Both the position numbers and the translations under genes were made by a program. The notes under the pieces were generated by a model. That model ran no database searches. It was not told the origin of the DNA and was given only the letters and a program-made list of their open reading frames with translations. This document shows positions 1 to 64,000 of a stretch of 64,000 nucleotides of DNA, one piece after another. Source of the stretch: Nitrospirota bacterium (GTDB lineage Bacteria; Nitrospirota; Leptospirillia; Leptospirillales; Leptospirillaceae); assembly GCA_027314645.1 (NCBI GenBank), contig DAHVAL010000002.1, forward strand, positions 1-64,000, in the 5' to 3' direction. The number at the start of each line of letters is the position of its first letter. Position 1 is the stretch's first letter.

Positions 1-2770
1 GGGGTCCGGCCGGGACAGGCTCCTCCTCCGTCTTCTCCCATTCGCCCTCCATGGACCCCTCGTCGCTTTCCCGGAAATCCCGATCCCCTTCCCCCACCGA
101 TTCCAGGGAGCGCCGCAGCAGGGAGGAGAAGCTCTCCATGTGCCGGGCGGGCCGGATCACCGGGGACATGAGCGGCGGGGTAAGCGCGGGCTCTTTTGAC
201 CTCCGTTTTGCGGGGGGCAAGGGAGAGGGCCCCCCTTCCGGAAGGAGCCCCAGTAGATCGGGGTGATCGGAGGCAAGGTCGGCGAGACGGTTGCTGAACG
301 CTTCCACATGGCTCTTTCCGTAGGATTTCTTGAGGGCGAGACCCAAGAGGTGCCCCAAGGCCGGCTGGGGGAGTCTCAAGGAGGGGACGAGAAGAACGGT
401 GCGGTGTTTGGCCCGGGTCAGCGCCACGTAAAGAAGACGCATCTCCTCGGAGAGCTCCCCCTCCCGGTCTCCCTCGGACACCTCCTCTCCCGGACGGAGG
501 GTGTGAGGCAACCCGAACGGCAGGATGACCACCGGGAATTCGAGCCCTTTCGCCTTGTGAAGGGTGAGGATCCGGAGACGGCCGTCGAGGGCCTCAAGGC
601 GGGGGGCGTTCCGGTCGTCCCCCTCCCCCGTCGGCTCCCGCCGAGCGGCGAGGTAGCGGTCGATATGGAGGAGAAGGGGAGGACGGTCCCGCCCCAACTC
701 GTCGATGAGTTCGAAGAGATGCAGGAGATGGGCGACGCGTCTTTTGCCCCCGGGCCCATTTAAGAGCCTGGGAAAAATCTCCTGCTCGAGAAACAGCCCC
801 CGAAGCGTTCCCATCGCCCCCATGCGCCCCCATCGGGCGGCCGCCCGAAACAGGGGATCGACACGGCGGTTCCAGAGGTCCTGGGATTCCTCGAGCTCCA
901 TCAGGTCCCGGGCGGTGAGACCGAAGAACCGCGAGGCGAGAACAAGGCGGACCTGGCTCCGGTTTTCGGGAGCGGCCAGGGCCAGAAGAAGCATCTCCAG
1001 ATCGAAGGCGTCTTCCGTCTCGAAGACGCTCTGGGTCCCATAGGTGACCGACAGGATCCCCCGCTCCTCCAGCGCCTTATGGATCCGCGTTCCGTGGGAG
1101 TGCTGCCGGACCAGGACCGCGATATCATCGAGCCGCAGGGGTCGCCCGTCGATCGTCACGGCCCCTCCGACCAGGCGCTCGACCTCCCGTGCGCAACGGG
1201 AGGCGAAGCTATGAAGAGTCTCTTCCGCGTCCCCCGGGTGGAACAGGATGGGAATGGCCTCCCCGCCGTACTCCGCCTCCCGGTCCGAAAAGGAGCTCCG
1301 GCCCTCATGCCTGGCGCGGACCGGATCGTACCGGATGGATCCGTCGGTACGGAAGGGATCGGGCACAAGGGAGAAGAGAAGATTGACCGCCTCGACATAC
1401 CGGCGATCGGAGCGGAAGTTGACCGATAGAGGGACGATGGCCCCCGCGTCCGCGCCGACGGCCTGCTCCCGCGCTTCAAGATACGCGTCGATGTCGGCCC
1501 CGCGGAAACGATAGATCGACTGTTTGGGATCGCCGACCAGAAACACGGACGGGCGGCGACCGTCCTCCTCCGGCACGCCTTCCCGAAACCGGTAGATCCG
1601 GTCGAAGATCCTGAGTTGGGCGAGGTCCGTGTCCTGGAATTCGTCGACAAACGCCACCGGAAAGCGGGTCCGGATTCGTCGGGCAAGCTCTCCGGAAGAG
1701 TCCAGGAGCAGCCCTTCAAGGACGCGAAGAATCATGTCGCCGAAGGTTTCCACTTCCCGCTTTTCCCGCTCGACGAGGGCTTCGGTCCGAAGATACGTCA
1801 GGAGATCCCTTCGGAGGGAGGTGCGCACACTTGCGGACACGGCCTCCTTGGCCTCGAGAAGGCGAAGGACCGGAGAGAAGATCTCATGACTCCCGGAGGA
1901 GGACAGGGACAGCCCCTCCTGCAGATCCGCATCATGGAGCCCCCATCCCGGAAGAGCTCCCGGGACCCCCGTCACGATCGCCCGGAGCCTCAAAAGCAAC
2001 GGGAGCGGCAACGCCTCATCGGCCTTTGCCTTGCGCCGTCCCTTCCCCTTGGAGGAGGTGTCCGAGGACGCGATCCGGATGAGATCGTCCAACGACTCGG
2101 GGGACACCCGCCGGCATTCGGAAAGCAAACCGAGCCATTCGTCCTGTCGTTGCCGAAGGTCGTCCGCCTCCTCGGGCATTTTGAGGCATGCCCGTTCGCA
2201 CTCCCCGTACAGAAGGGCATCGGAGGACAGGGTTCCAAGGCTTTTCGGGCCTTCCGGGAAGATCGCGGCGGTCATCAGGGCAATCTCCGGAGCCTCCGGA
2301 TAGACCCGGCGGCGCCATATTTCGTTGGCCGCAAGGGCGTTGGCCCGCCGTCCGTCCGGATCGAGCTCCAGAGAAAAGGGGGAGCCGAATTCGAAGGCAT
2401 ATTCCCGGAGGAGACGGCGGCAGAACGCGTGGATGGTCGTCATCGTCGCACGGTCGAAGTCGAAGAGGGCCCGGGACAAGAGAGACGCATGCTCCGGGCG
2501 GACCCTTTCCAGGAAGGGGGCGAGCCGCCCCTCCACGGGGTCTCCCATGGCGCGCCTCCGCGCCGCGACAAGAAGATCGTGGGTTCTCCCCTTGACCTCC
2601 TCGGCGGCCGATTCGGTGAAGGTGACCACCAAAATTCGGTCGATCTCCGTCCCCTCCAGAATCGCGCGAAGGAAAAGGTTCGTCAGCGTCGTCGTTTTCC
2701 CGGTTCCGGCCGAGGCTTCGATCAAGTGAAGCCCGGGAAGGGGAAGATCGTGAAGGAAAGCCCCCTCCAT
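1..2770 (-). CDS. recB: RecB-like exonuclease V beta subunit (partial, 3' end outside window)
   Basis: This is a UvrD-family helicase subunit of the RecBC(D) double-strand-break repair complex, acting on DNA ends with RecC. About 923 codons are open from the ATG at 2770 to the window edge. The ORF track omits the gene because no stop lies in the window. I translated it by hand and see Walker A ASAGTGKTTT, motif Ia VTFTESAAEEVKGR, Walker B VDEFQDTD, motif III VGDPKQSIYRFRGADID, motif V HKAKGLEFPVVILP and motif VI LLYVALTRAK, in that order. The C-terminal nuclease domain would lie outside the window. The ATG overlaps the recC stop as TGATG, so the two are probably translationally coupled. AddA is an alternative family, but the RecC partner favours RecB. 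Confidence 0.9.
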   Translation of the reverse strand, partial: MEGAFLHDLPLPGLHLIEASAGTGKTTTLTNLFLRAILEGTEIDRILVVTFTESAAEEVKGRTHDLLVAARRRAMGDPVEGRLAPFLERVRPEHASLLSRALFDFDRATMTTIHAFCRRLLREYAFEFGSPFSLELDPDGRRANALAANEIWRRRVYPEAPEIALMTAAIFPEGPKSLGTLSSDALLYGECERACLKMPEEADDLRQRQDEWLGLLSECRRVSPESLDDLIRIASSDTSSKGKGRRKAKADEALPLPLLLRLRAIVTGVPGALPGWGLHDADLQEGLSLSSSGSHEIFSPVLRLLEAKEAVSASVRTSLRRDLLTYLRTEALVEREKREVETFGDMILRVLEGLLLDSSGELARRIRTRFPVAFVDEFQDTDLAQLRIFDRIYRFREGVPEEDGRRPSVFLVGDPKQSIYRFRGADIDAYLEAREQAVGADAGAIVPLSVNFRSDRRYVEAVNLLFSLVPDPFRTDGSIRYDPVRARHEGRSSFSDREAEYGGEAIPILFHPGDAEETLHSFASRCAREVERLVGGAVTIDGRPLRLDDIAVLVRQHSHGTRIHKALEERGILSVTYGTQSVFETEDAFDLEMLLLALAAPENRSQVRLVLASRFFGLTARDLMELEESQDLWNRRVDPLFRAAARWGRMGAMGTLRGLFLEQEIFPRLLNGPGGKRRVAHLLHLFELIDELGRDRPPLLLHIDRYLAARREPTGEGDDRNAPRLEALDGRLRILTLHKAKGLEFPVVILPFGLPHTLRPGEEVSEGDREGELSEEMRLLYVALTRAKHRTVLLVPSLRLPQPALGHLLGLALKKSYGKSHVEAFSNRLADLASDHPDLLGLLPEGGPSPLPPAKRRSKEPALTPPLMSPVIRPARHMESFSSLLRRSLESVGEGDRDFRESDEGSMEGEWEKTEEEPVPAGP

Positions 2771-5700
2771 CAGCCGACCCCCTCTTCCATCCCCCTTTTT
2801 TGGATCGGACCCCAGAGTCTTTCCGACCAGAGGGCGAATGTTCTCTCCGACGCAATGTCCCTCCCCTTGAAGGCCAGCCAGTTCCAGAAGGCGGATTTGA
2901 TTCTGGGGTCCATGGGTTGGTCGTTCTTGCGTGGGGAGGACGATTGGGGTCCGAGAAGGATGCGGCGCGCACGCTCCTCCGCCCGGGAACGCAGGGTCCC
3001 GGAGAGGGCGATCCCGGCACCTCCGGACTCCTTGAGGGCCACCACATAGGCCCGGGAGGCTTCCGGGTCGAAGGGGAGCGGAGAGGTCTCACCTAGGCGA
3101 TAGGCCCGAAGAAAACAGAGAAGCTCCCGGGACGCGTCGGAAGGGGCGGGGGGATTCCACCGGATGAGGCCGAGGGGAACCCGTTCCGGTCCCCCGGCCT
3201 TCTCCTTGTCCCCTCTGACCGTCAGGACACACCCTTCATAGCCGGTCACGAAGAGGCATCCCAAGAGATGGAGGAGGTAGGTCTCGAGATAATGGGAGGG
3301 CCACGCCTCCCCGGGCCACCGTTCGACCAAAAGCCTTCGGCCTCCGCTTTTCGTGGGATAGAGACCCTCGATGGGCCCTTGGATCCAACGATTCCGGAAT
3401 CGGACGTCCAGCACCGCCCTGGGCCGCTCCTTCAAATCCTCCGGAAAGAGAATGTCTGCCCGGGAGGACACGGCCCTCCGGTACTCCGCGATCTCCCAAA
3501 ACGCCCTCCGTTCGATGCATTCCCTGAGAGGGGGCCACGGGAGTTCGGCGCGGTCCGGAGCGGAAGTCTGAAGAATCCGGGTGAGGAGGAGATCTTCGCC
3601 GATCACGAAGGGTTCTTCCTCCCGGAGCCTCGAGATCCATTCCGAACGGGGAAAACCCATCCGCCGCGTCAGGAAATGGCGGACGGGATCCCGGGCGAAG
3701 GAGCGGAGGAGGTCGACCGGAATCCTGTTCTCGTCCCCCGAGACCCCCACCACCTCCGCCCGGCGGAAGGAGAGGTCGGGATCGAAGAACACCCGTTCCC
3801 GGGCCGGGACCGATCGCAAGGCCGCAAGGGCCGAATGCCAGGACCGGGAGTAGCTCCTGAGCCGCGGGTCCTTCTCCTCCGAATAATGGGACAAGGAAAG
3901 GGGGTCGATGGGAGCGTCCACCCAAATCTGTTCGGAAATGGGCCGGGACTCCCCTTCGAAGCCTTCCGTGAGGAGGTCCATCAGCTGGCGAACCAGAACC
4001 GACGGTTCCCGCGGGCTTCCGTCCCGGGGGTCGACCCCTGTGAAGCTGATCCAAAGACCGTCGCGGGCGGAAAGAATCGCCTCGAGAAACAGCGTCCGGT
4101 CGTCCTCCCGGAGGGACCGGTCTCCCGGCTGGGGATCCGCCGCGAGCCAGTCGAAGGAAGGCGGCCAGGAGGAGCGGGGAAAATCGGCGTCGTTCATCCC
4201 GATCAGGCACACCGCCCGAAACGGGATCGAGCGAAGAGGGACCATCCGGCCGAAGGTGACCCCCCCCGAAAAAAACCGGTCCCGTCCCTCCCCCCCTTTC
4301 GCTGACCGCTCGAGGTGGTGGGCAAGAATCTCTCCGGTGAGAAGGCCCTCGAAGGACGCCTCCGAAAATTCCCGTCCCAGCTGATCGGGAATCGCCCGGA
4401 GGGCCGCCCCCACCCCGTCGGAGGGATCGAGATCGAAGAAGTCGTCGAGGATGCGGGAGACCCGCCCGGGCCATCGGTCCGCAGGCCCGGGGACGGAGAG
4501 CGTGTCCGACAAGGCGTCGAGGGCCTCCAGAAGTTCGGAGAGGCCTCCGGCGACGTCGCCTTCCAGGTCATCGGAAAGGACCAGAGGGTCGGGACGGTCC
4601 GGGGCCGGAGGCAAGAATTCCTCCCCGCAGGCATACCCAAGGAGGAGCCGATCCACCGCCTCCTCCAGGGTGTGCTCCCGCCGTCCGGAATAAGGAGGAG
4701 GGCGGTCTCCCCCATGTCCTCCCCACCGGAACCCGGAGGCCTCAAGAATGTCCTGGAGGCGCGCGGGCCGAACCTGTCCCACGCCAAACCGTCGCGCAAT
4801 CTCCGGAACCGACAGGAGCCGGAACACAAAAGGCCCGGTGAGGGGGCCCTCCCGGATCCGGAGGAGCGACAGGAGCGCTCCGAAGAGGGGATCTTCGAGG
4901 AGTTCCCGCCGGTCCGAGATCACGAAGGGAATCTCCGGATCCCTCCCCCCCTTCTCCCCCTCCTCGCGTCCGGCGAACCCGAACACGGACCGGATGATCC
5001 CTTCATAGCGCCCGATATCAGGCGCCAGAACCACGACATCCTCCGGTGTCAGGTCGGGGATCTCGGCAAAAAGCCCCAGGATCCTGTCCTTGAGCATTTC
5101 GATCTCCCGCACCGGGCTTGGGCAGCGCACCACCTCGATCGAGCGATCAGAGGCCGGGATCGGTAGCCGGCGGAGCCGGCCCTGGCGGACCAGGGAACCC
5201 CGATCCACCAATGTCCGGATATCTTCCTGGATGCGGGCCAAAAGGGTGCCGGAGGCCTCCGGGAACACCCTGACCGACTGGGGCAGATCCGAAAGGGCCT
5301 GATGGATGACCCGGAATTGTTCCCCCCAGGATGCGAGAAGCGGGGACCCGGTGGACAGGTAGGACGCCCGTTCTTCGGGAGCCCGCTCCCTCGCCCGGAC
5401 GGAGACGATGTCCCCCCAATACTCTTCGCAGGGATTGAGAAAAAACAGGTGGAGATCGCACAGGCCTCCCTCTCCCAAGCTCCGGAAGAACAGGAGGTCC
5501 CGGGGAGGAATTCCTGTCAGGCCGAACAGGGTCATCCTCGGAGGGAGGTCCCCTCTGAGCTTTTCCCCTCCGTGATGGACGTAGCGCTCCATCAGGCGGG
5601 CGCGATGGAGAGGCCGTCCCTGCCCGGCGAGGCGTTGCCACAGGATCGCCGGCCAGAAAGCCCCCCCCTGGCCTTCCTCCCACGAAAGGAGAAGGTCGGG

Positions 5701-6135
5701 ACGGTAGATCATCGACCGATCATACAGATCGGCGACGAGAACGGACAGCTCATAACGCCTGAACTCCGAGCTGTCCCGGCCCAGGAACCCCCGGACCTTC
5801 TCAAAGGCCGGGTGAGTCGAAAGGGACGGGAGAAGATCGTAGATCCGCAGGACCAGCGCGCTTTTTTCGAAGTGCACCGGATGGCGCACGTCTCCAAAGG
5901 CCGGTTCGAGAAGATCCCGGATCAGCCGGCCGGCAAGGGGAAAGGAGACATCGGAGAAGATCCCGATCTCTTCGGACATTCGGACGGCAAGCCACTGTCC
6001 GATCACGGGATTCTGAGGAACGACCACCTCCGGGCGGAGCGGGTCGAGGAGGCCCTCCCGGGCCCAGGACGAAAAACGCGCGATGAAAAGATCCGCCAGG
6101 AATTCGAGCCGCTGGCTTTCATAGAGATAAAGCAC
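2770..6135 (-). CDS. recC: Exodeoxyribonuclease V gamma subunit RecC
   Basis: RecC is the large scaffold subunit of RecBC(D). It splits the duplex and reads recombination hotspots. At 1121 aa the protein has the family's usual length. The N-terminus (RLEFLADLFIARF, then VVVPQNPVIGQWLAVRM) is typical of RecC, with the conserved substrate-loading region near residue 40. The middle part carries the helicase-like segment LIGMNDADFPR, close to the family pattern for the inactive helicase domain. It is first in a recC-recB pair with a one-base stop/start overlap. recD is not visible and may follow recB outside the window. Codon use is strongly GC-rich, like its neighbours. The long plus-strand ORFs across this region are antisense shadows. 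Confidence 0.9.
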   Translation of the reverse strand: MLYLYESQRLEFLADLFIARFSSWAREGLLDPLRPEVVVPQNPVIGQWLAVRMSEEIGIFSDVSFPLAGRLIRDLLEPAFGDVRHPVHFEKSALVLRIYDLLPSLSTHPAFEKVRGFLGRDSSEFRRYELSVLVADLYDRSMIYRPDLLLSWEEGQGGAFWPAILWQRLAGQGRPLHRARLMERYVHHGGEKLRGDLPPRMTLFGLTGIPPRDLLFFRSLGEGGLCDLHLFFLNPCEEYWGDIVSVRARERAPEERASYLSTGSPLLASWGEQFRVIHQALSDLPQSVRVFPEASGTLLARIQEDIRTLVDRGSLVRQGRLRRLPIPASDRSIEVVRCPSPVREIEMLKDRILGLFAEIPDLTPEDVVVLAPDIGRYEGIIRSVFGFAGREEGEKGGRDPEIPFVISDRRELLEDPLFGALLSLLRIREGPLTGPFVFRLLSVPEIARRFGVGQVRPARLQDILEASGFRWGGHGGDRPPPYSGRREHTLEEAVDRLLLGYACGEEFLPPAPDRPDPLVLSDDLEGDVAGGLSELLEALDALSDTLSVPGPADRWPGRVSRILDDFFDLDPSDGVGAALRAIPDQLGREFSEASFEGLLTGEILAHHLERSAKGGEGRDRFFSGGVTFGRMVPLRSIPFRAVCLIGMNDADFPRSSWPPSFDWLAADPQPGDRSLREDDRTLFLEAILSARDGLWISFTGVDPRDGSPREPSVLVRQLMDLLTEGFEGESRPISEQIWVDAPIDPLSLSHYSEEKDPRLRSYSRSWHSALAALRSVPARERVFFDPDLSFRRAEVVGVSGDENRIPVDLLRSFARDPVRHFLTRRMGFPRSEWISRLREEEPFVIGEDLLLTRILQTSAPDRAELPWPPLRECIERRAFWEIAEYRRAVSSRADILFPEDLKERPRAVLDVRFRNRWIQGPIEGLYPTKSGGRRLLVERWPGEAWPSHYLETYLLHLLGCLFVTGYEGCVLTVRGDKEKAGGPERVPLGLIRWNPPAPSDASRELLCFLRAYRLGETSPLPFDPEASRAYVVALKESGGAGIALSGTLRSRAEERARRILLGPQSSSPRKNDQPMDPRIKSAFWNWLAFKGRDIASERTFALWSERLWGPIQKRGMEEGVG

Positions 6136-6474
6136 GCATCCTCACTCCCGGACCGGTCATGGGTCCCCGGATTCGATATTTGGGGAAAGACGGCGAAGCT
6201 CCCGGACCTTCGAAAAGGGGCGAGAGGACTCTTTCATGGAGGAACGGGCCGAGCCCGCCTCCCTTTTCGGACTTTTCTACGGGCCTAAAAGCCTTTTCAT
6301 TATACCCGATCCCCCGGATTTTCTCCTTTGGACGGCCGTCCTTCCGGGGGCCTGAAATCACAAGGCCGCGCCAGTTTGAAGAGACGGATGTGCCTTCCCG
6401 CCCCCCCTTAAGAGTCCGCAAGGGGGAGCCGCCTGTCCCTTCCCGATAAGATCGTCAAGGGAGCGACGGGAAAA
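6136..6474. other. Intergenic region between gnd and recC
   Basis: This stretch of 339 bases has no convincing gene. On the minus strand it would hold the gnd 3' end and the recC promoter. A CCCCCTT/AAGGGGG inverted repeat around 6405-6430 could fold after gnd but has no T tract, so I do not call it a terminator. A small GGCCTAAAAGCC hairpin followed by TTTT occurs near 6284 on the plus strand. The track ORFs here have no homology I recognise and no ribosome-binding site. Confidence 0.5.
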
Positions 6475-7497
6475 TCAGGCGTTCTTTTCCAGGTGTCCCC
6501 CGAAGGCATGGCGCATGGCGGAGAGGATCTTGTCGGCGTAATCGGCATGCCCCTGGGAGGCAAACCGCGAATACAGGGCGGTGGAAAGAACCGGCGCCGG
6601 GACCCCTTCATCGATGGCGGCCGCCACCGTCCAGCGGCCTTCCCCCGAATCGGAGACGCGGCCGTGGAAAGAGGCCAGGTCCGGATCCTTGGCAAGCTCC
6701 GAAGAAGACAGGTCGAGGAGCCAGGACGCGATCACGCTCCCCCGTCGCCAGAGCTCGGCGATGTCGGCGAGGTTCATGTCGTAGGAGTAATGCTCGGGAT
6801 TTCGCAATGGAGCGGTTTCCGCGTCGACATCATGGGACCTTTTTCCGATCCCCGCGTTCCTGAGAATGTTGAATCCTTCGGCATAGGCGGCCATCAGGCC
6901 ATATTCGATTCCGTTGTGGACCATCTTGACGAAATGGCCCGCTCCCGCAGGACCGCAATGGAGGTACCCGTCTTGGGCGGTCCCTCCCCTGCCCGCCTCC
7001 TGGCGCTCAGGCGTGGGAGGGGCGGAGGCCCGGCCGGGAGCCAGGGTGTGGAAGATCGGGTCGAGCATTTTCACCACGTCGGTTTCTCCGCCGATCATCT
7101 GGCAATAGCCCCGCTCAAGTCCCCAGACGCCTCCGCTTGTGCCCACATCCACATAATGAATCCCCCGGGACGAGAGTTCCTTCGCTCTCCGGATATCGTC
7201 ATGATAGAAAGAGTTCCCCCCATCGATCACGATGTCTCCTTTAGAGAGGAGGGGCACCGCCTGGACGATCTGGGCATCGGTGATGGCGGCCGGAATCATG
7301 AACCAGAGGATGCGGGGAGAAGAAAGCTTTCCCACCAGATCGGACAGCGAAGTGGCTCCGATGCAGGAAGTCTCCCGGGACAGGGCCTCCACCACGGCCG
7401 GAGTATGACTGTAGACCACCACTTCGTGGCCACCCTTCCGAAGACGGCGGACCATATTGGCCCCCATCCGTCCCAATCCGATCATTCCCAAGCGCAT
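6475..7497 (-). CDS. gnd: 6-phosphogluconate dehydrogenase, decarboxylating
   Basis: The enzyme oxidises and decarboxylates 6-phosphogluconate to ribulose 5-phosphate in the oxidative pentose-phosphate pathway. The N-terminal Rossmann motif GLGRMGANMVRRL is clear. The substrate-binding signatures DGGNSFYHDD and DVGTSGGVWGLERGYC follow, and KMVHNGIEYGLMAAYAEGF is the catalytic Lys/Asn segment. At 340 aa it belongs to the short GndA/YqeC-like subfamily, which is often NAD-dependent, rather than the ~470-aa form. The ATG is preceded by AAGGAGG with a six-base spacer. It is transcribed alone, away from the zwf-tkt-tal cluster at 41-46 kb, although it completes the same pathway. Confidence 0.92.
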   Translation of the reverse strand: MRLGMIGLGRMGANMVRRLRKGGHEVVVYSHTPAVVEALSRETSCIGATSLSDLVGKLSSPRILWFMIPAAITDAQIVQAVPLLSKGDIVIDGGNSFYHDDIRRAKELSSRGIHYVDVGTSGGVWGLERGYCQMIGGETDVVKMLDPIFHTLAPGRASAPPTPERQEAGRGGTAQDGYLHCGPAGAGHFVKMVHNGIEYGLMAAYAEGFNILRNAGIGKRSHDVDAETAPLRNPEHYSYDMNLADIAELWRRGSVIASWLLDLSSSELAKDPDLASFHGRVSDSGEGRWTVAAAIDEGVPAPVLSTALYSRFASQGHADYADKILSAMRHAFGGHLEKNA

Positions 7498-7637
7498 CGG
7501 AACCCTCCTTCTTTGGTGGATCGTTGGTTTTTCCCTTCAGCCCACCCTAACAAACGGCGTCAAAAACAGCAACCGAACGGCGCCTTTCAATCGATGGACA
7601 CGGAGTTTTGGGCGGTTTGACGAGCATTGGCCACCAA

Positions 7638-7665
7638 ATGACAGGATCTTCCGAAATTCTGTCAT
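7638..7665. repeat. Inverted repeat between gnd and the MscS gene
   Basis: ATGACAG and CTGTCAT form a perfect 7-bp inverted repeat with a 14-base spacer. It lies in the 292-base divergent region between gnd (minus) and the channel gene (plus). The position suits an operator acting on either promoter. Its function is unknown. Nothing else gene-like is visible in 7498-7789. Confidence 0.35.
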
Positions 7666-7789
7666 TCTTGCCATGAGCGGGTGGACATCCCTTTGCAAAA
7701 CCAGTAGATCTGATCAGAGGGAACATTCCATAGGCCACGCCTGCCCCTCGATCTCCCAAGACCTTCCCTTTCTTGATAGGAGCCCTTCC

Positions 7790-8860
7790 ATGACCACCCC
7801 TCCTTTTATCGACCAAACCTGGGACCATCCTCTCCTCCTGTTTCTGGCGTCGCTCGGGGCCGGGGGGATCGTCCATTCGATCTTCTTCTTTCTGATCAGC
7901 CGCAAAATGCCGGCTTCCCCGAACCAAGGGCCTGGACCGGCCATGAAGAATCTCAGGTGGCCCACATTCTTTCTCACCATGGAGCTCCTGACCCTCCTTC
8001 TTCATCCGGCCCTGCCGTTTCCCGGGGTGTTCGAGGGCATCCTATCGCGGACGCTGATTCTTCTGACGGTGCTGACGATCGCGTGGACGCTGACCGCGAT
8101 GACCCACCTTTTGACGCAGCACATGCTGAGTCGGCAGGGACCTTCCGGGGCCGACGACCTGACCTGCAGAAAGATCCGGACCAGGCTCATGCTCATGGAA
8201 AAAATTCTTGTCGTCGGGATCGCGATTTTAAGCGCCGGGGCCGCGCTGATGACGATTCCCGGTGTCAGCCGCGTGGGGGAAAGTCTTCTTGCATCGGCGG
8301 GGTTGGCCGGCCTGGTCCTTGGTCTCGCGGCCCGGCCCCTGTTGACCAACATCATCGCAGGAATCCAGATCGCTCTGACCCAACCCATCCGGATCGATGA
8401 CGTCGTGATCGCAAACAATGAATGGGGGTGGATCGAAGAGATCGGCATCGCCTATGTGGTGGTCCGGATCTGGGATTTGAGGCGTCTCGTGCTTCCGCTC
8501 TCCTACTTCATCGAGCAGCCGTTTCAAAACTGGACCTACCGGTCCTCGCAGCTCCTGGGCTATGTGCATGTCTATGCAGACTACACGGTCCATGTGGGAG
8601 ATTTGCGGGCCTACCTCAAGACTGTCCTCGAGTCGACCCCCTTGTGGGATCGGCACGTCTGGAACCTGCAGGTGACGGAGCTGGATGAAAAAGGCGTCCA
8701 GCTGCGCGCCCTGTTTTCGGCCAAGGATTCCGGGAGCCGGTGGGACTTGTCTGTCTATGTCCGGGAGGGACTGATCGCCTACTTCAACCGGACCCGGGCC
8801 TCAGAATATCCCCGCGTCCGGATCGAATTCGCCCCTCAAGGTTCGGACGGATCACAGTGA
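7790..8860 (+). CDS. Mechanosensitive ion channel (MscS family)
   Basis: This inner-membrane protein probably releases solutes under hypo-osmotic stress. About 356 aa are read from the ATG at 7790, which has TAGGAG upstream; the longer track ORF start at 7457 has no support. There are hydrophobic helices near residues 10-30, 60-85 and 90-110. The pore-helix/MscS core is ILSAGAALMTIPGVS, then GLAGLVLGLAARPLLTNIIAG, which is the Gly/Ala-rich TM3 of this family. The beta domain IDDVVIANNEWGWIEEIG and a cytoplasmic alpha/beta tail follow. Its last bases overlap the convergent histidine kinase gene by 9 bp. The specific channel subtype cannot be decided. Confidence 0.88.
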   Translation: MTTPPFIDQTWDHPLLLFLASLGAGGIVHSIFFFLISRKMPASPNQGPGPAMKNLRWPTFFLTMELLTLLLHPALPFPGVFEGILSRTLILLTVLTIAWTLTAMTHLLTQHMLSRQGPSGADDLTCRKIRTRLMLMEKILVVGIAILSAGAALMTIPGVSRVGESLLASAGLAGLVLGLAARPLLTNIIAGIQIALTQPIRIDDVVIANNEWGWIEEIGIAYVVVRIWDLRRLVLPLSYFIEQPFQNWTYRSSQLLGYVHVYADYTVHVGDLRAYLKTVLESTPLWDRHVWNLQVTELDEKGVQLRALFSAKDSGSRWDLSVYVREGLIAYFNRTRASEYPRVRIEFAPQGSDGSQ

Positions 8861-10264
8861 CACCTCCCCGGACCCTTCTTCCTCCGGGCCGTCTTCCTTC
8901 CCCGTGTCCCCCGCCGAAGACACGGAGGCAAGCGTTTTTTGCGGGAGATAGAGGCGGACGGTCGTCCCGACCCCCTCCTCGCTCTTCACCTCAATCCGCC
9001 CATGGAGCAAGGTAAGCACATGGCGCACGATCGACAGCCCCAATCCGGTTCCGGACCCCGACGCGCTCCTGGACCTGTCCACGCGGTAGAATCGTTCGAA
9101 GATCCTCGGGATCTCGTCCCGGGGAATTCCATTTCCGTTATCGATGATGGATATCCTGATCCCGCCCTCTTCCCGGTCCGCCATGATCCGGACATCCCGT
9201 TTTGGAGGAGAATACTTGATCGCGTTGTCGAGAAGATTGGTCAGGACGAGGTCCATCATCGATTCATCGCTGACATAGGGGAACGGCCTTGGAAAATCCG
9301 CATGGAACTCCATCTCCTTTTCCTTCAGGCGACCCGAAAAAACCTCCCTCATCCGGTCGGCCTGGACAGAGAGGTCGATCGGCTCAAGCTTTAAGTTGAC
9401 GGTTCCGGATTCGAGCCGGGAAAGCTCGAGAAGATCGTCGATCATGCGGGAGAGGCGGTCGGCCTGTCCTGAAATGATCCCAAGAAACTTCCGGGAAAGA
9501 TCGGGGTCGGACACGGCTCCGTCGATCAGGGCCTCGGCATACCCCCGGATCGAGGTCAGCGGGGTCCGGATCTCATGGGAGACGTTGGCCACGAAGTCCT
9601 TCCGGATCCGTTCGAGACTTCGGATCGTGGTCACGTCGTAGAACAGGAAGATTCCATAGTTTTTGTTGGAGTCGTCCCTCGGCGCAGAGACCGTCGCCAC
9701 GACGTTGAGGGTTTTTTTCTTCCCCCCTTCGTTGTATTCGACCTCGCGAACCACCTTGGTGCCTGTCCGGAAAACCTCCTCGATCAACTGATGGATGGCG
9801 GCAACCCGGATGACCAGGCCCAGCCGGTTTCCGACCGCGGACCCGGCGGGAATTTCGAGAATTCCCTCGAAGGCGGTGTTGACGAGAAGAATCTGGGCGT
9901 TGGGAGAGGTCACCGCCACCCCCTCCACCATGTGATCGAGAACCCCCTCGAACCGGCTCGTCACCTCGGCGAGACGGGAGGAAAGATCGGATTTTTCCCG
10001 GAGAAGGAGGATCAGCCCCTTGAGCATCGGGTCGAACAGGTCGTCAAAAAGGCCTTGGGAATCGATATGAAGAGGGTTCTGAAGGGCGGTCCGGATTTGC
10101 CCCGTGACGAGTTTGCGGATGATCTGGGTGAATCCGAGCAGGGCGGCGGTAAAAACGGCCAGAAGAATGACACGTCCAAGCGGTTGGTCCCGAAGAGCGG
10201 CAAACAGCATCCCGCCCAGAAATCCGGAGCCTCCGGCCAAGATCGCGAAGGTTCGGAAACTCAC
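8852..10264 (-). CDS. phoR: PhoR-like sensor histidine kinase
   Basis: This membrane histidine kinase pairs with the response regulator just upstream. Two TM helices lie at about residues 5-22 and 30-50. A PAS domain begins near 105 (FEGVLDHMVEGVAVTSPN). The H-box is VSHEIRTPLTSIRGYAE, the N-box NLLDNAIKYSP, and the G boxes DNGNGIP and GTGLGLSIV. All catalytic elements look intact. PhoR is the best match for this order (short TM anchor, PAS, HisKA, HATPase). The signal could be phosphate, but no pst or phoU gene is in the window, so the symbol is by architecture only. It starts 9 bases after the phoB stop and overlaps the MscS gene end. Confidence 0.85.
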   Translation of the reverse strand: MSFRTFAILAGGSGFLGGMLFAALRDQPLGRVILLAVFTAALLGFTQIIRKLVTGQIRTALQNPLHIDSQGLFDDLFDPMLKGLILLLREKSDLSSRLAEVTSRFEGVLDHMVEGVAVTSPNAQILLVNTAFEGILEIPAGSAVGNRLGLVIRVAAIHQLIEEVFRTGTKVVREVEYNEGGKKKTLNVVATVSAPRDDSNKNYGIFLFYDVTTIRSLERIRKDFVANVSHEIRTPLTSIRGYAEALIDGAVSDPDLSRKFLGIISGQADRLSRMIDDLLELSRLESGTVNLKLEPIDLSVQADRMREVFSGRLKEKEMEFHADFPRPFPYVSDESMMDLVLTNLLDNAIKYSPPKRDVRIMADREEGGIRISIIDNGNGIPRDEIPRIFERFYRVDRSRSASGSGTGLGLSIVRHVLTLLHGRIEVKSEEGVGTTVRLYLPQKTLASVSSAGDTGKEDGPEEEGSGEVSL

Positions 10265-10273
10265 CCAGGAACC

Positions 10274-10960
10274 CTAGCTCTCTTCACGAAACCGGTACCC
10301 GATTTGCTTGACCGTTTCAAGCCAGGTGGCCGTATGGCCCATTTTTTTCCTGAGGCGGCGGATGTGGACGTCGACGGTTCTGTCCGTTCCCTCATAGTCC
10401 CCGCCCCAGACAGCATCAAGAAGGGCGTTGCGATCCATCACGCGTCCGGCTTGGCGCATGAGGGCGAAAAGGAGGTCGAACTCTTTCGCCGTCAATGCCA
10501 CCGGGGTCCCTTCAAAGGTGGCTTCGTGGCGTGCTGCGTCGATCGACACCGGTCCGATAGACAGCCTGTCCGTGGGCGTGGACAGGGTTTCGCGTCTTCG
10601 GAGGACCGCCTTGACCCGGGCGACCAATTCTTTGGGATGAAAGGGCTTGACGATATAGTCGTCGGCGCCCATTTCGAGGCCGACCACACGGTCGGTTTCC
10701 TCCCCCTTGGCCGTCACGATCACCACGGGAATGCCGGAGATTTTCGGATCCTGCTTGATCAGGCGGTTGACCGCCAATCCGTCAAGGCCGGGGAGCATGA
10801 GATCAAGAAGCACCAGGTCGGGGCGCATTCTTCGAGCCGCCGCAAGGCCGGCGCTTCCGTCGGACACGTGCTCGACGTCGTAATGCTCCGCTTTCAGGTA
10901 GTGCAGGATAAGGCCGGCGATATCGGGATCATCCTCGATCAGAAGTATCTTCTTGGCCAT
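10274..10960 (-). CDS. phoB: PhoB/OmpR-family response regulator
   Basis: This DNA-binding transcription regulator has an N-terminal receiver domain. The acidic pocket is EDD near residue 10, the phospho-acceptor Asp is in LVLLDLMLPGLDG, and the Lys switch is in IVKPFHPKELVARV. A winged-helix domain follows (LTAKEFDLLFALM, then VDVHIRRLRKKM). At 228 aa it has the usual length. The ATG has GGAGG five bases upstream. It is first in a two-gene operon with the kinase, and the order matches phoB-phoR. The regulon cannot be inferred from sequence here. Confidence 0.88.
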   Translation of the reverse strand: MAKKILLIEDDPDIAGLILHYLKAEHYDVEHVSDGSAGLAAARRMRPDLVLLDLMLPGLDGLAVNRLIKQDPKISGIPVVIVTAKGEETDRVVGLEMGADDYIVKPFHPKELVARVKAVLRRRETLSTPTDRLSIGPVSIDAARHEATFEGTPVALTAKEFDLLFALMRQAGRVMDRNALLDAVWGGDYEGTDRTVDVHIRRLRKKMGHTATWLETVKQIGYRFREES

Positions 10961-11072
10961 GAATCCTCCATCCCCAAAAAATTATTGCCATCTCTTTTCA
11001 AAAAAAGGATATTCCAGCGGCCGTCCCGCGTCAATCAAGATCCCGGACACCACCCCGGCTCTCCGGTCGGGA

Positions 11073-11507
11073 CTAGGGAACAAGAGTCAGGGCCGCTTCG
11101 GACACCCGGCCATCGACCATGGTAAAACAGCGCAATTTGGGAGGATCGGTGGAAAGGCCGACGATAAGATAATAGCATTCGGGATAGTAGGCAAGACGGA
11201 TATCGGTGGGTGACGGAGACGGCTCCGAATGGGGATGGGAATGAAAGATGCCCCACAGGGACCACCCTTCGCGGCGGATCCGCTTCATGGCATCGAATTG
11301 CTCCCGGGTGTCCATCTGGTAGCGGACGGGAGAATGGAGGGCGTTTGCGATGGGAATAACGGCGACCGGACGCCCGGACGCGTCGGCGGCCACAAGTCCG
11401 CACCCCTCCTCTGGACGCACCGCCCGGCAATGGGCAAGGATCTCCTCCCCGAGAACGGCCGGAAGGGTTACCTCCTCGTTCACGGAGCGGGGATCTGGCA
11501 AACCCAT
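11073..11507 (-). CDS. JAMM/MPN+ metallopeptidase (M67, Mec/QbsD/HcyD-like)
   Basis: This zinc peptidase probably cleaves at the Gly-Gly end of ubiquitin-like sulfur carriers. The JAMM signature FHSHPHSEPSPSPTD (HxHP...S..D) is complete, with the upstream catalytic Glu region in RPEEGCGLV. I place the start at MGLPDPRS (11507), inside the long track ORF, because upstream residues do not belong to the family; that gives about 144 aa, the normal size. It overlaps the preceding moeB by 28 bp and is last in the SAM-controlled operon. In known systems such enzymes either release the amino acid from CysO-cysteine (Mec+) or trim residues after Gly-Gly (QbsD, HcyD). The two carriers here both need trimming, so it may do both jobs. 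Confidence 0.85.
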   Translation of the reverse strand: MGLPDPRSVNEEVTLPAVLGEEILAHCRAVRPEEGCGLVAADASGRPVAVIPIANALHSPVRYQMDTREQFDAMKRIRREGWSLWGIFHSHPHSEPSPSPTDIRLAYYPECYYLIVGLSTDPPKLRCFTMVDGRVSEAALTLVP

Positions 11508-12292
11508 TCGGAGGATCCGGAGACGGACGTAATGGTGGGAGCCGGTCCGCAAAGCGGACAGGACGGATTTTTGGGAACCCGAAGCTTCCGGAAGGACATG
11601 GCCAGGGCATCGTAGAGAAGCAACTGCCCTGTGAGCAAATGGCCGATTCCCAAGATCTTCTTCACGACCTCGGCCGCTTGGAGCGTCCCGATCGTCCCTG
11701 CCAGGACCCCCAGGACTCCCGCCTCCGAACAAGACGGCACCAAGCCCGGTGGAGGGGCCTCCGGATAAAGACACCGGTAACAGGGGGCATCGGTGTGGCC
11801 CTCGAGGACGGTCACCTGGCCCTCAAACCGGAGGATGGACCCCGAGACGAGGGTCTTTTGAAGAAAGAAAGCGGCGTCGTTGACGATATAGCGAGTCCCG
11901 AAATTGTCGGAGCCGTCGACGATGACATCGTAATCGGAGAACATGTCCATGGCGTTCTCCGCCGTCAGTCGATCCTGAATCGGGATCACCCGGACGTCCG
12001 GATTCATCCGTTCGAGCGTCCGGGCGCCGGAAAGGACTTTCGGCATTCCGATCGTCTTCTCAGAATGCATGATCTGGCGCTGGAGATTGGAGACGTCCAC
12101 CACATCCATGTCGACGAGGCCGATGGTCCCGACGCCCGCGGCGGCGAGATACATGGCCACCGGGCTTCCCAGGCCGCCCGCCCCGATCACCAGGACCTTG
12201 GCGCCGAGAAGTTTTTCCTGGCCTCGTCCGCCGACCTCTTTTAAGATAATGTGTCGGCTGTACCGGGAGATCTGGTCTTCACGAAATGGCAT
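11480..12292 (-). CDS. moeB: E1-like sulfur-carrier adenylyltransferase (ThiF/MoeB family), copy 1
   Basis: The enzyme adenylates the C-terminal glycine of a small sulfur carrier so that sulfide can form a thiocarboxylate. The nucleotide-binding motif GAGGLGSPVAMYLAAAG and DMDVVDVSNLQRQ are present, as are DGSDNFGTRYIVND and two zinc CxxC pairs (CYRCLYPEAPPPG and CPLCG). No rhodanese domain is attached, unlike MoeZ. The start MPFREDQISRYSRH at 12292 has AGGAGG with a six-base spacer; the track start at 12340 is too far upstream. It sits between the NIL gene and the JAMM gene and close to cysO, so CysO is its likely partner. ThiF and MoeB cannot be told apart by sequence alone. Confidence 0.88.
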   Translation of the reverse strand: MPFREDQISRYSRHIILKEVGGRGQEKLLGAKVLVIGAGGLGSPVAMYLAAAGVGTIGLVDMDVVDVSNLQRQIMHSEKTIGMPKVLSGARTLERMNPDVRVIPIQDRLTAENAMDMFSDYDVIVDGSDNFGTRYIVNDAAFFLQKTLVSGSILRFEGQVTVLEGHTDAPCYRCLYPEAPPPGLVPSCSEAGVLGVLAGTIGTLQAAEVVKKILGIGHLLTGQLLLYDALAMSFRKLRVPKNPSCPLCGPAPTITSVSGSSEWVCQIPAP

Positions 12293-12302
12293 CGGATTCC
12301 TC

Positions 12303-12545
12303 CTACCCTTCGAGGATGCTTTTCTCGAGAGGGTCCACATGAACGCCCCGTTCCCTCAGATAGGACACGGTCCGGTCGATGTCCGCGAGCTCCCCGTCCA
12401 TCTCGAGCTCGACCCATCCGCTGTCAAGGGAAATGTCCGCCCGCCGTATGTTGATCACCACGGGAAATTTCCGGCAGATCTCATAGATGATCGGGTCCCT
12501 CACCCGCTCCTCCGGAAAGGTCAGGTGCAGTCGCATCTGCGTCAT
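12303..12545 (-). CDS. NIL-domain protein
   Basis: This stand-alone 80-aa NIL domain (LTFPEERVRDPIIYEICRKF, then VELEMDGELADIDRTVSYL) has the ferredoxin-like fold known from the C-terminus of MetN methionine transporters. NIL domains also occur in proteins needed for homocysteine formation in methanogens (NIL-ferredoxin). The ATG overlaps the cysO stop as ATGA, so its synthesis is tied to CysO. The moeB copy follows 10 bases later. It might bind methionine or another amino acid and regulate or assist the pathway; that role is inferred from context only. Confidence 0.8.
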   Translation of the reverse strand: MTQMRLHLTFPEERVRDPIIYEICRKFPVVINIRRADISLDSGWVELEMDGELADIDRTVSYLRERGVHVDPLEKSILEG

Positions 12546-12823
12546 TCCGCCCCTCCGGCGATCGCGGGGATGATGGAGACCTCGTCTCCGAGCTTGATCT
12601 TCGTATCCAGTCCATCCTGGAAGCGGATGTCCTCCTCATTCACATAGATATTGATAAAGCGACGCAACTCCCCGCTCTCGTCCGTCAACCTTTCTCCGAT
12701 CCCCGGGTAATGGACCTCGAGATTTTTGAGGACCTCCCGAATCGTCCCTCCCTCCTCCCGGATCTCGCTCTGGTTTCCGGTCAGTTTGCGGAGAGGTGTA
12801 GGAATTCGTACGGTGACGGCCAT
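12542..12823 (-). CDS. cysO: CysO/MoaD-like sulfur-carrier protein with C-terminal extension
   Basis: This ubiquitin-fold carrier of 93 aa starts MAVTVRIPTPLRKLTG and contains RRFINIYVNEEDIRF, very close to what I remember of mycobacterial CysO. The end is AIAGG followed by Ala-Glu, whereas CysO normally stops at Gly-Gly. The codons GGA GGG GCG GAA TGA are clear in the sequence. The extra dipeptide must be removed before adenylation, and the JAMM protease encoded at the end of the operon is the obvious candidate. It lies between thrC and the NIL gene. The expected partners are an E1-like MoeB and a PLP enzyme of the CysM type. Confidence 0.85.
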   Translation of the reverse strand: MAVTVRIPTPLRKLTGNQSEIREEGGTIREVLKNLEVHYPGIGERLTDESGELRRFINIYVNEEDIRFQDGLDTKIKLGDEVSIIPAIAGGAE

Positions 12824-12844
12824 GGATGTCCTTTCTTTCGAATG

Positions 12845-14155
12845 TCAGTTCGAGGGGTTGACGGTTTTTCTGAAGGAGGCCAGCGTCGGATCGATCGAGA
12901 TGGGTTCCGAAAGCGCTCCCGCAAGAGCTTCCATCGTTTTGAGGCCATTTCCCGTAATATAGGCGACGGTCAGGTCCTTCCGGCCGATCCGGCCTTCTTC
13001 GCACAGTTTTTTGAGCGAGGCGACGGTCACCCCTCCCGCCGTTTCGGCAAAAACCCCTTCCGTCTCGGCAAGAAGCTTCATTCCCTCGACAATTTCAGGA
13101 TCGGTGGCCGCCGCGATCGCTCCCTTGGACTTGAAGACCACCTCCAGGGCGTAGAATCCGTCGGCCGGATTCCCGATCGCCAGGGATTTTGCGATCGTCT
13201 GGGGCTTGACCGGGATCAGATGGTTTTTTCCAGAAACAAACGCCCGGTACACGGGAGAGCATCCTTCCGCCTGGGCCCCATTGACCGTGAGCCGATCGTT
13301 CGGGGCGACAAGCCCGAGCTTTTCGAACTCCTGGAACCCCTTGCGAATCTTGGTCAACAGGGACCCTGAGGCGATGGGCACAACCACCTGGTCGGGGATC
13401 CGCCATCCCAGTTGCTCCGCCGTTTCGAAGGCCAGGGATTTCGAGCCTTCGGCATAATACGGCCGGATATTGATGTTGACGAAGGCCCAGGGATATTCTC
13501 CCCCGATCTCGCTGCAAAGACGGTTGACATCATCATAATTTCCGCGGACGGCCACGACCGTCGGGTTATAGATCAAGTTCCCCAGAACCTTCCCCGCCTC
13601 AAGGTCGTGGGGGATGAACACGAAGCACTTCATTCCGGAACTGGCCGCATGGGCCGAGACGGAGTTGGCGAGATTCCCGGTGGACGCGCAGGCCACGGTG
13701 TCGAATCCCAGCTCGCGGGCCCGTGTCATCGCGACGGCCACGACCCGGTCCTTAAAGGAAAGGGTCGGATGGTTGACCGTATCGTTCTTGATGTAGAGAT
13801 TGTCCAAGCCCAGATACTTTCCAAGGCGCTTGGCATGAATCAGCGGGGTCATGCCCGCATGGAGACCGACGGTCGGCTCCCCGGTGACCGGGAGCAACTC
13901 ATGATAGCGCCACAGGGACTTGGGACCCCCTTCGATCGAGCTGCGGCTGATCCGCCGGCCGATCGCGGCATAGTCGTAATCCACCTCCAACGGTCCAAAA
14001 CAGAATTCACAGATATGGATCGCCACGGCCGGATAGAGGCGTCCGCACTCGCGGCACTTCAGTCCCTTTATCTTCGACTCCTTCGAGGAAGGGGCGTTTC
14101 CGCCTTCCGCGCGGGTTCGTTCAGATTCCTGGTGTGGTGCAGACGGGCTGTTCAT
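12845..14155 (-). CDS. thrC: Threonine synthase-like PLP enzyme
   Basis: This fold-type II PLP enzyme would convert O-phosphohomoserine to threonine. It has 436 aa with an N-terminal zinc ribbon (CRECG...CEFC near residues 34-54). The PLP lysine lies in HPTLSFKDRVVAVAM, and the phosphate loop is ACASTGNLANSVSAHA, both typical of the archaeal/plant-type threonine synthases. The start has GGAG ten bases upstream and overlaps moeB copy 2 by 35 bp. Its place between two sulfur-carrier genes in a SAM-controlled operon is odd for threonine synthesis. O-phosphohomoserine is also a precursor of homocysteine, so a thiocarboxylate-dependent homocysteine synthase activity is possible. Threonine synthase remains the safest call. 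Confidence 0.82.
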   Translation of the reverse strand: MNSPSAPHQESERTRAEGGNAPSSKESKIKGLKCRECGRLYPAVAIHICEFCFGPLEVDYDYAAIGRRISRSSIEGGPKSLWRYHELLPVTGEPTVGLHAGMTPLIHAKRLGKYLGLDNLYIKNDTVNHPTLSFKDRVVAVAMTRARELGFDTVACASTGNLANSVSAHAASSGMKCFVFIPHDLEAGKVLGNLIYNPTVVAVRGNYDDVNRLCSEIGGEYPWAFVNINIRPYYAEGSKSLAFETAEQLGWRIPDQVVVPIASGSLLTKIRKGFQEFEKLGLVAPNDRLTVNGAQAEGCSPVYRAFVSGKNHLIPVKPQTIAKSLAIGNPADGFYALEVVFKSKGAIAAATDPEIVEGMKLLAETEGVFAETAGGVTVASLKKLCEEGRIGRKDLTVAYITGNGLKTMEALAGALSEPISIDPTLASFRKTVNPSN

Positions 14156-14930
14156 AATCGATTAACTCCGTGATCGTAGGATGATCCCCGCAAACGGGGC
14201 ACTTCGGACTTCGGCGAACCGAAACGGGCCGGAAGGTCGTGGTCAACGCATCGTAGGTCATGAGGCGGTTGGTGAGGAGGTGCCCTTTTTCGAGAAGAAT
14301 CTTGATCGCCTCTGTCGCCTGGATGGTGCCGATGACGCCTGCGATGACGCCGAGAACCCCCGCTTCGGAACAGGTGGGGACGGCTCCGGCGGGCGGAGGC
14401 TCCCTGAAAAGGCACCGGTAGCACGCCGATTCTCCCGGCAGCACCGTCAGAACCTGCCCCACAAACCGCAGGATTCCTCCATGGACGAGCGGCTTCCGGG
14501 TCATGACCGCGAGATCGTTGATGAGGAATTTGGCCGGAAAATTATCCGTCCCGTCGAGGATCACATCGTAGCCGGCCACGATCTCGCGGGCATTGGCCGC
14601 TGTCAGGGCAAACGGATAGGTCGTCACCGTCACGTCCGGATTGAGCCCCGCGATCTTTTCCCGGGCCGATTCAACCTTCGGACGATCCAGGTCCTCGGTT
14701 GTGTGGATGATCTGCCGCTGAAGGTTGGAAAGATCCACCACGTCCATATCCACGATTCCGATGGTCCCGACGCCAGCCGCCGCCAGGTACAATGCGGCGG
14801 GGCTCCCAAGCCCCCCGGCTCCGATGATGAGAATGCGGGAAGAAAGAAGCCGTTTTTGCCCTTTTCCCCCGACCTCCGGCAAAAGGATATGCCGGGAATA
14901 TCGCTCGATTTGGTCTTCGCTCAGTTCCAT
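14121..14930 (-). CDS. moeB: E1-like sulfur-carrier adenylyltransferase (ThiF/MoeB family), copy 2
   Basis: This is a second 269-aa ThiF/MoeB enzyme in the same operon. It shows ELSEDQIERYSRHILLPEVG, GAGGLGSPAALYLAAAG, the arginine finger region NLQRQIIH, DGTDNFPAKFLIND, and zinc pairs CYRCLFREPPPAG and CPVCG. It begins 12 bases after cysK/M and overlaps thrC by 35 bp, so it is tightly tied to the two PLP enzymes. It is clearly paralogous to the copy at 11480-12292, with close agreement over the nucleotide-binding core. The simplest reading is one E1 for each of the two carriers, with this one serving the ThiS-like protein. Specificity cannot be read from the sequence. Confidence 0.88.
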   Translation of the reverse strand: MELSEDQIERYSRHILLPEVGGKGQKRLLSSRILIIGAGGLGSPAALYLAAAGVGTIGIVDMDVVDLSNLQRQIIHTTEDLDRPKVESAREKIAGLNPDVTVTTYPFALTAANAREIVAGYDVILDGTDNFPAKFLINDLAVMTRKPLVHGGILRFVGQVLTVLPGESACYRCLFREPPPAGAVPTCSEAGVLGVIAGVIGTIQATEAIKILLEKGHLLTNRLMTYDALTTTFRPVSVRRSPKCPVCGDHPTITELIDYEQPVCTTPGI

Positions 14931-14942
14931 GGAAGGGTCCCC

Positions 14943-15887
14943 TCAGAGAGAAAGATATTTTTCGATCGAAAAATATCGCTCATATCCGTCACACACCACC
15001 GTCACCACCTTGGAGCCCTCGGGAAGCGTTCTGGCCAGGGCGATCGCCCCAAACACATTGGCTCCCGAGGAGATGCCAGCCATGATCCCCTCCTCCCGGG
15101 CGAGACGGTGGGCCATATCAATCGCTTGCCGATCGGTGACGGTCAACACCTTGGTGATTACCGACCTGTCAAAATTTTTCGGGACAAACCCTGCCCCGAT
15201 CCCCTGAATCCTGTGGGGGCCCGGACTGCTTCCCGACAGAACGGCGGAGCCCGCCGGCTCCAAGGCCCACACTGGAATGTCCGGCGTCATTTTCTTCAAG
15301 AATCGCCCGGTTCCGGAAATGGTTCCTCCGGTTCCGACCCCCGCGACAAACCCGTCCGGAGGGCCCCCGAGAGCCTCCACGATCTCCGGCCCCGTCGTCT
15401 TGAAATGGGACTCCGGATTGGCGGGATTGTCAAACTGCCTGGGCATGAAGGAGCCCGGCTCCTCTTTCATGATTGCCTCGGCCCGGTCGATGGCGGCCTG
15501 CATTCCTCCGGCAGACGGCGTCAATTCGACGACCGCGCCGAGGGCGCGAAGATGGGAGACACGCTCCTGACTCATTCCTTCCGGCATGACGATCGTCACG
15601 GGGTGCCGGTAGAGGACGGCGATTTGCGCGAGCCCTATCCCCATATTACCACTCGTCGCTTCGACGATGCGGGCCCGGGGCTTCAGAAGACCTTGCCTGC
15701 GCGCATCCTCGATCATAAACAGGGCCGGTCGGTCCTTGACGCTTCCCCCAAGGCTCCGGGATTCCAGTTTGACCAGAATTGTCCGGCCGATTTCGAGGCT
15801 GATCCCCGAGAGGGAAACAAGCGGGGTGCGCCCAATCAGCTCAAGAAGGGGAGAGGCAGGGGCCCCTCCCTTATGTGGGGACGCCAC
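14943..15887 (-). CDS. cysM: Cysteine synthase (CysK/CysM family)
   Basis: This PLP-dependent O-acetyl- or O-phosphoserine sulfhydrylase has 314 aa. The PLP lysine lies in SLGGSVKDRPALFMIEDA, the substrate loop is EATSGNMGIGLAQIA, and the glycine loop is GVGTGGTISGTGRFLK. The C-terminus is not extended, so there is no regulatory domain. In CysO systems the CysM-type enzyme uses a protein thiocarboxylate instead of free sulfide. The flanking carrier, E1 and JAMM genes favour that here, although the sequence alone does not separate CysK from CysM. It follows the ThiS-like gene by 45 bases. Confidence 0.85.
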   Translation of the reverse strand: MASPHKGGAPASPLLELIGRTPLVSLSGISLEIGRTILVKLESRSLGGSVKDRPALFMIEDARRQGLLKPRARIVEATSGNMGIGLAQIAVLYRHPVTIVMPEGMSQERVSHLRALGAVVELTPSAGGMQAAIDRAEAIMKEEPGSFMPRQFDNPANPESHFKTTGPEIVEALGGPPDGFVAGVGTGGTISGTGRFLKKMTPDIPVWALEPAGSAVLSGSSPGPHRIQGIGAGFVPKNFDRSVITKVLTVTDRQAIDMAHRLAREEGIMAGISSGANVFGAIALARTLPEGSKVVTVVCDGYERYFSIEKYLSL

Positions 15888-15932
15888 GCTGACAGGTCCC
15901 GTTCAGTAAGGAAAAATGTCGACCCTCTGCGG

Positions 15933-16139
15933 TCAATTCCTTCCCCCTCCCATGAAAAAAAGAATTTCCAGTTCATCTCCCTCGGCCAAAACTGCCCCGC
16001 CGAGGTCTGATTTTTCCAGGATCTTCCCGTTATGCTCCACCGACACGAGAGCGGGGTCCAGGTCTTTTGCATCGAGGACCGATTTGACCGTGCTTCCCCC
16101 CTCCACAGCTTCGGATTTGCCGTTTACCAAAATGTTCAT
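15933..16139 (-). CDS. thiS: ThiS-like sulfur-carrier protein with C-terminal extension
   Basis: This small ubiquitin-fold carrier of 68 aa starts MNILVNGKSEAVEGG, the classic ThiS opening, at 16139 with AGGAG upstream. The track start at 16166 is too long. The end is FFMGGG followed by Arg-Asn. ThiS normally ends at Gly-Gly, so a dipeptide (or tripeptide, if only two glycines are kept) must be removed before activation. It lies 8 bases after ahcY and 45 before cysK/M. No thiamine gene is nearby, so a role in cysteine or homocysteine formation is more likely than thiazole synthesis. Confidence 0.82.
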   Translation of the reverse strand: MNILVNGKSEAVEGGSTVKSVLDAKDLDPALVSVEHNGKILEKSDLGGAVLAEGDELEILFFMGGGRN

Positions 16140-16147
16140 GCGCGCTC

Positions 16148-17404
16148 CTAGGTTCCCTGCTCCCATGACGCCAGATACCTCTCCTGCTCGGGGGTCAGGG
16201 TATCGATCCCGATCCCCAGAGCGGCGAGTTTTCTCCGGGCGATTTCCCGGTCGACCTCTTTCGGGATGGTCAACACATCCTTGGGAAGGGTCTTGGCGTG
16301 CTGAACGATATATTCGGCACCCAGGGCCTGGTTCGCAAAACTCATGTCCATCACCTGTGCAGGATGGCCTTCGGCAGAGGCGAGATTGATCAGACGGCCC
16401 TCTCCGAGAAGCATGATCCGGCGCCCGTCCTTCATGACGTACTCTTCCACGAAGTCCCTGAGGGGGTTCTTCTTGACGGAAAGCTTTTCCAAGGCGGGGA
16501 TATCGATCTCGGCGTTAAAGTGGCCGGAGTTGCAAACGATCGCTCCATCCTTCATGGACTTGAAGGCGTCTTTGGCGATGACGTTGATGTCGCCGGTGAC
16601 GGTAATGAAAAAGTCGCCGACCTTGGCCGCCTCCCGGATGGGCATCACCCCAAACCCGTCCATCGCCGCTTCCAGCCCCTTGATCGGATCGACCTCGGTG
16701 ACGATGACTTTGGCGCCCATTCCCGAAGCGCGGCGGGCGATTCCCCGTCCGCACCACCCGTAGCCGCAGACCACCACCGTGGAACCGGCGAAGAGACGGT
16801 TTGTCGCCCTCATGATGCCGTCGAGGGTCGACTGGCCAGTCCCGTAGCGGTTGTCGAAAAGATGCTTGGTTTCGGAGTCGTTGACCGCGACAATCGGATA
16901 CCCCAACACCTTGTTTTTGGCCATGGCCTTGAGCCGGATCACCCCCGTTGTCGTCTCTTCCGTCCCGCCGATGACATAGGGAAGAAGCGCCTTGAGATCG
17001 GAGTGGAGCATGGACACGAGATCCGCCCCGTCGTCCATCGTGATCTGGGGCTTCACTTCAAGGACCGCCCTGATATGGCTGTAATAGGTATCATGATCCT
17101 CCCCCTTGATGGCAAAAACCGGGATGCCATCGTTGACCACCAGGGAGGCGGCGACATCGTCCTGCGTCGACAGTGGATTGGAGGCACACAGCATGACATC
17201 GGCTCCACCCGCCTTGAGAGTTTTCATCAGATTGGCGGTCTCGCTGGTCACATGAAGGCAGGCGGCCACCTTGACGCCCTTGAGAGGCCTGGTCTTGGCA
17301 AAGTCTTTGGCAATTTTGGCCAGGACAGGCATGTCCCGGCTGGCCCATTCGATCCGGCTCGCGCCTATGGCCGCCAGCTTTTTATCCTTGATGTCACACT
17401 TCAT
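16148..17404 (-). CDS. ahcY: Adenosylhomocysteinase
   Basis: This NAD-dependent enzyme hydrolyses S-adenosylhomocysteine to adenosine and homocysteine. At 418 aa it has the family length. Recognisable parts include [15 protein letters not shown], the cysteine-containing [12 protein letters not shown]-like segment ([13 protein letters not shown]), the NAD loop [20 protein letters not shown], and the Lys/Tyr C-terminal tail ending [12 protein letters not shown]. The ATG has GGGAG seven bases upstream. It follows metK by 42 bases, giving a SAM-cycle pair under the riboswitch. Homocysteine recycled here feeds the same pool as the downstream sulfur-carrier genes. Confidence 0.95.
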
Positions 17405-17446
17405 TCATTGGCTCCCGTCTGTTCTAAAGAGTGGTTTCAGTGAAAG

Positions 17447-18604
17447 TCAGGCCAGTCTTTCCGCTTCACGTCGGAGACTTTCGGCCATGTCAAGCTTTTC
17501 CCAGGTAAAGTCCTCTTCGTTCCGCCCAAAGTGCCCGTATGAGGCCGTCTTTCGGTAAATCGGCCGTCGGAGCTTCAAATGCTCGATGATCCCCTTGGGA
17601 GTCAAGGGGAACAGTTCGCGGACAACCCCCTCGATCAGTCGGTCGGAGACGGGTGAGGTCTGGAAGGTATTGACGTGAACGGAGACAGGGTCTGCAACAC
17701 CAATGGCATAGGCGATCTGAACCTCGCATCGCTTGGCGAGCCCAGCGCCAACGATGTTTTTTGCAACATACCGTGCCATGTAGCAGGCGGACCGGTCGAC
17801 CTTGGTGGGATCCTTCCCGGAAAAGGCCCCTCCCCCATGACGTCCAGCGCCGCCATAGGTATCGACGATGATTTTCCTCCCTGTCAGGCCGGCGTCCCCA
17901 TGCGGCCCGCCCGTCACGAACCGGCCGGTGGGATTGATATGGAACGTCACCGGCCTTTGTCCCAGAAGATGCTCGGGAAGGACCGGCCGGATGATCTTCT
18001 CGATCACATCGCTGTAAATTTCTTCCTGCGTCACTTCAGGAGCATGCTGCGTGGAAACGACGACGGTGTCGACCGCAACCGGAGTGGCGCCATCGTATTC
18101 AAGGGTCACCTGGGCCTTTCCGTCCGGGCGGAGATAGGGAATGACCCCCGATTTTCTGAGATTTGAAAGCTGGCGTGTCAGGCGATGCGCCAGAAGAATC
18201 GGCATCGGCATCAACTCCTCGGTCTCGTCGGTGGCCATCCCAAACATGAGTCCCTGGTCGCCCGCTCCCCCGGTATCCACCCCCATCGATATATCGGGAG
18301 ATTGCGAGTGGATCGTGGTCACAACGGCACAGGTCTTGTAGTCAAACCCAGAGGATGAATCCGTATATCCGATATCCTTAACGACTTCGCGGGCCACTTC
18401 GTCAAAGAGAACATTGTGTCGGGCGGTGATCTCACCCGCCAAAACGATGAGACCGGTGGTCGTCAGAGTCTCGCACGCCACACGCGCCATCGGATCGTGG
18501 GAAAGGATCGCATCAAGAACGCCGTCTGAAATTTGGTCGCACATCTTGTCCGGATGCCCTTCAGTCACGGACTCCGATGTAAACAGATAGTGGCTCTTGG
18601 CCAT
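17447..18604 (-). CDS. metK: S-adenosylmethionine synthetase
   Basis: The enzyme makes SAM from methionine and ATP. About 385 aa are read from [20 protein letters not shown] at 18604. That ATG has GGAGG seven bases upstream, whereas the track ATG at 18616 lies inside the ribosome-binding region and is rejected. The signature [10 protein letters not shown] and the glycine-rich loop [15 protein letters not shown] are intact. It is the first gene after a promoter, a SAM-II type aptamer and a terminator, so its own product would shut it off. The nine genes downstream to 11073 have gaps of at most 45 bases and are probably co-transcribed. Confidence 0.96.
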
Positions 18605-18627
18605 CAAATCCTCCATGGATTGAAGAC

Positions 18628-18660
18628 AAAAAAAAACCCAGTGCTAATCAGCACAGGGTT
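18628..18660 (-). terminator. Intrinsic terminator in the metK leader
   Basis: On the minus strand ACCCTGTGCT-GATT-AGCACTGGGT forms a hairpin with one T-T mismatch and is followed by nine T residues. It lies between the SAM aptamer and the metK ribosome-binding site, the right place for a riboswitch expression platform. The 3' arm TTAGCACT is also the exact complement of AGTGCTAA in the aptamer core, so aptamer and terminator can exclude each other. Confidence 0.85.
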
Positions 18661-18682
18661 TACCGAGATCATCGAGTATCCT

Positions 18683-18738
18683 GGACTTTTAGCACTTTTT
18701 TTTAAGGTGGTTGCAATAGTCTCAAATCACTCCACCAA
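18683..18738 (-). promoter_or_regulatory. SAM-II type riboswitch aptamer upstream of metK
   Basis: The RNA contains stem GGUGG/CCACC, conserved strands GAUUUGA and AUUGCAA, an A-rich linker, and UGCUAAAA. Loop GACU and the 3' strand AGUC pair perfectly as a pseudoknot. This order and the conserved bases fit the SAM-II aptamer (GAUUUAA...UUGCAA...AGCUAAA...). I first considered SAM-I because of GCAACC and GUGCUAA, but there is no P1/P4 and the leader is too short. The aptamer begins about 10 bases after the predicted transcription start. It probably causes premature termination of the ten-gene operon when SAM is high. Confidence 0.75.
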
Positions 18739-18753
18739 GTTGTATTGAATCAA

Positions 18754-18782
18754 ATACTAACGCGTGTTCCGGGTGGTGTCAA
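18754..18782 (-). promoter_or_regulatory. Sigma-70 type promoter of the metK operon
   Basis: On the minus strand TTGACA and TAGTAT are separated by exactly 17 bases. The expected start is near 18747, only about 10 bases before the SAM aptamer. A TTTTTT-containing inverted repeat (AATGTTT/AAACATT) sits just upstream. Confidence 0.8.
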
Positions 18783-18816
18783 TGTTTTTTTTCAAACATT
18801 CCTTCTCCCGACTCCC

Positions 18817-18845
18817 TTGAATCGATCCACCGGTTTTGATAGGAT
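18817..18845 (+). promoter_or_regulatory. Candidate promoter of tRNA-Ala
   Basis: TTGAAT and TAGGAT are separated by 17 bases, about 32 bases before the tRNA 5' end. It diverges from the metK promoter. Confidence 0.55.
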
Positions 18846-18877
18846 GGCTCAGTCGATGTTCATCGATGTCCAAGAGA

Positions 18878-18953
18878 GGGGCTGTGGCGCAGTTGGGAGC
18901 GCGCAAGACTGGCAGTCTTGAGGTCACGGGTTCGACCCCCGTCAGCTCCACCA
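18878..18953 (+). tRNA. tRNA-Ala (anticodon GGC)
   Basis: A complete cloverleaf is visible: acceptor GGGGCTG/CAGCTCC, D arm TGGCGCAGTTGGGAGCGC, anticodon stem CAAGA/TCTTG with loop CTGGCAG (anticodon GGC), T arm ACGGG-TTCGACC-CCCGT, and an encoded CCA. It reads GCC and GCU codons. No attachment-site duplication was seen nearby. Confidence 0.95.
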
Positions 18954-18986
18954 TATCTTTCCATCACGTCCTCAAATCGTTCCCTT

Positions 18987-19232
18987 TTATAGATGACGCC
19001 CAAACCAGCGCTTCGCTTGTTGGATCCTCTTGAGAACCCTGAAGGTTTTCGGATCGGCAAAGAGCGTCTTCTCCTCTATCGTCCGCTCAATGGTGGAATC
19101 AATCTTTATCAGATACCCTCGTAACACTTTCTTTGCTTCTCTCGTTTCTTTCAGGGCGAAATTGAACCCCTTTTGGAGGAGGGCTCGCTCCTTGTTTCCT
19201 CCGTCCACTTCCTGGAATTTTTTGGTTTTCAT
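18987..19232 (-). CDS. Small hypothetical protein, helical and basic
   Basis: I do not recognise this 81-aa protein. It is rich in Lys, Arg and Glu and looks wholly helical (RALLQKGFNFALKETREAKK). No signal peptide or membrane segment is seen. The ATG at 19232 has AAGGAGGGAG just upstream, a strong ribosome-binding site that supports it as a real gene; a GTG three bases earlier is the alternative start. It follows another small ORF by 21 bases and converges on tRNA-Ala. Lower GC than its neighbours could point to acquired DNA next to a tRNA, but no integrase is present. Confidence 0.55.
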   Translation of the reverse strand: MKTKKFQEVDGGNKERALLQKGFNFALKETREAKKVLRGYLIKIDSTIERTIEEKTLFADPKTFRVLKRIQQAKRWFGRHL

Positions 19233-19253
19233 CACTCCCTCCTTTTCTCCTCC

Positions 19254-19388
19254 TCATTTTGGATCTCTCACTTTGAACATCGTATCAGGTTTTAAGGTGG
19301 CAACCTTCGAGACGGCTTCCAATCGCATCCGGAGATCCGGAGATGACATATCTTCTGGGACCAGGGGGCCTGGTATAACCTCATCCAT
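19254..19388 (-). CDS. Possible small ORF upstream of the 81-aa gene
   Basis: This 44-aa ORF starts MDEVIPGPLVPEDM. GGGGAGG stands almost directly against the ATG, closer than normal. Its stop is 21 bases before the next start, which suggests a two-gene unit. There are no recognisable domains, and the track's longer version from 19496 has no better start. It may be a leader peptide or antitoxin-like partner, or not a gene at all. Confidence 0.3.
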   Translation of the reverse strand: MDEVIPGPLVPEDMSSPDLRMRLEAVSKVATLKPDTMFKVRDPK

Positions 19389-19507
19389 TCCTCCCCGTAC
19401 AGCCAGGGATGAGAGGATGCCGGGTACGGTCAGGACCGATCGGGGCCCCACACGGGACTCCTCCCTCTCTCTTTGCACATCCTCCCTACACCACAAGGAT
19501 ATGGATC

Positions 19508-19615
19508 ATGAGATCGATTTCTCGCCCCACGTGGATCCTCGGAAGCCTCCTTCTCGCGTTTCTGAGTCTGTCCGCCTGCCATGGGATGAATAACGGGGGC
19601 GGTTCCGGTTATTAG
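19508..19615 (+). CDS. Very small lipoprotein (entericidin-like size)
   Basis: A 35-aa ORF reads MRSISRPTWILGSLLLAF and then LSLSAC, a clear lipobox, followed by a Gly/Asn-rich tail ending GGGSGY. It therefore looks like a lipid-anchored peptide of only about a dozen mature residues. AAGGAT lies nine bases before the ATG. The ORF track shows it only as the end of a longer ORF from 19409, whose upstream part does not look coding. Entericidin-like antitoxin/toxin lipoproteins have this size and design, but no sequence identity is claimed. Confidence 0.6.
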   Translation: MRSISRPTWILGSLLLAFLSLSACHGMNNGGGSGY

Positions 19616-19662
19616 GAATCGGGAAGGGGTGAGCGGGATCGACCCCGGATGCCCCCATGCGG

Positions 19663-19683
19663 CGGGGGACCACACCCCCGTTT
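19663..19683 (+). terminator. Candidate terminator after the small lipoprotein
   Basis: CGGGGG-ACCACA-CCCCCG forms a 6-bp GC stem followed by TTT only. It lies between the lipoprotein and the convergent chemoreceptor gene, so it may serve both, but the T tract is weak. Confidence 0.35.
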
Positions 19684-19688
19684 GCGGC

Positions 19689-21344
19689 TCATTTGGCCCC
19701 GGCTCGTGCCTTTTCTTCGGATTCCTCCGGCATCGTGAAGGTCTTCAGGACCCCGTTCAAATTGTTCACCGCGGTTTCAAGCGAGACGATGCTCTTTTGC
19801 CCTGTGGCCACCATGTCAAAGGTCCGGGCCACGGAAACATCCACATTTTCAACCAGACCCGACATGTGTTTCTCCGATTGAAGGAGGGCGGTCAGGGTGC
19901 GTTCGGCGTTGGAGACGCTCTCTTCGACGGTGTTCATTCCGTTCATGATCGACATGAAGGCCTTCTTCGTCTCTTTCCCTTTGGCCACCACCTGTCCCAT
20001 CGACCCCTGGACCCGCTCCATGGAGGACACCGCCTGCCCTGTGAATTCATTCACCAGCCGAATCGTCTCTTCGATCTCCTTCGTCTGTTGCTGGGTTCGA
20101 AGGGAGAGTTTCCGGACCTCGTCGGCGACGACGGCAAACCCTTTCCCGTGCATGCCGGCCCGGGAGGCTTCGATGGCCGCATTCAGGGAGAGCATGTTCG
20201 TCTGGTCCGTGATTTCCTGAATCGCTTGGGTCACGTGGGCGATCCGGCTCGTGGCTTCCTGAAGGTTCTGGAGATTCTTGCAGGCCTCCGAGACTTCCTG
20301 TCCGGTCGTGTCCGTGAGCGTGGTGGTTTCTTCCCCCGTCCGTGTTCCATTCAACACCTCTTTCGCCGTGACCTTCACCATGTCGGAAATTCTTCCGAGG
20401 TTCCGGGCGACTTCCGAGACATTTTCCCGAAAATTCATGAGCCCTTCCCGGGAGGCCTGGGACTCCTCCTGGTTCTTCCGGGAGGTTTGGACGAGTTCCG
20501 AGAAAATCCCGGTCACACTCTGTCCCGTTTCATCGACATTCCTGGCCTCCGCCCTCACATTCCGAAGCGTCAGAATCAGCGTGTTCAGCATCCGCTTCAT
20601 GGCCTCCCCGAGACGACCCGTTTCATCGTTGCCAAAGGACCCGAGGGTTCCCGTCAAATTTCTCTGCGCCATCCTCTGTGCCGCCAGGAGCAATGGATCA
20701 AAGGCTTTGGTAACCCGCGTCAGAACTCTCGACTGGTAGAAAAATCCGATCACGAGACCCGCAAAAATAAATAGGAGACTCGATCGCATTGTGGAGACGT
20801 AAAGGGACTGCATCGCTTCCCTCTCTGAACGGACGGACTCAGCAGCCCTCCCGATCAGCTGGAGAATGATCTTTCTGATCGGCCTCCATTGATCCGTGAC
20901 CTTGAGCGCCTTCTTTACGGCCTCCGCTTCGGAAACGCCCGTCCCGTTCCATTCGATGAGCGGCCGTTTCAAGGCCGTCAACAGGTTCCAGCGGGAAAGA
21001 ATATCGGAAAGCTTCGCCTTTTCCTCGGGGGAGATCCCCGGAGATCTCCTCAGACCGGTGACAGTATTGATGAACTGGGCGTCCGTTTTCCTGAAGACGC
21101 TTGGAGGTATGGGATCATTCGGATCGAAAATGTGATTGCGGATCGAAAGTTCGTTCTGGAGCCCGATACGAAGAAGATCAACCTCTGCAACATAGGAAGG
21201 CTCCTGAGAATTGATAAAGAACAGGATTCTCCCGGTCATGCGATAAAACCCGAAAAGCGCGGTCCCGACCGCAAAGGAAATGATCAAGGCCGACAAGCTG
21301 GAGGCGAGAAGAATCTTCCCGCGTATGGACGATATTGCGAACAT
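19689..21344 (-). CDS. Methyl-accepting chemotaxis protein
   Basis: This chemoreceptor has 551 aa. TM1 is at about residues 10-33, a periplasmic four-helix-type sensor region spans roughly 35-180, and TM2 lies near 185-205 ([13 protein letters not shown]). A HAMP region follows ([20 protein letters not shown]), then a long signalling coiled coil whose hairpin tip reads [20 protein letters not shown], then [16 protein letters not shown]. It controls CheA activity and so flagellar rotation. No C-terminal CheR pentapeptide is seen. The ATG has AAGGA upstream, and a sigma-28-like promoter lies about 65 bases before it. The ligand is unknown. Confidence 0.92.
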
Positions 21345-21741
21345 AGACAGTCCTTAAATTTGAAGGTGGACCACGATCTCCTTGGATTCCTGGGACTCCA
21401 AAGAACCCTATCGGAATCATCAAAAGCTCTCTAAAGGTGACACCTTCTTCCTGAATAGGCTAATTAATATTTTTTATTTTTTTTATTAATGTAATGGGAG
21501 GGTCCATGTTTAGAGGCTATGATAGGGATTCTCCGCACCCTTTATGGGGAAGCAATCCTAGAAAGCGCGGGAAGGGAAGATCTGGAAGAACTGGGAGGCG
21601 CCAAAGGATTAAGCGGAAGCCGGGGGCCGACGCTCGATGCCTCACGCGGAAAAGATGCCCAATAGATGGATCAGACTCCGAATGCGGCCATTTTCTGGCG
21701 GGACCGGGAGGAAGATTCCTCCGACGAACGGGGTCTCCGTC
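21345..21741. other. Non-coding stretch with AT-rich tract upstream of the chemoreceptor
   Basis: These 397 bases hold the chemoreceptor promoter region and an unusually AT-rich stretch (about 21458-21495, runs of T and ATTAAT on both sides). The tract could be an UP-element-like sequence for the minus-strand promoter. The plus-strand ORF at 21494 overlaps the TMEM175 gene antisense and has no family match I know. Confidence 0.4.
21408..21435 (-). promoter_or_regulatory. Candidate sigma-28 (FliA-type) promoter of the chemoreceptor
   Basis: On the minus strand TTTA, 16 bases, then TCCGATAG resembles the flagellar consensus TAAA-N15-GCCGATAA at six of eight -10 positions. It is 64 bases before the ATG. 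Chemoreceptor genes are common FliA targets. Confidence 0.4.
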
Positions 21742-22332
21742 CTACTCCGTGAATCGCCGACCCCCAAGGACCCGCTCGATCCGCCGGTCGGGAATCAGCC
21801 AGATCAGGGCCACCAAGGTATACAGGAAATACCCCGCCCACTGGGAAATCAAAGACATCCCGATGGCGATCATATAAAGGACCGGAGAAAGCTTTCCCTT
21901 CCAGTCCGATCCGATCGCCTGCCTCAAGAGAGAGTTCGGACCTTGGGATTTGATGATCCTCCATTGAAGGATCCAATACCCGATGGCCGCCATCAGGAGA
22001 ACGATTCCGTAAAAGGCGGTCGGAACCGGATCGAACGGGTTCAGGTTCACCCAGTGCGTCACGAAGGGAATCAGGGAGAGCCAGAACAGTAGATGCAGAT
22101 TGGCCCACAGCATCCCTCCCGTCACCTTCTCGACGGTATGCAGCATGTGGTGGTGGTTGTTCCAGTAAATGCCGAGGTAAAGGAAGCTCAGCACATAGCT
22201 CAGGAAGTCCGGAAGGACCGGGATAAGGGCCTTGAGCGACCCGCCTGCGGGCACTTTCATCTCAAGAACCATGATCGTGATGATGATGGCAATGACTCCA
22301 TCGCTGAATGCCTCGATCCGTCCTTTTCCCAT
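21742..22332 (-). CDS. TMEM175-family potassium channel-like membrane protein (DUF1211)
   Basis: The 196-aa protein begins with RIEAFSDGVIAI, the TM1 signature (RxxxFSD) of the prokaryotic TMEM175 family, whose members form leak-type K+ channels. About six helices follow, including LPDFLSYVLSFLYLGIYWNNHHHML, which also fits the family. The family usually has about 200 aa. A GGGAGG tract lies very close to the ATG. It stands alone between the chemoreceptor and the diguanylate cyclase. Ion selectivity is not visible from sequence. Confidence 0.85.
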   Translation of the reverse strand: MGKGRIEAFSDGVIAIIITIMVLEMKVPAGGSLKALIPVLPDFLSYVLSFLYLGIYWNNHHHMLHTVEKVTGGMLWANLHLLFWLSLIPFVTHWVNLNPFDPVPTAFYGIVLLMAAIGYWILQWRIIKSQGPNSLLRQAIGSDWKGKLSPVLYMIAIGMSLISQWAGYFLYTLVALIWLIPDRRIERVLGGRRFTE

Positions 22333-22572
22333 GCCTCCCCCCTCTCTCCGGCCTCTTTAAAGACCCGAGAACACGCCATTGATCCATCTCCCACGTGCGT
22401 AAAACTCCGAGCGCGGAAAGAAACCTCTCCAACGTACCATCCCTTTTTTTCCGTCCCCGCCATCCCCCAGAATCTTTCGTTCATTTTGGGGATCATGGTA
22501 GAATACTTGTATTTCTTGAACCATTCCGTTCCCGGCTCCGGTCGTCATGGCTACCGGAAAGGAGTTTCAGGA

Positions 22573-24738
22573 TTGGATAAGGAGAGTTTTCGGGAAATAT
22601 CCGGGCCGATGATCAGCATCAATCGTCTGATCGCCTCTCTCCCCGACGAGGACACCCTCTTCGACGGAATCTGCAGGATTCTGGTCGAGGAATGCGGCCT
22701 CACCCATGCCCTGATCGGCCTGCCCGATGAGGAGGGGTGGGTGGATGTCCGGGCCTCCCATGGAAAGATGCGGAACCGGCTCAGGAAGGTCCGGATTTCA
22801 GTCGACCAGGGACGCCCCGAAGGGCTCGGATTGTTCGGAAGAGCCTACAGAACCGCCACTCCCATCATTGAAAATCAGCTCCTCGACCTCCCGGAAATGC
22901 AGATATGGCGCCCTTTCCTAGCCGAGATGGCGACCGGCTCGGTCGCCGTTTTTCCCTTTTACCGGGCAGGAAATGTTTACGGGTGCCTGGCCGCCCATTC
23001 GAAGGACCAGGAATTCTTCGATGCCAACATCAAGGAAATTTTGAAGGGTGTCGCCCTCTCCCTCTCCTTCGGCATCGACAACGACGAGCGGCGCATACAA
23101 CAGACGCTCCAGGACCAAGCCTCGCTGACGCTCAAGAACTACTACCGGGCCCTCTCCGAAATCAACCGTTTTCTCGTTCACATTCCGACGCCTCAGGCCC
23201 TGCTCCAGAAGGTATGCGACATTCTCTACGCCCGCGGAGATCCCAAAGGGGCGGTGATCGGGATTGTCGACCCCCGGACCGATTCGCTGGTCTGGATCGC
23301 CTATGCCGGCCTGCCCATGGAATGGGTGTATTCCATCCGCTTGAAGGTCCCCGCCAATATGACGGAAGGGTCGTCAGTGATCGGTCAGGTCATCGGCTCC
23401 GGAGCACCGGTGGTCCTGAACGATTTTTACAACTCCTCGATCGGACAGGCCCTCCGCATGAAATTCGAAGAACAGGGGATCAGGTCCGCGGCCGTGTACC
23501 CGATCCGCCGCGGGGACTCCCCGATCGGCGTTCTCATCGCCTTTTCCCTTTTTACGGACTTTTTCGGAAGGGAAATGGATCAGCTCCTCACCGAAATGAC
23601 GCAGAGCCTCTCCTTTGCCCTGGACAACCTGGAGAGACTCCGCGATCAACAGCGGAATGAACGGAAGATCTTGACCCTCAAAAACTACTACCAGGCCCTT
23701 TCAGAGATCAACGAACTGGTCGCCCACATTCCGACCCCCGAAGGACTCCTCGAAAAGACCTGCCCCATCCTCCATCGGAGCGAGGAAACCAGCATCGTCG
23801 CCATCGGGATCATCGACACGGCCACAGGTCTTCTCACCTGGAGAAATCATCTCGGACCTGACTCCGACTGGCTCCCTGCACTCCGCATCCAGATCCGCGG
23901 GGACAGTCAGGATTCTGATGCTCCCCGGACCATCTCCCAGCGCGTCTTCAAGCACGGGAAGTCCCAGATCGTCAACGACTACATGCGGGATCTCCCCGAC
24001 AACGACCTCAAGCCGATTTTAAGAGAACACGGAATCCGATCCGCCGCCATGTTCCCCTTATTTCGGAATAAAAAGGTCTATGGGGTGCTCGCGGTCATCT
24101 CACGGGAAACGGGGTTCTTCAGTCTGGAGCTTTCAAGCCTTCTGGACGGCGTCTCACGGAGTCTCTCCTTCGCCCTCGCCAACAGAGACCGGGAAGACGC
24201 CAGAACCAAACAGGCCGAACAGTCCCACTTCCTCTCCCTCCATGATCCGCTGACGGGCCTTCCGAACCGGAGGCTGTTTTTCGACAGGCTTGAACACGCG
24301 CGCCGGATCGCGATTCGGCATAAATCAACCTTTGCCGTGGCCGTGCTGGACTTGGACGGGTTCAAGAATGTCAACGACACGATGGGACACCAGACGGGGG
24401 ACTGCCTCCTTGTCACCGTCGCCGGCACCCTCAAGTCCCTGCTCAGGGACTCGGACACCGTCGCCCGTCTGGGCGGGGATGAATTTGCCCTCATTCTTCC
24501 CGGCATGACCAGGTCCCTGGTCGACGGGACCTTCTCCCGGATCCTCAACATGATCCGGGGGATCCGGAATGTCGACGGCCACACGGTCGACATTTCCGGA
24601 TGCCTTGGAATCACCGTCTTTCCCGATGATTCGTCGGAGGCCGAGAGTCTGCTCTTTCACGCCGACCAGGCCATGTATGACGTAAAGCGCGGGGGAAAGA
24701 ACGGATGGAAAATCCATGAGACGCCCCCCCTCCCCTAG
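22573..24738 (+). CDS. Triple-GAF diguanylate cyclase (GGDEF)
   Basis: This predicted cytoplasmic c-di-GMP synthase has three GAF-like sensor domains (roughly residues 15-165, 190-340 and 370-530), then a GGDEF domain. The active-site motif is LGGDEFALIL and the inhibitory I-site RDSD lies five residues before it, so it should be active and feedback-inhibited. The linkers before GAF2 and GAF3 are nearly the same (LTLKNYYRALSEIN and LTLKNYYQALSEIN), a sign of internal duplication. The start is uncertain. I use TTG 22573 with AAAGGAG nine bases upstream, because coding-like third-base GC begins there. ATG 22495 and ATG 22609 are alternatives. A TAGAAT -10-like element at 22499 argues against the track start at 22093. 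Confidence 0.85.
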   Translation: MDKESFREISGPMISINRLIASLPDEDTLFDGICRILVEECGLTHALIGLPDEEGWVDVRASHGKMRNRLRKVRISVDQGRPEGLGLFGRAYRTATPIIENQLLDLPEMQIWRPFLAEMATGSVAVFPFYRAGNVYGCLAAHSKDQEFFDANIKEILKGVALSLSFGIDNDERRIQQTLQDQASLTLKNYYRALSEINRFLVHIPTPQALLQKVCDILYARGDPKGAVIGIVDPRTDSLVWIAYAGLPMEWVYSIRLKVPANMTEGSSVIGQVIGSGAPVVLNDFYNSSIGQALRMKFEEQGIRSAAVYPIRRGDSPIGVLIAFSLFTDFFGREMDQLLTEMTQSLSFALDNLERLRDQQRNERKILTLKNYYQALSEINELVAHIPTPEGLLEKTCPILHRSEETSIVAIGIIDTATGLLTWRNHLGPDSDWLPALRIQIRGDSQDSDAPRTISQRVFKHGKSQIVNDYMRDLPDNDLKPILREHGIRSAAMFPLFRNKKVYGVLAVISRETGFFSLELSSLLDGVSRSLSFALANRDREDARTKQAEQSHFLSLHDPLTGLPNRRLFFDRLEHARRIAIRHKSTFAVAVLDLDGFKNVNDTMGHQTGDCLLVTVAGTLKSLLRDSDTVARLGGDEFALILPGMTRSLVDGTFSRILNMIRGIRNVDGHTVDISGCLGITVFPDDSSEAESLLFHADQAMYDVKRGGKNGWKIHETPPLP

Positions 24739-24846
24739 CCCCTTCAAAGGGAAATCTTCCATTGATGTCAATCTCCAAAAATGTCTCGTTGTGTGCTAGG
24801 ATGGCCACGATCGCCTCACAATCCAACCTTTAAAGATGAGGGGCCT

Positions 24847-25389
24847 ATGACGACCAGATCCAGCCGTTTCCGCACACTTTATAAACCGATCCTTTTGACC
24901 CTGTTGGTTGGGGGAATCCTTGGGACATTCGATCTCTCGGCGACCCGTGCGGACGAAGTGACCGCGATATTCCGTGTCACCCGGGCAGTCGGCGACTTCG
25001 ACTCCCGCATTTCCCGTGCTTCGAGCCGATACCATTCGGCGCTAGGCGAGGCCCGGAAAAAATTCGACGCTGCAAAAAGAGGGGCCGACGCGGCCTACGA
25101 CAAAGCCACTGAGCACGCCAACCAGGAAGTGACGCTCAAGATCAATACCGTGAAGGAAGAAGTCGCCCAAAGCCCAAGATTCGATGCGCACGTGAAGGAC
25201 AAGATCAAGGGAGCCGCCCGGGACTTCGCCATCGCGATCGCCCGCGCCCGCGCCGTCCGTCAAGGCGCGATGGCGGACGCTCTTCGTAAATATACAGAAG
25301 CGCTCAAAAAGGTCACGGCCGAGTACGCAGAGGCGGTCCAAAAAGCCGAAGCCTCCTATCGCACCGCCGCGAAGGGCTGGATTCAATGA
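24847..25389 (+). CDS. Secreted helical protein of unknown function
   Basis: This 180-aa protein has a signal peptide (ILLTLLVGGILGTFDLSATRADE, cleavage probably near ATRA-DE). The mature part is almost all Ala/Lys/Glu/Arg helix with coiled-coil character (ALGEARKKFDAAKRGADAAY). There is no lipobox. The ATG has GAGGGG six bases upstream. An extended -10 TGCTAGGAT at 24794-24802 is a likely promoter, and a strong terminator ends the unit, so it is monocistronic. I do not recognise a family; a periplasmic structural or stress role is only a guess. Confidence 0.7.
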   Translation: MTTRSSRFRTLYKPILLTLLVGGILGTFDLSATRADEVTAIFRVTRAVGDFDSRISRASSRYHSALGEARKKFDAAKRGADAAYDKATEHANQEVTLKINTVKEEVAQSPRFDAHVKDKIKGAARDFAIAIARARAVRQGAMADALRKYTEALKKVTAEYAEAVQKAEASYRTAAKGWIQ

Positions 25390-25422
25390 TCGCAACACCC
25401 TGCGTTAGAGTCTAATCCATTC

Positions 25423-25454
25423 GGGCCCGGGCGATCTCCCGGGCCCATTTTTTT
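25423..25454 (+). terminator. Intrinsic terminator
   Basis: GGGCCCGGG-CGATCT-CCCGGGCCC is a perfect 9-bp GC stem followed by ATTTTTTT. It ends the helical-protein gene just before aroE. Confidence 0.9.
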
Positions 25455-25466
25455 CCGGAGACCGAC

Positions 25467-26369
25467 GTGCGTCTGTTTTTCGCCATCCTCGGACATCCTG
25501 TATCCCATTCCTTATCTCCGCGGTTCCAGCAGGCCGCCTTTGACGCCCTCGGGATCGATGCCTCCTACCTGCCCTTCGACCTCCCTCCCGAACGGCTCCA
25601 AAAAGGCCTTGAAGCACTCCGAACCCTGAACGTCTCGGGATTCAACATCACCCTTCCCCACAAGGAAGCCATGTTGGGGTGCGTGGACACCGCGACGCAA
25701 ACCGCATCGGAAATCGGGGCGGTCAACACCGTCATCTCCACCGAGGGCCGGTGGCTTGGAGAAAATACTGATGGCCCGGGATTTCTCCTGGCACTGGAGC
25801 GGTTTCTCGAAGAGAACCGCCTCCCCTTTCCCACCCATGCCCTTCTTTTCGGGGCCGGAGGGTCGGCCCGTTCCGTCCTGTGGGCTCTTTCCAAACGTCC
25901 GGTCACCCACCTTCTCATGGTCAACCGGACCCTTTCCCGGGGAAAAGAGCTTCTTAAACTTCCCTTCCTGTCGACTATCCGCACCCGGATGGCCGCCGAC
26001 CTTACGGACCCGGCCCTCGGAAATTGGCTGTCGGACTCTCCTGGAGCCCTTCTCATCAACACCCTTTCGCTCCATGCCTTCCAGGGCCGCTCAGTCCCCT
26101 TCCCTCCCCTGGAGGGGCTTCCCCTTTCCGGGCATCTCCTGTTCGACCTGTCCTATGCATCGAAAGAGAGCGGAACAGCAGGCGGACTGACTCCCTTTCT
26201 TCACATGGGAACCCCTTATCGGACTCCACGGCAGAACGGGCTCGGAATGCTCCTTTTCCAGGGGGCCCTGGCCTTTGAGAAATGGACCGGGCGCAAGGCT
26301 CCGGTGGAGAAAATGGAGTCCGTCCTCCGCGACGCCACCGGGCAGGACAGTCTCTGGAGAAGCGTGTGA
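25467..26369 (+). CDS. aroE: Shikimate dehydrogenase
   Basis: The enzyme reduces 3-dehydroshikimate to shikimate with NADPH in aromatic amino acid synthesis. It has 300 aa. The opening FAILGHPVSHSLSPRFQQAAF carries the shikimate-binding Ser pair. The catalytic lysine lies in GFNITLPHKEAML, and NTDGPGFLLAL and the NADP loop FGAGGSARSVLWAL follow. The GTG start at 25467 has CGGAG seven bases upstream. It begins 13 bases after a strong terminator, so it must have its own promoter or rely on read-through; none is obvious. A long palindrome follows the stop. Confidence 0.93.
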   Translation: MRLFFAILGHPVSHSLSPRFQQAAFDALGIDASYLPFDLPPERLQKGLEALRTLNVSGFNITLPHKEAMLGCVDTATQTASEIGAVNTVISTEGRWLGENTDGPGFLLALERFLEENRLPFPTHALLFGAGGSARSVLWALSKRPVTHLLMVNRTLSRGKELLKLPFLSTIRTRMAADLTDPALGNWLSDSPGALLINTLSLHAFQGRSVPFPPLEGLPLSGHLLFDLSYASKESGTAGGLTPFLHMGTPYRTPRQNGLGMLLFQGALAFEKWTGRKAPVEKMESVLRDATGQDSLWRSV

Positions 26370-26370
26370 T

Positions 26371-26407
26371 CGGATCCTGCAGGGGGAATCGCCCCCTGAA
26401 GGATCCG
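26371..26407. terminator. Convergent hairpin between aroE and hemN
   Basis: CGGATCC-tg-CAGGGGG, loop AATCG, CCCCCTG-aa-GGATCCG is a symmetrical 14-bp stem with one 2x2 internal loop. It lies between two convergent stop codons and probably blocks transcription from both sides, although no T tract follows. Confidence 0.5.
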
Positions 26408-26417
26408 AGAGCAGGGA

Positions 26418-27800
26418 TCAGAGCGTTCGGGAAAAAAGAGGGCCCTTGGGGGCTTCCTTAAGGTAGGCGTCAAACACCATGGCAATGTTTCGGAGAAAAA
26501 TCCGGCCGAGGCTGGTGATCCGGATCTTTTCCGGCGAAATTTCGATCAGCCCGTCCGCCACAAATCCTTCCAAAACGGTCACTTCTTTGGCGAAATAGGA
26601 GTCGAACGATTCACCAAACCGGGAAAGAACGGTTTTGCGGTCGATTTCAAGATCGCACATGACCTTCGAAATAAGCTCCCGCCGAATTTGGTCGTCCTTC
26701 GAAAGACGGAACCCCCGAAAGGCGCCGATCCTTCCGGAAAGGGTTCGGGAGGCATAGTCCGGAAGCGCCTTGACATTCTGCCAATAGGCGTTCTTCAGCA
26801 TGCTGATGGCGGTCACGCCCAAACCGATCAGATCGGCATTTTTCTTGGTCGTGTACCCCTGGAAGTTCCGATACAGGGTCTTGTTCACCTGGGCCAGGAA
26901 GAGCTCGTCGTCCGGTTTCGCGAAATGGTCCATTCCGATGAACCGGTACCCCGCCTTTTCCAGTTTTTCCCCGATCAGGCTGATGAGCGCAAACTTCACG
27001 TCCGGGGAAGGAAGGGTGGACTCGCGGATCAGAACCATATGTTTCTTGAGCCAGGGAACATGGGCATAGTTGAACACCGCGATCCTGTCGGGCGAAAGGG
27101 CCACGATCCGGTCCAGCGTTTCCGAAAAGCTCTCCGCCGTCTGAAAGGGAAGTCCATAGATAAGGTCGATGTTGATGCTGTGGAAGGAGAGCTCCCGGCA
27201 TTTTCGAAAGACGCGTTCGGTCATGTCGACAGGCTGGATCCGGTGGACGGCTTTCTGGACCTCGGGAGCGAAGTCCTGAACCCCCATGCTGATCCGGTTG
27301 ACTCCGACCTCCTTCAAGATTTCCAGGTATTCATTGGAGGATTCCCGGGGATCGATTTCGACTGAAATTTCTCCCCCCTTGTAGTCCACCGAAAAATGGC
27401 TGTCTATATTGGAGAACAGGCGCCGTGTCTGGGCCGGCGTCAGGCTCGACGGCGTCCCTCCCCCGAGGTGGAGCTGGACCACCTTGCGGTTTCTATCCAA
27501 GAGGGGGCTGATCACTCCCATCTCACGGGCCAGAAAATCATTGTATTCTTCCGCCTTGGCCTTATCTCTGGTGATGATGGTGCTGCACCCGCAAAAATAG
27601 CAGAGCGATTCGCAGAAGGGAATGTGAAAATAGAGGGAAAGATCCCGGGACGGAAGTTCCTTGTTGGATCGAAGGAGTTCCTCCTTGGCCTCTTTTTCGC
27701 CGAAGTCCTCCGTCCATACGGGCGCGGTCGGGTAACTGGTGTACCGCGGTCCAGCCTTGTCATATTTTTTGAGAAGTTCGATCGTCACAGGGCTCATCAT
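26418..27800 (-). CDS. hemN: Oxygen-independent coproporphyrinogen III oxidase
   Basis: This radical SAM enzyme decarboxylates coproporphyrinogen III to protoporphyrinogen IX without oxygen. At 460 aa it has the true HemN length rather than the shorter HemW form. It opens with KYDKAGPRYTSYPTAPVW, a HemN hallmark. The iron-sulfur motif is CESLCYFCGCS, with the fourth cysteine typical of HemN, and LHLGGGTPSSL follows. Two consecutive ATGs are possible starts; AAGGAG lies about 12 bases upstream. It is last in cbiX-hemE-hemN, 27 bases after hemE. Confidence 0.95.
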   Translation of the reverse strand: MMSPVTIELLKKYDKAGPRYTSYPTAPVWTEDFGEKEAKEELLRSNKELPSRDLSLYFHIPFCESLCYFCGCSTIITRDKAKAEEYNDFLAREMGVISPLLDRNRKVVQLHLGGGTPSSLTPAQTRRLFSNIDSHFSVDYKGGEISVEIDPRESSNEYLEILKEVGVNRISMGVQDFAPEVQKAVHRIQPVDMTERVFRKCRELSFHSINIDLIYGLPFQTAESFSETLDRIVALSPDRIAVFNYAHVPWLKKHMVLIRESTLPSPDVKFALISLIGEKLEKAGYRFIGMDHFAKPDDELFLAQVNKTLYRNFQGYTTKKNADLIGLGVTAISMLKNAYWQNVKALPDYASRTLSGRIGAFRGFRLSKDDQIRRELISKVMCDLEIDRKTVLSRFGESFDSYFAKEVTVLEGFVADGLIEISPEKIRITSLGRIFLRNIAMVFDAYLKEAPKGPLFSRTL

Positions 27801-27827
27801 GGCTGAAAACGACTCCTTGTTTCGGTC

Positions 27828-28868
27828 CTAGAGACCGTTCTTGACTATCTTGACGAGGTGACGGGCCATTTCCATCGGTGTGTCAGGGAGAATTCCGTGC
27901 CCCAAGTTGAAAATATGCCCGGGACGCGTCCCGACAGCCTTCAAAACCCGCCTTGCCTCGGATTCGAGAGTGTCTTTTGTGGAAAGAAGGACCACCGGAT
28001 CCAGGTTCCCCTGGAGCACTTTCTCCGGGGGCACCCGTGGAATCGCCCGATCCATGGGAAGGCGCCAGTCGATGGACAGGACATCGGTGCCGGCCCGGTT
28101 CATGTCCTCAAGCAGCGCACAGGTCCCATTGACATACAGGATCGACGGGATCCCGTGGCGGGAGAGGGCCCGAACAATCTCCTGTGTATAGGGGAGGGCA
28201 TATTCGCGGTAGTGATCGGCAGAGAGGGAGCCGGCCCATGTGTCGAAGAGCTGGTAGGCATGAATGCCCGCCTCAATCTGCATCTCGAGGTATCCGATCA
28301 CCGTTTCGGTGATCTTTTCCATCAGGGCCCGGTACCCTTTGGGATTTCCAAACATCAGCCGTTTGACCCGCGTGAACTCCTTGGAGGTCTCTCCCTCGAC
28401 CATGTAGGTGGCCAGCGTAAAGGGAGACCCGGAAAATCCGAGAAGGGGGACGCGACCGGCCAGCCGCTGATTGATCAAACGAATCGCCTCGGCCACGAAT
28501 CCGGTGGTTTTGCGCGCATCGGGAACCGTGAGCCGGTCGATGTCCGCATCGCTCCGAACCGGTTCGGGAAATCGCGGCCCCTTGTGTTCGGTGAACTCAA
28601 GAGCCAAGCCCATCGCTTCGAGGGGAATCAGGATGTCGGAGAAAAGGATCGCCGCATCCAGACCCAGGAGGTCGATCGGAAGCAGCGTGGCCTGGGTCGC
28701 AAGTTCCGGCGTCTTGCATAATCCAAGGAAGGTCGTCTTTTTCCGGATTTCCTGATATTCCGGCATATAGCGTCCCGCCTGGCGCATGATCCAGATCGGT
28801 GGGCGGTCGAGCTTTTCTCGGCGACAGGCCCGGAGGAAAAGATCATTGGAAAGGGCTCTAGAACCCAT
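27828..28868 (-). CDS. hemE: Uroporphyrinogen decarboxylase
   Basis: The enzyme removes four acetate carboxyls from uroporphyrinogen III to give coproporphyrinogen III. It has 346 aa, the family length. The signature PPIWIMRQAGRYMPEYQEIR and the second motif GFSGSPFTLATYMVEG are both complete. ATG 28868 has GGAAGG eight bases upstream and is preferred over the TTG at 28871. It follows cbiX by 14 bases and precedes hemN, so the three form one heme operon. Confidence 0.96.
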   Translation of the reverse strand: MGSRALSNDLFLRACRREKLDRPPIWIMRQAGRYMPEYQEIRKKTTFLGLCKTPELATQATLLPIDLLGLDAAILFSDILIPLEAMGLALEFTEHKGPRFPEPVRSDADIDRLTVPDARKTTGFVAEAIRLINQRLAGRVPLLGFSGSPFTLATYMVEGETSKEFTRVKRLMFGNPKGYRALMEKITETVIGYLEMQIEAGIHAYQLFDTWAGSLSADHYREYALPYTQEIVRALSRHGIPSILYVNGTCALLEDMNRAGTDVLSIDWRLPMDRAIPRVPPEKVLQGNLDPVVLLSTKDTLESEARRVLKAVGTRPGHIFNLGHGILPDTPMEMARHLVKIVKNGL

Positions 28869-28882
28869 CAACGGCCTTCCGG

Positions 28883-29716
28883 TTAAAGAGTGGCAGATGC
28901 CGGAGGATCAAGAGAGAGCCACCGGGGCATGACGGTCTGCCGGTTTCGCACAAGGCGGACAAGCCTCCCGGCAATGGCATCGAGCAATACAGGGTGATCG
29001 CCGAATGGGGGCGTGACAAGGCCTCCGTGCGGGATCGGGCACCGGACTAAAAAGTCCTCCAATCCCTTCCTGATGCGATCCATCAGGACCCCTTCGAACA
29101 GGAAATAGGGCACGACGAGAAGTCGATCGAATCCCTGGGGATCAAGGGTCTCCAACAGGAGCTTATACCTAGGTTCGGTCACTCCGATGAAGGAGTAAAG
29201 GAACTCCGGCCCCCGGCGACGTTCCCAAAGCCGGCGTCCCTGGTAGTAGAGCGAGGCATTGGCCCCCGGGTCGAGACTTCCCCGTCCGACGATCACGACT
29301 TGATCCCGGATCTCAGGGTCGGGAGGGGGAAGCAGATCCGAAAGGACGGCGATGGGCGCGTGGTCGATTCCGATCGCCCATTCCCGAACGACCGAGACGC
29401 CGGGAAAGTCCCGGGCCAGGTCCGACATGAATCCCCAGACATCCCCTTTGGAGTGTCCGGCGTCGAAGAGGAGAAACGGAAACAAATGGATCGCCGCGTC
29501 CTCTTTGGCCAGCGACCGCAAAACGCTCCGGACCTCCGGCTCGGCATGTTCAAGAAACGCCTCGCGGACGATCCAGTCCTTGGGAAGACGCGGGGAAAGA
29601 AGCCGGACCGTTTCCCTGAAATGCCGGTTCCCTTCTTCCATCGGACTTCCGTGACCGATCAGCACGACCGCGGTGGGACCCCGATCCTTCCGAATACCTT
29701 CCTGATCCTGTTCCAT
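28883..29716 (-). CDS. CbiX-domain chelatase-like protein
   Basis: This 277-aa protein is of the sirohydrochlorin cobalto/ferrochelatase class. The N-terminal half shows VVLIGHGSPMEEGNRHF and HLFPFLLFDAGHSKGDV, with the metal-site histidines of CbiX. The second half repeats the fold more loosely (RLLVVPYFLFEGVLMDRI). It heads the hemE-hemN operon, so it could load iron into sirohydrochlorin or a later heme precursor. A TTGACC-N17-TATAAT promoter ends six bases before the ATG, which makes a leaderless message likely. No ribosome-binding site is present, as expected for that. Confidence 0.85.
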   Translation of the reverse strand: MEQDQEGIRKDRGPTAVVLIGHGSPMEEGNRHFRETVRLLSPRLPKDWIVREAFLEHAEPEVRSVLRSLAKEDAAIHLFPFLLFDAGHSKGDVWGFMSDLARDFPGVSVVREWAIGIDHAPIAVLSDLLPPPDPEIRDQVVIVGRGSLDPGANASLYYQGRRLWERRRGPEFLYSFIGVTEPRYKLLLETLDPQGFDRLLVVPYFLFEGVLMDRIRKGLEDFLVRCPIPHGGLVTPPFGDHPVLLDAIAGRLVRLVRNRQTVMPRWLSLDPPASATL

Positions 29717-29722
29717 GTCCTG

Positions 29723-29751
29723 ATTATACGGTGGGGGGCGGGAAGGGTCAA
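29723..29751 (-). promoter_or_regulatory. Strong promoter of the cbiX-hemE-hemN operon
   Basis: TTGACC and a perfect TATAAT are 17 bases apart. The predicted start coincides with the A of the cbiX ATG, so the transcript would have no leader. Confidence 0.8.
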
Positions 29752-29836
29752 TGAAATGGCAGGGTTTTCACCGTGATCGTCCCGTGATAACAGGGGCTGC
29801 CCGGGCGCGAATTTTCCGACCCGCCCTTGAAAGGAA

Positions 29837-30589
29837 TCACGCGGACTTGGTTTCCCGAGGCCGAACATACGCCGCGACACCGATGAGGGCCCCCAGAAGG
29901 AGGTCCGCTCCCGCAATCCCCCATTCCTGAAGAGCCAGGGCCACGAAAAAGTTGAAGAGGAAGACGGTCCCGTACAGAAAGGCGGGAAGGAATCGGTCAA
30001 GGCGGTTCGCGCCATCTCCGGACACTTTCATCGGAAGGATCTTCCAAAGGGTCATGATGAAGAAGCCCGTCACGCCCCATCCAAGAAAATTCGAAATGGT
30101 GACCCCAAAATAGGAGCCTCCCCCCGGATATTCGTAGATCTGACCAAGGAACCACCGGTTTCCACGGAGCGCCACCGGGTCGATCACCATGTCGATCAGC
30201 ATGAAAAGAAGGACCCCTCCCGCCAACACCTTCCAAAAGCTTCTCCATGGGAGGACCAGCGCCTGCGCAAGCGATCTCCCCCCTAAGAGGGCGGCGACCC
30301 CGAGAGAGGCCACGGCCAGAAAGGCAAAGGAAAGAGAGTCCATCAGAGGAAGAATGCCGATCCAGATTTCACGCGCGGTGGTGGTCGGAAGGTAGCGGTA
30401 GTGGCCGAAAGGGAACCATCCTCCCGGACGGGCCGAAGACCATTCACACCCGTAGGCCACCCCATAGGCCAGGAGAAATCGAAGCAGGGCCCAGGGAAAG
30501 CCGACAAGCCTTGCCAGGGCGAAGAGTCCCACTCCCCAAAAAAAGAACACATACCATCGGAACCAGAGCGTGGAGAGGAGTAAATGCAT
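29837..30589 (-). CDS. Carotenoid-biosynthesis (DUF422/CruF-like) membrane protein
   Basis: This 250-aa integral membrane protein has about seven helices. The segments YGCEWSSARPGGWFPFGHY and DMVIDPVALRGNRWFLGQIY carry the polar residues conserved in DUF422 proteins such as CruF, which hydrate carotenoid ends. SYFGVTISNFLGWG is also typical. The ATG stands three bases after the stop of the half-size DMT gene, and its ribosome-binding site GGAGG overlaps that stop. It is therefore in the hopanoid operon tail. Whether the substrate is a carotenoid or another isoprenoid is not known, since no phytoene or lycopene genes are seen here. Confidence 0.78.
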   Translation of the reverse strand: MHLLLSTLWFRWYVFFFWGVGLFALARLVGFPWALLRFLLAYGVAYGCEWSSARPGGWFPFGHYRYLPTTTAREIWIGILPLMDSLSFAFLAVASLGVAALLGGRSLAQALVLPWRSFWKVLAGGVLLFMLIDMVIDPVALRGNRWFLGQIYEYPGGGSYFGVTISNFLGWGVTGFFIMTLWKILPMKVSGDGANRLDRFLPAFLYGTVFLFNFFVALALQEWGIAGADLLLGALIGVAAYVRPRETKSA

Positions 30590-30592
30590 CCC

Positions 30593-30961
30593 TCATCCTC
30601 CGGAATGTGCGATCAGGGCCACGCCGATTGTAATGAGGGAGATCCCCCCCCACCGCAAGAGGGGAATCGTTTCCCGGAGAAACAAACGGGCCAGAAGGGC
30701 AATCAACACATACCCGAATCCGGTCATGGGAACGACAAGACTTACCGGAAGCTCCCGAAGAAGTCCCAGAAGAAGGATGTAGTACAGCGCCTGGAGGAAG
30801 ACCCCCAGCAGCACCTCCGGATGGCGCAAGATTGCCCGAATCCGCCCGGCGCCCACATCCATTCTTGTGGCCTTCATTCCCCGGGAGAGGATGAGGAATC
30901 CGATATCTTCCACCAGAAGGGAGAGGAAGAAAAGACTCAGAAGCCCCGCATAGGAGAACAT
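30593..30961 (-). CDS. Half-size DMT/EamA-like membrane protein
   Basis: This protein has 122 aa and four predicted helices, the size of one EamA or SMR unit. It starts MFSYAGLLSLFFLSLL at 30961; the ATG overlaps the hpnI stop as TGATG. The longer track ORF is ignored. The C-terminal half reads LVVPMTGFGYVLIALLARLF and then RWGGISLITIGVALIA, much like the second half-size protein at 59247-59693. Such units must dimerise to form a transporter. Its coupling to hpnI suggests a role in moving a modified hopanoid or sugar lipid; this is inference. Confidence 0.75.
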   Translation of the reverse strand: MFSYAGLLSLFFLSLLVEDIGFLILSRGMKATRMDVGAGRIRAILRHPEVLLGVFLQALYYILLLGLLRELPVSLVVPMTGFGYVLIALLARLFLRETIPLLRWGGISLITIGVALIAHSGG

Positions 30962-32175
30962 CAGGTCCGGTGGGTCTTGGGGAGAGTGTTTCCTGGCGAA
31001 GAGACGGGATCGAGAGGCATGAGTGCCCCTCCCGGAAGAATCCGGTATCGATGGCCCCGCCAGAAGACCCGTCGTCCAAAGCTCCCGAAATAGGAGATGA
31101 TCGAGACCAGTTCCCGCATCAACCAAACCCCTCCGTCCCGGTGGGTCATCGGTCGGTCGAGAAACTGCCCGGTCAAGTAGGACACCAGGGCCAGATGGAG
31201 GACATAGAGGCCAGCCGCCCCCACGGAAATGGCCGGATTCCCGGAAGCGACTCCCAAAATCAGGGAAAGAACGGCAAAGAGAAACGGACGGACAAAAAAG
31301 GACAGGCTGTATCCCCAGGGGCGGAGACTCGAATAGGTCCGGGCCCATCGGATTTCGTGGGCAACGATCGACGAAAGCGGTTCGTCCCGAATGTGGGCGT
31401 CGATCAAGGTCGGCGACAGGACGATCCGGAATCCCTTTTCATGAATCAGACGTCCAAGATGGTAGTCATCGGCCAAATAATCCTTCATGACGTCGAACCC
31501 TCCAATGGCCCGGATCGCTTCCCCACGAAAGAGCATTGTTGGGCCATAGAGATAGGTGAGCGGCATCAGGAGGTAGGCGACCAAGGCCTGGGGGATCATT
31601 TCGCTGTTTAACAGCATGGCCGAAAGACGGGAGGAGAACCCCCCTTCAGGGGTTCCGCGCTGGAGGCAGGTGACGGCGCCCACGGTCGTGTCCGAAAGGA
31701 TCGGGGCAACGATTTCCCGAAGGTAGTTCGGGCCGACCCTGATGTCGCTGTCGTTTAAAAGAATGTAGGGATCGTTTCTGTCCCTGGCCACCGAGGCCAC
31801 CTTGTTCATCTTCTTGTTCGCCCCCGAGCGTTCGGAGACGATCGCAAGCGAGACCTTGTCCGGATAGAGGGCTTCAAGCTCGCGGATCACGCCGATGGAA
31901 GCGTCATCCGGAGAGTCGACGGTAAAGACGATGCTGAATCGGGGATAATTTTGCTCGATAAAGGACAGATAATTTTCCCGGGCCCCATGATCCAATCCCC
32001 TGACAGGCTTGATCATCAGGACTGGCGGAAGAACGCCGTCGGGGATCCAGGTTTCCTTGCGGCTTCTGAGCAGCCGGTCGGCCCCGTAAAGGGCCAGTCC
32101 GTCGAACGTGACACCGAGGGCGGTGATGGAAATCGAGCAATCACCGGTCAACGTGAGAATATCGGCCAGGGTCAT
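30961..32175 (-). CDS. hpnI: Hopanoid glycosyltransferase HpnI
   Basis: This GT2-family membrane glycosyltransferase adds N-acetylglucosamine to bacteriohopanetetrol. About 404 aa are read from MTLADILTLTGDCS at 32175; the track start at 32262 overlaps hpnJ. The core motifs are IKPVRGLDHGARENYLSFI, the acidic pair LLNDSDIRVGPNYL, DYLADDYHLGRLI and the QxxRW-like HEIRWARTY. Hydrophobic segments lie near the N-terminus and in the last third. It comes 16 bases after hpnJ and is coupled to the half-size DMT gene. The deacetylase HpnK that normally acts next is not in the window. Confidence 0.88.
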   Translation of the reverse strand: MTLADILTLTGDCSISITALGVTFDGLALYGADRLLRSRKETWIPDGVLPPVLMIKPVRGLDHGARENYLSFIEQNYPRFSIVFTVDSPDDASIGVIRELEALYPDKVSLAIVSERSGANKKMNKVASVARDRNDPYILLNDSDIRVGPNYLREIVAPILSDTTVGAVTCLQRGTPEGGFSSRLSAMLLNSEMIPQALVAYLLMPLTYLYGPTMLFRGEAIRAIGGFDVMKDYLADDYHLGRLIHEKGFRIVLSPTLIDAHIRDEPLSSIVAHEIRWARTYSSLRPWGYSLSFFVRPFLFAVLSLILGVASGNPAISVGAAGLYVLHLALVSYLTGQFLDRPMTHRDGGVWLMRELVSIISYFGSFGRRVFWRGHRYRILPGGALMPLDPVSSPGNTLPKTHRT

Positions 32176-32191
32176 TGCAAAGTGCCAAACT

Positions 32192-33634
32192 TCATGTGGT
32201 CTGATGGACCTTTTCCGATTCCCGCCTCTTCGCCATAAAGCGGAAGAATTCCCGGGCTTCACGCACGATTTTTTTGAATTCGCTGAAACTGAACATGGCT
32301 CTCCGCAACACCTTCAAGACATAGCGGGGACGGAAGTAGTATTCCCGGTAAAACTTCGGAACGGCCATGAAGATTTCACGAGACGAAATCTCCGGATAGG
32401 CCACGTTCACCGCCTGGAATCCATCGTCCGACACCATTTCCGCATCCACGAGGTACCCGTTTTCCTTCGCATAATTGTAGAAGTGCGTCCCCGGATAGGG
32501 AGAGGCGAGCGACACCTGAAGGGTTTCGATGTTCAAGCGGCTGGCAAAGGAAATCGTCTCGTCGATCGTCTGGGAGGTCTCGCCGGGCAACCCGACGATA
32601 AAGGTTCCATGGATCGTCATTCCCAGTTGGTGGGAATCTCGCGTGAACTGCTCGGCCTGATCCACCCGGATCCCCTTCTTGACGTTATTGAGGATCTGCT
32701 GGTTCCCCGATTCGTATCCGACGACCATGACCCGGCACCCGGACTCCCGCATGATCCGAAGGGTCTCGTAATCGACATTGGCCTTGGAGTTGCAGCCCCA
32801 GGAAAGGTTGAAGGACTTGAGTCCCTGGGCAAGCTCCCTGGTCCGGTCCCGATACTCGGTGAGGGTGTCGTCGTCGAAAAAGAGTTCCTTGATCCCGGGA
32901 AAGGCCTTCTTGATATAGGCCACTTCTTCCAGGACGTTCTCGACCGAGCGGACACGATAGACGTTCCCCGAAAAGGTTTGCGGCCACAGGCAGAAGGTGC
33001 ACTTGCTTCCGCACCCTCTCCCCGTATAGATGGAAATGTAGGGGAATTTCATCCAGGGGATTTCATAATCGCTGATCTTGAGATCCCGCGCATACACTTT
33101 GGATGCAAAGGGAAGAATGTCGAGATTCTCGATCACCGGACGGTCCGGGTTTCCGATGATCGCCCCGTCCTTGCGAAAGTGGATGCCCGCCACGTCTTCC
33201 AGTCGTGCCCCATTGGCGATCTCGGGAATGACGTAATCGAACTCCTCCCGAACGACAAAGTCGATGACAGGATCGGCTTTGAGGGTCAGTTCAGGAAGAA
33301 CGGACGGGTGGGGTCCGACAAATCCGACGAGCATCGACGGGTTGCGCTCCTTGAGCCCTTGCGCCGTTGCGATGTCGTTCTTGAGGGACGGAGTGCTGGT
33401 GTAAAGGACCACCATATCGAAGGAAGAGGCCAGTCTGAGAGTCTCATCGCGCCCCAAATTCTGTGCGGGAGCGTCCACTACGAGGGAATTTTCGATCATC
33501 CCAGCCGGATATGTCAGCCAAGTGGGATACCAGAAGGAGCGCACCTCACGCGTTGCCTGGTAGCGCGCCCCCGCGCCTCCGTCAAAATCATCGAATGAAG
33601 GCGGGTTCAGAAATAACGTCCGCATTGTCGCCAT
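32192..33634 (-). CDS. hpnJ: Hopanoid radical SAM protein HpnJ
   Basis: This 480-aa protein has an N-terminal B12-binding-like domain (to about residue 150) and a radical SAM domain with GRGCGSKCTFCLWPQTF (CxxxCxxC). Other motifs are FFDDDTLTEYRDR and FIVGLPGETSQTIDET. In the known pathway HpnJ contracts the sugar on bacteriohopanetetrol to give the cyclitol ether. The opening MATMRTLFLNPPSFDDFDGG is typical of the family. AAGGA lies seven bases before the ATG. It is upstream of hpnI on the same strand. The need for cobalamin is suggested by the domain but not proven. Confidence 0.9.
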   Translation of the reverse strand: MATMRTLFLNPPSFDDFDGGAGARYQATREVRSFWYPTWLTYPAGMIENSLVVDAPAQNLGRDETLRLASSFDMVVLYTSTPSLKNDIATAQGLKERNPSMLVGFVGPHPSVLPELTLKADPVIDFVVREEFDYVIPEIANGARLEDVAGIHFRKDGAIIGNPDRPVIENLDILPFASKVYARDLKISDYEIPWMKFPYISIYTGRGCGSKCTFCLWPQTFSGNVYRVRSVENVLEEVAYIKKAFPGIKELFFDDDTLTEYRDRTRELAQGLKSFNLSWGCNSKANVDYETLRIMRESGCRVMVVGYESGNQQILNNVKKGIRVDQAEQFTRDSHQLGMTIHGTFIVGLPGETSQTIDETISFASRLNIETLQVSLASPYPGTHFYNYAKENGYLVDAEMVSDDGFQAVNVAYPEISSREIFMAVPKFYREYYFRPRYVLKVLRRAMFSFSEFKKIVREAREFFRFMAKRRESEKVHQTT

Positions 33635-33717
33635 GACATCCTTTCAATCAAGTGGCCGGCGACAGACTGTCCGCCCGGCATTATCCGCTTCGATCAGGAT
33701 CAACATCGCCATAAGAA

Positions 33718-34626
33718 TCAATGGACTTCGATAAACTCCTCTTCGGAGGATTCATTCCGGATCACCGATGGCGCGACGCCTTTTTCGACGGAGATCTCCA
33801 TCAGCTTTTCGATCACGCCTTCGATCAGATAATCCGGAGTCGATGCCCCCGCCGTCACGCCGACGCGCTCGCCCCCGGTGAACCATTCGGCCCGGATGTC
33901 GGCGGCCGTGTCCACCAGATAGGAATCCTTGCAAAGACCTCCCGATACCTCCTGAAGGCGCCTGGAGTTCGCCGAACTCATCGACCCGACGGTGATCATC
34001 ACATCCATATTCCCGGCAATTTCGAGAGCCGAGGTCTGGCGCTTCTCGGTCGCGTCGCAGATGGTATTGTGGACCTCGAGCTGCGGGTAGCGTTCCTTGA
34101 GAAGGGTGAGGATTTCGTCGAAATATTTGATCGACTGGGTCGTCTGGGACACGAGGGCCACAGGACCGTCGGTCAAAGGAAGCCCGTGGATCTCTTCCTT
34201 GCGGTGAAAAATATGGATATTGTCCTTCGCATGGCCCTGAACCCCCATCACCTCGTCATGGCTTTTTTCCCCAAGAAGGAGGATCGTGTAGCTCTTGTCG
34301 GACAATGCCTTGACGATGCGGTGAATCTTGGAAACCAGGGGGCATGTGGTGTCGACCACGTCGAGATTCCGCGATTTCGCTTCGGAGATGACACTGGGGG
34401 AGACGCCATGGGCACTGATGATCAATGTCCCCGTCGTCACCTCCGACACATCGTCGACCGATTGGACGCCACGGTTGGCCAGATCATTGACCACATGATT
34501 ATTATGGACAATTTCGTGCAGAACGAAGATGGGACCGTCTGAGTCCTCCGTCGTACGATGGGCCATCTTGATGGCGCGTTTCACTCCGACACAGACGCCG
34601 GCATATTCTGTCAGAAAGATCTCCAT
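33718..34626 (-). CDS. ispH: 4-hydroxy-3-methylbut-2-enyl diphosphate reductase
   Basis: IspH (LytB) makes IPP and DMAPP in the last step of the MEP pathway. It has 302 aa. The three cluster cysteines lie in GVCVGVKRAI, VDTTCPLVSKIH and NTICDATEKRQ. The histidines are in LHEIVHNNHV, SAHGVSPSV and GEKSHDEV, and TAGASTPDYLI closes the active site. GGAGG lies before the ATG. It sits between hpnA and hpnJ, so isoprenoid supply and hopanoid modification are encoded together. Confidence 0.95.
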   Translation of the reverse strand: MEIFLTEYAGVCVGVKRAIKMAHRTTEDSDGPIFVLHEIVHNNHVVNDLANRGVQSVDDVSEVTTGTLIISAHGVSPSVISEAKSRNLDVVDTTCPLVSKIHRIVKALSDKSYTILLLGEKSHDEVMGVQGHAKDNIHIFHRKEEIHGLPLTDGPVALVSQTTQSIKYFDEILTLLKERYPQLEVHNTICDATEKRQTSALEIAGNMDVMITVGSMSSANSRRLQEVSGGLCKDSYLVDTAADIRAEWFTGGERVGVTAGASTPDYLIEGVIEKLMEISVEKGVAPSVIRNESSEEEFIEVH

Positions 34627-34708
34627 TCACTCCTCCATATTTTTATTTGCAAGAGCGCACTTAGAATTCGAAAATATTACCATCATGCCGGAAAGAAGCA
34701 TCCCGCCT

Positions 34709-35767
34709 TCAGGATGGATGACTCGCAAGACGGTCCAGCAGACGACCGGAAAGAACGGGAGCAAGATACCCGGATGAGGCGAAATAGCGCACTGCATCCT
34801 GGAACGCCTCCTCCACCGGAGTGAGGGAGAGTCCCAATTCCCGAACAGCCCGTGTTCCATTATAATACATGAGTTTTTTCGCCATGCGAACCCCCTCCAG
34901 CGGAATCATCGGTTCGCGGCCGGTGATGCGGGCAATTCCCTCTGACACGTAGGCCAAAGGAAGCACGACCCCGCGGGGAACGGTCAGGGTCGGCGCGGGG
35001 ATCCCCGTCACCTTCTCGAGGGTCTGGAAAACCTCACATAGCGTCATGTTCTGTCCCGCAAGAATATATTTCTCCCCCACTTTTCCATGGAGGGCGGCCC
35101 GGAGATGGCCCTCGGCCACATCCCGGACGTGAACCACATTCAGGCCCGTATGGATCGCGGCCTTCATGCGCCCCTTGAGAAAGTCGAGCACGATCCTCCC
35201 TGTGGGCGTGGGCTTGATGTCCCTCCCCCCGATCGGAGCGGAAGGATTCACGACCACAAGCGACAGGCGGCCGGCATAGGAAAGGGCCACCTGCTCGGCC
35301 TCATACTTAGAAAGTTTATACTCTCCCACAAGCGATTGTCTATCCACAGGCATAAATTCGTCGATGGGAACCCCGTCCGTCCTGGCACCCAACGCCGCCA
35401 CACTGCTGCAGTAGACCACTCTCTTCACCCCTGCGCGAAGCGCCGCGTCAAGGATGTTTCGGGTTCCTGCAACATTCGCATGAAGGATCTCCCCCTTTCG
35501 GGGAGACCAAAGACGATAATCGGCCGCAACGTGATAAAGGGTGTCGACTCCTTCCATGGCGCGATCGAGGGAGGAGACGTCCAGAAGGTCCCCTTCTGTC
35601 CACTCCACCAAGGCCCCCCGGGGGGGGAGATTTTTTGTGGAGGAGCTCGGACGGTGAAGGCAACGTATCCGGTCGCCTCGCTCATGGAGAAGAGAGGCCA
35701 CCCAAGAGCCGACAAATCCGGTTGCCCCTGTCACGAGGGAAAGGGGGGACAAAGAGGCAGATTCCAT
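34709..35767 (-). CDS. hpnA: Hopanoid-associated sugar epimerase HpnA
   Basis: This extended short-chain dehydrogenase has 352 aa. The NAD loop is LVTGATGFVGSWVASLL. DLLDVSSLDRAMEGVDTLYH, the SDR catalytic part YCSSVAALG and the YxxxK pair in VGEYKLSKYEAEQ are all present. In the HpnA family it is linked to hopanoid side-chain synthesis, but its reaction is not well defined. No ribosome-binding site is seen; instead an 8-bp hairpin ends one base before the ATG. It is first of the unit hpnA-ispH-hpnJ-hpnI-DMT-DUF422. Confidence 0.9.
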   Translation of the reverse strand: MESASLSPLSLVTGATGFVGSWVASLLHERGDRIRCLHRPSSSTKNLPPRGALVEWTEGDLLDVSSLDRAMEGVDTLYHVAADYRLWSPRKGEILHANVAGTRNILDAALRAGVKRVVYCSSVAALGARTDGVPIDEFMPVDRQSLVGEYKLSKYEAEQVALSYAGRLSLVVVNPSAPIGGRDIKPTPTGRIVLDFLKGRMKAAIHTGLNVVHVRDVAEGHLRAALHGKVGEKYILAGQNMTLCEVFQTLEKVTGIPAPTLTVPRGVVLPLAYVSEGIARITGREPMIPLEGVRMAKKLMYYNGTRAVRELGLSLTPVEEAFQDAVRYFASSGYLAPVLSGRLLDRLASHPS

Positions 35768-35768
35768 G

Positions 35769-35788
35769 GCTTCATGATGCCATGAAGC
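35769..35788. repeat. Hairpin abutting the hpnA start codon
   Basis: GCTTCATG-ATGC-CATGAAGC is a perfect 8-bp inverted repeat with a 4-base loop. It ends directly before the hpnA ATG, where a ribosome-binding site is expected, and could limit translation or serve as an operator. Confidence 0.5.
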
Positions 35789-35821
35789 GGAAAGGGTTGT
35801 CCATCGGGTCGCGTTCGGCGA

Positions 35822-35850
35822 TTGACAGGAGCCGATACCGATGGCAGGAT
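35822..35850 (+). promoter_or_regulatory. Candidate promoter for the lipoprotein gene
   Basis: TTGACA, 17 bases, CAGGAT. The -35 box is perfect and the -10 box weak. It lies about 100 bases before the lipoprotein start, divergent from hpnA. Confidence 0.45.
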
Positions 35851-35946
35851 GTCCTCAGCACCGATCCGAAATCTGTAGAGCCGACCCTTTCACCTCTCTT
35901 CCAAGGACTCCCGACCATTGCACAGACCATGGACAGGACCGGTTCC

Positions 35947-36621
35947 ATGACAGCCTCCCGGATTCGAAAAGTTTCCCGGGCAAGCGGGTCTCTTCTTCTT
36001 ATCGGCATGGCTGCCTTCCTGCTGGCCTCCTGCGAAACCGCGCCGGTTCCCCTCTCCGACCAGGAAGTGCTCGATCGTACCAACATTCACCTGCCGGACA
36101 CCTACCCCCCAGGATCTCCGGAGCACCCCCGCATGGTTCAGGCTCTCCAGTCGATGGGATTCGCGTGGAACGATCCCCGGTTTACAATGGGACGCCATTT
36201 GATGCGGAAAAACGAAGTCGCCTGGTTTGATTCCGGAGGCACCCTTCATGTCACGCGGTACACCGGCATTTTCAAGGAAACCGGCTATCAGATCCGCCGG
36301 TATGTTCCCAGTCCCTCTGGAGATCTTGAGCACAGAGGCCAGCACGTCCGCCCCGGCCTAATGCTCTGCATGTTCGACCGGCCGGCCAATGCGATTCACT
36401 GGCACAAAGAAATAAGCGCGGTCGATCTTTTGGCCGAGATGGCGATCGGTGCCCCCATCGACCTCCTCGTCACTCCTTTTTCCTTCCCCCTTTGCCTGTT
36501 TTCCGACCGGATGCCCTCCACCTACCTTCGCGCCGTCGGAGAATCCGACGAGGGGGCTGTCAAAGACGCCTTGCGGCGGTACAAGGAACGACTTCAGAAA
36601 GGGAAACCGATCCCGACATAG
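35947..36621 (+). CDS. Lipoprotein of unknown function
   Basis: This protein of about 224 aa has a clear lipoprotein signal (SGSLLLIGMAAFLLASCETAP, lipobox LLASC). The mature part has no domain I know. It contains MGFAWNDPRFTMGRHLM and later IDLLVTPFSFPLCLFSDRM, which may be a membrane-near segment. I start at ATG 35947, with AGGA nine bases upstream; ATG 35929 is an alternative. Its 3' end overlaps the convergent outer-membrane gene by 28 bp. It lies between the two hopanoid units, so an envelope role is plausible. Confidence 0.75.
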   Translation: MTASRIRKVSRASGSLLLIGMAAFLLASCETAPVPLSDQEVLDRTNIHLPDTYPPGSPEHPRMVQALQSMGFAWNDPRFTMGRHLMRKNEVAWFDSGGTLHVTRYTGIFKETGYQIRRYVPSPSGDLEHRGQHVRPGLMLCMFDRPANAIHWHKEISAVDLLAEMAIGAPIDLLVTPFSFPLCLFSDRMPSTYLRAVGESDEGAVKDALRRYKERLQKGKPIPT

Positions 36622-37970
36622 GTCACCGCTCCCGCCTCGGTCGAATACCCGATATCGAAACGTCCCACAACATTGGGCTTGACCTGAACCCGAAACCCCA
36701 CTCCTGGATTGATGGCATAATCGGCCCATTGCGTGACCTGATACGCATCCCTGAAGACTTCTCCCACGCCCAGGAACGGGGCGATCTGCCACTGTGACTC
36801 GATATTGAACAGAGTCAGGTTAAACGCCGCGATCCGTTCCTCGATATTCAGGAGCGAGGCATCATAATCGTAAAATCGGCCAAAGCCGAATCCCTCGAGA
36901 GTATAGGGCCCTCCCAAGGTGCTCATCGCAAAAAACGGGATGTTGGGGCCATTCATCAGATTGACGAACGCCCGGATTGCCAAGATGTCCTGATCATCGT
37001 CCCCATGGGCGAGCCAGAATTTGTATTCGGCATTGAACCGGTCGAACACACTCGATTGGCCAGGGCTCATGTTGTTGTCGAGTTCCCCAAAAATATGCGC
37101 ATAGGTGCCTGAACTGGGAATCAGATGATTATCCCGCGTGTCGTAGGTGGCATTGACCCGAGAGGTCAGGATCTGGGCTCCGGTCGAAAATCCCGGGGCG
37201 GTCGGGAAAAGGGTCCCCGTATAGGGCAAAGCGGAAACCTGCCCTGGAGAGGCGCCATACGACCGATACCGTTCCATGAACCAGACCCGGACTTTACTAT
37301 CGAACATATTGGCCCCGAAGGTGCCATGGACCGAGGTGGTGGACAACGTGAAGTTCGACTGGTCGGAAAAGGTGGAGTTCGGTCCGATGCCGAAGAATTG
37401 CCAGGTCGGGTCCTTGAAATCCTTGACCCGGATATCCATGATGTATTTTCCCTGATCCATCGCCAGATCGCGATAATGGAACTCGTAAAAATTCATGATG
37501 GAACTCGACTGGATGGCGACCACATGCCACCGTCTCAGGTTGTTCTTGTAGAACCGGTAATACCGGACTCCCGCCTCGAGTCCCATATAGGAGTTGTACA
37601 TGACGGACGGAGCAAGGATGGAGGTGATCCGTCCGGAGGGTTTTGTGTAAAGGATCGGAACGATTGTCCCATATGTCACTCCGGAGTTGTAATCATCCCC
37701 GATTGCGGGAAGCGGAACTACAATAGTATTGTCAAAGGGAGTGCTGTAGGTAAACGGGGGCGGGCTTCCGATCGGAAGTTGGGGAAAGGTCAACCCCTGG
37801 GGTCCCATGCTCGTGGGAACAGGACCCGGAGGCGGGCCTGGACGCATCATCGGCCCTTCCGCCCAGGAGCGCGGTCCCCACCCCAGGGTCACAGTCACGA
37901 AAAAAATTATCCACCCGGCAAGGATCGGGAGGGACATCGACCGTCTCGGCCGAGGGACCTTCCCCGTCAC
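36594..37970 (-). CDS. Outer-membrane beta-barrel protein (surface antigen/Omp85-like)
   Basis: The GTG start at 37970 has GGAGG seven bases upstream and overlaps the hpnG stop as GTGA; the track's ATG at 38087 lies inside hpnG and is rejected. The protein has about 458 aa with a signal peptide (ILAGWIIFFVTVTLGWGPRSWAEG). Alternating strands run to a C-terminal aromatic end (TYVGIGFPF), as in barrels assembled by BamA. The segment FFGIGPNSTFSDQS and VNATYDTRDNHLIPSSG resemble the barrel part of Omp85/surface-antigen proteins. No POTRA domain is visible. Coupling to hpnG suggests a role in the hopanoid-containing outer membrane; the cargo is unknown. Confidence 0.78.
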   Translation of the reverse strand: MTGKVPRPRRSMSLPILAGWIIFFVTVTLGWGPRSWAEGPMMRPGPPPGPVPTSMGPQGLTFPQLPIGSPPPFTYSTPFDNTIVVPLPAIGDDYNSGVTYGTIVPILYTKPSGRITSILAPSVMYNSYMGLEAGVRYYRFYKNNLRRWHVVAIQSSSIMNFYEFHYRDLAMDQGKYIMDIRVKDFKDPTWQFFGIGPNSTFSDQSNFTLSTTSVHGTFGANMFDSKVRVWFMERYRSYGASPGQVSALPYTGTLFPTAPGFSTGAQILTSRVNATYDTRDNHLIPSSGTYAHIFGELDNNMSPGQSSVFDRFNAEYKFWLAHGDDDQDILAIRAFVNLMNGPNIPFFAMSTLGGPYTLEGFGFGRFYDYDASLLNIEERIAAFNLTLFNIESQWQIAPFLGVGEVFRDAYQVTQWADYAINPGVGFRVQVKPNVVGRFDIGYSTEAGAVTYVGIGFPF

Positions 37971-38791
37971 GATCGTTCCTCCAGGCTCCCAGGGCGATCG
38001 ATGGTAACGGCCACGGTTTGGCCCAATTCTCTGAGCGCGGCATGGGCGGCCCGAAGTCCCTTTTGCAAGGACAGGAGCGGGACCCAAAAAGACGGTCCTT
38101 CCATCAACGCGCTCAACATTCCCCGGATTGAATTTTCACCTTTTTCATCGATGCATTGGAGCAGCGCGGGGGGGAGGGATTCGTTGAACGCGTCGGAAAC
38201 GATACGGACAAACCAAGCCGTCATATCGTGAGATTTCGCCGATTCAAACCACCCGGCACTTTCCATATCCACCAAATCACCACCGGTCTCTGAATAGAGG
38301 AGTTCCTTGTCTTTTGGAGAAGAGATCATGCGGTCCACCGGGACGATGGACCCGGTCCTGTACCGGGAGATCAGAAACTCAGGGAGCCCGAGGGGCTCAG
38401 GAGACCTTCCGGGGACGAGGAGCCGAGAGCCGAGGACAATGTCTCCGGACACCAAGGAGGGAGAGAGCCCCCCTGCGAACCCGCAAAACAGGATGGTCCG
38501 GAATCTTCCCCCAGAGAGGAACCTGTCGAGCGCGGAAATACCTGCGTGGCCTGGACCGGTGTAGACGACCGGAACTTTTTTTTCTTGTTCCGGAAAATTC
38601 TTGGAGAATGCGATGCAGGCCTGAGAGAGCCCTACCGGGAAAAAAGCCTTGCCAGCCCCACGGCAGAAGGTCACCGCTTCGTCCTTGAGGGCCGTCACGA
38701 CAAGCAAAGAAAGGGGGGGGCCAGGCCTCTTCTCAGGCACTTTTACGGATTGGGTCGAAGGGGGAGTTTTTCCAGGGGGCCACGCGCTCAT
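37967..38791 (-). CDS. hpnG: Adenosylhopane nucleosidase HpnG
   Basis: HpnG removes adenine from adenosylhopane, on the way to bacteriohopanetetrol. It has 274 aa and a nucleoside-phosphorylase fold. LSLLVVTALKDEAVTF, the glycine loop VVYTGPGHAG, LFCGFAGGLSPSLVSGDIVL and the specificity segment LVDMESAGWFESAK are visible. The first 59 bases overlap the end of shc, so the start may lie somewhat further downstream (the fold begins near residue 28). It is coupled to the outer-membrane gene by GTGA. Confidence 0.88.
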   Translation of the reverse strand: MSAWPPGKTPPSTQSVKVPEKRPGPPLSLLVVTALKDEAVTFCRGAGKAFFPVGLSQACIAFSKNFPEQEKKVPVVYTGPGHAGISALDRFLSGGRFRTILFCGFAGGLSPSLVSGDIVLGSRLLVPGRSPEPLGLPEFLISRYRTGSIVPVDRMISSPKDKELLYSETGGDLVDMESAGWFESAKSHDMTAWFVRIVSDAFNESLPPALLQCIDEKGENSIRGMLSALMEGPSFWVPLLSLQKGLRAAHAALRELGQTVAVTIDRPGSLEERS

Positions 38792-40859
38792 GGCCCAAAG
38801 CCCTCCCGCGCATCTTCAAATTTCGGTAGAGCGCCAACGCCCAAAGAGGAAAGTAATGCCGATACATATGATAACGAAGATAGAACACTCTCGGGAACCC
38901 TGTACCAGTAAAGAGCGCTTCCTCCCACGTTCCGTCGCTTCCCATGCGAGAGACCAGATATCCGATTCCTTTTTCAACGGATGGATGGTCACGATATCCG
39001 CCGTGGAGAAGAGCGATCAGTGCCCATGCCGTCTGAGAGGGGGTCGACTCCCCCGTCCCTGAATAATCCGAGCGCGCGTAAGAGAGGCAATCTTCTCCCC
39101 AGCCTCCGTCCTGATTCTGGCGTTCGAGAAGGTAGGTCATGGCACGCACGATCCATGGAGCGTTCATATCGACGCCCATACTCTTGAGCCCGGCGATCGC
39201 AGACCAGGTCCCGTAGATATAGTTAACACCCCACCGTCCAAACCATGATCCGTCCTTTTCCTGTTCACGCTTAAGAAACCTGATTCCCCTGGCGGCTGGC
39301 GGAAAGTCTGGGCCGTACCCGAGCGCGCCCAAAAGCTCCAGGACTCTGCCGGTGAGATCCGCCGTACTCGGATCGAGGAGAGCTCCGTGATCCGCAAAGG
39401 GAATCTGGTTCAATATGAGCGTGTCATTGTCCTTATCGAACGCCCCCCATCCGCCATCGGTTCCCTGCATGGCCATCACCCATCGGCACGCGCGCCGGAA
39501 GACGGACTCCATTTTTTTTTCCAGATCAGGCCGCCAGGGGAAGATCTTTGCCATTCCCATCAGGACCATCGCCGTATCGTCTACATCCGGATAATACTCA
39601 TTCTCGAACTGGAACGCCCACCCCCCCGGTTCACAGTTTGGAGCGCGGACGGCCCAATCCCCCTTCACGCGGACCTCGCGCGAGCGAAACCATTCCATGG
39701 CCTTATCGATGGAGGGGGAATCCAATGCAAGACCGGCTTCGATCAAGGCACCCAGAGCCAGGGCGGTATCCCAGATCGGAGAAACACACGGCTGGACAAG
39801 GACTTTTTCACCCTGGACAAGAATGAGGTCGTCGATGGACTCCAACACGCGCTCCATCAGGGGATGGGAGAGCGTGTATCCCGACAGGTGGAGGGCCACC
39901 GCGCTATTGGCCATAGCCGGATAAATGGCCCCGAGCCCCCCTTCTCCAGCCAGGCGGGGCATCATCCACTCCATGGCCTTTGAAAGAGCCAGCTTTCTCA
40001 ATGGTTTGAGGGGGTTCCGATTCCAGAACCTCAGCATGGTATCGAGACGCAAAAACAAGGTTCTGTAGGAAAAGAAATTCCTTGAAGGCGAGAATCGTTC
40101 CCCATCCGGATGGGCAGGATCAAAGAGTTCCGAAATCCCGCGGTCGGGGGACACGCTCACCAAGGGGCGGTGATGAAAAATAAAAAGGAGGGGAACGATC
40201 ACCGTTCGCGACCAATAGGACACGGAGTAGATCGAAAATGGAAACCATGAAGGGAGCAAAATGATTTCAGGAGGCAGAGCCGGGATTTTTTCCCAGTCGT
40301 ACTGGCCGAAAACCGCAAGGGCGATCCGGGTGAACACATTGACCCGGCCGGCTCCTCCATGCGAACGGATCCATTGCCTGGCCCGTACCAGGGAAGGATC
40401 GTCGGCGGAAAACCCCGAGAGCTTGAGGGCAAAATAAGCCTTGACTGTCGCGCTGATGTCCGGATCTCCGTCCTTGAACAGGGGCCACGCCCCGTCTTTT
40501 CCTTGGACGGACAGGATCGAGTCCACGATTTTTTTCCGGAGTTCCGGAGAAACCGGACGGTCTAGGATTTCCTGCAGAAAAAGATATTCGGAAGGGATTG
40601 TGGCATCGGCTTCGAGGGGGGCCACCCAGTATCCGTTCTCGTTCTGGGCCGCCACCAGCCATGAAATGGCGCGGGAAATTGTTTTGTCCAATAGGGCCGT
40701 TTGCTGGTCGGAGCTGGCCATGAGATCCGCCACGGTCAGGAGAGCGTCCCGTTCCTTTAGGCGCGCCTCCCCCCGTCCCACCGTGTCCGGTCCCGCCTGT
40801 CCGTTTTCCCTCATATCCATAAGAAAGCCCGTCTTCCTTATAATTTTGGTCCTGATCAC
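38733..40859 (-). CDS. shc: Squalene-hopene cyclase
   Basis: This membrane-attached enzyme cyclises squalene to hopene and hopanol. It has 708 aa, the family length. The catalytic DVDDTAMVLMGM (DxDDTA) is present, and repeated QW motifs can be seen (QDGGWGEDC, QGTDGGWGAFD, QEKDGSWFGRWG). ENGYWVAPLEAD is the N-terminal QW-like repeat. The GTG start is weak, with only AGAAGA upstream; ATG near residue 14 is an alternative. Upstream TTGTAA-N17-TAATTT is a possible promoter. It is first in shc-hpnG-Omp and lies divergent from tkt. Confidence 0.95.
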   Translation of the reverse strand: MIRTKIIRKTGFLMDMRENGQAGPDTVGRGEARLKERDALLTVADLMASSDQQTALLDKTISRAISWLVAAQNENGYWVAPLEADATIPSEYLFLQEILDRPVSPELRKKIVDSILSVQGKDGAWPLFKDGDPDISATVKAYFALKLSGFSADDPSLVRARQWIRSHGGAGRVNVFTRIALAVFGQYDWEKIPALPPEIILLPSWFPFSIYSVSYWSRTVIVPLLFIFHHRPLVSVSPDRGISELFDPAHPDGERFSPSRNFFSYRTLFLRLDTMLRFWNRNPLKPLRKLALSKAMEWMMPRLAGEGGLGAIYPAMANSAVALHLSGYTLSHPLMERVLESIDDLILVQGEKVLVQPCVSPIWDTALALGALIEAGLALDSPSIDKAMEWFRSREVRVKGDWAVRAPNCEPGGWAFQFENEYYPDVDDTAMVLMGMAKIFPWRPDLEKKMESVFRRACRWVMAMQGTDGGWGAFDKDNDTLILNQIPFADHGALLDPSTADLTGRVLELLGALGYGPDFPPAARGIRFLKREQEKDGSWFGRWGVNYIYGTWSAIAGLKSMGVDMNAPWIVRAMTYLLERQNQDGGWGEDCLSYARSDYSGTGESTPSQTAWALIALLHGGYRDHPSVEKGIGYLVSRMGSDGTWEEALFTGTGFPRVFYLRYHMYRHYFPLWALALYRNLKMRGRALGHERVAPWKNSPFDPIRKSA

Positions 40860-40951
40860 AATCTTCTTCTCTTAACAAATACCTCCCAAAAGGTCAAGCG
40901 ATACAAGCACAAATTATCTTCATATATGTGATTTTACAAAAGGCTGACAGA

Positions 40952-40988
40952 ATTTTCCCTTGATTTTCGTGGGAAAATCAGCAATAGT
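40952..40988 (+). promoter_or_regulatory. Candidate promoter with embedded inverted repeats before tkt
   Basis: TTGATT-N17-AATAGT (40960-40988) is a plausible promoter for tkt-tal-zwf. Two inverted repeats overlap it: ATTTTCCC/GGGAAAAT with an 11-base spacer, and GATTTTC/GAAAATC with a 4-base spacer. The position between the -35 and -10 boxes is that of a repressor operator. The regulator is unknown. Confidence 0.5.
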
Positions 40989-41098
40989 ACCCTCAGAGAA
41001 CATCCCAGGATACTTGCAACCAATAGCCGCTTCAATCGGTCCTGCTCCGACTTGTCGGCTCCGACATAACACCTTTATGGATCCTAAGGAGATTTTCA

Positions 41099-43153
41099 AT
41101 GGTGAAGCGCTCCCAGGCTCTTTCCAAGGAGTTGGAAACAAAGGCCATCAATACCATCCGGATGCTTGCCGTCGATATGGTCCAGAAAGCCAATTCGGGT
41201 CATCCGGGAACTCCGATGGGATTCGCTCCCCCCGCGTTTGTTCTCTGGAGGGACTATCTGCGGGCGAACCCCCGAAATCCGAACTGGCCAGGGCGCGACC
41301 GGTTTGTTCTTTCAGGCGGCCATGCGTCAGCCCTCCTCTACTCCCTTCTTTATCTGTCGGGCTATGGCCTCACCCTGGACGACCTGAAGTCGTTCCGGCA
41401 ATGGGGGAGCCGCACTCCCGGGCATCCGGAATACCACCATACCCCCGGAGTCGAAACCACGACCGGTCCACTCGGTCAGGGGTTCGGGAACGCGGTCGGG
41501 CTGGCCCTTGCGCTTCGGTATCTGGGACAACGATTCAACCGGCCTGGAATGACCGTACTTTCCCCCCGGGTCTTTGTGACGGCAGGGGACGGCGACATGA
41601 TGGAAGGCGTCTCGAACGAATCGGCCTCCTTCGCCGGACATCAGGGCCTTTCAAACCTGATCTGCCTTTACGACCAGAACCACATCTCCATCGATGGATC
41701 CACCGATCTCGCCTTTACCGAAGACACGCCCGCCCGCTTCAGGGCCTTGGGTTGGTCGGTTCGGGAAGTGCCGGACGGCAACGATACCCAGGCCATCCGC
41801 CAGGCACTCGATTGGGCCACCGATCCGTCGCTCCAGCTCACTACGGAAAAAGATACGCCGAAGATGATCGCGATTCGAACGCATATCGGATTCGGGAGCC
41901 CGACCTATCAGGATACGGCCCATGTGCATGGAACCGCCCTCGGGGCGGATGAGGTCAAGAAGACGAAGGAACACCTGGGCTGGCCTCTCTCCCCCGACTT
42001 TTTCGTCCCGGAGGATGTCCAGTCCCTCTTTTCGGAACTCACGGAGCGCGGGAATGCGCTTGAGAAGGAGTGGCAAGAGATTTTCACCCGCTATCAATCC
42101 TCTCATCCCGAGGACGCGGCCCTTTTTGCATCCTCCATGAAGGGAGACCACGCTTCCGGCCTGATCAAGCGCCTCTCTCCATTTCCGCCGACGGAAAAGC
42201 CCATGGCCACCCGTCAGGCCTTCGGAACGCTCCTTCAGGAAGCCGTCAAAATGCAACCCCTCCTTTGGGGAGGCTCGGCCGACCTTGCCCCATCGAACAA
42301 CACCCTCATAAAAGGCGAACAGGATTGCCAGCTCAGAAATCCTGGAGGCAAGAATCTGCATTTCGGGGTGCGAGAGCATGCCATGGGTGCCATTATGAAC
42401 GGGATGGCCCTTACCAGGGCCATCCGTCCCTATGGTGGCACATTCCTTGTCTTTTCGGATTACATGAAAGGCTCCATGCGTCTGTCCGCCTTGATGGGGC
42501 TACCGGTCACATACATCTTGACCCATGACAGCATCGGCCTGGGGGAGGACGGTCCGACCCACCAGCCTGTCGAACATCTGAACGCCCTCAGGGCCCTTCC
42601 AGGAATGGCCGTCATTCGTCCCTGCGATGCGAATGAGACCTTCGCGGCCATGGACTGGATCACCGCACAAAACGACATGCCGGTCTCCTTCGTCCTGTCG
42701 CGCCAGGCTCTTCCCATCCTCGACGTCCGGTTTGAAACGATCCGGGCGGGATTTCCGAGGGGAGGATATATTCTTCGGGAATCCTCCGGACCTTTACGGG
42801 TCACCCTGATCGGAACCGGATCCGAAGTCTCGCTCCTTTGGAAGGTTCAGGACGAGCTTGAGAAAAAGGGGATTGCTGCCCGTCTCGTCAGCATGCCCTC
42901 CACTACCTTGTTCGACCGTCAGCCCGAAGACTATCGGAAAACCGTTCTGGGGACGAGTCCCCTGCGGCTGATGGCCGAAGCCGGAAGCACCCTCGGATCC
43001 TGGAAATACATTGGAGAACAAGGAATCGCCGTCGGCTTGGATCATTTCGGGGCCTCGGCCCCTTACACCCGGGTGATGGAGGAATTCGGGTTCTCCGTCG
43101 AAAAGATCCTGGACCGAATCCGGAAAGAATGGCCTCAGCTAGGAATCGCGTGA
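41099..43153 (+). CDS. tkt: Transketolase
   Basis: This thiamine-diphosphate enzyme of the pentose-phosphate pathway moves two-carbon units between sugar phosphates. It has 684 aa. NSGHPGTPMGFAP, the substrate histidine in TTGPLGQGFGNAVG, the ThDP motif GDGDMMEGVSNES...CLYDQNHISIDG, the catalytic Glu in HFGVREHAMGAIMNG and DSIGLGEDGPTHQPVEHL are all intact. The ATG has AAGGAG seven bases upstream. It begins a three-gene operon tkt-tal-zwf. The long leader (about 100 bases after the likely promoter) has no special feature that I see. Confidence 0.96.
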   Translation: MVKRSQALSKELETKAINTIRMLAVDMVQKANSGHPGTPMGFAPPAFVLWRDYLRANPRNPNWPGRDRFVLSGGHASALLYSLLYLSGYGLTLDDLKSFRQWGSRTPGHPEYHHTPGVETTTGPLGQGFGNAVGLALALRYLGQRFNRPGMTVLSPRVFVTAGDGDMMEGVSNESASFAGHQGLSNLICLYDQNHISIDGSTDLAFTEDTPARFRALGWSVREVPDGNDTQAIRQALDWATDPSLQLTTEKDTPKMIAIRTHIGFGSPTYQDTAHVHGTALGADEVKKTKEHLGWPLSPDFFVPEDVQSLFSELTERGNALEKEWQEIFTRYQSSHPEDAALFASSMKGDHASGLIKRLSPFPPTEKPMATRQAFGTLLQEAVKMQPLLWGGSADLAPSNNTLIKGEQDCQLRNPGGKNLHFGVREHAMGAIMNGMALTRAIRPYGGTFLVFSDYMKGSMRLSALMGLPVTYILTHDSIGLGEDGPTHQPVEHLNALRALPGMAVIRPCDANETFAAMDWITAQNDMPVSFVLSRQALPILDVRFETIRAGFPRGGYILRESSGPLRVTLIGTGSEVSLLWKVQDELEKKGIAARLVSMPSTTLFDRQPEDYRKTVLGTSPLRLMAEAGSTLGSWKYIGEQGIAVGLDHFGASAPYTRVMEEFGFSVEKILDRIRKEWPQLGIA

Positions 43154-43190
43154 TCTCCCAATAATCTTCGTCTTGAACAAGGAGTCTAAG

Positions 43191-44369
43191 ATGAATGCAG
43201 GACACCTTCCCCCCATCGCCCCCAAAGGCCCTGTGGCCGATCTTCTGAAAGAAGGCCAGAGCATTTGGCTCGATACCATCAGCCGGCACCTCATGAATTC
43301 GGGAGAGCTGACCGAATTGATCACCGCGGTCGGCGTCCGGGGAATCACCTCCAATCCCACCATCTTCGAAAAAGCCATCAATGGCTCCTCGGATTATGAT
43401 GGGGAAATCCTTCAACTCGCCAAGGAAGATCAGTCTCCCACGGATATTATCCGCAGGCTGATGGTCGAAGACGTCAAGAAGGCATGCGATTTTTTCCGCC
43501 CGGTCTATGACAGCTCGGACTTCGGAGACGGATTTGTCTCGATCGAGGTCAATCCCTTGCTGGCGCACAATACGGACGAGTCCGTCGAAGAGGCCCGGCG
43601 CCTTCACAGGATGGTGGATCGCCCCAATCTGCTCGTCAAGATCCCCGGGACCCCCGAGGGAATCCCCGCCATCCGGACCCTGATTTCGGAAGGCATCTCC
43701 ATCAATGTCACTCTCCTCTTCTCCCCCGATGCCTACCGCGACGCGGCAATGGCGTACATCGACGGACTCAGGGAGGCGCTCTCCCGCGGCCACAATCCGG
43801 CCCGGCTCCATAGCGTGGCCAGCCTATTCATCAGCCGGTTGGATACCCTGATCGATCGGCAACTGGGAGAAATCGCGGCTCAATCGACCGATAAGGCGGT
43901 CATCAATCACGCGACGGCCTTGCTCGGAAAGGCCGGGATCGCCAATACCCAGATCGTTTACGAACACTTCGGCGATCTATTCGAAAAAGGGCCGTTCAGG
44001 GAGCTTACCCGCAAAGGGGCGCGCGTCCAGCGGCCACTCTGGGCCTCGACGGGAACAAAAAATCCCAAGTACTCGGACATTCTGTATGTTCAGGAACTGA
44101 TCGGACCGAATACCGTCAATACTGTTCCGTCAGAGACCCTCCGAGCTTTTGCCGATCATGGGAAGGCGACGCGAACGATTGATCGGTACAAATCCGACAA
44201 ATCATTTTCCAATCCGCACGACGTCCTCGAAAGCTTGCAAAATATCGGCCTTTCCCTGGAAGCCGCCTACGCACAGTTGATCAGGGAGGGGGTGGGAGCG
44301 TTCAACAAGTCCTTCGAAACCCTTCGGGAGAGTACGGAAAAGAAGATCGCCGCCGTGAAGAAGGCCTGA
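43191..44369 (+). CDS. tal: Transaldolase
   Basis: The enzyme moves the dihydroxyacetone unit between sugar phosphates. It has 392 aa, as in the longer bacterial Tal subfamily found next to zwf. The Schiff-base lysine is in NLLVKIPGTPEG, and GVRGITSNPTIFEKAI, SIEVNPLLAHNTD and QRPLWASTGTKNPKYSD are conserved. I use ATG 43191 with AAGGAG seven bases before it; the track TTG 43173 lies upstream of that site. It follows tkt by 37 bases. Its stop codon lies inside an 11-bp hairpin. Confidence 0.95.
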   Translation: MNAGHLPPIAPKGPVADLLKEGQSIWLDTISRHLMNSGELTELITAVGVRGITSNPTIFEKAINGSSDYDGEILQLAKEDQSPTDIIRRLMVEDVKKACDFFRPVYDSSDFGDGFVSIEVNPLLAHNTDESVEEARRLHRMVDRPNLLVKIPGTPEGIPAIRTLISEGISINVTLLFSPDAYRDAAMAYIDGLREALSRGHNPARLHSVASLFISRLDTLIDRQLGEIAAQSTDKAVINHATALLGKAGIANTQIVYEHFGDLFEKGPFRELTRKGARVQRPLWASTGTKNPKYSDILYVQELIGPNTVNTVPSETLRAFADHGKATRTIDRYKSDKSFSNPHDVLESLQNIGLSLEAAYAQLIREGVGAFNKSFETLRESTEKKIAAVKKA

Positions 44370-44388
44370 AAATCCCATTTTCAGGCCA
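44364..44388. repeat. Hairpin spanning the tal stop codon
   Basis: GGCCTGAAAAT-CCC-ATTTTCAGGCC is a perfect 11-bp stem with a 3-base loop and contains the TGA stop. No T tract follows, so it may be a processing or mRNA-stabilising site between tal and zwf rather than a full terminator. Confidence 0.6.
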
Positions 44389-44450
44389 TTGAGACACAAT
44401 AGCAGTGCATCCACGACCACGACCGACCTTCAATAACGAAAGGATGCCCC

Positions 44451-46004
44451 TTGAGCAGCAGCATCCCGTCAATGTTCCAAACCCCCGGACCGGGCGATTT
44501 GGCAAACTCCGACTATCCCCAGCCGACCCCGCCTTTGACGATTATCATTTTCGGCGCTTCCGGGGACTTGACCAGAAGAAAGCTCATTCCTGCCCTTTAC
44601 GACCTGAAGGTGGACGGACTGCTCCATCCGGAAACAAGGATTCTCGGGGTGGCGCGGAGCCCAAAGACCCACGAGGAGTTTCGGGGGGAACTCCGTTCGG
44701 CCGTCCAAACCTTTTCCAGAAGCCCTGACCATATAGACCTTTTTGCGGAGTTCGAAAAGGGGATTTTCTATCATTCCATGACCTTCGACGACCCGAACGG
44801 GTATACCGCCATCCGCACCACCCTTCTGTCGGATGAATTCCGCAAGCCGACCGAAGGGAATGTCCTGTTCTACCTCGCCACCCAGCCCAGTTTTTTCGTC
44901 CCCATCATCCGGAACCTGAAGAACTTTAGCCTTTCAAACATCAACGAGGAACCCGAAGAGACCCCGCATCCCTTCACCCGGATCATCATCGAAAAGCCCT
45001 TCGGAAGGGATCTCGCGACAGCCCGCGACTTGAACCGGGAGGTTCTTCAGGTCTTTTCCGAAAATCAGGTCTATCGGATCGACCATTATCTCGGGAAGGA
45101 AACCGTTCAGAATATCTTGGTCTTCCGTCTCTCAAATCCGGTGTTCAGCTCCCTTTGGACCAACACCTTCGTTAAGAGCGTCCATATCTCGGTCTTTGAA
45201 ACGGTGGGTGTCGAAGGGAGAGGCGGGTACTTCGAGGAGGCGGGAATCCTCCGGGACATGGTTCAGAGCCACCTCTTCCAGCTCCTGACCCTCACGGCCA
45301 TGGAGCCTCCCGTCGCCTTTGAAGCCGGATCGATCCGGGACGAGAAGGTGAAGGTCATCCGCTCGCTCAAACCCGTTCGGACCGAAGACATTCCACGATC
45401 CATCGTGCGCGGCCAATATACCGTGGGAGAGGTTGATGGGGTTCCCGTGGCAGGCTATCGGAACGAACCGAAGATTCCTCCGGTTTCCGACACGCCCACC
45501 TTCGCCAAGTTGCGGGTTGAAATCCAGAATTGGCGATGGGCGGGAGTCCCCTTCTTTCTGACGGCCGGGAAACGCATGTCCCGACGGGAAACCCTCGTGC
45601 ATCTCATCTTCAAAGAGTTTCCCTTTGCGCTCTTCCGTCTGGCGGGTTCACCGGACACCATTCCAAACGAGCTGACCATACGCATCCAGCCCAACGAAGG
45701 AATCTCCCTCCGCTTCGGACTCAAACACCCGGGGGGAACCTTCGTGATCGATCCTGTCGATATGGACTTTTCCTATCAGCAGGCCTACCGCACACAATCT
45801 CCGGAAGCCTACGAGCGTCTGCTCCACGACGCTATTGTCGGAGACTCGACCCTCTTTGCGCGAAACGATGAGGTCGAAAATTCCTGGAGCTTCATGGCCC
45901 CCTTTCTCGGAGACCTCACGAAGCTCTCCCCTCTGCGGTTCTATACAGCCGGAACGGACGGTCCAGAAGAGCAGGACCGGCTCTCCAATTCCATCTCCCA
46001 CTGA
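44451..46004 (+). CDS. zwf: Glucose-6-phosphate 1-dehydrogenase
   Basis: This is the first enzyme of the oxidative pentose-phosphate pathway. It has 517 aa. The coenzyme loop is IIIFGASGDLTRRKLIPALY, the substrate-binding motif with the catalytic His region is YRIDHYLGKETVQNI, and FYLATQPSFF and EKPFGRDLATA are conserved. The TTG start at 44451 has AAGGA seven bases upstream; ATG 44472 is a good alternative. It is third in tkt-tal-zwf, and gnd at 6475-7497 supplies the next oxidative step. No 6-phosphogluconolactonase gene is seen here. Confidence 0.95.
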   Translation: MSSSIPSMFQTPGPGDLANSDYPQPTPPLTIIIFGASGDLTRRKLIPALYDLKVDGLLHPETRILGVARSPKTHEEFRGELRSAVQTFSRSPDHIDLFAEFEKGIFYHSMTFDDPNGYTAIRTTLLSDEFRKPTEGNVLFYLATQPSFFVPIIRNLKNFSLSNINEEPEETPHPFTRIIIEKPFGRDLATARDLNREVLQVFSENQVYRIDHYLGKETVQNILVFRLSNPVFSSLWTNTFVKSVHISVFETVGVEGRGGYFEEAGILRDMVQSHLFQLLTLTAMEPPVAFEAGSIRDEKVKVIRSLKPVRTEDIPRSIVRGQYTVGEVDGVPVAGYRNEPKIPPVSDTPTFAKLRVEIQNWRWAGVPFFLTAGKRMSRRETLVHLIFKEFPFALFRLAGSPDTIPNELTIRIQPNEGISLRFGLKHPGGTFVIDPVDMDFSYQQAYRTQSPEAYERLLHDAIVGDSTLFARNDEVENSWSFMAPFLGDLTKLSPLRFYTAGTDGPEEQDRLSNSISH

Positions 46005-46016
46005 GACCGCCTCCCA

Positions 46017-47663
46017 TTGGACAAATGTCCCTTATTCGGTCTTCTGGCGAGGAGAATGCTCCTTGCGATCCTCCTCCCAATGCTCTCTTCCTGCATTTTT
46101 TTCCCCCGCTTCACCTCGCCCTTGCCGGACCTTCTCATCTCCCAGGATCCCGTCTCCAAGCCTCTGTTCGTGGAGCATCCTCCCCATCACACGGGTTCCA
46201 GACTATGGTTTGTGGGGCATGCCAGCAAAAAAGGCTCGGAAAGGACCGCCAAAAAAGCGGCCTTGGACGATGCCTTCAAAAAACTTTCGGCGTATTTGTC
46301 CTCCAAGGGATACACGCTTTCGGAAAAAGAGCGCTCCCAGTGGCTTAAGGTTGGCCCGAAGGACTCCGACCCCCACGTGGAGGACCGATGGACTCGCGTG
46401 TACAAAGAGAGTTCGGATAAACCCTTCCTTCACCTGACGTCGATCTACCTTCTCCTCCGCGTCCCCCGAGCCTATGTCCAGAATCTTCTCGGAACCCTCG
46501 CGCACCAGGATGTTCACACCGCACACATGATGAGGGAAAAATATCACGCGGCCGAAAGCGCGTTGAAGGCGAATCAAGGATCTTCCTATCTCGCCGATCT
46601 CAGAGGGGCGCTTTTGGAGGACCGGAAGATCCATTCCGAAGCTTCCTTCCCCAAAGGAGATCGGGAAATCCTGGACCGGGACAAGACCCTTCTGGAATCG
46701 TCCTGGCGCCAAGCCCTCCGGGCTCTCACCCTTTCGTTGATACCGCCCAGCAACCCGCTTGCACTCGGAGAGTCCCCGAATCCCCCGATCGTCATCAAGG
46801 AAGGCGCCCATATCCGGATCTCCTCACATTCCGTGGGTCTTTCAGGCCTTCTTTTCCGGCCCACGCTCCATCCCTTTGAAGCCCCGGAACATCTTGTCTT
46901 TCATGGAATGATTTGGGCCGCCCTGACCTCCCGTCCCATTCTCTCCCCGGACACGATCAAATGGGAAACCCACCTCTTGAGGCAGCCCCCGTATCATGTT
47001 CCTCACCCTCTGACCATGTCCTGTTCTCCTACCGGAGAAGAGGGATCCGGCCAATGTCTTCTGTCCCGGATCCATGTCCCGCATCACCACGGAACCATTG
47101 ATGGGCATTACGAACCCGTCCCATCCTCCCCGCTCGACCGGCCGTTTTTTCGAAAGTTTCTGCAGGAAACCATTCTCGATTTCCATGTTCGCTTCTATCA
47201 CCGGCGCACCCTCAAGCCGATCATCCTTTCTCTGGGCGGATTGCCTCCCACCTGGCAACCGATTGTGTCAACGGCCTTCATCGCCCACGCGCACAAAGAA
47301 GATCTGACCTTCTGCCTTCGTGAAAAAGGCACATTCCATTGTCCCGGCGGACCTCCCGAGTCCTTGCTGGATCTTCGGGATCACACCGTGGTCCGGGTGA
47401 CCCTTCTTTCGGAAAAGAAGGACACCCAGGCCCGCGCCGACTTCTCGATCTCCTCGGACCGTCTCCGTATCGACGAGGTCCTCTCCGACACCGGGGGAAT
47501 ATTCTGGAAAAAAGAGGTCACCGTCACAGGCCGGGGATTCTCCCCGGATGAATCCACCCAGGCGGCGTGGAAGGAATGTGCCCGGATTCTTGCGAAAGAT
47601 CTCTCCCTGGTCTACCATCCTCCTTCCCACCCCCATCCTGGCGAGGAATTCTATGACCGCTGA
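46017..47663 (+). CDS. Large lipoprotein of unknown function
   Basis: This protein of 548 aa has a lipoprotein signal (RRMLLAILLPMLSSCIFF, lipobox LSSC). The region after it (GHASKKGSERTAKKAALDDAF...) resembles the LPP20-type segment in which alternating helices follow a Gly-Ser opening, but I do not claim that family. The rest is unrecognised, and a repeat of the opening style occurs near the C-terminus (GRGFSPDESTQAAWKECARIL). The start is uncertain. TTG 46017 lacks a ribosome-binding site, and the ATG at 46056 has AGGAG too close. It lies 12 bases after zwf and overlaps the flavin gene by 11 bp. Confidence 0.7.
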   Translation: MDKCPLFGLLARRMLLAILLPMLSSCIFFPRFTSPLPDLLISQDPVSKPLFVEHPPHHTGSRLWFVGHASKKGSERTAKKAALDDAFKKLSAYLSSKGYTLSEKERSQWLKVGPKDSDPHVEDRWTRVYKESSDKPFLHLTSIYLLLRVPRAYVQNLLGTLAHQDVHTAHMMREKYHAAESALKANQGSSYLADLRGALLEDRKIHSEASFPKGDREILDRDKTLLESSWRQALRALTLSLIPPSNPLALGESPNPPIVIKEGAHIRISSHSVGLSGLLFRPTLHPFEAPEHLVFHGMIWAALTSRPILSPDTIKWETHLLRQPPYHVPHPLTMSCSPTGEEGSGQCLLSRIHVPHHHGTIDGHYEPVPSSPLDRPFFRKFLQETILDFHVRFYHRRTLKPIILSLGGLPPTWQPIVSTAFIAHAHKEDLTFCLREKGTFHCPGGPPESLLDLRDHTVVRVTLLSEKKDTQARADFSISSDRLRIDEVLSDTGGIFWKKEVTVTGRGFSPDESTQAAWKECARILAKDLSLVYHPPSHPHPGEEFYDR

Positions 47664-48942
47664 GACACGGATCGAAGCCTTCGACATCGTCATTTCAGGG
47701 GCCGGCATCGGGGCCTTGACCTTAGCCAACTATTTGGCTCCCTTGGGTTTTCGCATTTTGATTCTCGACCGGAGGCCGGGGTTTGATCCCGTGTACAGAG
47801 GGGAACTGGTTCAACCGCTTGGACTCTCGATCCTCGAAGAGCTCTCCCTTCTCGATGAATTGCTGGCCTGCCCCCATACTCTCTATCGAAGCTTTGATTT
47901 TCTCGACGAACGCGGGCGCCTACTCATGCGGTCCTCGTATGAGCGGGGAGAGGCTCCGTTTCCTTATGCCCTCGCCATTGAGCCCCATCAGATGGACCAG
48001 ATCCTTGCCAAAAATCTTTCTTCCTTTCCCCATGTCGTTCTTCGGCACGAGTCGGACTTCACGGGGTACACGGTCGATAGAGGGGGGGCCATTGCGACCT
48101 ACGAGCGGGGGGGAGAAACCCGCCAAGTGCTGGCCAGGGTCATCATTGGAGACGACGGCCGGCATTCCCGGATTCGCGAACTCTCAAAATTGACGGGAAC
48201 CGTCGCCCCCTACCAGGACTCGTATTTAGGCGCTTCCCTCCTTCTCCCGGAAGACGCGTCACGCCTTCCCGAACCGGTCAGGGACACTGCAGGCCGATAC
48301 TTTATCGGACCGCGTTCGATATTCTTCTTTTTCTCCGTGTCGGAGAGGCGGCGATTCTTTTTGCTCCTTCTTCCCGACAGGAACCAGGAGACATTCTTCG
48401 CGGGCGGAATAGACAAAGTCTTGGCCATGCTCGATAGGCAGGTGCCGGGTTTTGCCGACCTGGCCCGCCTGAACGGAGTCGATTCTCCGGAGACTCTTGT
48501 GGAGCTTCCCGTTTGGAAGGTCGATTTGGACCAATGGTGCACGGATGGAGTCATCCTCATCGGCGATGCGGCCCATGCCATGAACCCCCATGTGGCCCAG
48601 GGCAGAAACCAGGCCATGGAGGATGCCAGAGTCCTGGCCCCGATTCTTTCGAAAGCGCTTCTCTCCGGATCCCTTGTCCTCCGGGACTCCATGGTCGAAT
48701 ATGAAAAAAAACGCCTCCCAGTCACCCGCGCTCTTCATCGGCTTGCCGACGAAATGACCCTGGTCTGGAATACGGGAAATCCTTTCATCGTCAAGGTCAG
48801 GGAAGCGACCTTCCGGGGCATCGGACGCATCCCCGCCCTCGAACGAAAGATCGTGACGACGATCAGCGGAATGAAGGTCACGCCCCTCACATCCCTCGAC
48901 AAACTGCGCGCACTTGGAACCGGACTCATCTCCAGGTCGTAA
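47653..48942 (+). CDS. FAD-dependent monooxygenase (UbiH/PHBH class)
   Basis: This 429-aa flavoprotein starts at MTAETRIEAFDIVISGAGIG, with GAGGA upstream. GAGIGALTLANYL is the N-terminal FAD loop, GDDGRHSRIRELSK the conserved DG motif, and GDAAHAMNPHVAQGRNQAME the second FAD motif of group A monooxygenases. The longer track start at 47548 overlaps the lipoprotein too far. The substrate is not evident; quinone-ring hydroxylation and isoprenoid or fatty-acid oxidation are both possible. It is co-directional with zwf and the lipoprotein. Confidence 0.88.
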   Translation: MTAETRIEAFDIVISGAGIGALTLANYLAPLGFRILILDRRPGFDPVYRGELVQPLGLSILEELSLLDELLACPHTLYRSFDFLDERGRLLMRSSYERGEAPFPYALAIEPHQMDQILAKNLSSFPHVVLRHESDFTGYTVDRGGAIATYERGGETRQVLARVIIGDDGRHSRIRELSKLTGTVAPYQDSYLGASLLLPEDASRLPEPVRDTAGRYFIGPRSIFFFFSVSERRRFFLLLLPDRNQETFFAGGIDKVLAMLDRQVPGFADLARLNGVDSPETLVELPVWKVDLDQWCTDGVILIGDAAHAMNPHVAQGRNQAMEDARVLAPILSKALLSGSLVLRDSMVEYEKKRLPVTRALHRLADEMTLVWNTGNPFIVKVREATFRGIGRIPALERKIVTTISGMKVTPLTSLDKLRALGTGLISRS

Positions 48943-49239
48943 ATCTTGCACGCGATCCGCGGCCCGGATCCAGGGAGAATGGGCCTCATTTTGTTCCGTC
49001 GAGTCTTTTGGCGATTCCTGGGCGGCAGAAATTTCTGATAATCCCGGCGTGTGAGTGTTTGAGCTCCTCCCCGCATCAACCCGGAAGGCCGCGGAAGGGT
49101 CCCCATCGGCCTCGGGCACACATAATAACGCTCCGGTGGGCTGGGGGACCGTTGTTCCGCGATCGTGTCTCATTCCGAGAATCTCTCTTAATCACTATTT
49201 TTTTTGCAATTTTTTTTCATTTGACGGTATTCTTGTCAT
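48943..49239. other. Intergenic region before the ClC gene
   Basis: No gene is seen in these 297 bases. The last 50 bases are AT-rich with runs of T (near 49195-49218) and TTGACG close to the ClC start. A promoter is likely here but no good -10 box is found. The track ORFs overlapping this region are shadows. Confidence 0.4.
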
Positions 49240-51024
49240 ATGGATGCCAGTGCCGACCCGCCGGACTCCCCCGGCCCCGATCGCCCTCCCATCGGACGGA
49301 CGACTCCCGTTCAGATTAGACGCCGAATCAAGCTCCAAACCCGATTAATTCTCGGGACCATCGGGCGTCTCAACATTTTTTGGCGCACAATTTTCTTTTC
49401 CATTCTGATCGGATCGGTCACCGGGCTTTTGGTGTACCTGATCGAACGGGTCGTTTACCGCCTTCTTTTTCTGACTCTCTACAATACCGCCTTCAAAAAT
49501 CACCTCATCGTCATCCTGATCCCGATGGTGGGCGTGCTTGTCGCGCGTTTCATTCTTGTCTCCGGACGGGTGGACAATGCGGGCGGCACAGAGGAAATCA
49601 TCAAAAGCTACCATGAGTTCCGGGGAAAGCTCCCCCTCCGGAACGCCCTCTACAAAATCCCCGCGTATATCGCCACATTAGGGCTCGGAGGCTCGGCCGG
49701 GCTCGAAGGCGCCTCGACCTATATGGGCGGAGTCGTGAGTTCTCTCGTCGACAAGACGTTCGGCTGGCTCAGGATGCCTTACGAAGAACAACGGGTCATG
49801 CTTTTGGCCGGCGCTGCGGCGGGGTTGTCGGCCATGTTCAAAGCGCCCTTTACAGGGGCCATATTCGTTCTGCAGGTCCCCTACCGCTCCGACATCGCCC
49901 CGAACGCGCTCGTCCCTACCCTGATCTCCAGTGTCAGTTCCTACATCGTCATGGTGAGCCTTGCGGGAACGGCGCCGCTTTTCACGCTGCCCGCCAAGGC
50001 CCAGTTCCATTTCAAGGACTTTCTCTCCGTCCTTGTCATCGGACTGGTGTGCGGCGTCCTGACCACTCTGTTCATCCGGATCTACCGGATGACCAAGAAA
50101 TGGTTTTCCCAAGGATCGGGCCGCCTGGGCCCCCGACCGGTGATCGGCGCCCTGATGCTCGGGTTGACGGGATACATCGCCACATTGGCCTATGGCGAAG
50201 CTCTTCCGCTGGGACCAGGATACATCTTTATCCAGCACCTTCTGACGGGAAACATTCCGATCGACATGGCCATCATTCTCTTCTTCCTCAAAGCCCTCGC
50301 CGTCATCTTCACCTTTTCGTCCGGGGGGATCGGGGGCTCCTTTTTCCCCCTCCTCTGCCTCGGAGCGGCAACGGGAAGTGTCGTGGCCCAAGTGGCGGGT
50401 CTCGAGCCCTACGACTTCGGTGTGGTGATGGGAATGTCCGCCTTTCTCTCCGCAGGATACAAAACGCCTCTGGCGGCGGTGGTCTTTATCGCCGAAGCCA
50501 CGCACAGTTCGGGATATCTCATTCCGGGCCTGATCGGAACGGTGGTCAGCTATGTCGTCAGCGGCAATACCTCCATCTCGACGCACCAGCGGGACCGGGA
50601 GGATATCCATCTTTCAAATCGTTTTCATCTCCCTGTCCGAGCCGCGATGATCCGGAACGTGGTCAGCGTCCCACCCGACATGTCTCTCTCCGAGTTTCGA
50701 GAACATTTCATCTTTCGCCATCTTCACAGGATCTATCCCGTTGTTTCGGAAAACGGCTCCGGACCCCGGCTGGTCGGCATTTTTTCTTTGTACGACCTGG
50801 ACCGCTATCCCCCCGAGACGTGGGAGAAGACCACCGTCGGGGAGGCGATGATCAATCACGTGGTCACGGTCAGGGCCGATGATCCCATATTCGGCGCCAT
50901 TGCCAAGATGAACGAGAGTGACCTTGAGTTCCTGCCGGTCATCGACGACGAGCTTCATCACCGTCTGGTCGGGGGCATCACCCGGACGGACGTCTTCCAG
51001 GGGGAATGGGCGAATCTTGTATGA
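49240..51024 (+). CDS. ClC-family chloride channel/transporter with CBS pair
   Basis: This 594-aa membrane protein has about ten helices in residues 45-440 and two CBS motifs at the C-terminus (VVSVPPDMSLSEF and VVTVRADDPIFGAI). Family motifs are changed but visible. The GSGIP site is replaced by a NAGGTEEII stretch, GREGP becomes GLEGAS with the gating Glu kept, and GGIGGSFFPLLCLGAATG matches the third motif. The kept Glu favours a proton-coupled exchanger. No ribosome-binding site is seen. It overlaps the next gene as ATGA. Acid-resistance transport is plausible in an acidophile. Confidence 0.88.
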   Translation: MDASADPPDSPGPDRPPIGRTTPVQIRRRIKLQTRLILGTIGRLNIFWRTIFFSILIGSVTGLLVYLIERVVYRLLFLTLYNTAFKNHLIVILIPMVGVLVARFILVSGRVDNAGGTEEIIKSYHEFRGKLPLRNALYKIPAYIATLGLGGSAGLEGASTYMGGVVSSLVDKTFGWLRMPYEEQRVMLLAGAAAGLSAMFKAPFTGAIFVLQVPYRSDIAPNALVPTLISSVSSYIVMVSLAGTAPLFTLPAKAQFHFKDFLSVLVIGLVCGVLTTLFIRIYRMTKKWFSQGSGRLGPRPVIGALMLGLTGYIATLAYGEALPLGPGYIFIQHLLTGNIPIDMAIILFFLKALAVIFTFSSGGIGGSFFPLLCLGAATGSVVAQVAGLEPYDFGVVMGMSAFLSAGYKTPLAAVVFIAEATHSSGYLIPGLIGTVVSYVVSGNTSISTHQRDREDIHLSNRFHLPVRAAMIRNVVSVPPDMSLSEFREHFIFRHLHRIYPVVSENGSGPRLVGIFSLYDLDRYPPETWEKTTVGEAMINHVVTVRADDPIFGAIAKMNESDLEFLPVIDDELHHRLVGGITRTDVFQGEWANLV

Positions 51025-52286
51025 AGATCACTGACCTGCTCCCTCCTCTCTTCCTGACCTTTATCCTGACGGTCCTTTTCAGCTTCGTGATCGGTCTGGA
51101 GCTTCACAGCTATCGTCGAAGCAACGAGGAGGATCTGGGATTCGGGACCACCCGGACGCTCACTCTGTCGGGAATTGCCGGGTTCATCTTCTCGGTCCTC
51201 GATCCCTCGAACACTCTTTTTGTGGCGGGGTTTCTCGCCCTTTCCGCGTTTCTCCTGATCAACTACTGGCAGCGGCAGGAAAAAAATCCTTCCCTGATTC
51301 CCCCGATCATGACGACCCTCACGTACGCCATGGGTCCGATTGCCATCAGGGAACCGCTCTGGTTCATCATGGTGTATGTGGTGGTCATCCTCCTGATTCT
51401 GGGGGAAAGTCATGGGATCAGAAAATTTTCCGACGCCATCACCGCCACCGAAGTCGTCACCCTGGCGAAATTTCTCATCATGGTCGGGGTCATTCTGCCA
51501 TTTCTTCCGGAACGCCCGATCGCCCCGGTCATTCCGGTCACCTATACCCAAGTCTGGCTCGCCGTCGTCATGGTTTCGGGCTTCTCCTATGTGTCCTACC
51601 TCGCCAGGACCTATTTCTTTCCCCAAAGCGGGACGCTCCTGACGGGCACCCTGGGAGGACTGTATTCAAGCACGGTGGCCACGATCGTTCTGGCCCGGAA
51701 GGAGCGGGCCCAGCACGATCCGCTCACCTCCACGGCCATCATCTTGGCCTCGACCATGTTGTACCTGCGCATGATGGTCCTCATTCTCGTCCTTGGCCCG
51801 AAGTCCATTTCTCTTCCGCTGCTTCTCCCGTTTTCCGCCTTCCTGGTCCTGTCCCTTGGAGCCGCCTGGGGATTCCACCACTTCATCCGGGTCGAAAAAA
51901 AACCCCCAGGGGAGTCCTCCCACGAGACCCATCCTCCCCATCCCCTCGAAGTCCGCACGGCGGTGATCTTCGCCGCCGCCTTTCTCCTCTTCGCCGCGCT
52001 CACCCATATGATCTTCGGTGAATTCGGGGCCGGCGGTCTTCATGCCCTCTCTTTCGCCGCCGGATTCACCGATATCACGCCGTACATCCTGTCCCTTCTT
52101 GCCGGTAACTTTTCGATTTCCAAAAGCGCCCTCGAAGGGGCGATCATCCTGGCCACCGGCTCCAACAACTTCGTCAATGGATTGTACGCCTTGATCATTA
52201 CCCGAGAGCGAACGGTCCTTCCCGCCCTTCTCTGGCTCTCCACCGCCTTTCTTTTCTCACTGGTCTACGCTTTGCTCATTCGTTAG
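51021..52286 (+). CDS. MgtC/SapB-DUF4010 membrane protein
   Basis: This protein of about 421 aa has at least ten helices. The N-terminal part resembles the MgtC/SapB domain (FSFVIGLELHSYRR, then GFGTTRTLTLSGIAGFIF), and the C-terminal half resembles DUF4010 (ATEVVTLAKFLIMVGVILPFLP). I use ATG 51021, which overlaps the ClC stop as ATGA; the track start at 51006 gives five more residues. No transporter activity can be proven from sequence. Coupling with ClC suggests a joint ion or membrane-potential role. Confidence 0.8.
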   Translation: MKITDLLPPLFLTFILTVLFSFVIGLELHSYRRSNEEDLGFGTTRTLTLSGIAGFIFSVLDPSNTLFVAGFLALSAFLLINYWQRQEKNPSLIPPIMTTLTYAMGPIAIREPLWFIMVYVVVILLILGESHGIRKFSDAITATEVVTLAKFLIMVGVILPFLPERPIAPVIPVTYTQVWLAVVMVSGFSYVSYLARTYFFPQSGTLLTGTLGGLYSSTVATIVLARKERAQHDPLTSTAIILASTMLYLRMMVLILVLGPKSISLPLLLPFSAFLVLSLGAAWGFHHFIRVEKKPPGESSHETHPPHPLEVRTAVIFAAAFLLFAALTHMIFGEFGAGGLHALSFAAGFTDITPYILSLLAGNFSISKSALEGAIILATGSNNFVNGLYALIITRERTVLPALLWLSTAFLFSLVYALLIR

Positions 52287-52387
52287 ACCACGGGGGCCAA
52301 AATTTCAAGGCGATTCACACCGAAGAGGGACTCCAGGGTCCGGGAAGGAAAACAACAGGAAATGAGCGTCTGACTTTCGAAGAGGAA

Positions 52388-52419
52388 GGGGGGTCGGCCC
52401 CGAAGACGTCCGGCCCCCC
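52388..52419. terminator. Convergent GC-rich hairpin
   Basis: GGGGGGTCGG and CCGGCCCCCC pair over 10 bp (one G-T pair) around a 12-base loop. It lies between the MgtC-like gene and the ferritin-like gene on the opposite strand. On the minus strand a T/C-rich stretch follows. It probably ends both transcripts. Confidence 0.5.
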
Positions 52420-52425
52420 GGGGCA

Positions 52426-53088
52426 TCAGGCGACGAAAGAGGCAGGGAGATCCGGCTCAAGGCCGATTTGATGGAGGATCTTCCGGGTACGATCTCGGAC
52501 CGTTTCCCATAGATCGTCCTTTTCAAGTCCAAGGTCATTCCAGTACTGCTCGAACGGGACCGGAAGGGCCTCCTCGGTCATAAGATAAATTCGCTCGAAT
52601 ATATTGAGGAGCCCTTCTCTCTGCTTGGCCTTTTCCTGAGTATTTAAACGGGAGAGCAGCCCCCTCCATTCGAGAACTCCGAAAGAGGCCTGGCGCCGTT
52701 CATCTGAGATCGGGATTCTGAGGGACTCCTGAAAAATCGGTCCGGCGGCGGTGGCCACTTTCTCCACCACAGAAATCCCGATTCCTTCGATCCCGAGTTG
52801 GAGCCCCCCAAGAAATTCATACCAGTCGAGGTGGGAGAACCACATCTTGATCACGTTTCGTTTGTCCAGAGCCAGGGTCGGCGTAAAAGGCATCCCGATG
52901 GTTTCGAGCGTCCGTTCCTGGATGGAGAAATGGACAACCTCCTCTTCGATCTGCGTCATGAGTGCGCGGCGCGCTTCGGCGGAGGGTGCGAAGGGAAGCC
53001 GGTCGCTGCAAAGCTCGAGCGCCAGAAGGTCGATATCGGCATATACCTGCAGAAGCGTTCCAGCCGCGATTCTGATCCTATCTTCCAT
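52426..53088 (-). CDS. Ferritin-like fold protein of unknown function
   Basis: This is an all-helical protein of 220 aa. QIEEEVVHFSIQE gives an ExxH pattern and SDERRQASFGVLEW gives a DExxQ-like one, as in ferritin-like di-iron proteins, but the second histidine is replaced by Gln. It follows a B12-radical SAM gene by 90 bases and shares its strand, so they may be co-transcribed. No family was recognised. A lipid oxygenase or desaturase-like role is possible but not supported by a full di-iron set. Confidence 0.6.
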   Translation of the reverse strand: MEDRIRIAAGTLLQVYADIDLLALELCSDRLPFAPSAEARRALMTQIEEEVVHFSIQERTLETIGMPFTPTLALDKRNVIKMWFSHLDWYEFLGGLQLGIEGIGISVVEKVATAAGPIFQESLRIPISDERRQASFGVLEWRGLLSRLNTQEKAKQREGLLNIFERIYLMTEEALPVPFEQYWNDLGLEKDDLWETVRDRTRKILHQIGLEPDLPASFVA

Positions 53089-53178
53089 GAAAGGGCTCCT
53101 TTCACATGGGGTTGAATGTCCGAATACGATCGAATGGTTCAGTCTGATGAACGGCGACCCAAAGGATCCGGCGGACGG

Positions 53179-54645
53179 TTACCGGTCGCGATAAACCCGG
53201 TCTTTCAAGACTCCGTAGCGGAGGAGATGCCACAGAGGCCTTTTGTATCCCAGAAAGCGGATGATCTTCTGTGTGACAGGGCGAAGGGGAGGAACAACCC
53301 CCGGGAGAATCCAGTTTCCGCGGGAAGAGGCATACCGCTCAAGGTAGGATAGCAGAAAGGACCGGACGGCGGGATCAAGATAAAACTGAGGCCTCAAAAA
53401 ATCCTTCGCCTCCTTCACAAGCCCATTTTCCATGGCCCAGTCCCCCAAGGGGGTGCCGGGATAGAGGCGGACCCCGGCCATCGCCACCACGGCCATCGGA
53501 CGGGTTTGATCGATGGTCCGGCAGGTATTTTCCACCGTGTCGGGGGTCTCCCCCGGCCCTCCGAAGACGAGGCTGTGGCATAGCGGAATCCCGACCGAAT
53601 GGCAATCCTCCGCGGCCTCAAGGATCCGGTCCCGGGAAAACCCCTTCCCCAGCGCCAAAAGGGTAGCTCCATCCGCCGAATCCGTTCCGACTTCAAGACC
53701 GTCGCATCCGGCGGCCGCCATTTTCTCAAGCAGGCTCCGGGTGAGGCCGGCGGGCGACGCGTAGGCCGACCACCGGATGCGAACATTCCTTCGGATCAAG
53801 GCGTCGGCCACGCCTTCCGCATGGGAGGCCGGGAGGTTGAAGACGCTGTCCACGAAAAAAAATGACCGGATCCCGTACCGTTCGACGATTTCCTCCACCT
53901 CGTCCGCCACGGATGCGGGATCCCTGAGCCGATGGTCCGATCCTTCGAGAACGGGATAGGTACAATATCGGCACCGGAACGCGCATCCCCTCTTGGTCTG
54001 AAGGTTCAGCATTCCGCCCCACCGCGCATAGCGTCTTGGCTCGAAGAGATCGCGGGCCGGACGCACCGATGTCCAGCTCCCCCCGGGTTTGAATGGCCTG
54101 AAAGAAGCTGTCGGGACCCCCGGCTCCCCCTGGATGGGAAAGAGCCGGGGAACAGGACCCAGGCATCGCCCCACCACCCCCGGGATGGCGTGGGGGGATT
54201 CTCCTCCCTCCAGACAGTCAAGGAGGGCGGGAAAGGCCTCCTCCGACTCGCCCGAGACCCCGTAATCGGCCTCCAGGTCCTCCAACATTTCTCCGGGCAT
54301 CAGGCTGAAGGCCGAGCCCCCTACCACGATCGGAACTTTGCCCTCCGAGGCCGCCCGGGCCCTCCGGACCAACGACCGGTAGTCCGGAAGATACCAGCGG
54401 GTCAGCGGATAGGCGGCGTTATCAAGATTGCGGAAGGAAAAGGCGATCACCGAAGGCGCACTTCGCCGCACCTTTTCCGTGAGGGCCTGCTCGGAGTCGG
54501 AGACGAAGGCAAGGTCCAGAACCTCCACCGAATGGCCCGCCTTGAGGGCGGCACCCGCTGCGTAGGCCGGCCCCAAGGGAAAAACAGGGTCCGGAAAATG
54601 TTCGCGGTTCGCAGAAATCAGGAGAAGGTTCACAAAGGCCTCCAA
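53179..54645 (-). CDS. B12-binding radical SAM protein (lipid-associated type)
   Basis: This protein has 488 aa. An N-terminal B12-binding domain (PVFPLGPAYAAGAALKAGHS, then VVGGSAFSLMPGEML) is followed by a radical SAM core with TKRGCAFRCRYCTYP (CxxxCxxC). FFVDSVFNLPASHAE and VFGGPGETPDTVE are class-typical. The start MEAFVNLLLISANREHFPDP resembles the ladderane-associated group of B12-radical SAM proteins as I remember it. No other ladderane genes are in the window. A lipid substrate is plausible but not shown. It is transcribed away from the flavin-reductase unit. Confidence 0.82.
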   Translation of the reverse strand: MEAFVNLLLISANREHFPDPVFPLGPAYAAGAALKAGHSVEVLDLAFVSDSEQALTEKVRRSAPSVIAFSFRNLDNAAYPLTRWYLPDYRSLVRRARAASEGKVPIVVGGSAFSLMPGEMLEDLEADYGVSGESEEAFPALLDCLEGGESPHAIPGVVGRCLGPVPRLFPIQGEPGVPTASFRPFKPGGSWTSVRPARDLFEPRRYARWGGMLNLQTKRGCAFRCRYCTYPVLEGSDHRLRDPASVADEVEEIVERYGIRSFFFVDSVFNLPASHAEGVADALIRRNVRIRWSAYASPAGLTRSLLEKMAAAGCDGLEVGTDSADGATLLALGKGFSRDRILEAAEDCHSVGIPLCHSLVFGGPGETPDTVENTCRTIDQTRPMAVVAMAGVRLYPGTPLGDWAMENGLVKEAKDFLRPQFYLDPAVRSFLLSYLERYASSRGNWILPGVVPPLRPVTQKIIRFLGYKRPLWHLLRYGVLKDRVYRDR

Positions 54646-54713
54646 GAAGGTTCCGGGGATAATTCAGCTTACACTTTCATTCCCATCCGTCAAGGTTTTC
54701 CTCATGACCTTCC

Positions 54714-54742
54714 TTGACAGAACATTGGGAGCGGGATATCGT
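54714..54742 (+). promoter_or_regulatory. Promoter upstream of the flavin-reductase unit
   Basis: A perfect TTGACA is followed after 17 bases by TATCGT. It gives a transcript starting near 54750, some 470 bases before the reductase gene. Confidence 0.65.
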
Positions 54743-54767
54743 TTAGTGAAATTTTAAAGATTTTTGA

Positions 54768-55208
54768 ATGTCGACGATTTTCTGGAATCCTTTTTCTGAG
54801 GTCCCCTTGGCCCTTTCGCCCGGTCGGTCGTTAAGGGAATTCCCATTGGTTCTCCACGAGATGATTCCCACTGCGCCTTTCCCTTCCCTCACGATTCGAT
54901 GGTCTCTGCGCCCAATCGACACCGCCGTGACCCCTACGCGGACCACGCGGCCCCCTCAGGGTTTTCTGCAGGACTCCTTCAACCTAGCGGTCTTGACCCG
55001 GGCTGTTCGGGAAGGGACCCTCAGGATTGTTGCGTCCAAGAATGGGGATGTCTTTCCGTTTATTGAAGGGTTCGGAATCTGGTTCCACGCCGTTTTCCCG
55101 GGTTTTTTGGCCAGCCGTCCTCTTGCTCTGAAGGCTTCCGAACCCCGGCCGAACCCCCGGTTTCTCCATAGAGGGGGGAGGCTTCCCTCCCCCCGGACCT
55201 CCGACTGA
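54768..55208 (+). CDS. Doubtful ORF in the leader of the flavin-reductase gene
   Basis: A 146-aa ORF follows the promoter and ends 10 bases before the reductase start, an operon-like spacing. There is no ribosome-binding site, and its third-base GC is mixed. I recognise no domain; the central part (DSFNLAVLTRAVREGTLRIV) looks more protein-like than the Pro/Arg-rich ends. It may be a real small gene, a degenerate one, or a long untranslated leader. Nothing else is seen in 54646-55218. Confidence 0.3.
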   Translation: MSTIFWNPFSEVPLALSPGRSLREFPLVLHEMIPTAPFPSLTIRWSLRPIDTAVTPTRTTRPPQGFLQDSFNLAVLTRAVREGTLRIVASKNGDVFPFIEGFGIWFHAVFPGFLASRPLALKASEPRPNPRFLHRGGRLPSPRTSD

Positions 55209-55218
55209 AGGACCGTTC

Positions 55219-55980
55219 ATGGAATATCGCGCCCGCCTCCTCAAAAGTACATTGGTTGCCACAGGAACCCTCTCCTTCGACCTTGAGATCGAGACCAAGG
55301 GGTTTTCCTTCAAGCCCGGTCAGGCGACCACCCTCTCCTTTGCTCCGGAAGATCCATTAACCGACAATTCCCGTATCTTTTCGATGTGCACCGCCCCCGC
55401 CGAACTTCCTTTCGTCTCTTTCGCCACCCGGCTGACTCCCGGGTCGGCGTTCAAGCAGGCCTTAACCACCGCACAACCGGGACGATCCTTCATTCTTGGG
55501 GACCCTTTTGGGGATTTCACCCTCCCGGAGGAGGGTGACATGCGGACCTTGGTCTTCCTGGCGGGAGGGATCGGAATCACCCCGTTCAGGAGCATGATTC
55601 GCCATCTCCATCGGTCAAAGGATTCCTCCCCCAAAATCGTTCTCATGACCGTCAACCGGACACGGGAAGAGACCCCATTTTTTTTCGAATATGCCGAATG
55701 GATGAAATCCGGACGGGTATTCTGGGTTCCCGTCCTGACCCAAAACGGAAACCCCTCCCCGGAATCACGCCAGGAAAAAATCGGGGAAACCATGCTCCGG
55801 ATCCAGGAAAAGACCGGTGAGAGCGCACAGTATTACCTGGCCGGCCCCCCGGCGATGGTCGACAATTTCCATCAGATGCTTCTCGGACAATTTCTGGTGT
55901 CGGAGACCCAAATTCTGGAGGACATGTTCTTCGGGTACCTTCCCCATAGCGACCAACCCAGGCCAAACGATCATTCCTGA
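55219..55980 (+). CDS. Ferredoxin/flavodoxin-type NAD(P)H reductase
   Basis: This FAD-binding reductase of 253 aa lacks its own iron-sulfur domain. SRIFSMCTAPAEL is the FAD site (RxYS-like, here RIFS), LGDPFGDFTL follows, and the NAD(P) loop is FLAGGIGITPFRSMI. YYLAGPPAMVDNFHQML near the C-terminus is typical. It would pass electrons between NAD(P)H and a ferredoxin or other partner. GAAGGA stands before the ATG. The partner is unknown; the divergent radical SAM gene could use reduced ferredoxin. Confidence 0.88.
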   Translation: MEYRARLLKSTLVATGTLSFDLEIETKGFSFKPGQATTLSFAPEDPLTDNSRIFSMCTAPAELPFVSFATRLTPGSAFKQALTTAQPGRSFILGDPFGDFTLPEEGDMRTLVFLAGGIGITPFRSMIRHLHRSKDSSPKIVLMTVNRTREETPFFFEYAEWMKSGRVFWVPVLTQNGNPSPESRQEKIGETMLRIQEKTGESAQYYLAGPPAMVDNFHQMLLGQFLVSETQILEDMFFGYLPHSDQPRPNDHS

Positions 55981-56160
55981 ACACCCCAAGGACCAATCGG
56001 GCCCTGCAGATATGAACACTCCTCCTGCCGGACAAGGGGGTCCATCGTTCCCCCCATGGAGGAGGCGAGAACACCCATTCAGGAACTCTCTTTTCGGTCC
56101 GGTCTTGACAAGATGAAAAGGGAGGAGTCACGGAGGGCTTTCCTCACGGGAGTGGACCGG

Positions 56161-56820
56161 TCATCCGGATGAGTCGGCCCGCAAATGCCCCGTCTTGACA
56201 AAAATAAGGCACCCTTCTTTTGAATACGGAGAGTGCCGGCTCATATGAGGCGAGCGGATCCAACTCCCCGACGGGTAGGCCCCGTGTTCATCCTCAAAGG
56301 TGCCGGACAGCACTAAAATTTCCTCGCCGCCAAAATGGCTGTGCGGCTGAAAGACCGTCCCTGGCTCCCACCGGACAAGCGCTGTGTTGGCTGTCCCTCC
56401 CGAATACAGCGGGAGAACGGAGAGCCCTTCGACCAGCCCCGGGGACCACGATCCTTGGGCGGTGTCGATTCCTCTGCTTTCACTGTCCTTCTCCGGAAAT
56501 TGGCCGGTCTTGGCGAAGAGAAGCGCCCCGTCCTCACCGGCGGCAAGGGAGATCTCCATGGCCCCGGAAAGTCGAAGATAAGCGCCTTTCCCCCACCGTC
56601 TGCCACCTGCGTCCACACCCCCTTCAAGTATCAGGATCTCCCGGTCAGAAGGCCAGTCCGCCAGTCCCAATGTCTCTCCGGGGGAAAGCCGCATGAATTT
56701 GGACTCCATGATTCCGGGAAGAGACTCAAGAGCGGCGATTTTGCCGTTTTGAGCCGCGACCCACCGGCGATCGTCCGGCTTCATGACGACACGGAGAGTG
56801 CGGTTGTCATTTAAGCCCAT
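56161..56820 (-). CDS. ChrR-like double cupin protein
   Basis: This 219-aa protein carries two cupin-like halves. The second has the full metal site of the ChrR type (FQPHSHFGGEEILVLSGTF, then SPHMSRHSPYS). The first half (residues 1-100) has lost the histidines. ChrR proteins act as zinc-dependent anti-sigma factors, but the N-terminal anti-sigma domain is missing here and no ECF sigma gene is near, so it may be a stand-alone sensor or enzyme. AAGGAGG precedes the ATG. It converges on the flavin-reductase gene. Confidence 0.75.
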   Translation of the reverse strand: MGLNDNRTLRVVMKPDDRRWVAAQNGKIAALESLPGIMESKFMRLSPGETLGLADWPSDREILILEGGVDAGGRRWGKGAYLRLSGAMEISLAAGEDGALLFAKTGQFPEKDSESRGIDTAQGSWSPGLVEGLSVLPLYSGGTANTALVRWEPGTVFQPHSHFGGEEILVLSGTFEDEHGAYPSGSWIRSPHMSRHSPYSKEGCLIFVKTGHLRADSSG

Positions 56821-57025
56821 TGGCCCCTCCTTCTTATTCGATCAACACATGAATGTCCCTCACATGTTCGAAGGATGTCCTCCTCCCTCAAAGATATTGA
56901 CGCGTCCATTCCGTTAAAAGGCAAAAATTCTCGGGACGCCAGAAATTTCTGACGTCCTTTTTCCATCAAAGAAGCGTGTCCCATCGAGTCTTGGCCCGAC
57001 TTTCTCCAAAATGTCAGGGGAGCGA

Positions 57026-57925
57026 CTATTCGGGAGCCGCAGAAAATGATGTTTCGTCCTTATTTCGTAGATGCTCCCAGGAAACGAGAAGCATGGCGAA
57101 AAAGAGGACGAACATCCCCAGTCCTTCGAAAGGACCGGGACGCTCCCCCAACTGGAGCCACGCCGAAAGGATGCCGACAGCTGGAGCCAAAAGGGTTCCC
57201 ATCCCCGCCACCCCGGAGGGGAGATGGTGGAGAGAGTAACTCCAAAGAAGCCAGGCCAAGGCATTGCCCGGAACGGCATTGTAAAAAAGGGCCCACCCAA
57301 GGCCTACTGTAAAATTGACATGCATGGGTTCGATACACAAGGCCAGTCCCGAGAGTACAACGCCGCCGAACAGCATTTGCCACGCGGTGGCGTCAAGCAG
57401 ATCCAGGCCGGGAGGCGCCCGCTTTTTGTGCCAGATGGCAGAGGCGGCCCAGAAAAACCCTGAAAAGAGAGCCAGAATGACCCCCTTGCCGCCGTGAATC
57501 CGCCATGGCTCAAGGATGAAAACAATCCCCAAAGCGGCCAGGCCCAGAGCTGCCCAATGAATGTTCGGGATCCTTTCCCCAAGACATAGCCAAGCAAGAA
57601 GAATCAGCCAGAGAGGCATCATGTACACCAGGATCGCCGTTTTTCCGGCCCCGCCATACTCAAGCGCCCAAAGAGTGCATCCGACAAATCCGGTGGACTG
57701 CAGAAGACCGAGAGGAAGAATGAATCCTAACGGAGGACGTCTCAGGGAGCGGTTCATTCCCTTCAGAAGGAGAAACAGAATCGCCGTTCCGCCCAGCACA
57801 CGCATGGAGGCGAAAAGAAGAGGAGGGCAATCCTTCAGCGCGGATTTCATCACAACCCAATTGTATCCCCAGATCAGGGAAAGCGCTCCGAGGCTGACAA
57901 CGGGCCAAAGAGAGGTGAAACGCAT
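57026..57925 (-). CDS. EamA/DMT-family transporter
   Basis: This full-size transporter of 299 aa has two EamA repeats and about ten helices. It starts LGALSLIWGYNWVVMKSAL, a standard opening of the family, and the second repeat includes YNAVPGNALAWLLWSYSL. Metabolite export is the usual role, but the substrate cannot be read from sequence. A 7-bp inverted repeat lies 66 bases upstream and may be its operator. Confidence 0.85.
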   Translation of the reverse strand: MRFTSLWPVVSLGALSLIWGYNWVVMKSALKDCPPLLFASMRVLGGTAILFLLLKGMNRSLRRPPLGFILPLGLLQSTGFVGCTLWALEYGGAGKTAILVYMMPLWLILLAWLCLGERIPNIHWAALGLAALGIVFILEPWRIHGGKGVILALFSGFFWAASAIWHKKRAPPGLDLLDATAWQMLFGGVVLSGLALCIEPMHVNFTVGLGWALFYNAVPGNALAWLLWSYSLHHLPSGVAGMGTLLAPAVGILSAWLQLGERPGPFEGLGMFVLFFAMLLVSWEHLRNKDETSFSAAPE

Positions 57926-57990
57926 ATACTCCTTTGGATTCTGTCTCCGAAATCAGAGGAAGAGACCGACCGGACGGATCAAGGTCTAAA

Positions 57991-58012
57991 CGGAATAAAG
58001 AGACGTATTCCG
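57991..58012. repeat. Inverted repeat upstream of the DMT transporter
   Basis: CGGAATA-N8-TATTCCG is a perfect 7-bp inverted repeat. It lies in the 302-base gap 57926-58227, upstream of the minus-strand transporter. It may be a regulator site. Nothing else gene-like is seen in that gap. Confidence 0.4.
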
Positions 58013-58227
58013 ACATTCATTTTGACAGGGTGGATTTTTCACTTCAACCGATTCCAGCGATGACGATCCTCTTTCCATTCCTTAGATGGCCGGGTTCAAG
58101 GCCGAATCTCGCACCTTTTGGAGGTTGTCCCCGGATGGCTCGGGGAGCGGGGAGGCCCCGGAAAAGACCCGGCCTTGGCGCTGGCCTCGCGTGATCCCGC
58201 ACATGCCTGGCCAATCCTTCTGAAGGG

Positions 58228-58911
58228 CTATAACGCCCTTACGCGGAGCATGGCGTTCCCCCCTCTCTGAAACTCATAGGGGACCGGAATGATCTCTGCG
58301 TCGTATCCCGCTTCAGACAGGGTGTGGAGGACGGGAGCAAGGTGTCTGGATTTTTGGGTTCCGAGTTCAAGAAGCGGAAAAATGCGGACGTCCTTTGCGA
58401 CCCGACACAACTCCCGGATTGAAGCGACATGAAATTCTTCCAAAAGCAGTGCGCTGTAAAGAAACAGAAAATGGGAACATAGTGCAAGGTCGAAGGTCTC
58501 ATCGGAAAAGGGAAGTTCCGGCAAAGAACCATCCATGTATCGGTCCTTTGACGACCCGGTTGAATAATCATCGAGAAACGCGTTCATGGCCGAAAGACGA
58601 ATTGTTTCAAGATCCTCCACCGAAGGGATGCTGTCCCACACGAACTCGCGGGTATTTTTCCTTATTTGCTCCATCACCACGGGGACAACGGCTTCGATTC
58701 GACGACGGATATCCACGGCAGAGAAGCGATAGAGCGGATCGACGGAAATGCAACCCCTTGACCTCCGGGTGAGACATGCATTGAAAGAGGAGGGACCGCC
58801 TGCACAATCGAGCACGGATTTTAAAAGCTCGTCGGGCGTGAGGGCAAACATGGAGACATATTCATCAAAGCTTCTTCCCCACGGAACAACATTGCCCAAT
58901 GTGAACCCCAT
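58228..58911 (-). CDS. SAM-dependent methyltransferase-like protein
   Basis: The 227-aa protein has a class I methyltransferase layout. A weakened SAM loop VLDCAGGPSSFNACL is followed by the acidic CISVDPLYRF and a late ELPFSDETFDLALCSHFLFLY, the usual motif IV region. The Gly-rich loop is DCAGGPSS, close to the DxGxGxG pattern but with changes. Substrate is unknown. It is downstream of tRNA-Arg on the same strand, with a perfect palindrome 57 bases before the ATG. Confidence 0.75.
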   Translation of the reverse strand: MGFTLGNVVPWGRSFDEYVSMFALTPDELLKSVLDCAGGPSSFNACLTRRSRGCISVDPLYRFSAVDIRRRIEAVVPVVMEQIRKNTREFVWDSIPSVEDLETIRLSAMNAFLDDYSTGSSKDRYMDGSLPELPFSDETFDLALCSHFLFLYSALLLEEFHVASIRELCRVAKDVRIFPLLELGTQKSRHLAPVLHTLSEAGYDAEIIPVPYEFQRGGNAMLRVRAL

Positions 58912-58967
58912 CCGCCCTCATTCCTTTCTTGATTTTCACAGCACCTTGGCCATATTCTCCTCGTCCA

Positions 58968-58985
58968 TTCGAGGGTACCCTCGAA
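58968..58985. repeat. Perfect 18-bp palindrome
   Basis: TTCGAGGGTACCCTCGAA is self-complementary without a spacer. It stands between tRNA-Arg and the methyltransferase gene. With no loop it is more likely a protein-binding site than a terminator. Confidence 0.45.
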
Positions 58986-59122
58986 CATCAAGGGTCTTGT
59001 GTCAGGGAACAGGGGCCACGTGTTTTGGATCGAAGCGCTTTCCACCGAAGAGCGAGAGAGATTCGGCCTGGAGATCGGGGCAGGAAACATGCTTTGAACG
59101 AGGAACAATTTTCTTGAGGGAG

Positions 59123-59200
59123 TGGCGCGCCTGGAGAGATTTGAACTCCCGACACTCGGAACCGGAATCCGATGCTCTATCCGGACTGAGCTACAGGCGC
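59123..59200 (-). tRNA. tRNA-Arg (anticodon CCG)
   Basis: The reverse strand gives GCGCCTG...CAGGCGC as acceptor stem, TAGCTCAGTCCGGATAGAGCA as D arm, anticodon stem TCGGA/TCCGA with loop TTCCGGT (anticodon CCG), T loop GTTCAAATC, and an encoded CCA. It reads CGG codons. Confidence 0.93.
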
Positions 59201-59221
59201 ATGGGGAAAACACGAGAAAAA

Positions 59222-59250
59222 AGAATAGACCAACCCTCTCGTTGGGTCAA
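59222..59250 (-). promoter_or_regulatory. Promoter of tRNA-Arg
   Basis: TTGACC and TATTCT are 17 bases apart, about 20 bases before the tRNA. It overlaps the 3' end of the half-size DMT gene. Confidence 0.65.
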
Positions 59251-59693
59251 GAGGGTCCTGATGCTTCTGGCCTCCTTACGCGGAGGTGGCCGGACACCGT
59301 TTTTTTTTGCCGGTCCGAAAGGGACACCATCGTCACGCCAAGACAGACGAGCAGAATGCCGATCCAGCGCACGGGCGGAATCCCTTCCCCCAGAAACAGA
59401 AGGGCGGAGAGGGGCGTCAGAATATACCCGATGGATGTGAGGGGGATGATGTAAGACAAATCCGAAACGGAAAGAAGCTCCATCAACACCCCGAAATGAA
59501 GCGCTTCGAACGCCGTACCAATCAATACCTGGGGAGACTTCAATATCGCTCCGATGAACACCAGGGAGGTAAGCGATTGGGAGGAAAAGGGAGGGGTACT
59601 CTGAAGACCGCGCTTGATCAGAATAAACCCGACCGCTTCAGAAAGAAGACCGATCAGAAGAAGAATCCAGACTTTCCGTTTGGAGAAGGTCAT
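59247..59693 (-). CDS. Second half-size DMT/EamA-like membrane protein
   Basis: This protein has about 148 aa and four helices. It shares order and residues with the protein at 30593-30961: a GFILIKRGL opening, then LSYIIPLTSIGYILTPLSALLF and RWIGILLVCLGVTMVS. I use ATG 59693; the track's TTG start adds four residues. A short Arg-rich tail follows the last helix. Two half-size members in one window could form a heterodimer, like paired SMR proteins. The substrate is unknown. Confidence 0.75.
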   Translation of the reverse strand: MTFSKRKVWILLLIGLLSEAVGFILIKRGLQSTPPFSSQSLTSLVFIGAILKSPQVLIGTAFEALHFGVLMELLSVSDLSYIIPLTSIGYILTPLSALLFLGEGIPPVRWIGILLVCLGVTMVSLSDRQKKTVSGHLRVRRPEASGPS

Positions 59694-59738
59694 GCCTCGT
59701 TCCAATATCGCAGGTTGGCGATATTTTCGGAGTATGAA

Positions 59739-59927
59739 TTACTTCTTGTGTTCAATCTTCTCCTCGGTGTCCGACGCGTCGGTCCCGTCCTTCAGGGAAC
59801 GCTTGAAGTTCGAGATCGCTTTTCCCATTCCAGCGCCGATTTCCGGTAATTTCTTCGCCCCGAACAAAAGCATGACGATCAAAAGAAGGACAATCAGGTG
59901 AACCGGCTCAAAGAGTCCTGTCAGCAT
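59739..59927 (-). CDS. tatA: Twin-arginine translocase subunit TatA/TatE
   Basis: This is a 62-aa protein with one N-terminal helix (LIVLLLIVMLLFGAKKLPEIG) containing the FGxxKLPE hinge of TatA. The amphipathic helix GAGMGKAISNFKRSLK and a charged tail follow. GGAGG lies eight bases before the ATG. tatB and tatC are not in the window. It is downstream of nuoN on the same strand with a 78-base gap. Confidence 0.9.
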   Translation of the reverse strand: MLTGLFEPVHLIVLLLIVMLLFGAKKLPEIGAGMGKAISNFKRSLKDGTDASDTEEKIEHKK

Positions 59928-60005
59928 TTCTCATTCCTCCAGAAAATTTTACTCTCTAGCCAGTATACACCATTTATGACAGGGTTTATCCGCCCCCTTT
60001 GGAGG

Positions 60006-61451
60006 TCAAGGGACAAGAATGGCGAGCGAGGTTTCGATGTAGTGGACAAAGGGAAGAGGAAAAATCCCCATCACGACCGTCATGGCGGCCGTCAGGAAGA
60101 GAGCGAACTTTTCCATCCGATTCGGCATAAATTCCACCACTTCTTCAGGTTCCTTCATATACATCGTCATGACGATCTGAATGTAATAGTACGCCCCGAC
60201 CGCGCTCAACAGGACTCCGACGACGGCAAGCCAGGTAAAGCCGGCATGAACCGCCGCCATAAAGATGTAAAACTTTGCGAGGAATCCTCCGAACGGCGGA
60301 ATCCCCGCCAATGAAAACATGAAAATGAGCATGAGGAATGCGGCCATCGGATTTTTCTTGTTCAGACCCACGAAGTCCTGAATCTCCTCCCCTTCAACAC
60401 CCTTACGCCGAAGGATAAGGACGATCCCGAAGGCTCCCAGGGTCATAAACAAATAAACAAACAGATAGAACATGAGGGCAAACAGACTCTCCCGGCTGGG
60501 ATTGAGAAGGCCGATGACGGCGAAGCCGGCATGCCCGATGGAAGAATAGGCCAGCATCCGCTTGATGTTTTTCTGCACGAGGGCGACGATGTTTCCGATC
60601 AGCATCGAAAGGATCGCGATCATGATGATAAGCCACGTCCAGTGATCCTTGTTCGCGGAAAACGCCACCCAGAACACCCTCAGAAAAACGCCAAAGGCGG
60701 CCACCTTACCGACAGAGGCCATGAACCCGGTCACCACCGTAGGAGCCCCTTCATACACGTCAGGCGTCCACATATGGAAGGGCGCCGCAGAAACCTTAAA
60801 GGCAAAGCCGACCATCGTCAGAATCATTCCCGCGATGATCATGGGTTTGAGAGCCCCAGGATTTTGCACAAAGGCCGCAAGCCCGCTGATCGATTCCGTT
60901 CCGGAGGCCCCGTAAAGGAGAGAAATCCCGTAGAGAAAAATCGCGGCGGCAAAGGCGCCCAAAAGAAAATATTTGAAGGAGGCCTCGACAGACCTGTGAA
61001 TGGACCGCTTGAGACCGACAAGCACATAAAGGCAAAGGGACATCAGTTCGATACCGAGGAACAAGGTGATCAGGTCTCCCGCCGAAACCATAATCATCAT
61101 TCCCACGGCCGCAAAGATGAGAAAGCCGTAATATTCTCCGACATGAATGTCCTCTTTTTCCAAATACGGAAGAGAAAAGAGGATCGTGATGATCGTCCCT
61201 GTATAGATCACCATCTTAAAGAAATTGGAGAAGGGGTCGACGATATAGAGCCCTTGATAAAGGGGAAGCCCCTTGCCATTCAGGCCGAACGTGGCAATCA
61301 TCGCAAAAATCAAGGATGCAATGGCGAACAGCCCGAGCCAGGAACGCTTCTCTTTGGGAACGAATGGTTCCATAAGAAGAAGAATGCTCCCCAGAACGGT
61401 CAGGTAGATCTCCGGCATGGTTCCCATAATGTTTACAGGGGAAAAATTCAT
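60006..61451 (-). CDS. nuoN: NADH-quinone oxidoreductase subunit N
   Basis: This antiporter-like membrane subunit of complex I has about 481 aa and fourteen helices. The start MNFSPVNIMGTMPEIYL at 61451 has AAGGAG eight bases upstream; the track start adds three residues before it. The lysine-bearing core AAPFHMWTPDVYEGAPT and RMLAYSSIGHAGFAVIGL are conserved for proton pumping. It comes after nuoM, the usual nuoLMN order. Confidence 0.95.
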   Translation of the reverse strand: MNFSPVNIMGTMPEIYLTVLGSILLLMEPFVPKEKRSWLGLFAIASLIFAMIATFGLNGKGLPLYQGLYIVDPFSNFFKMVIYTGTIITILFSLPYLEKEDIHVGEYYGFLIFAAVGMMIMVSAGDLITLFLGIELMSLCLYVLVGLKRSIHRSVEASFKYFLLGAFAAAIFLYGISLLYGASGTESISGLAAFVQNPGALKPMIIAGMILTMVGFAFKVSAAPFHMWTPDVYEGAPTVVTGFMASVGKVAAFGVFLRVFWVAFSANKDHWTWLIIMIAILSMLIGNIVALVQKNIKRMLAYSSIGHAGFAVIGLLNPSRESLFALMFYLFVYLFMTLGAFGIVLILRRKGVEGEEIQDFVGLNKKNPMAAFLMLIFMFSLAGIPPFGGFLAKFYIFMAAVHAGFTWLAVVGVLLSAVGAYYYIQIVMTMYMKEPEEVVEFMPNRMEKFALFLTAAMTVVMGIFPLPFVHYIETSLAILVP

Positions 61452-61516
61452 CAACAACACTCCTTCAGGAACTTACATTCGTTGCTTATTGGATCCTCCC
61501 GCGACCCCGTTCGCCT

Positions 61517-63016
61517 CTAATGGAGCGACGCGAGGGGAACGGGCTGAAGCTGTCCGACAAGGTGTGCCACACTTTGATGAAAGACTGACAACACGGGGTT
61601 CGGCACAAGGCCGATCATGATGACAAGAACCACGAGAGGCAGCAAAGCGCCCCATTCATAGGCCTTCAGGTCCGGCATCGCATAAGTTTTGGGAGTATAG
61701 ACTCCCCAAACAACCCGGGAAAGCATATACAAAAGATACATGGCAGACAGGATGACGCCCGTTGTGGCAATGGAAGAGGCGATGGCGTGATTTTTGAAAG
61801 ACCCGATCAGAACCAGAAATTCTCCAACGAAGGAATTTGTTCCGGGAAGCGCCAGCGAGGAGAGGGCAAAGATGACAAGCATTGTCGAATATACCGGCAT
61901 CTGCTTTGCCAATCCGCCATACTCCGAAAGGAGGCGCGAATGGGATCTGTCATAAACGACTCCAATGCAAAGAAAGAGCGCCCCCGTCGTAATCCCGTGG
62001 TTCAGCATCTGCATCAACGCCCCTTCAATCCCTTGGGTATTGAAGACAAAGATTCCAAGTGTCACCACCCCCATATGGCTTACCGAGGAATAGGCGATCA
62101 GCTTTTTCATGTCTTCCTGGGCAAGAGCCATAAAGGCCCCCCAGATGATTGCGATGATCGAAAGAGCCAGCATAAACGGGGTAAAAAAGTGGGAGGCACC
62201 GGGAAACATCGGAAGGGAAAAGCGCAAGAACCCGTAGGCTCCCATTTTAAGCATGATGGAAGCGAGGATGACCGAACCAGCCGTCGGCGCTTCGACGTGG
62301 GCGTCCGGCAGCCATGTATGGAATGGGAACATCGGAATTTTCACCGCAAAAGCGGCAAACATCGCCAGAAAACCCAAAATCTGGAATGTCATCCCGTAGT
62401 GCTGTCCCGTCAGCCGACCAATGTCGAAGGTATGTCCGCCCGCGAAGTAAAGGGCGATGATGGTGACAAGGAGAAGAAGCGAACCCGCGAGGGTGTAGAG
62501 AAAGAACTTGATGGCCGCATAGATCCTATTTGGGCCGCCCCACACCCCGATGATCAAGTACATCGGGATGAGCATGGCCTCCCAGAACACATAGAAAAGG
62601 ACAAAGTCGGTTGCGCAAAAAACTCCGATCATCGCCCCCTCGAGTACCAGGAGATTGACCATGAAAAGAGGAACCTGCTTCGAGATCCCGGACCAAGAAG
62701 TCAAAACGGTCATCGGCAGGAGAAGGGTGGTCAACAGAATGAGAACGAGGCTGATCCCATCGATTCCCAGGGAATAGTGGATATTCGCAAACGGAATCCA
62801 GAGATGATTTTCGACAAATTGCATCTGGTAAAGATGGGGATCTTGCCCGACAAGGAGAGAGAGCGAAACCACAAACTCAACGAGGGTGACTCCTAATGCC
62901 ACCCATTTGACGATACCCTCCGAGTCATGCCTCCGATAAAAAGGGAGAAGAAGAAGGGAGGACACCACCGGGAAGAAGATAAGAAAGGTCAGGATCGGTA
63001 TCGATAAAAAAGTCAT
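61517..63016 (-). CDS. nuoM: NADH-quinone oxidoreductase subunit M
   Basis: This 499-aa membrane subunit has about fourteen helices. The conserved parts are FWEAMLIPMYLIIGVWG, the Lys/His channel segment VKIPMFPFHTWLPDAHVEAP, and KLIAYSSVSHMGVVTLGI. These belong to the proton-pumping Mrp-like family. It lies between nuoL and nuoN, with a 107-base gap after nuoL. Reverse electron flow through complex I is a typical need in iron oxidisers. Confidence 0.96.
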   Translation of the reverse strand: MTFLSIPILTFLIFFPVVSSLLLLPFYRRHDSEGIVKWVALGVTLVEFVVSLSLLVGQDPHLYQMQFVENHLWIPFANIHYSLGIDGISLVLILLTTLLLPMTVLTSWSGISKQVPLFMVNLLVLEGAMIGVFCATDFVLFYVFWEAMLIPMYLIIGVWGGPNRIYAAIKFFLYTLAGSLLLLVTIIALYFAGGHTFDIGRLTGQHYGMTFQILGFLAMFAAFAVKIPMFPFHTWLPDAHVEAPTAGSVILASIMLKMGAYGFLRFSLPMFPGASHFFTPFMLALSIIAIIWGAFMALAQEDMKKLIAYSSVSHMGVVTLGIFVFNTQGIEGALMQMLNHGITTGALFLCIGVVYDRSHSRLLSEYGGLAKQMPVYSTMLVIFALSSLALPGTNSFVGEFLVLIGSFKNHAIASSIATTGVILSAMYLLYMLSRVVWGVYTPKTYAMPDLKAYEWGALLPLVVLVIMIGLVPNPVLSVFHQSVAHLVGQLQPVPLASLH

Positions 63017-63123
63017 TCTTATTTACCCTCGCAAGATATGATTAATCGTCTCCGAGCGGCTGGGAGCCATGAAGGGAGACGAAGGTTGCAAGTAAACCCA
63101 TTTCCGGCATTCTCCGCCGTTAA

Positions 63124-64000
63124 TCACATTCTGTTAAACACAAGGTAGAAGGCGACCAGGCCGAACACTCCAATGGCCATGACCATGGCGTAATTTTGCA
63201 GTTGGCCCGTTTGATACCGGCGGAGCCCCAATCCAGAATTTCTGAAAAAGGCGGCCACCCCGTTCACGGTTTCATCGATCACGCCCTTGTCCAGTTCCTG
63301 CCAGAATAAGCGTCCAATGAGGAATGACGAGCGAACGAACACCAAATCGTAAAGCTCATCAAAGTACCATTTATAAAGCGACAGCTTATAGAAGAATGAT
63401 AACCCCTTGGCGAGGGAGCCTGGAATAGAGGATTCCCTTCCATAAAACGCCCATGCCACAAAAATTCCCAGAACCCCCACTCCGACGGAAAGCCCCTTCA
63501 GGGCACTATCCGACATGCCTCCGGCCACGGGATCTTGGTGCGGGATCGGGAGTTCCTGGGCCAGATACTCCAAGACTCCGTAATGTTCCCCTGCCCATCC
63601 GGCAACCACCGCCGCAATCGATAAGAGCACCAGCGGGACAGTCATCGTCCATGGGCTTTCATGGGGATGAATTCCATGGCCCCCATGGCCCGCTTGATCC
63701 GAATGGAAACGCTCCTTTCCGCCAAACACCAGGAACATCAGACGGAAGCTATAAAACGCCGTAAGGACCGCCGTTAATACCCCGATCATCCAGAGGATTT
63801 GGCCCAGGGGGCCTTGCTGATAGGCCGTAACAAGGATAAGATCCTTGCTATAGTAGCCTGCAAAGGGAGGAATCCCAGAAAGGGCCAAGGACCCGATAAG
63901 CATTGTGACGAATGTCAGGCCGATATATTTGCGCAACCCCCCCATCCTGAAGACATCCTGTTCACCGGAGAGGGAGTGGATGACCGACCCCGCCCCAAGG
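63124..64000 (-). CDS. nuoL: NADH-quinone oxidoreductase subunit L (partial, 5' end outside window)
   Basis: The C-terminal part of NuoL is present. The frame is open beyond the track start at 63945 to the window edge: LGAGSVIHSLSGEQDVFRMGGLRK reads through, which is the conserved NuoL segment. GIPPFAGYYSKDLIL follows. Near the end is the long lateral helix region (GLSFFYKLSLYKWYFDELYD). The gene's beginning is outside the window. It is the first of the visible nuoL-nuoM-nuoN genes. Confidence 0.95.
   Translation of the reverse strand, partial: LGAGSVIHSLSGEQDVFRMGGLRKYIGLTFVTMLIGSLALSGIPPFAGYYSKDLILVTAYQQGPLGQILWMIGVLTAVLTAFYSFRLMFLVFGGKERFHSDQAGHGGHGIHPHESPWTMTVPLVLLSIAAVVAGWAGEHYGVLEYLAQELPIPHQDPVAGGMSDSALKGLSVGVGVLGIFVAWAFYGRESSIPGSLAKGLSFFYKLSLYKWYFDELYDLVFVRSSFLIGRLFWQELDKGVIDETVNGVAAFFRNSGLGLRRYQTGQLQNYAMVMAIGVFGLVAFYLVFNRM

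Follow-up and report, generated by a model that had tools for sequence, protein, structure and literature searches.

Organization of the gene pair

In the window, the whole stretch of 64,000 nucleotides of Leptospirillaceae DNA that was analysed, two open reading frames lie on the minus strand with a stop-to-start spacing of 90 bases, and the arrangement of two genes on one strand with this gap, as given by the first-pass annotation, was borne out. The upstream gene encodes a B12-binding radical SAM enzyme and the downstream gene a predicted ferritin-like protein, hereafter HEL. The features are:

53179..54633, minus strand: B12-binding radical SAM enzyme, TIGR04072-type (PF02310, PF04055, TIGR04072, AF2 model)
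54639..54643, minus strand: putative Shine-Dalgarno GGAGG of the radical SAM gene (sequence)
53962..53985, minus strand: radical SAM [4Fe-4S] motif CxxxCxxC, here CAFRCRYC (sequence and alignment)
52426..53088, minus strand: HEL, predicted ferritin-like (aldehyde-deformylating-oxygenase/PaaA-like) protein of 220 aa (AF2 model, Foldseek, profile match)
53096..53102, minus strand: putative Shine-Dalgarno AAAGGAG of HEL (sequence)
53029..53031, minus strand: HEL D20, helix-A carboxylate ligand position (D or E in all homologues)
52930..52941, minus strand: HEL E50-V-V-H53, ExxH ligand motif (aligned with ADO ExxH; invariant)
52786..52788, minus strand: HEL E101, helix-C carboxylate ligand position (invariant)
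52690..52704, minus strand: HEL D129-E130-R-R-Q133 (Gln versus His in the examined homologues outside the family)

HEL starts at ATG 53088, preceded by the strong AAAGGAG ribosome site, and an AGGAG-type site was found 5' of HEL in all relatives checked. For the radical SAM gene, GTG 54633 is the likelier start: the relatives begin there too, and the alternative TTG 54645 sits on the GGAGG sequence. Elsewhere in the window, a tRNA-Arg (CCG) occupies 59123-59200 of the minus strand, and the overlapping long ORFs on both strands are spurious.

The upstream gene encodes a ladderane-group B12 radical SAM enzyme

The radical SAM protein carries both defining parts of B12-dependent radical SAM enzymes, a B12-binding domain (Pfam PF02310) and a Radical_SAM domain (PF04055) with CxxxCxxC at residues 221-228, the three cysteines of which are invariant in 22 aligned relatives. 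It scored 362.2 bits with TIGR04072, the ladderane-linked group, barely above the curated cut-off of 360 bits, and its placement among ladderane-family-type enzymes by the first-pass annotation thus holds by a margin of 2 bits. The second-best family was BzaD (209 bits versus a cut-off of 450), and the family search also showed weak similarity to BchE. The AF2 model (pLDDT 84.7) is closest among solved structures to TsrM, a cobalamin radical SAM tryptophan 2-C-methyltransferase (TM 0.80, 24% identity), followed by AprD4, MgmA, OxsB, and TokK. Several of these five enzymes are methylases. Despite the resemblance to TsrM, the score with the corresponding family TIGR04428 is 150 against a cut-off of 500, and nothing pointed to tryptophan as the substrate.

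In a tree with Nitrospirota relatives, the radical SAM proteins of the family Leptospirillaceae form a single clade (support 100/100). Identity to other Nitrospirota members of TIGR04072 is 31-44%. Unlike several of these relatives, the family proteins lie outside a FAS-II cluster. They also possess a constant ferritin-like partner and a conserved extra C-terminal tail (ending YRDR), which is specific to the family clade and missing from its nearest relatives. We know of no demonstrated reaction for a ladderane-group radical SAM enzyme, and our literature search found nothing on TIGR04072 or on a Leptospirillum ferritin-like/radical SAM pair.

HEL has a predicted ferritin-like fold with a fixed glutamine at one ligand position

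Single-sequence searches of Pfam, NCBIfam, and the PDB with HEL gave nothing useful. The AF2 model (pLDDT 96.2, pTM 0.91) is an antiparallel four-helix bundle, as expected of the ferritin-like superfamily, and a Foldseek search of the PDB with this model returned SSO1313, ADO (aldehyde-deformylating oxygenase), and PaaA as best matches. A profile of 17 HEL homologues matched ADO (E 6.5e-4), a VlmB homologue, and ribonucleotide reductase R2, and individual members of this set matched DUF455, MiaE_2, R2, and AurF. Although no single-sequence family search supported it, the ferritin-like nature of HEL is confirmed, at the level of a predicted fold, by profile and fold comparison. The first-pass annotation had staked its claim beforehand on such a fold, and structure prediction and fold search agree on it. 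The search for homologues was centred on Nitrospirota; one contig scan with peptide patterns of the window's own protein reached close relatives only.

In the alignment with ADO, the first ExxH motif corresponds to E50 and H53 and the second to E130 and position 133, and E101 falls on helix C; D20 takes the helix-A position by conservation and spacing. Five of the six metal-ligand positions are retained in HEL (D20, E50, H53, E101, and E130), one fewer than in the full diiron set of four carboxylates and two histidines (E/D, ExxH, E, ExxH). The first-pass annotation had read EExxH together with DExxQ in place of DExxH, and these are indeed E50-V-V-H53 and D129-E130-R-R-Q133. HEL resembles cyanobacterial ADO in fold (TM up to 0.78), length, and these five positions, but it has Gln133 for the second ExxH histidine, shares only ~16% identity, and has no noticed acyl-ACP reductase beside it at the locus. 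Likewise, the PaaA/SSO1313 group of ferritin-like oxygenases provides the top Foldseek match, but at ~17% identity, and HEL lacks paa-type neighbours.

Every HEL of the family has Gln at position 133, with the other five ligand positions kept, whereas all of the examined homologues from other families (f10, f14, f18, and f42) have His. The family members form a single clade in the HEL tree (support 92/97), and purifying selection acts on both genes, with dN/dS of 0.05-0.15 in HEL and 0.09-0.19 in its radical SAM neighbour. Since all family members carry Gln and selection is purifying, the His133-to-Gln change is, as judged from sequence comparison, a fixed substitution and not decay. It may nevertheless weaken or abolish the dinuclear site, so that an oxidase activity of HEL is not assured.

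The two genes are gained or lost together

HEL is present in 14 of the 21 family genomes, and in all 14 the radical SAM gene lies directly upstream on the same strand, counting one locus where the upstream gene is cut by a contig end (L035) and one genome where HEL is split across two contigs (G051). The pair was seen in five genera and in four or more distinct genomic contexts, with a gap of 24-101 bases and HEL identity down to 45%. Neither gene was found in the remaining seven genomes, in a set of which several assemblies are incomplete. Among these, the contigs of G103 are broken at the site and G061 is not judgeable; in G044, G074, G082, G086, and G089 the DUF4010 and flavin reductase genes stand ~75-105 bases apart with no pair between them, a true joint absence from an intact DUF4010-FNR locus. 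Under independent occurrence, the two genes would coincide in these 14 of 21 genomes with a probability of 9e-6, which serves as a guide only since the genomes are related. Adjacency in all 14 carriers and the absence of both genes from the other seven place the pairing beyond chance, and the joint absence from an intact locus in five relatives identifies the pair as an accessory unit that is gained or lost together. The genome-neighbourhood survey therefore upheld the co-occurrence expected by the first-pass annotation (14/14 HEL genomes), and the separation that it had feared was not seen.

No third conserved neighbour was common to the five genera in the loci compared, where genes were called with a simple codon-usage script and named partly by eye. 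In three genomes of genera g4 and g5 (L043, L045, and L046), the pair lies near cobalamin precorrin methyltransferase-like genes and ribD, all named by eye, and in these three only, a small secreted-type coiled protein follows HEL.

The flavin reductase, which lies divergently and had been suggested as an electron donor, did not fare as well. It still adjoins the DUF4010 gene in the five relatives without the pair, it is not beside the pair in other genera, and in pair-bearing relatives it usually follows a GGDEF-EAL gene that itself lies between the reductase and the radical SAM gene. This synteny rules it out as the partner of the pair; its retention without the pair and its usual position after the GGDEF-EAL gene mean that it provides no evidence for the electron donor of HEL. 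Positions 54646-55218 of the window appear to be the remnant of a deleted PAS/GGDEF-EAL gene, with a weak match at 55095-55190 (E 0.17). This gene is intact between the radical SAM and flavin reductase genes in L036, L040, L041, and L054, and shortened in L039.

HEL homologues accompany a second kind of radical SAM gene in Nitrospira-type genomes

Sequence and profile searches located HEL homologues of Nitrospira-type genomes in operons with DUF547 and TIGR04283 glycosyltransferase genes, and about two thirds of the loci examined also contain a radical SAM/SPASM gene. In L146, L148, L151, L155, and other such loci, the operon consists of radical SAM/SPASM (often), DUF547, the HEL homologue, and TIGR04283; MNIO (BufB-like) and HvfC-type genes lie near some of them. 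These operons share with the window a homologous ferritin-like protein and, in many loci, a radical SAM neighbour, but they differ in the radical SAM subfamily, in His at position 133, and in the constant glycosyltransferase neighbour. HEL homologues of families f14 and f42 have a full ligand set and no adjoining radical SAM gene. Elsewhere in Nitrospirota, none of the loci fetched has HEL beside a B12 radical SAM gene. The HEL family thus keeps company with two kinds of radical SAM enzyme, the B12 type here and the SPASM type in Nitrospira-type loci. The literature search found nothing on DUF547 with radical SAM and glycosyltransferase genes.

Relatives of the radical SAM enzyme lie in FAS-type clusters

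Several Nitrospirota relatives of the radical SAM protein adjoin FabD, FabG, ACP, FabZ-like, or KAS genes of FAS-II type; FabD-like and FabA-like domains were confirmed for the cluster of one relative, and the remaining cluster genes were named by eye. Some relatives adjoin a second B12 radical SAM gene. Five loci (L087, L089, L091, L095, and L100) contain two tandem B12 radical SAM genes and a small membrane-type gene, with KAS in some, and are candidates for a Nitrospirota cluster that makes a polyene or ladderane-like lipid.

No FAS-type gene was found beside the pair in the family loci examined, and the FAS-II location associated with TIGR04072 is thus missing here. A hidden FAS cluster was ruled out by a single ketoacyl synthase in four of the five family genomes checked, the fifth (G010) having two. 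A lipid modification by the pair, as the first-pass annotation suggested, is possible. Given the FAS-type clusters around the closest relatives of the radical SAM enzyme, a lipid or other acyl compound is our best single guess at the substrate by analogy, although we would sooner expect it to be wrong than right.

A possible two-step module and its alternatives

The reading that we favour, tentatively and at a little short of an even chance, is that the pair is an accessory two-gene biosynthetic module, in which radical SAM alkylation or cyclisation is followed by oxidation by the ferritin-like protein with five classical ligands plus Gln133. We infer the metal content, chemistry, step order, and substrate class of this module as follows. 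The methylcobalamin-type radical SAM enzyme would alkylate or cyclise a small molecule. HEL, a member of the predicted ADO/PaaA-like fold group, would bind metal via the five classical ligands and Gln133 and, probably as an O2-using metalloenzyme, would oxidise the radical SAM product. Sequential action is suggested by the joint inheritance, the gene order, and the two protein classes. An analogue is provided by the diiron hydroxylase MiaE, which acts after the radical SAM enzyme MiaB. Points against the module are that the analysis turned up neither a substrate nor a third gene of the pathway, that the pair is not accompanied by the FAS-type cluster seen in the relatives, and that the f14 and f42 homologues occur without an adjoining radical SAM partner.

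According to the main rival, HEL has a supporting role in a cell that is aerobic and rich in iron: it would either scavenge O2, peroxide, or iron in the vicinity of a radical SAM/cobalamin enzyme that is sensitive to oxygen, or serve as a non-catalytic binding partner. Constant pairing with the radical SAM gene, the presence of homologues next to another radical SAM gene in Nitrospira-type genomes, and the loss of one histidine ligand in exactly the paired lineage are in line with such a role. However, the five ligand positions are strictly kept, the solitary f14 and f42 homologues have full ligands, and the closest folds are substrate oxygenases (ADO and PaaA) and not rubrerythrins or ferritins; we regard the support role as unlikely, though a serious competitor.

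An undescribed lipid modification for which the divergent flavin reductase would supply the electrons is improbable. TIGR04072 is named for lipid biosynthesis and relatives lie in FAS-II clusters, but dedicated FAS genes are absent beside the pair and the reductase stays beside DUF4010 in the five genomes lacking the pair.

Still less probable is that the two proteins substitute for each other in a single reaction, one acting in the absence of O2 and the other in its presence. BchE and AcsF are such alternatives for the chlorophyll ring, and both proteins belong to the superfamilies of BchE and AcsF. Nevertheless, the genes are adjacent and are gained and lost together, which favours joint use, and cultured leptospirilli oxidise iron aerobically (PMC7231039).

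The chromophore of cytochrome 579 corresponds to no known heme (PMC8126622), and we also considered whether this unusual heme is made by the pair. The pair is family-restricted, both superfamilies include porphyrin enzymes, and the biosynthesis of this heme is an open question, but cytochrome 579 occurs in 21 of 21 family genomes, and in the five with a true absence of the pair it is ~90% identical. The window's genome has two homologues, L163 (G000:C44:109377) and L164 (G000:C68:10804), both with CxxCH at mature residues 45-49, matching the published protein. Related cytochromes (~50% identity) are widespread in other Nitrospirota. Conservation of the cytochrome in genomes without the pair largely refutes a role in its heme maturation, which is highly improbable.

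Least probable of all, synthesis or alteration of the cobalamin lower ligand, to which the second-best match BzaD and the precorrin methyltransferase-like genes near the pair in three genomes might point, is made unlikely by BluB and a single ThiC, which occur in each of the 11 genomes tested whether or not they carry the pair, and is disfavoured by the BzaD score itself, well under its cut-off.

Implications for Leptospirillum-type bacteria

The locus is informative in three respects. Its ladderane-group enzyme has one constant partner and lacks the customary large cluster, and the minimal testable unit is therefore two genes. The fixed Gln amid otherwise complete diiron ligands is a natural experiment on the role of the sixth ligand. 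The natural contrast of presence and absence among close relatives makes comparative metabolomics direct. It is conceivable, if on balance rather unlikely, that a ferritin-like metalloenzyme with a fixed His-to-Gln change has adapted to the product of a cobalamin radical SAM enzyme; the pair would then constitute a new route of two enzymes, accessory in Leptospirillum-type bacteria, whose product might be an unusual membrane lipid or another metabolite.
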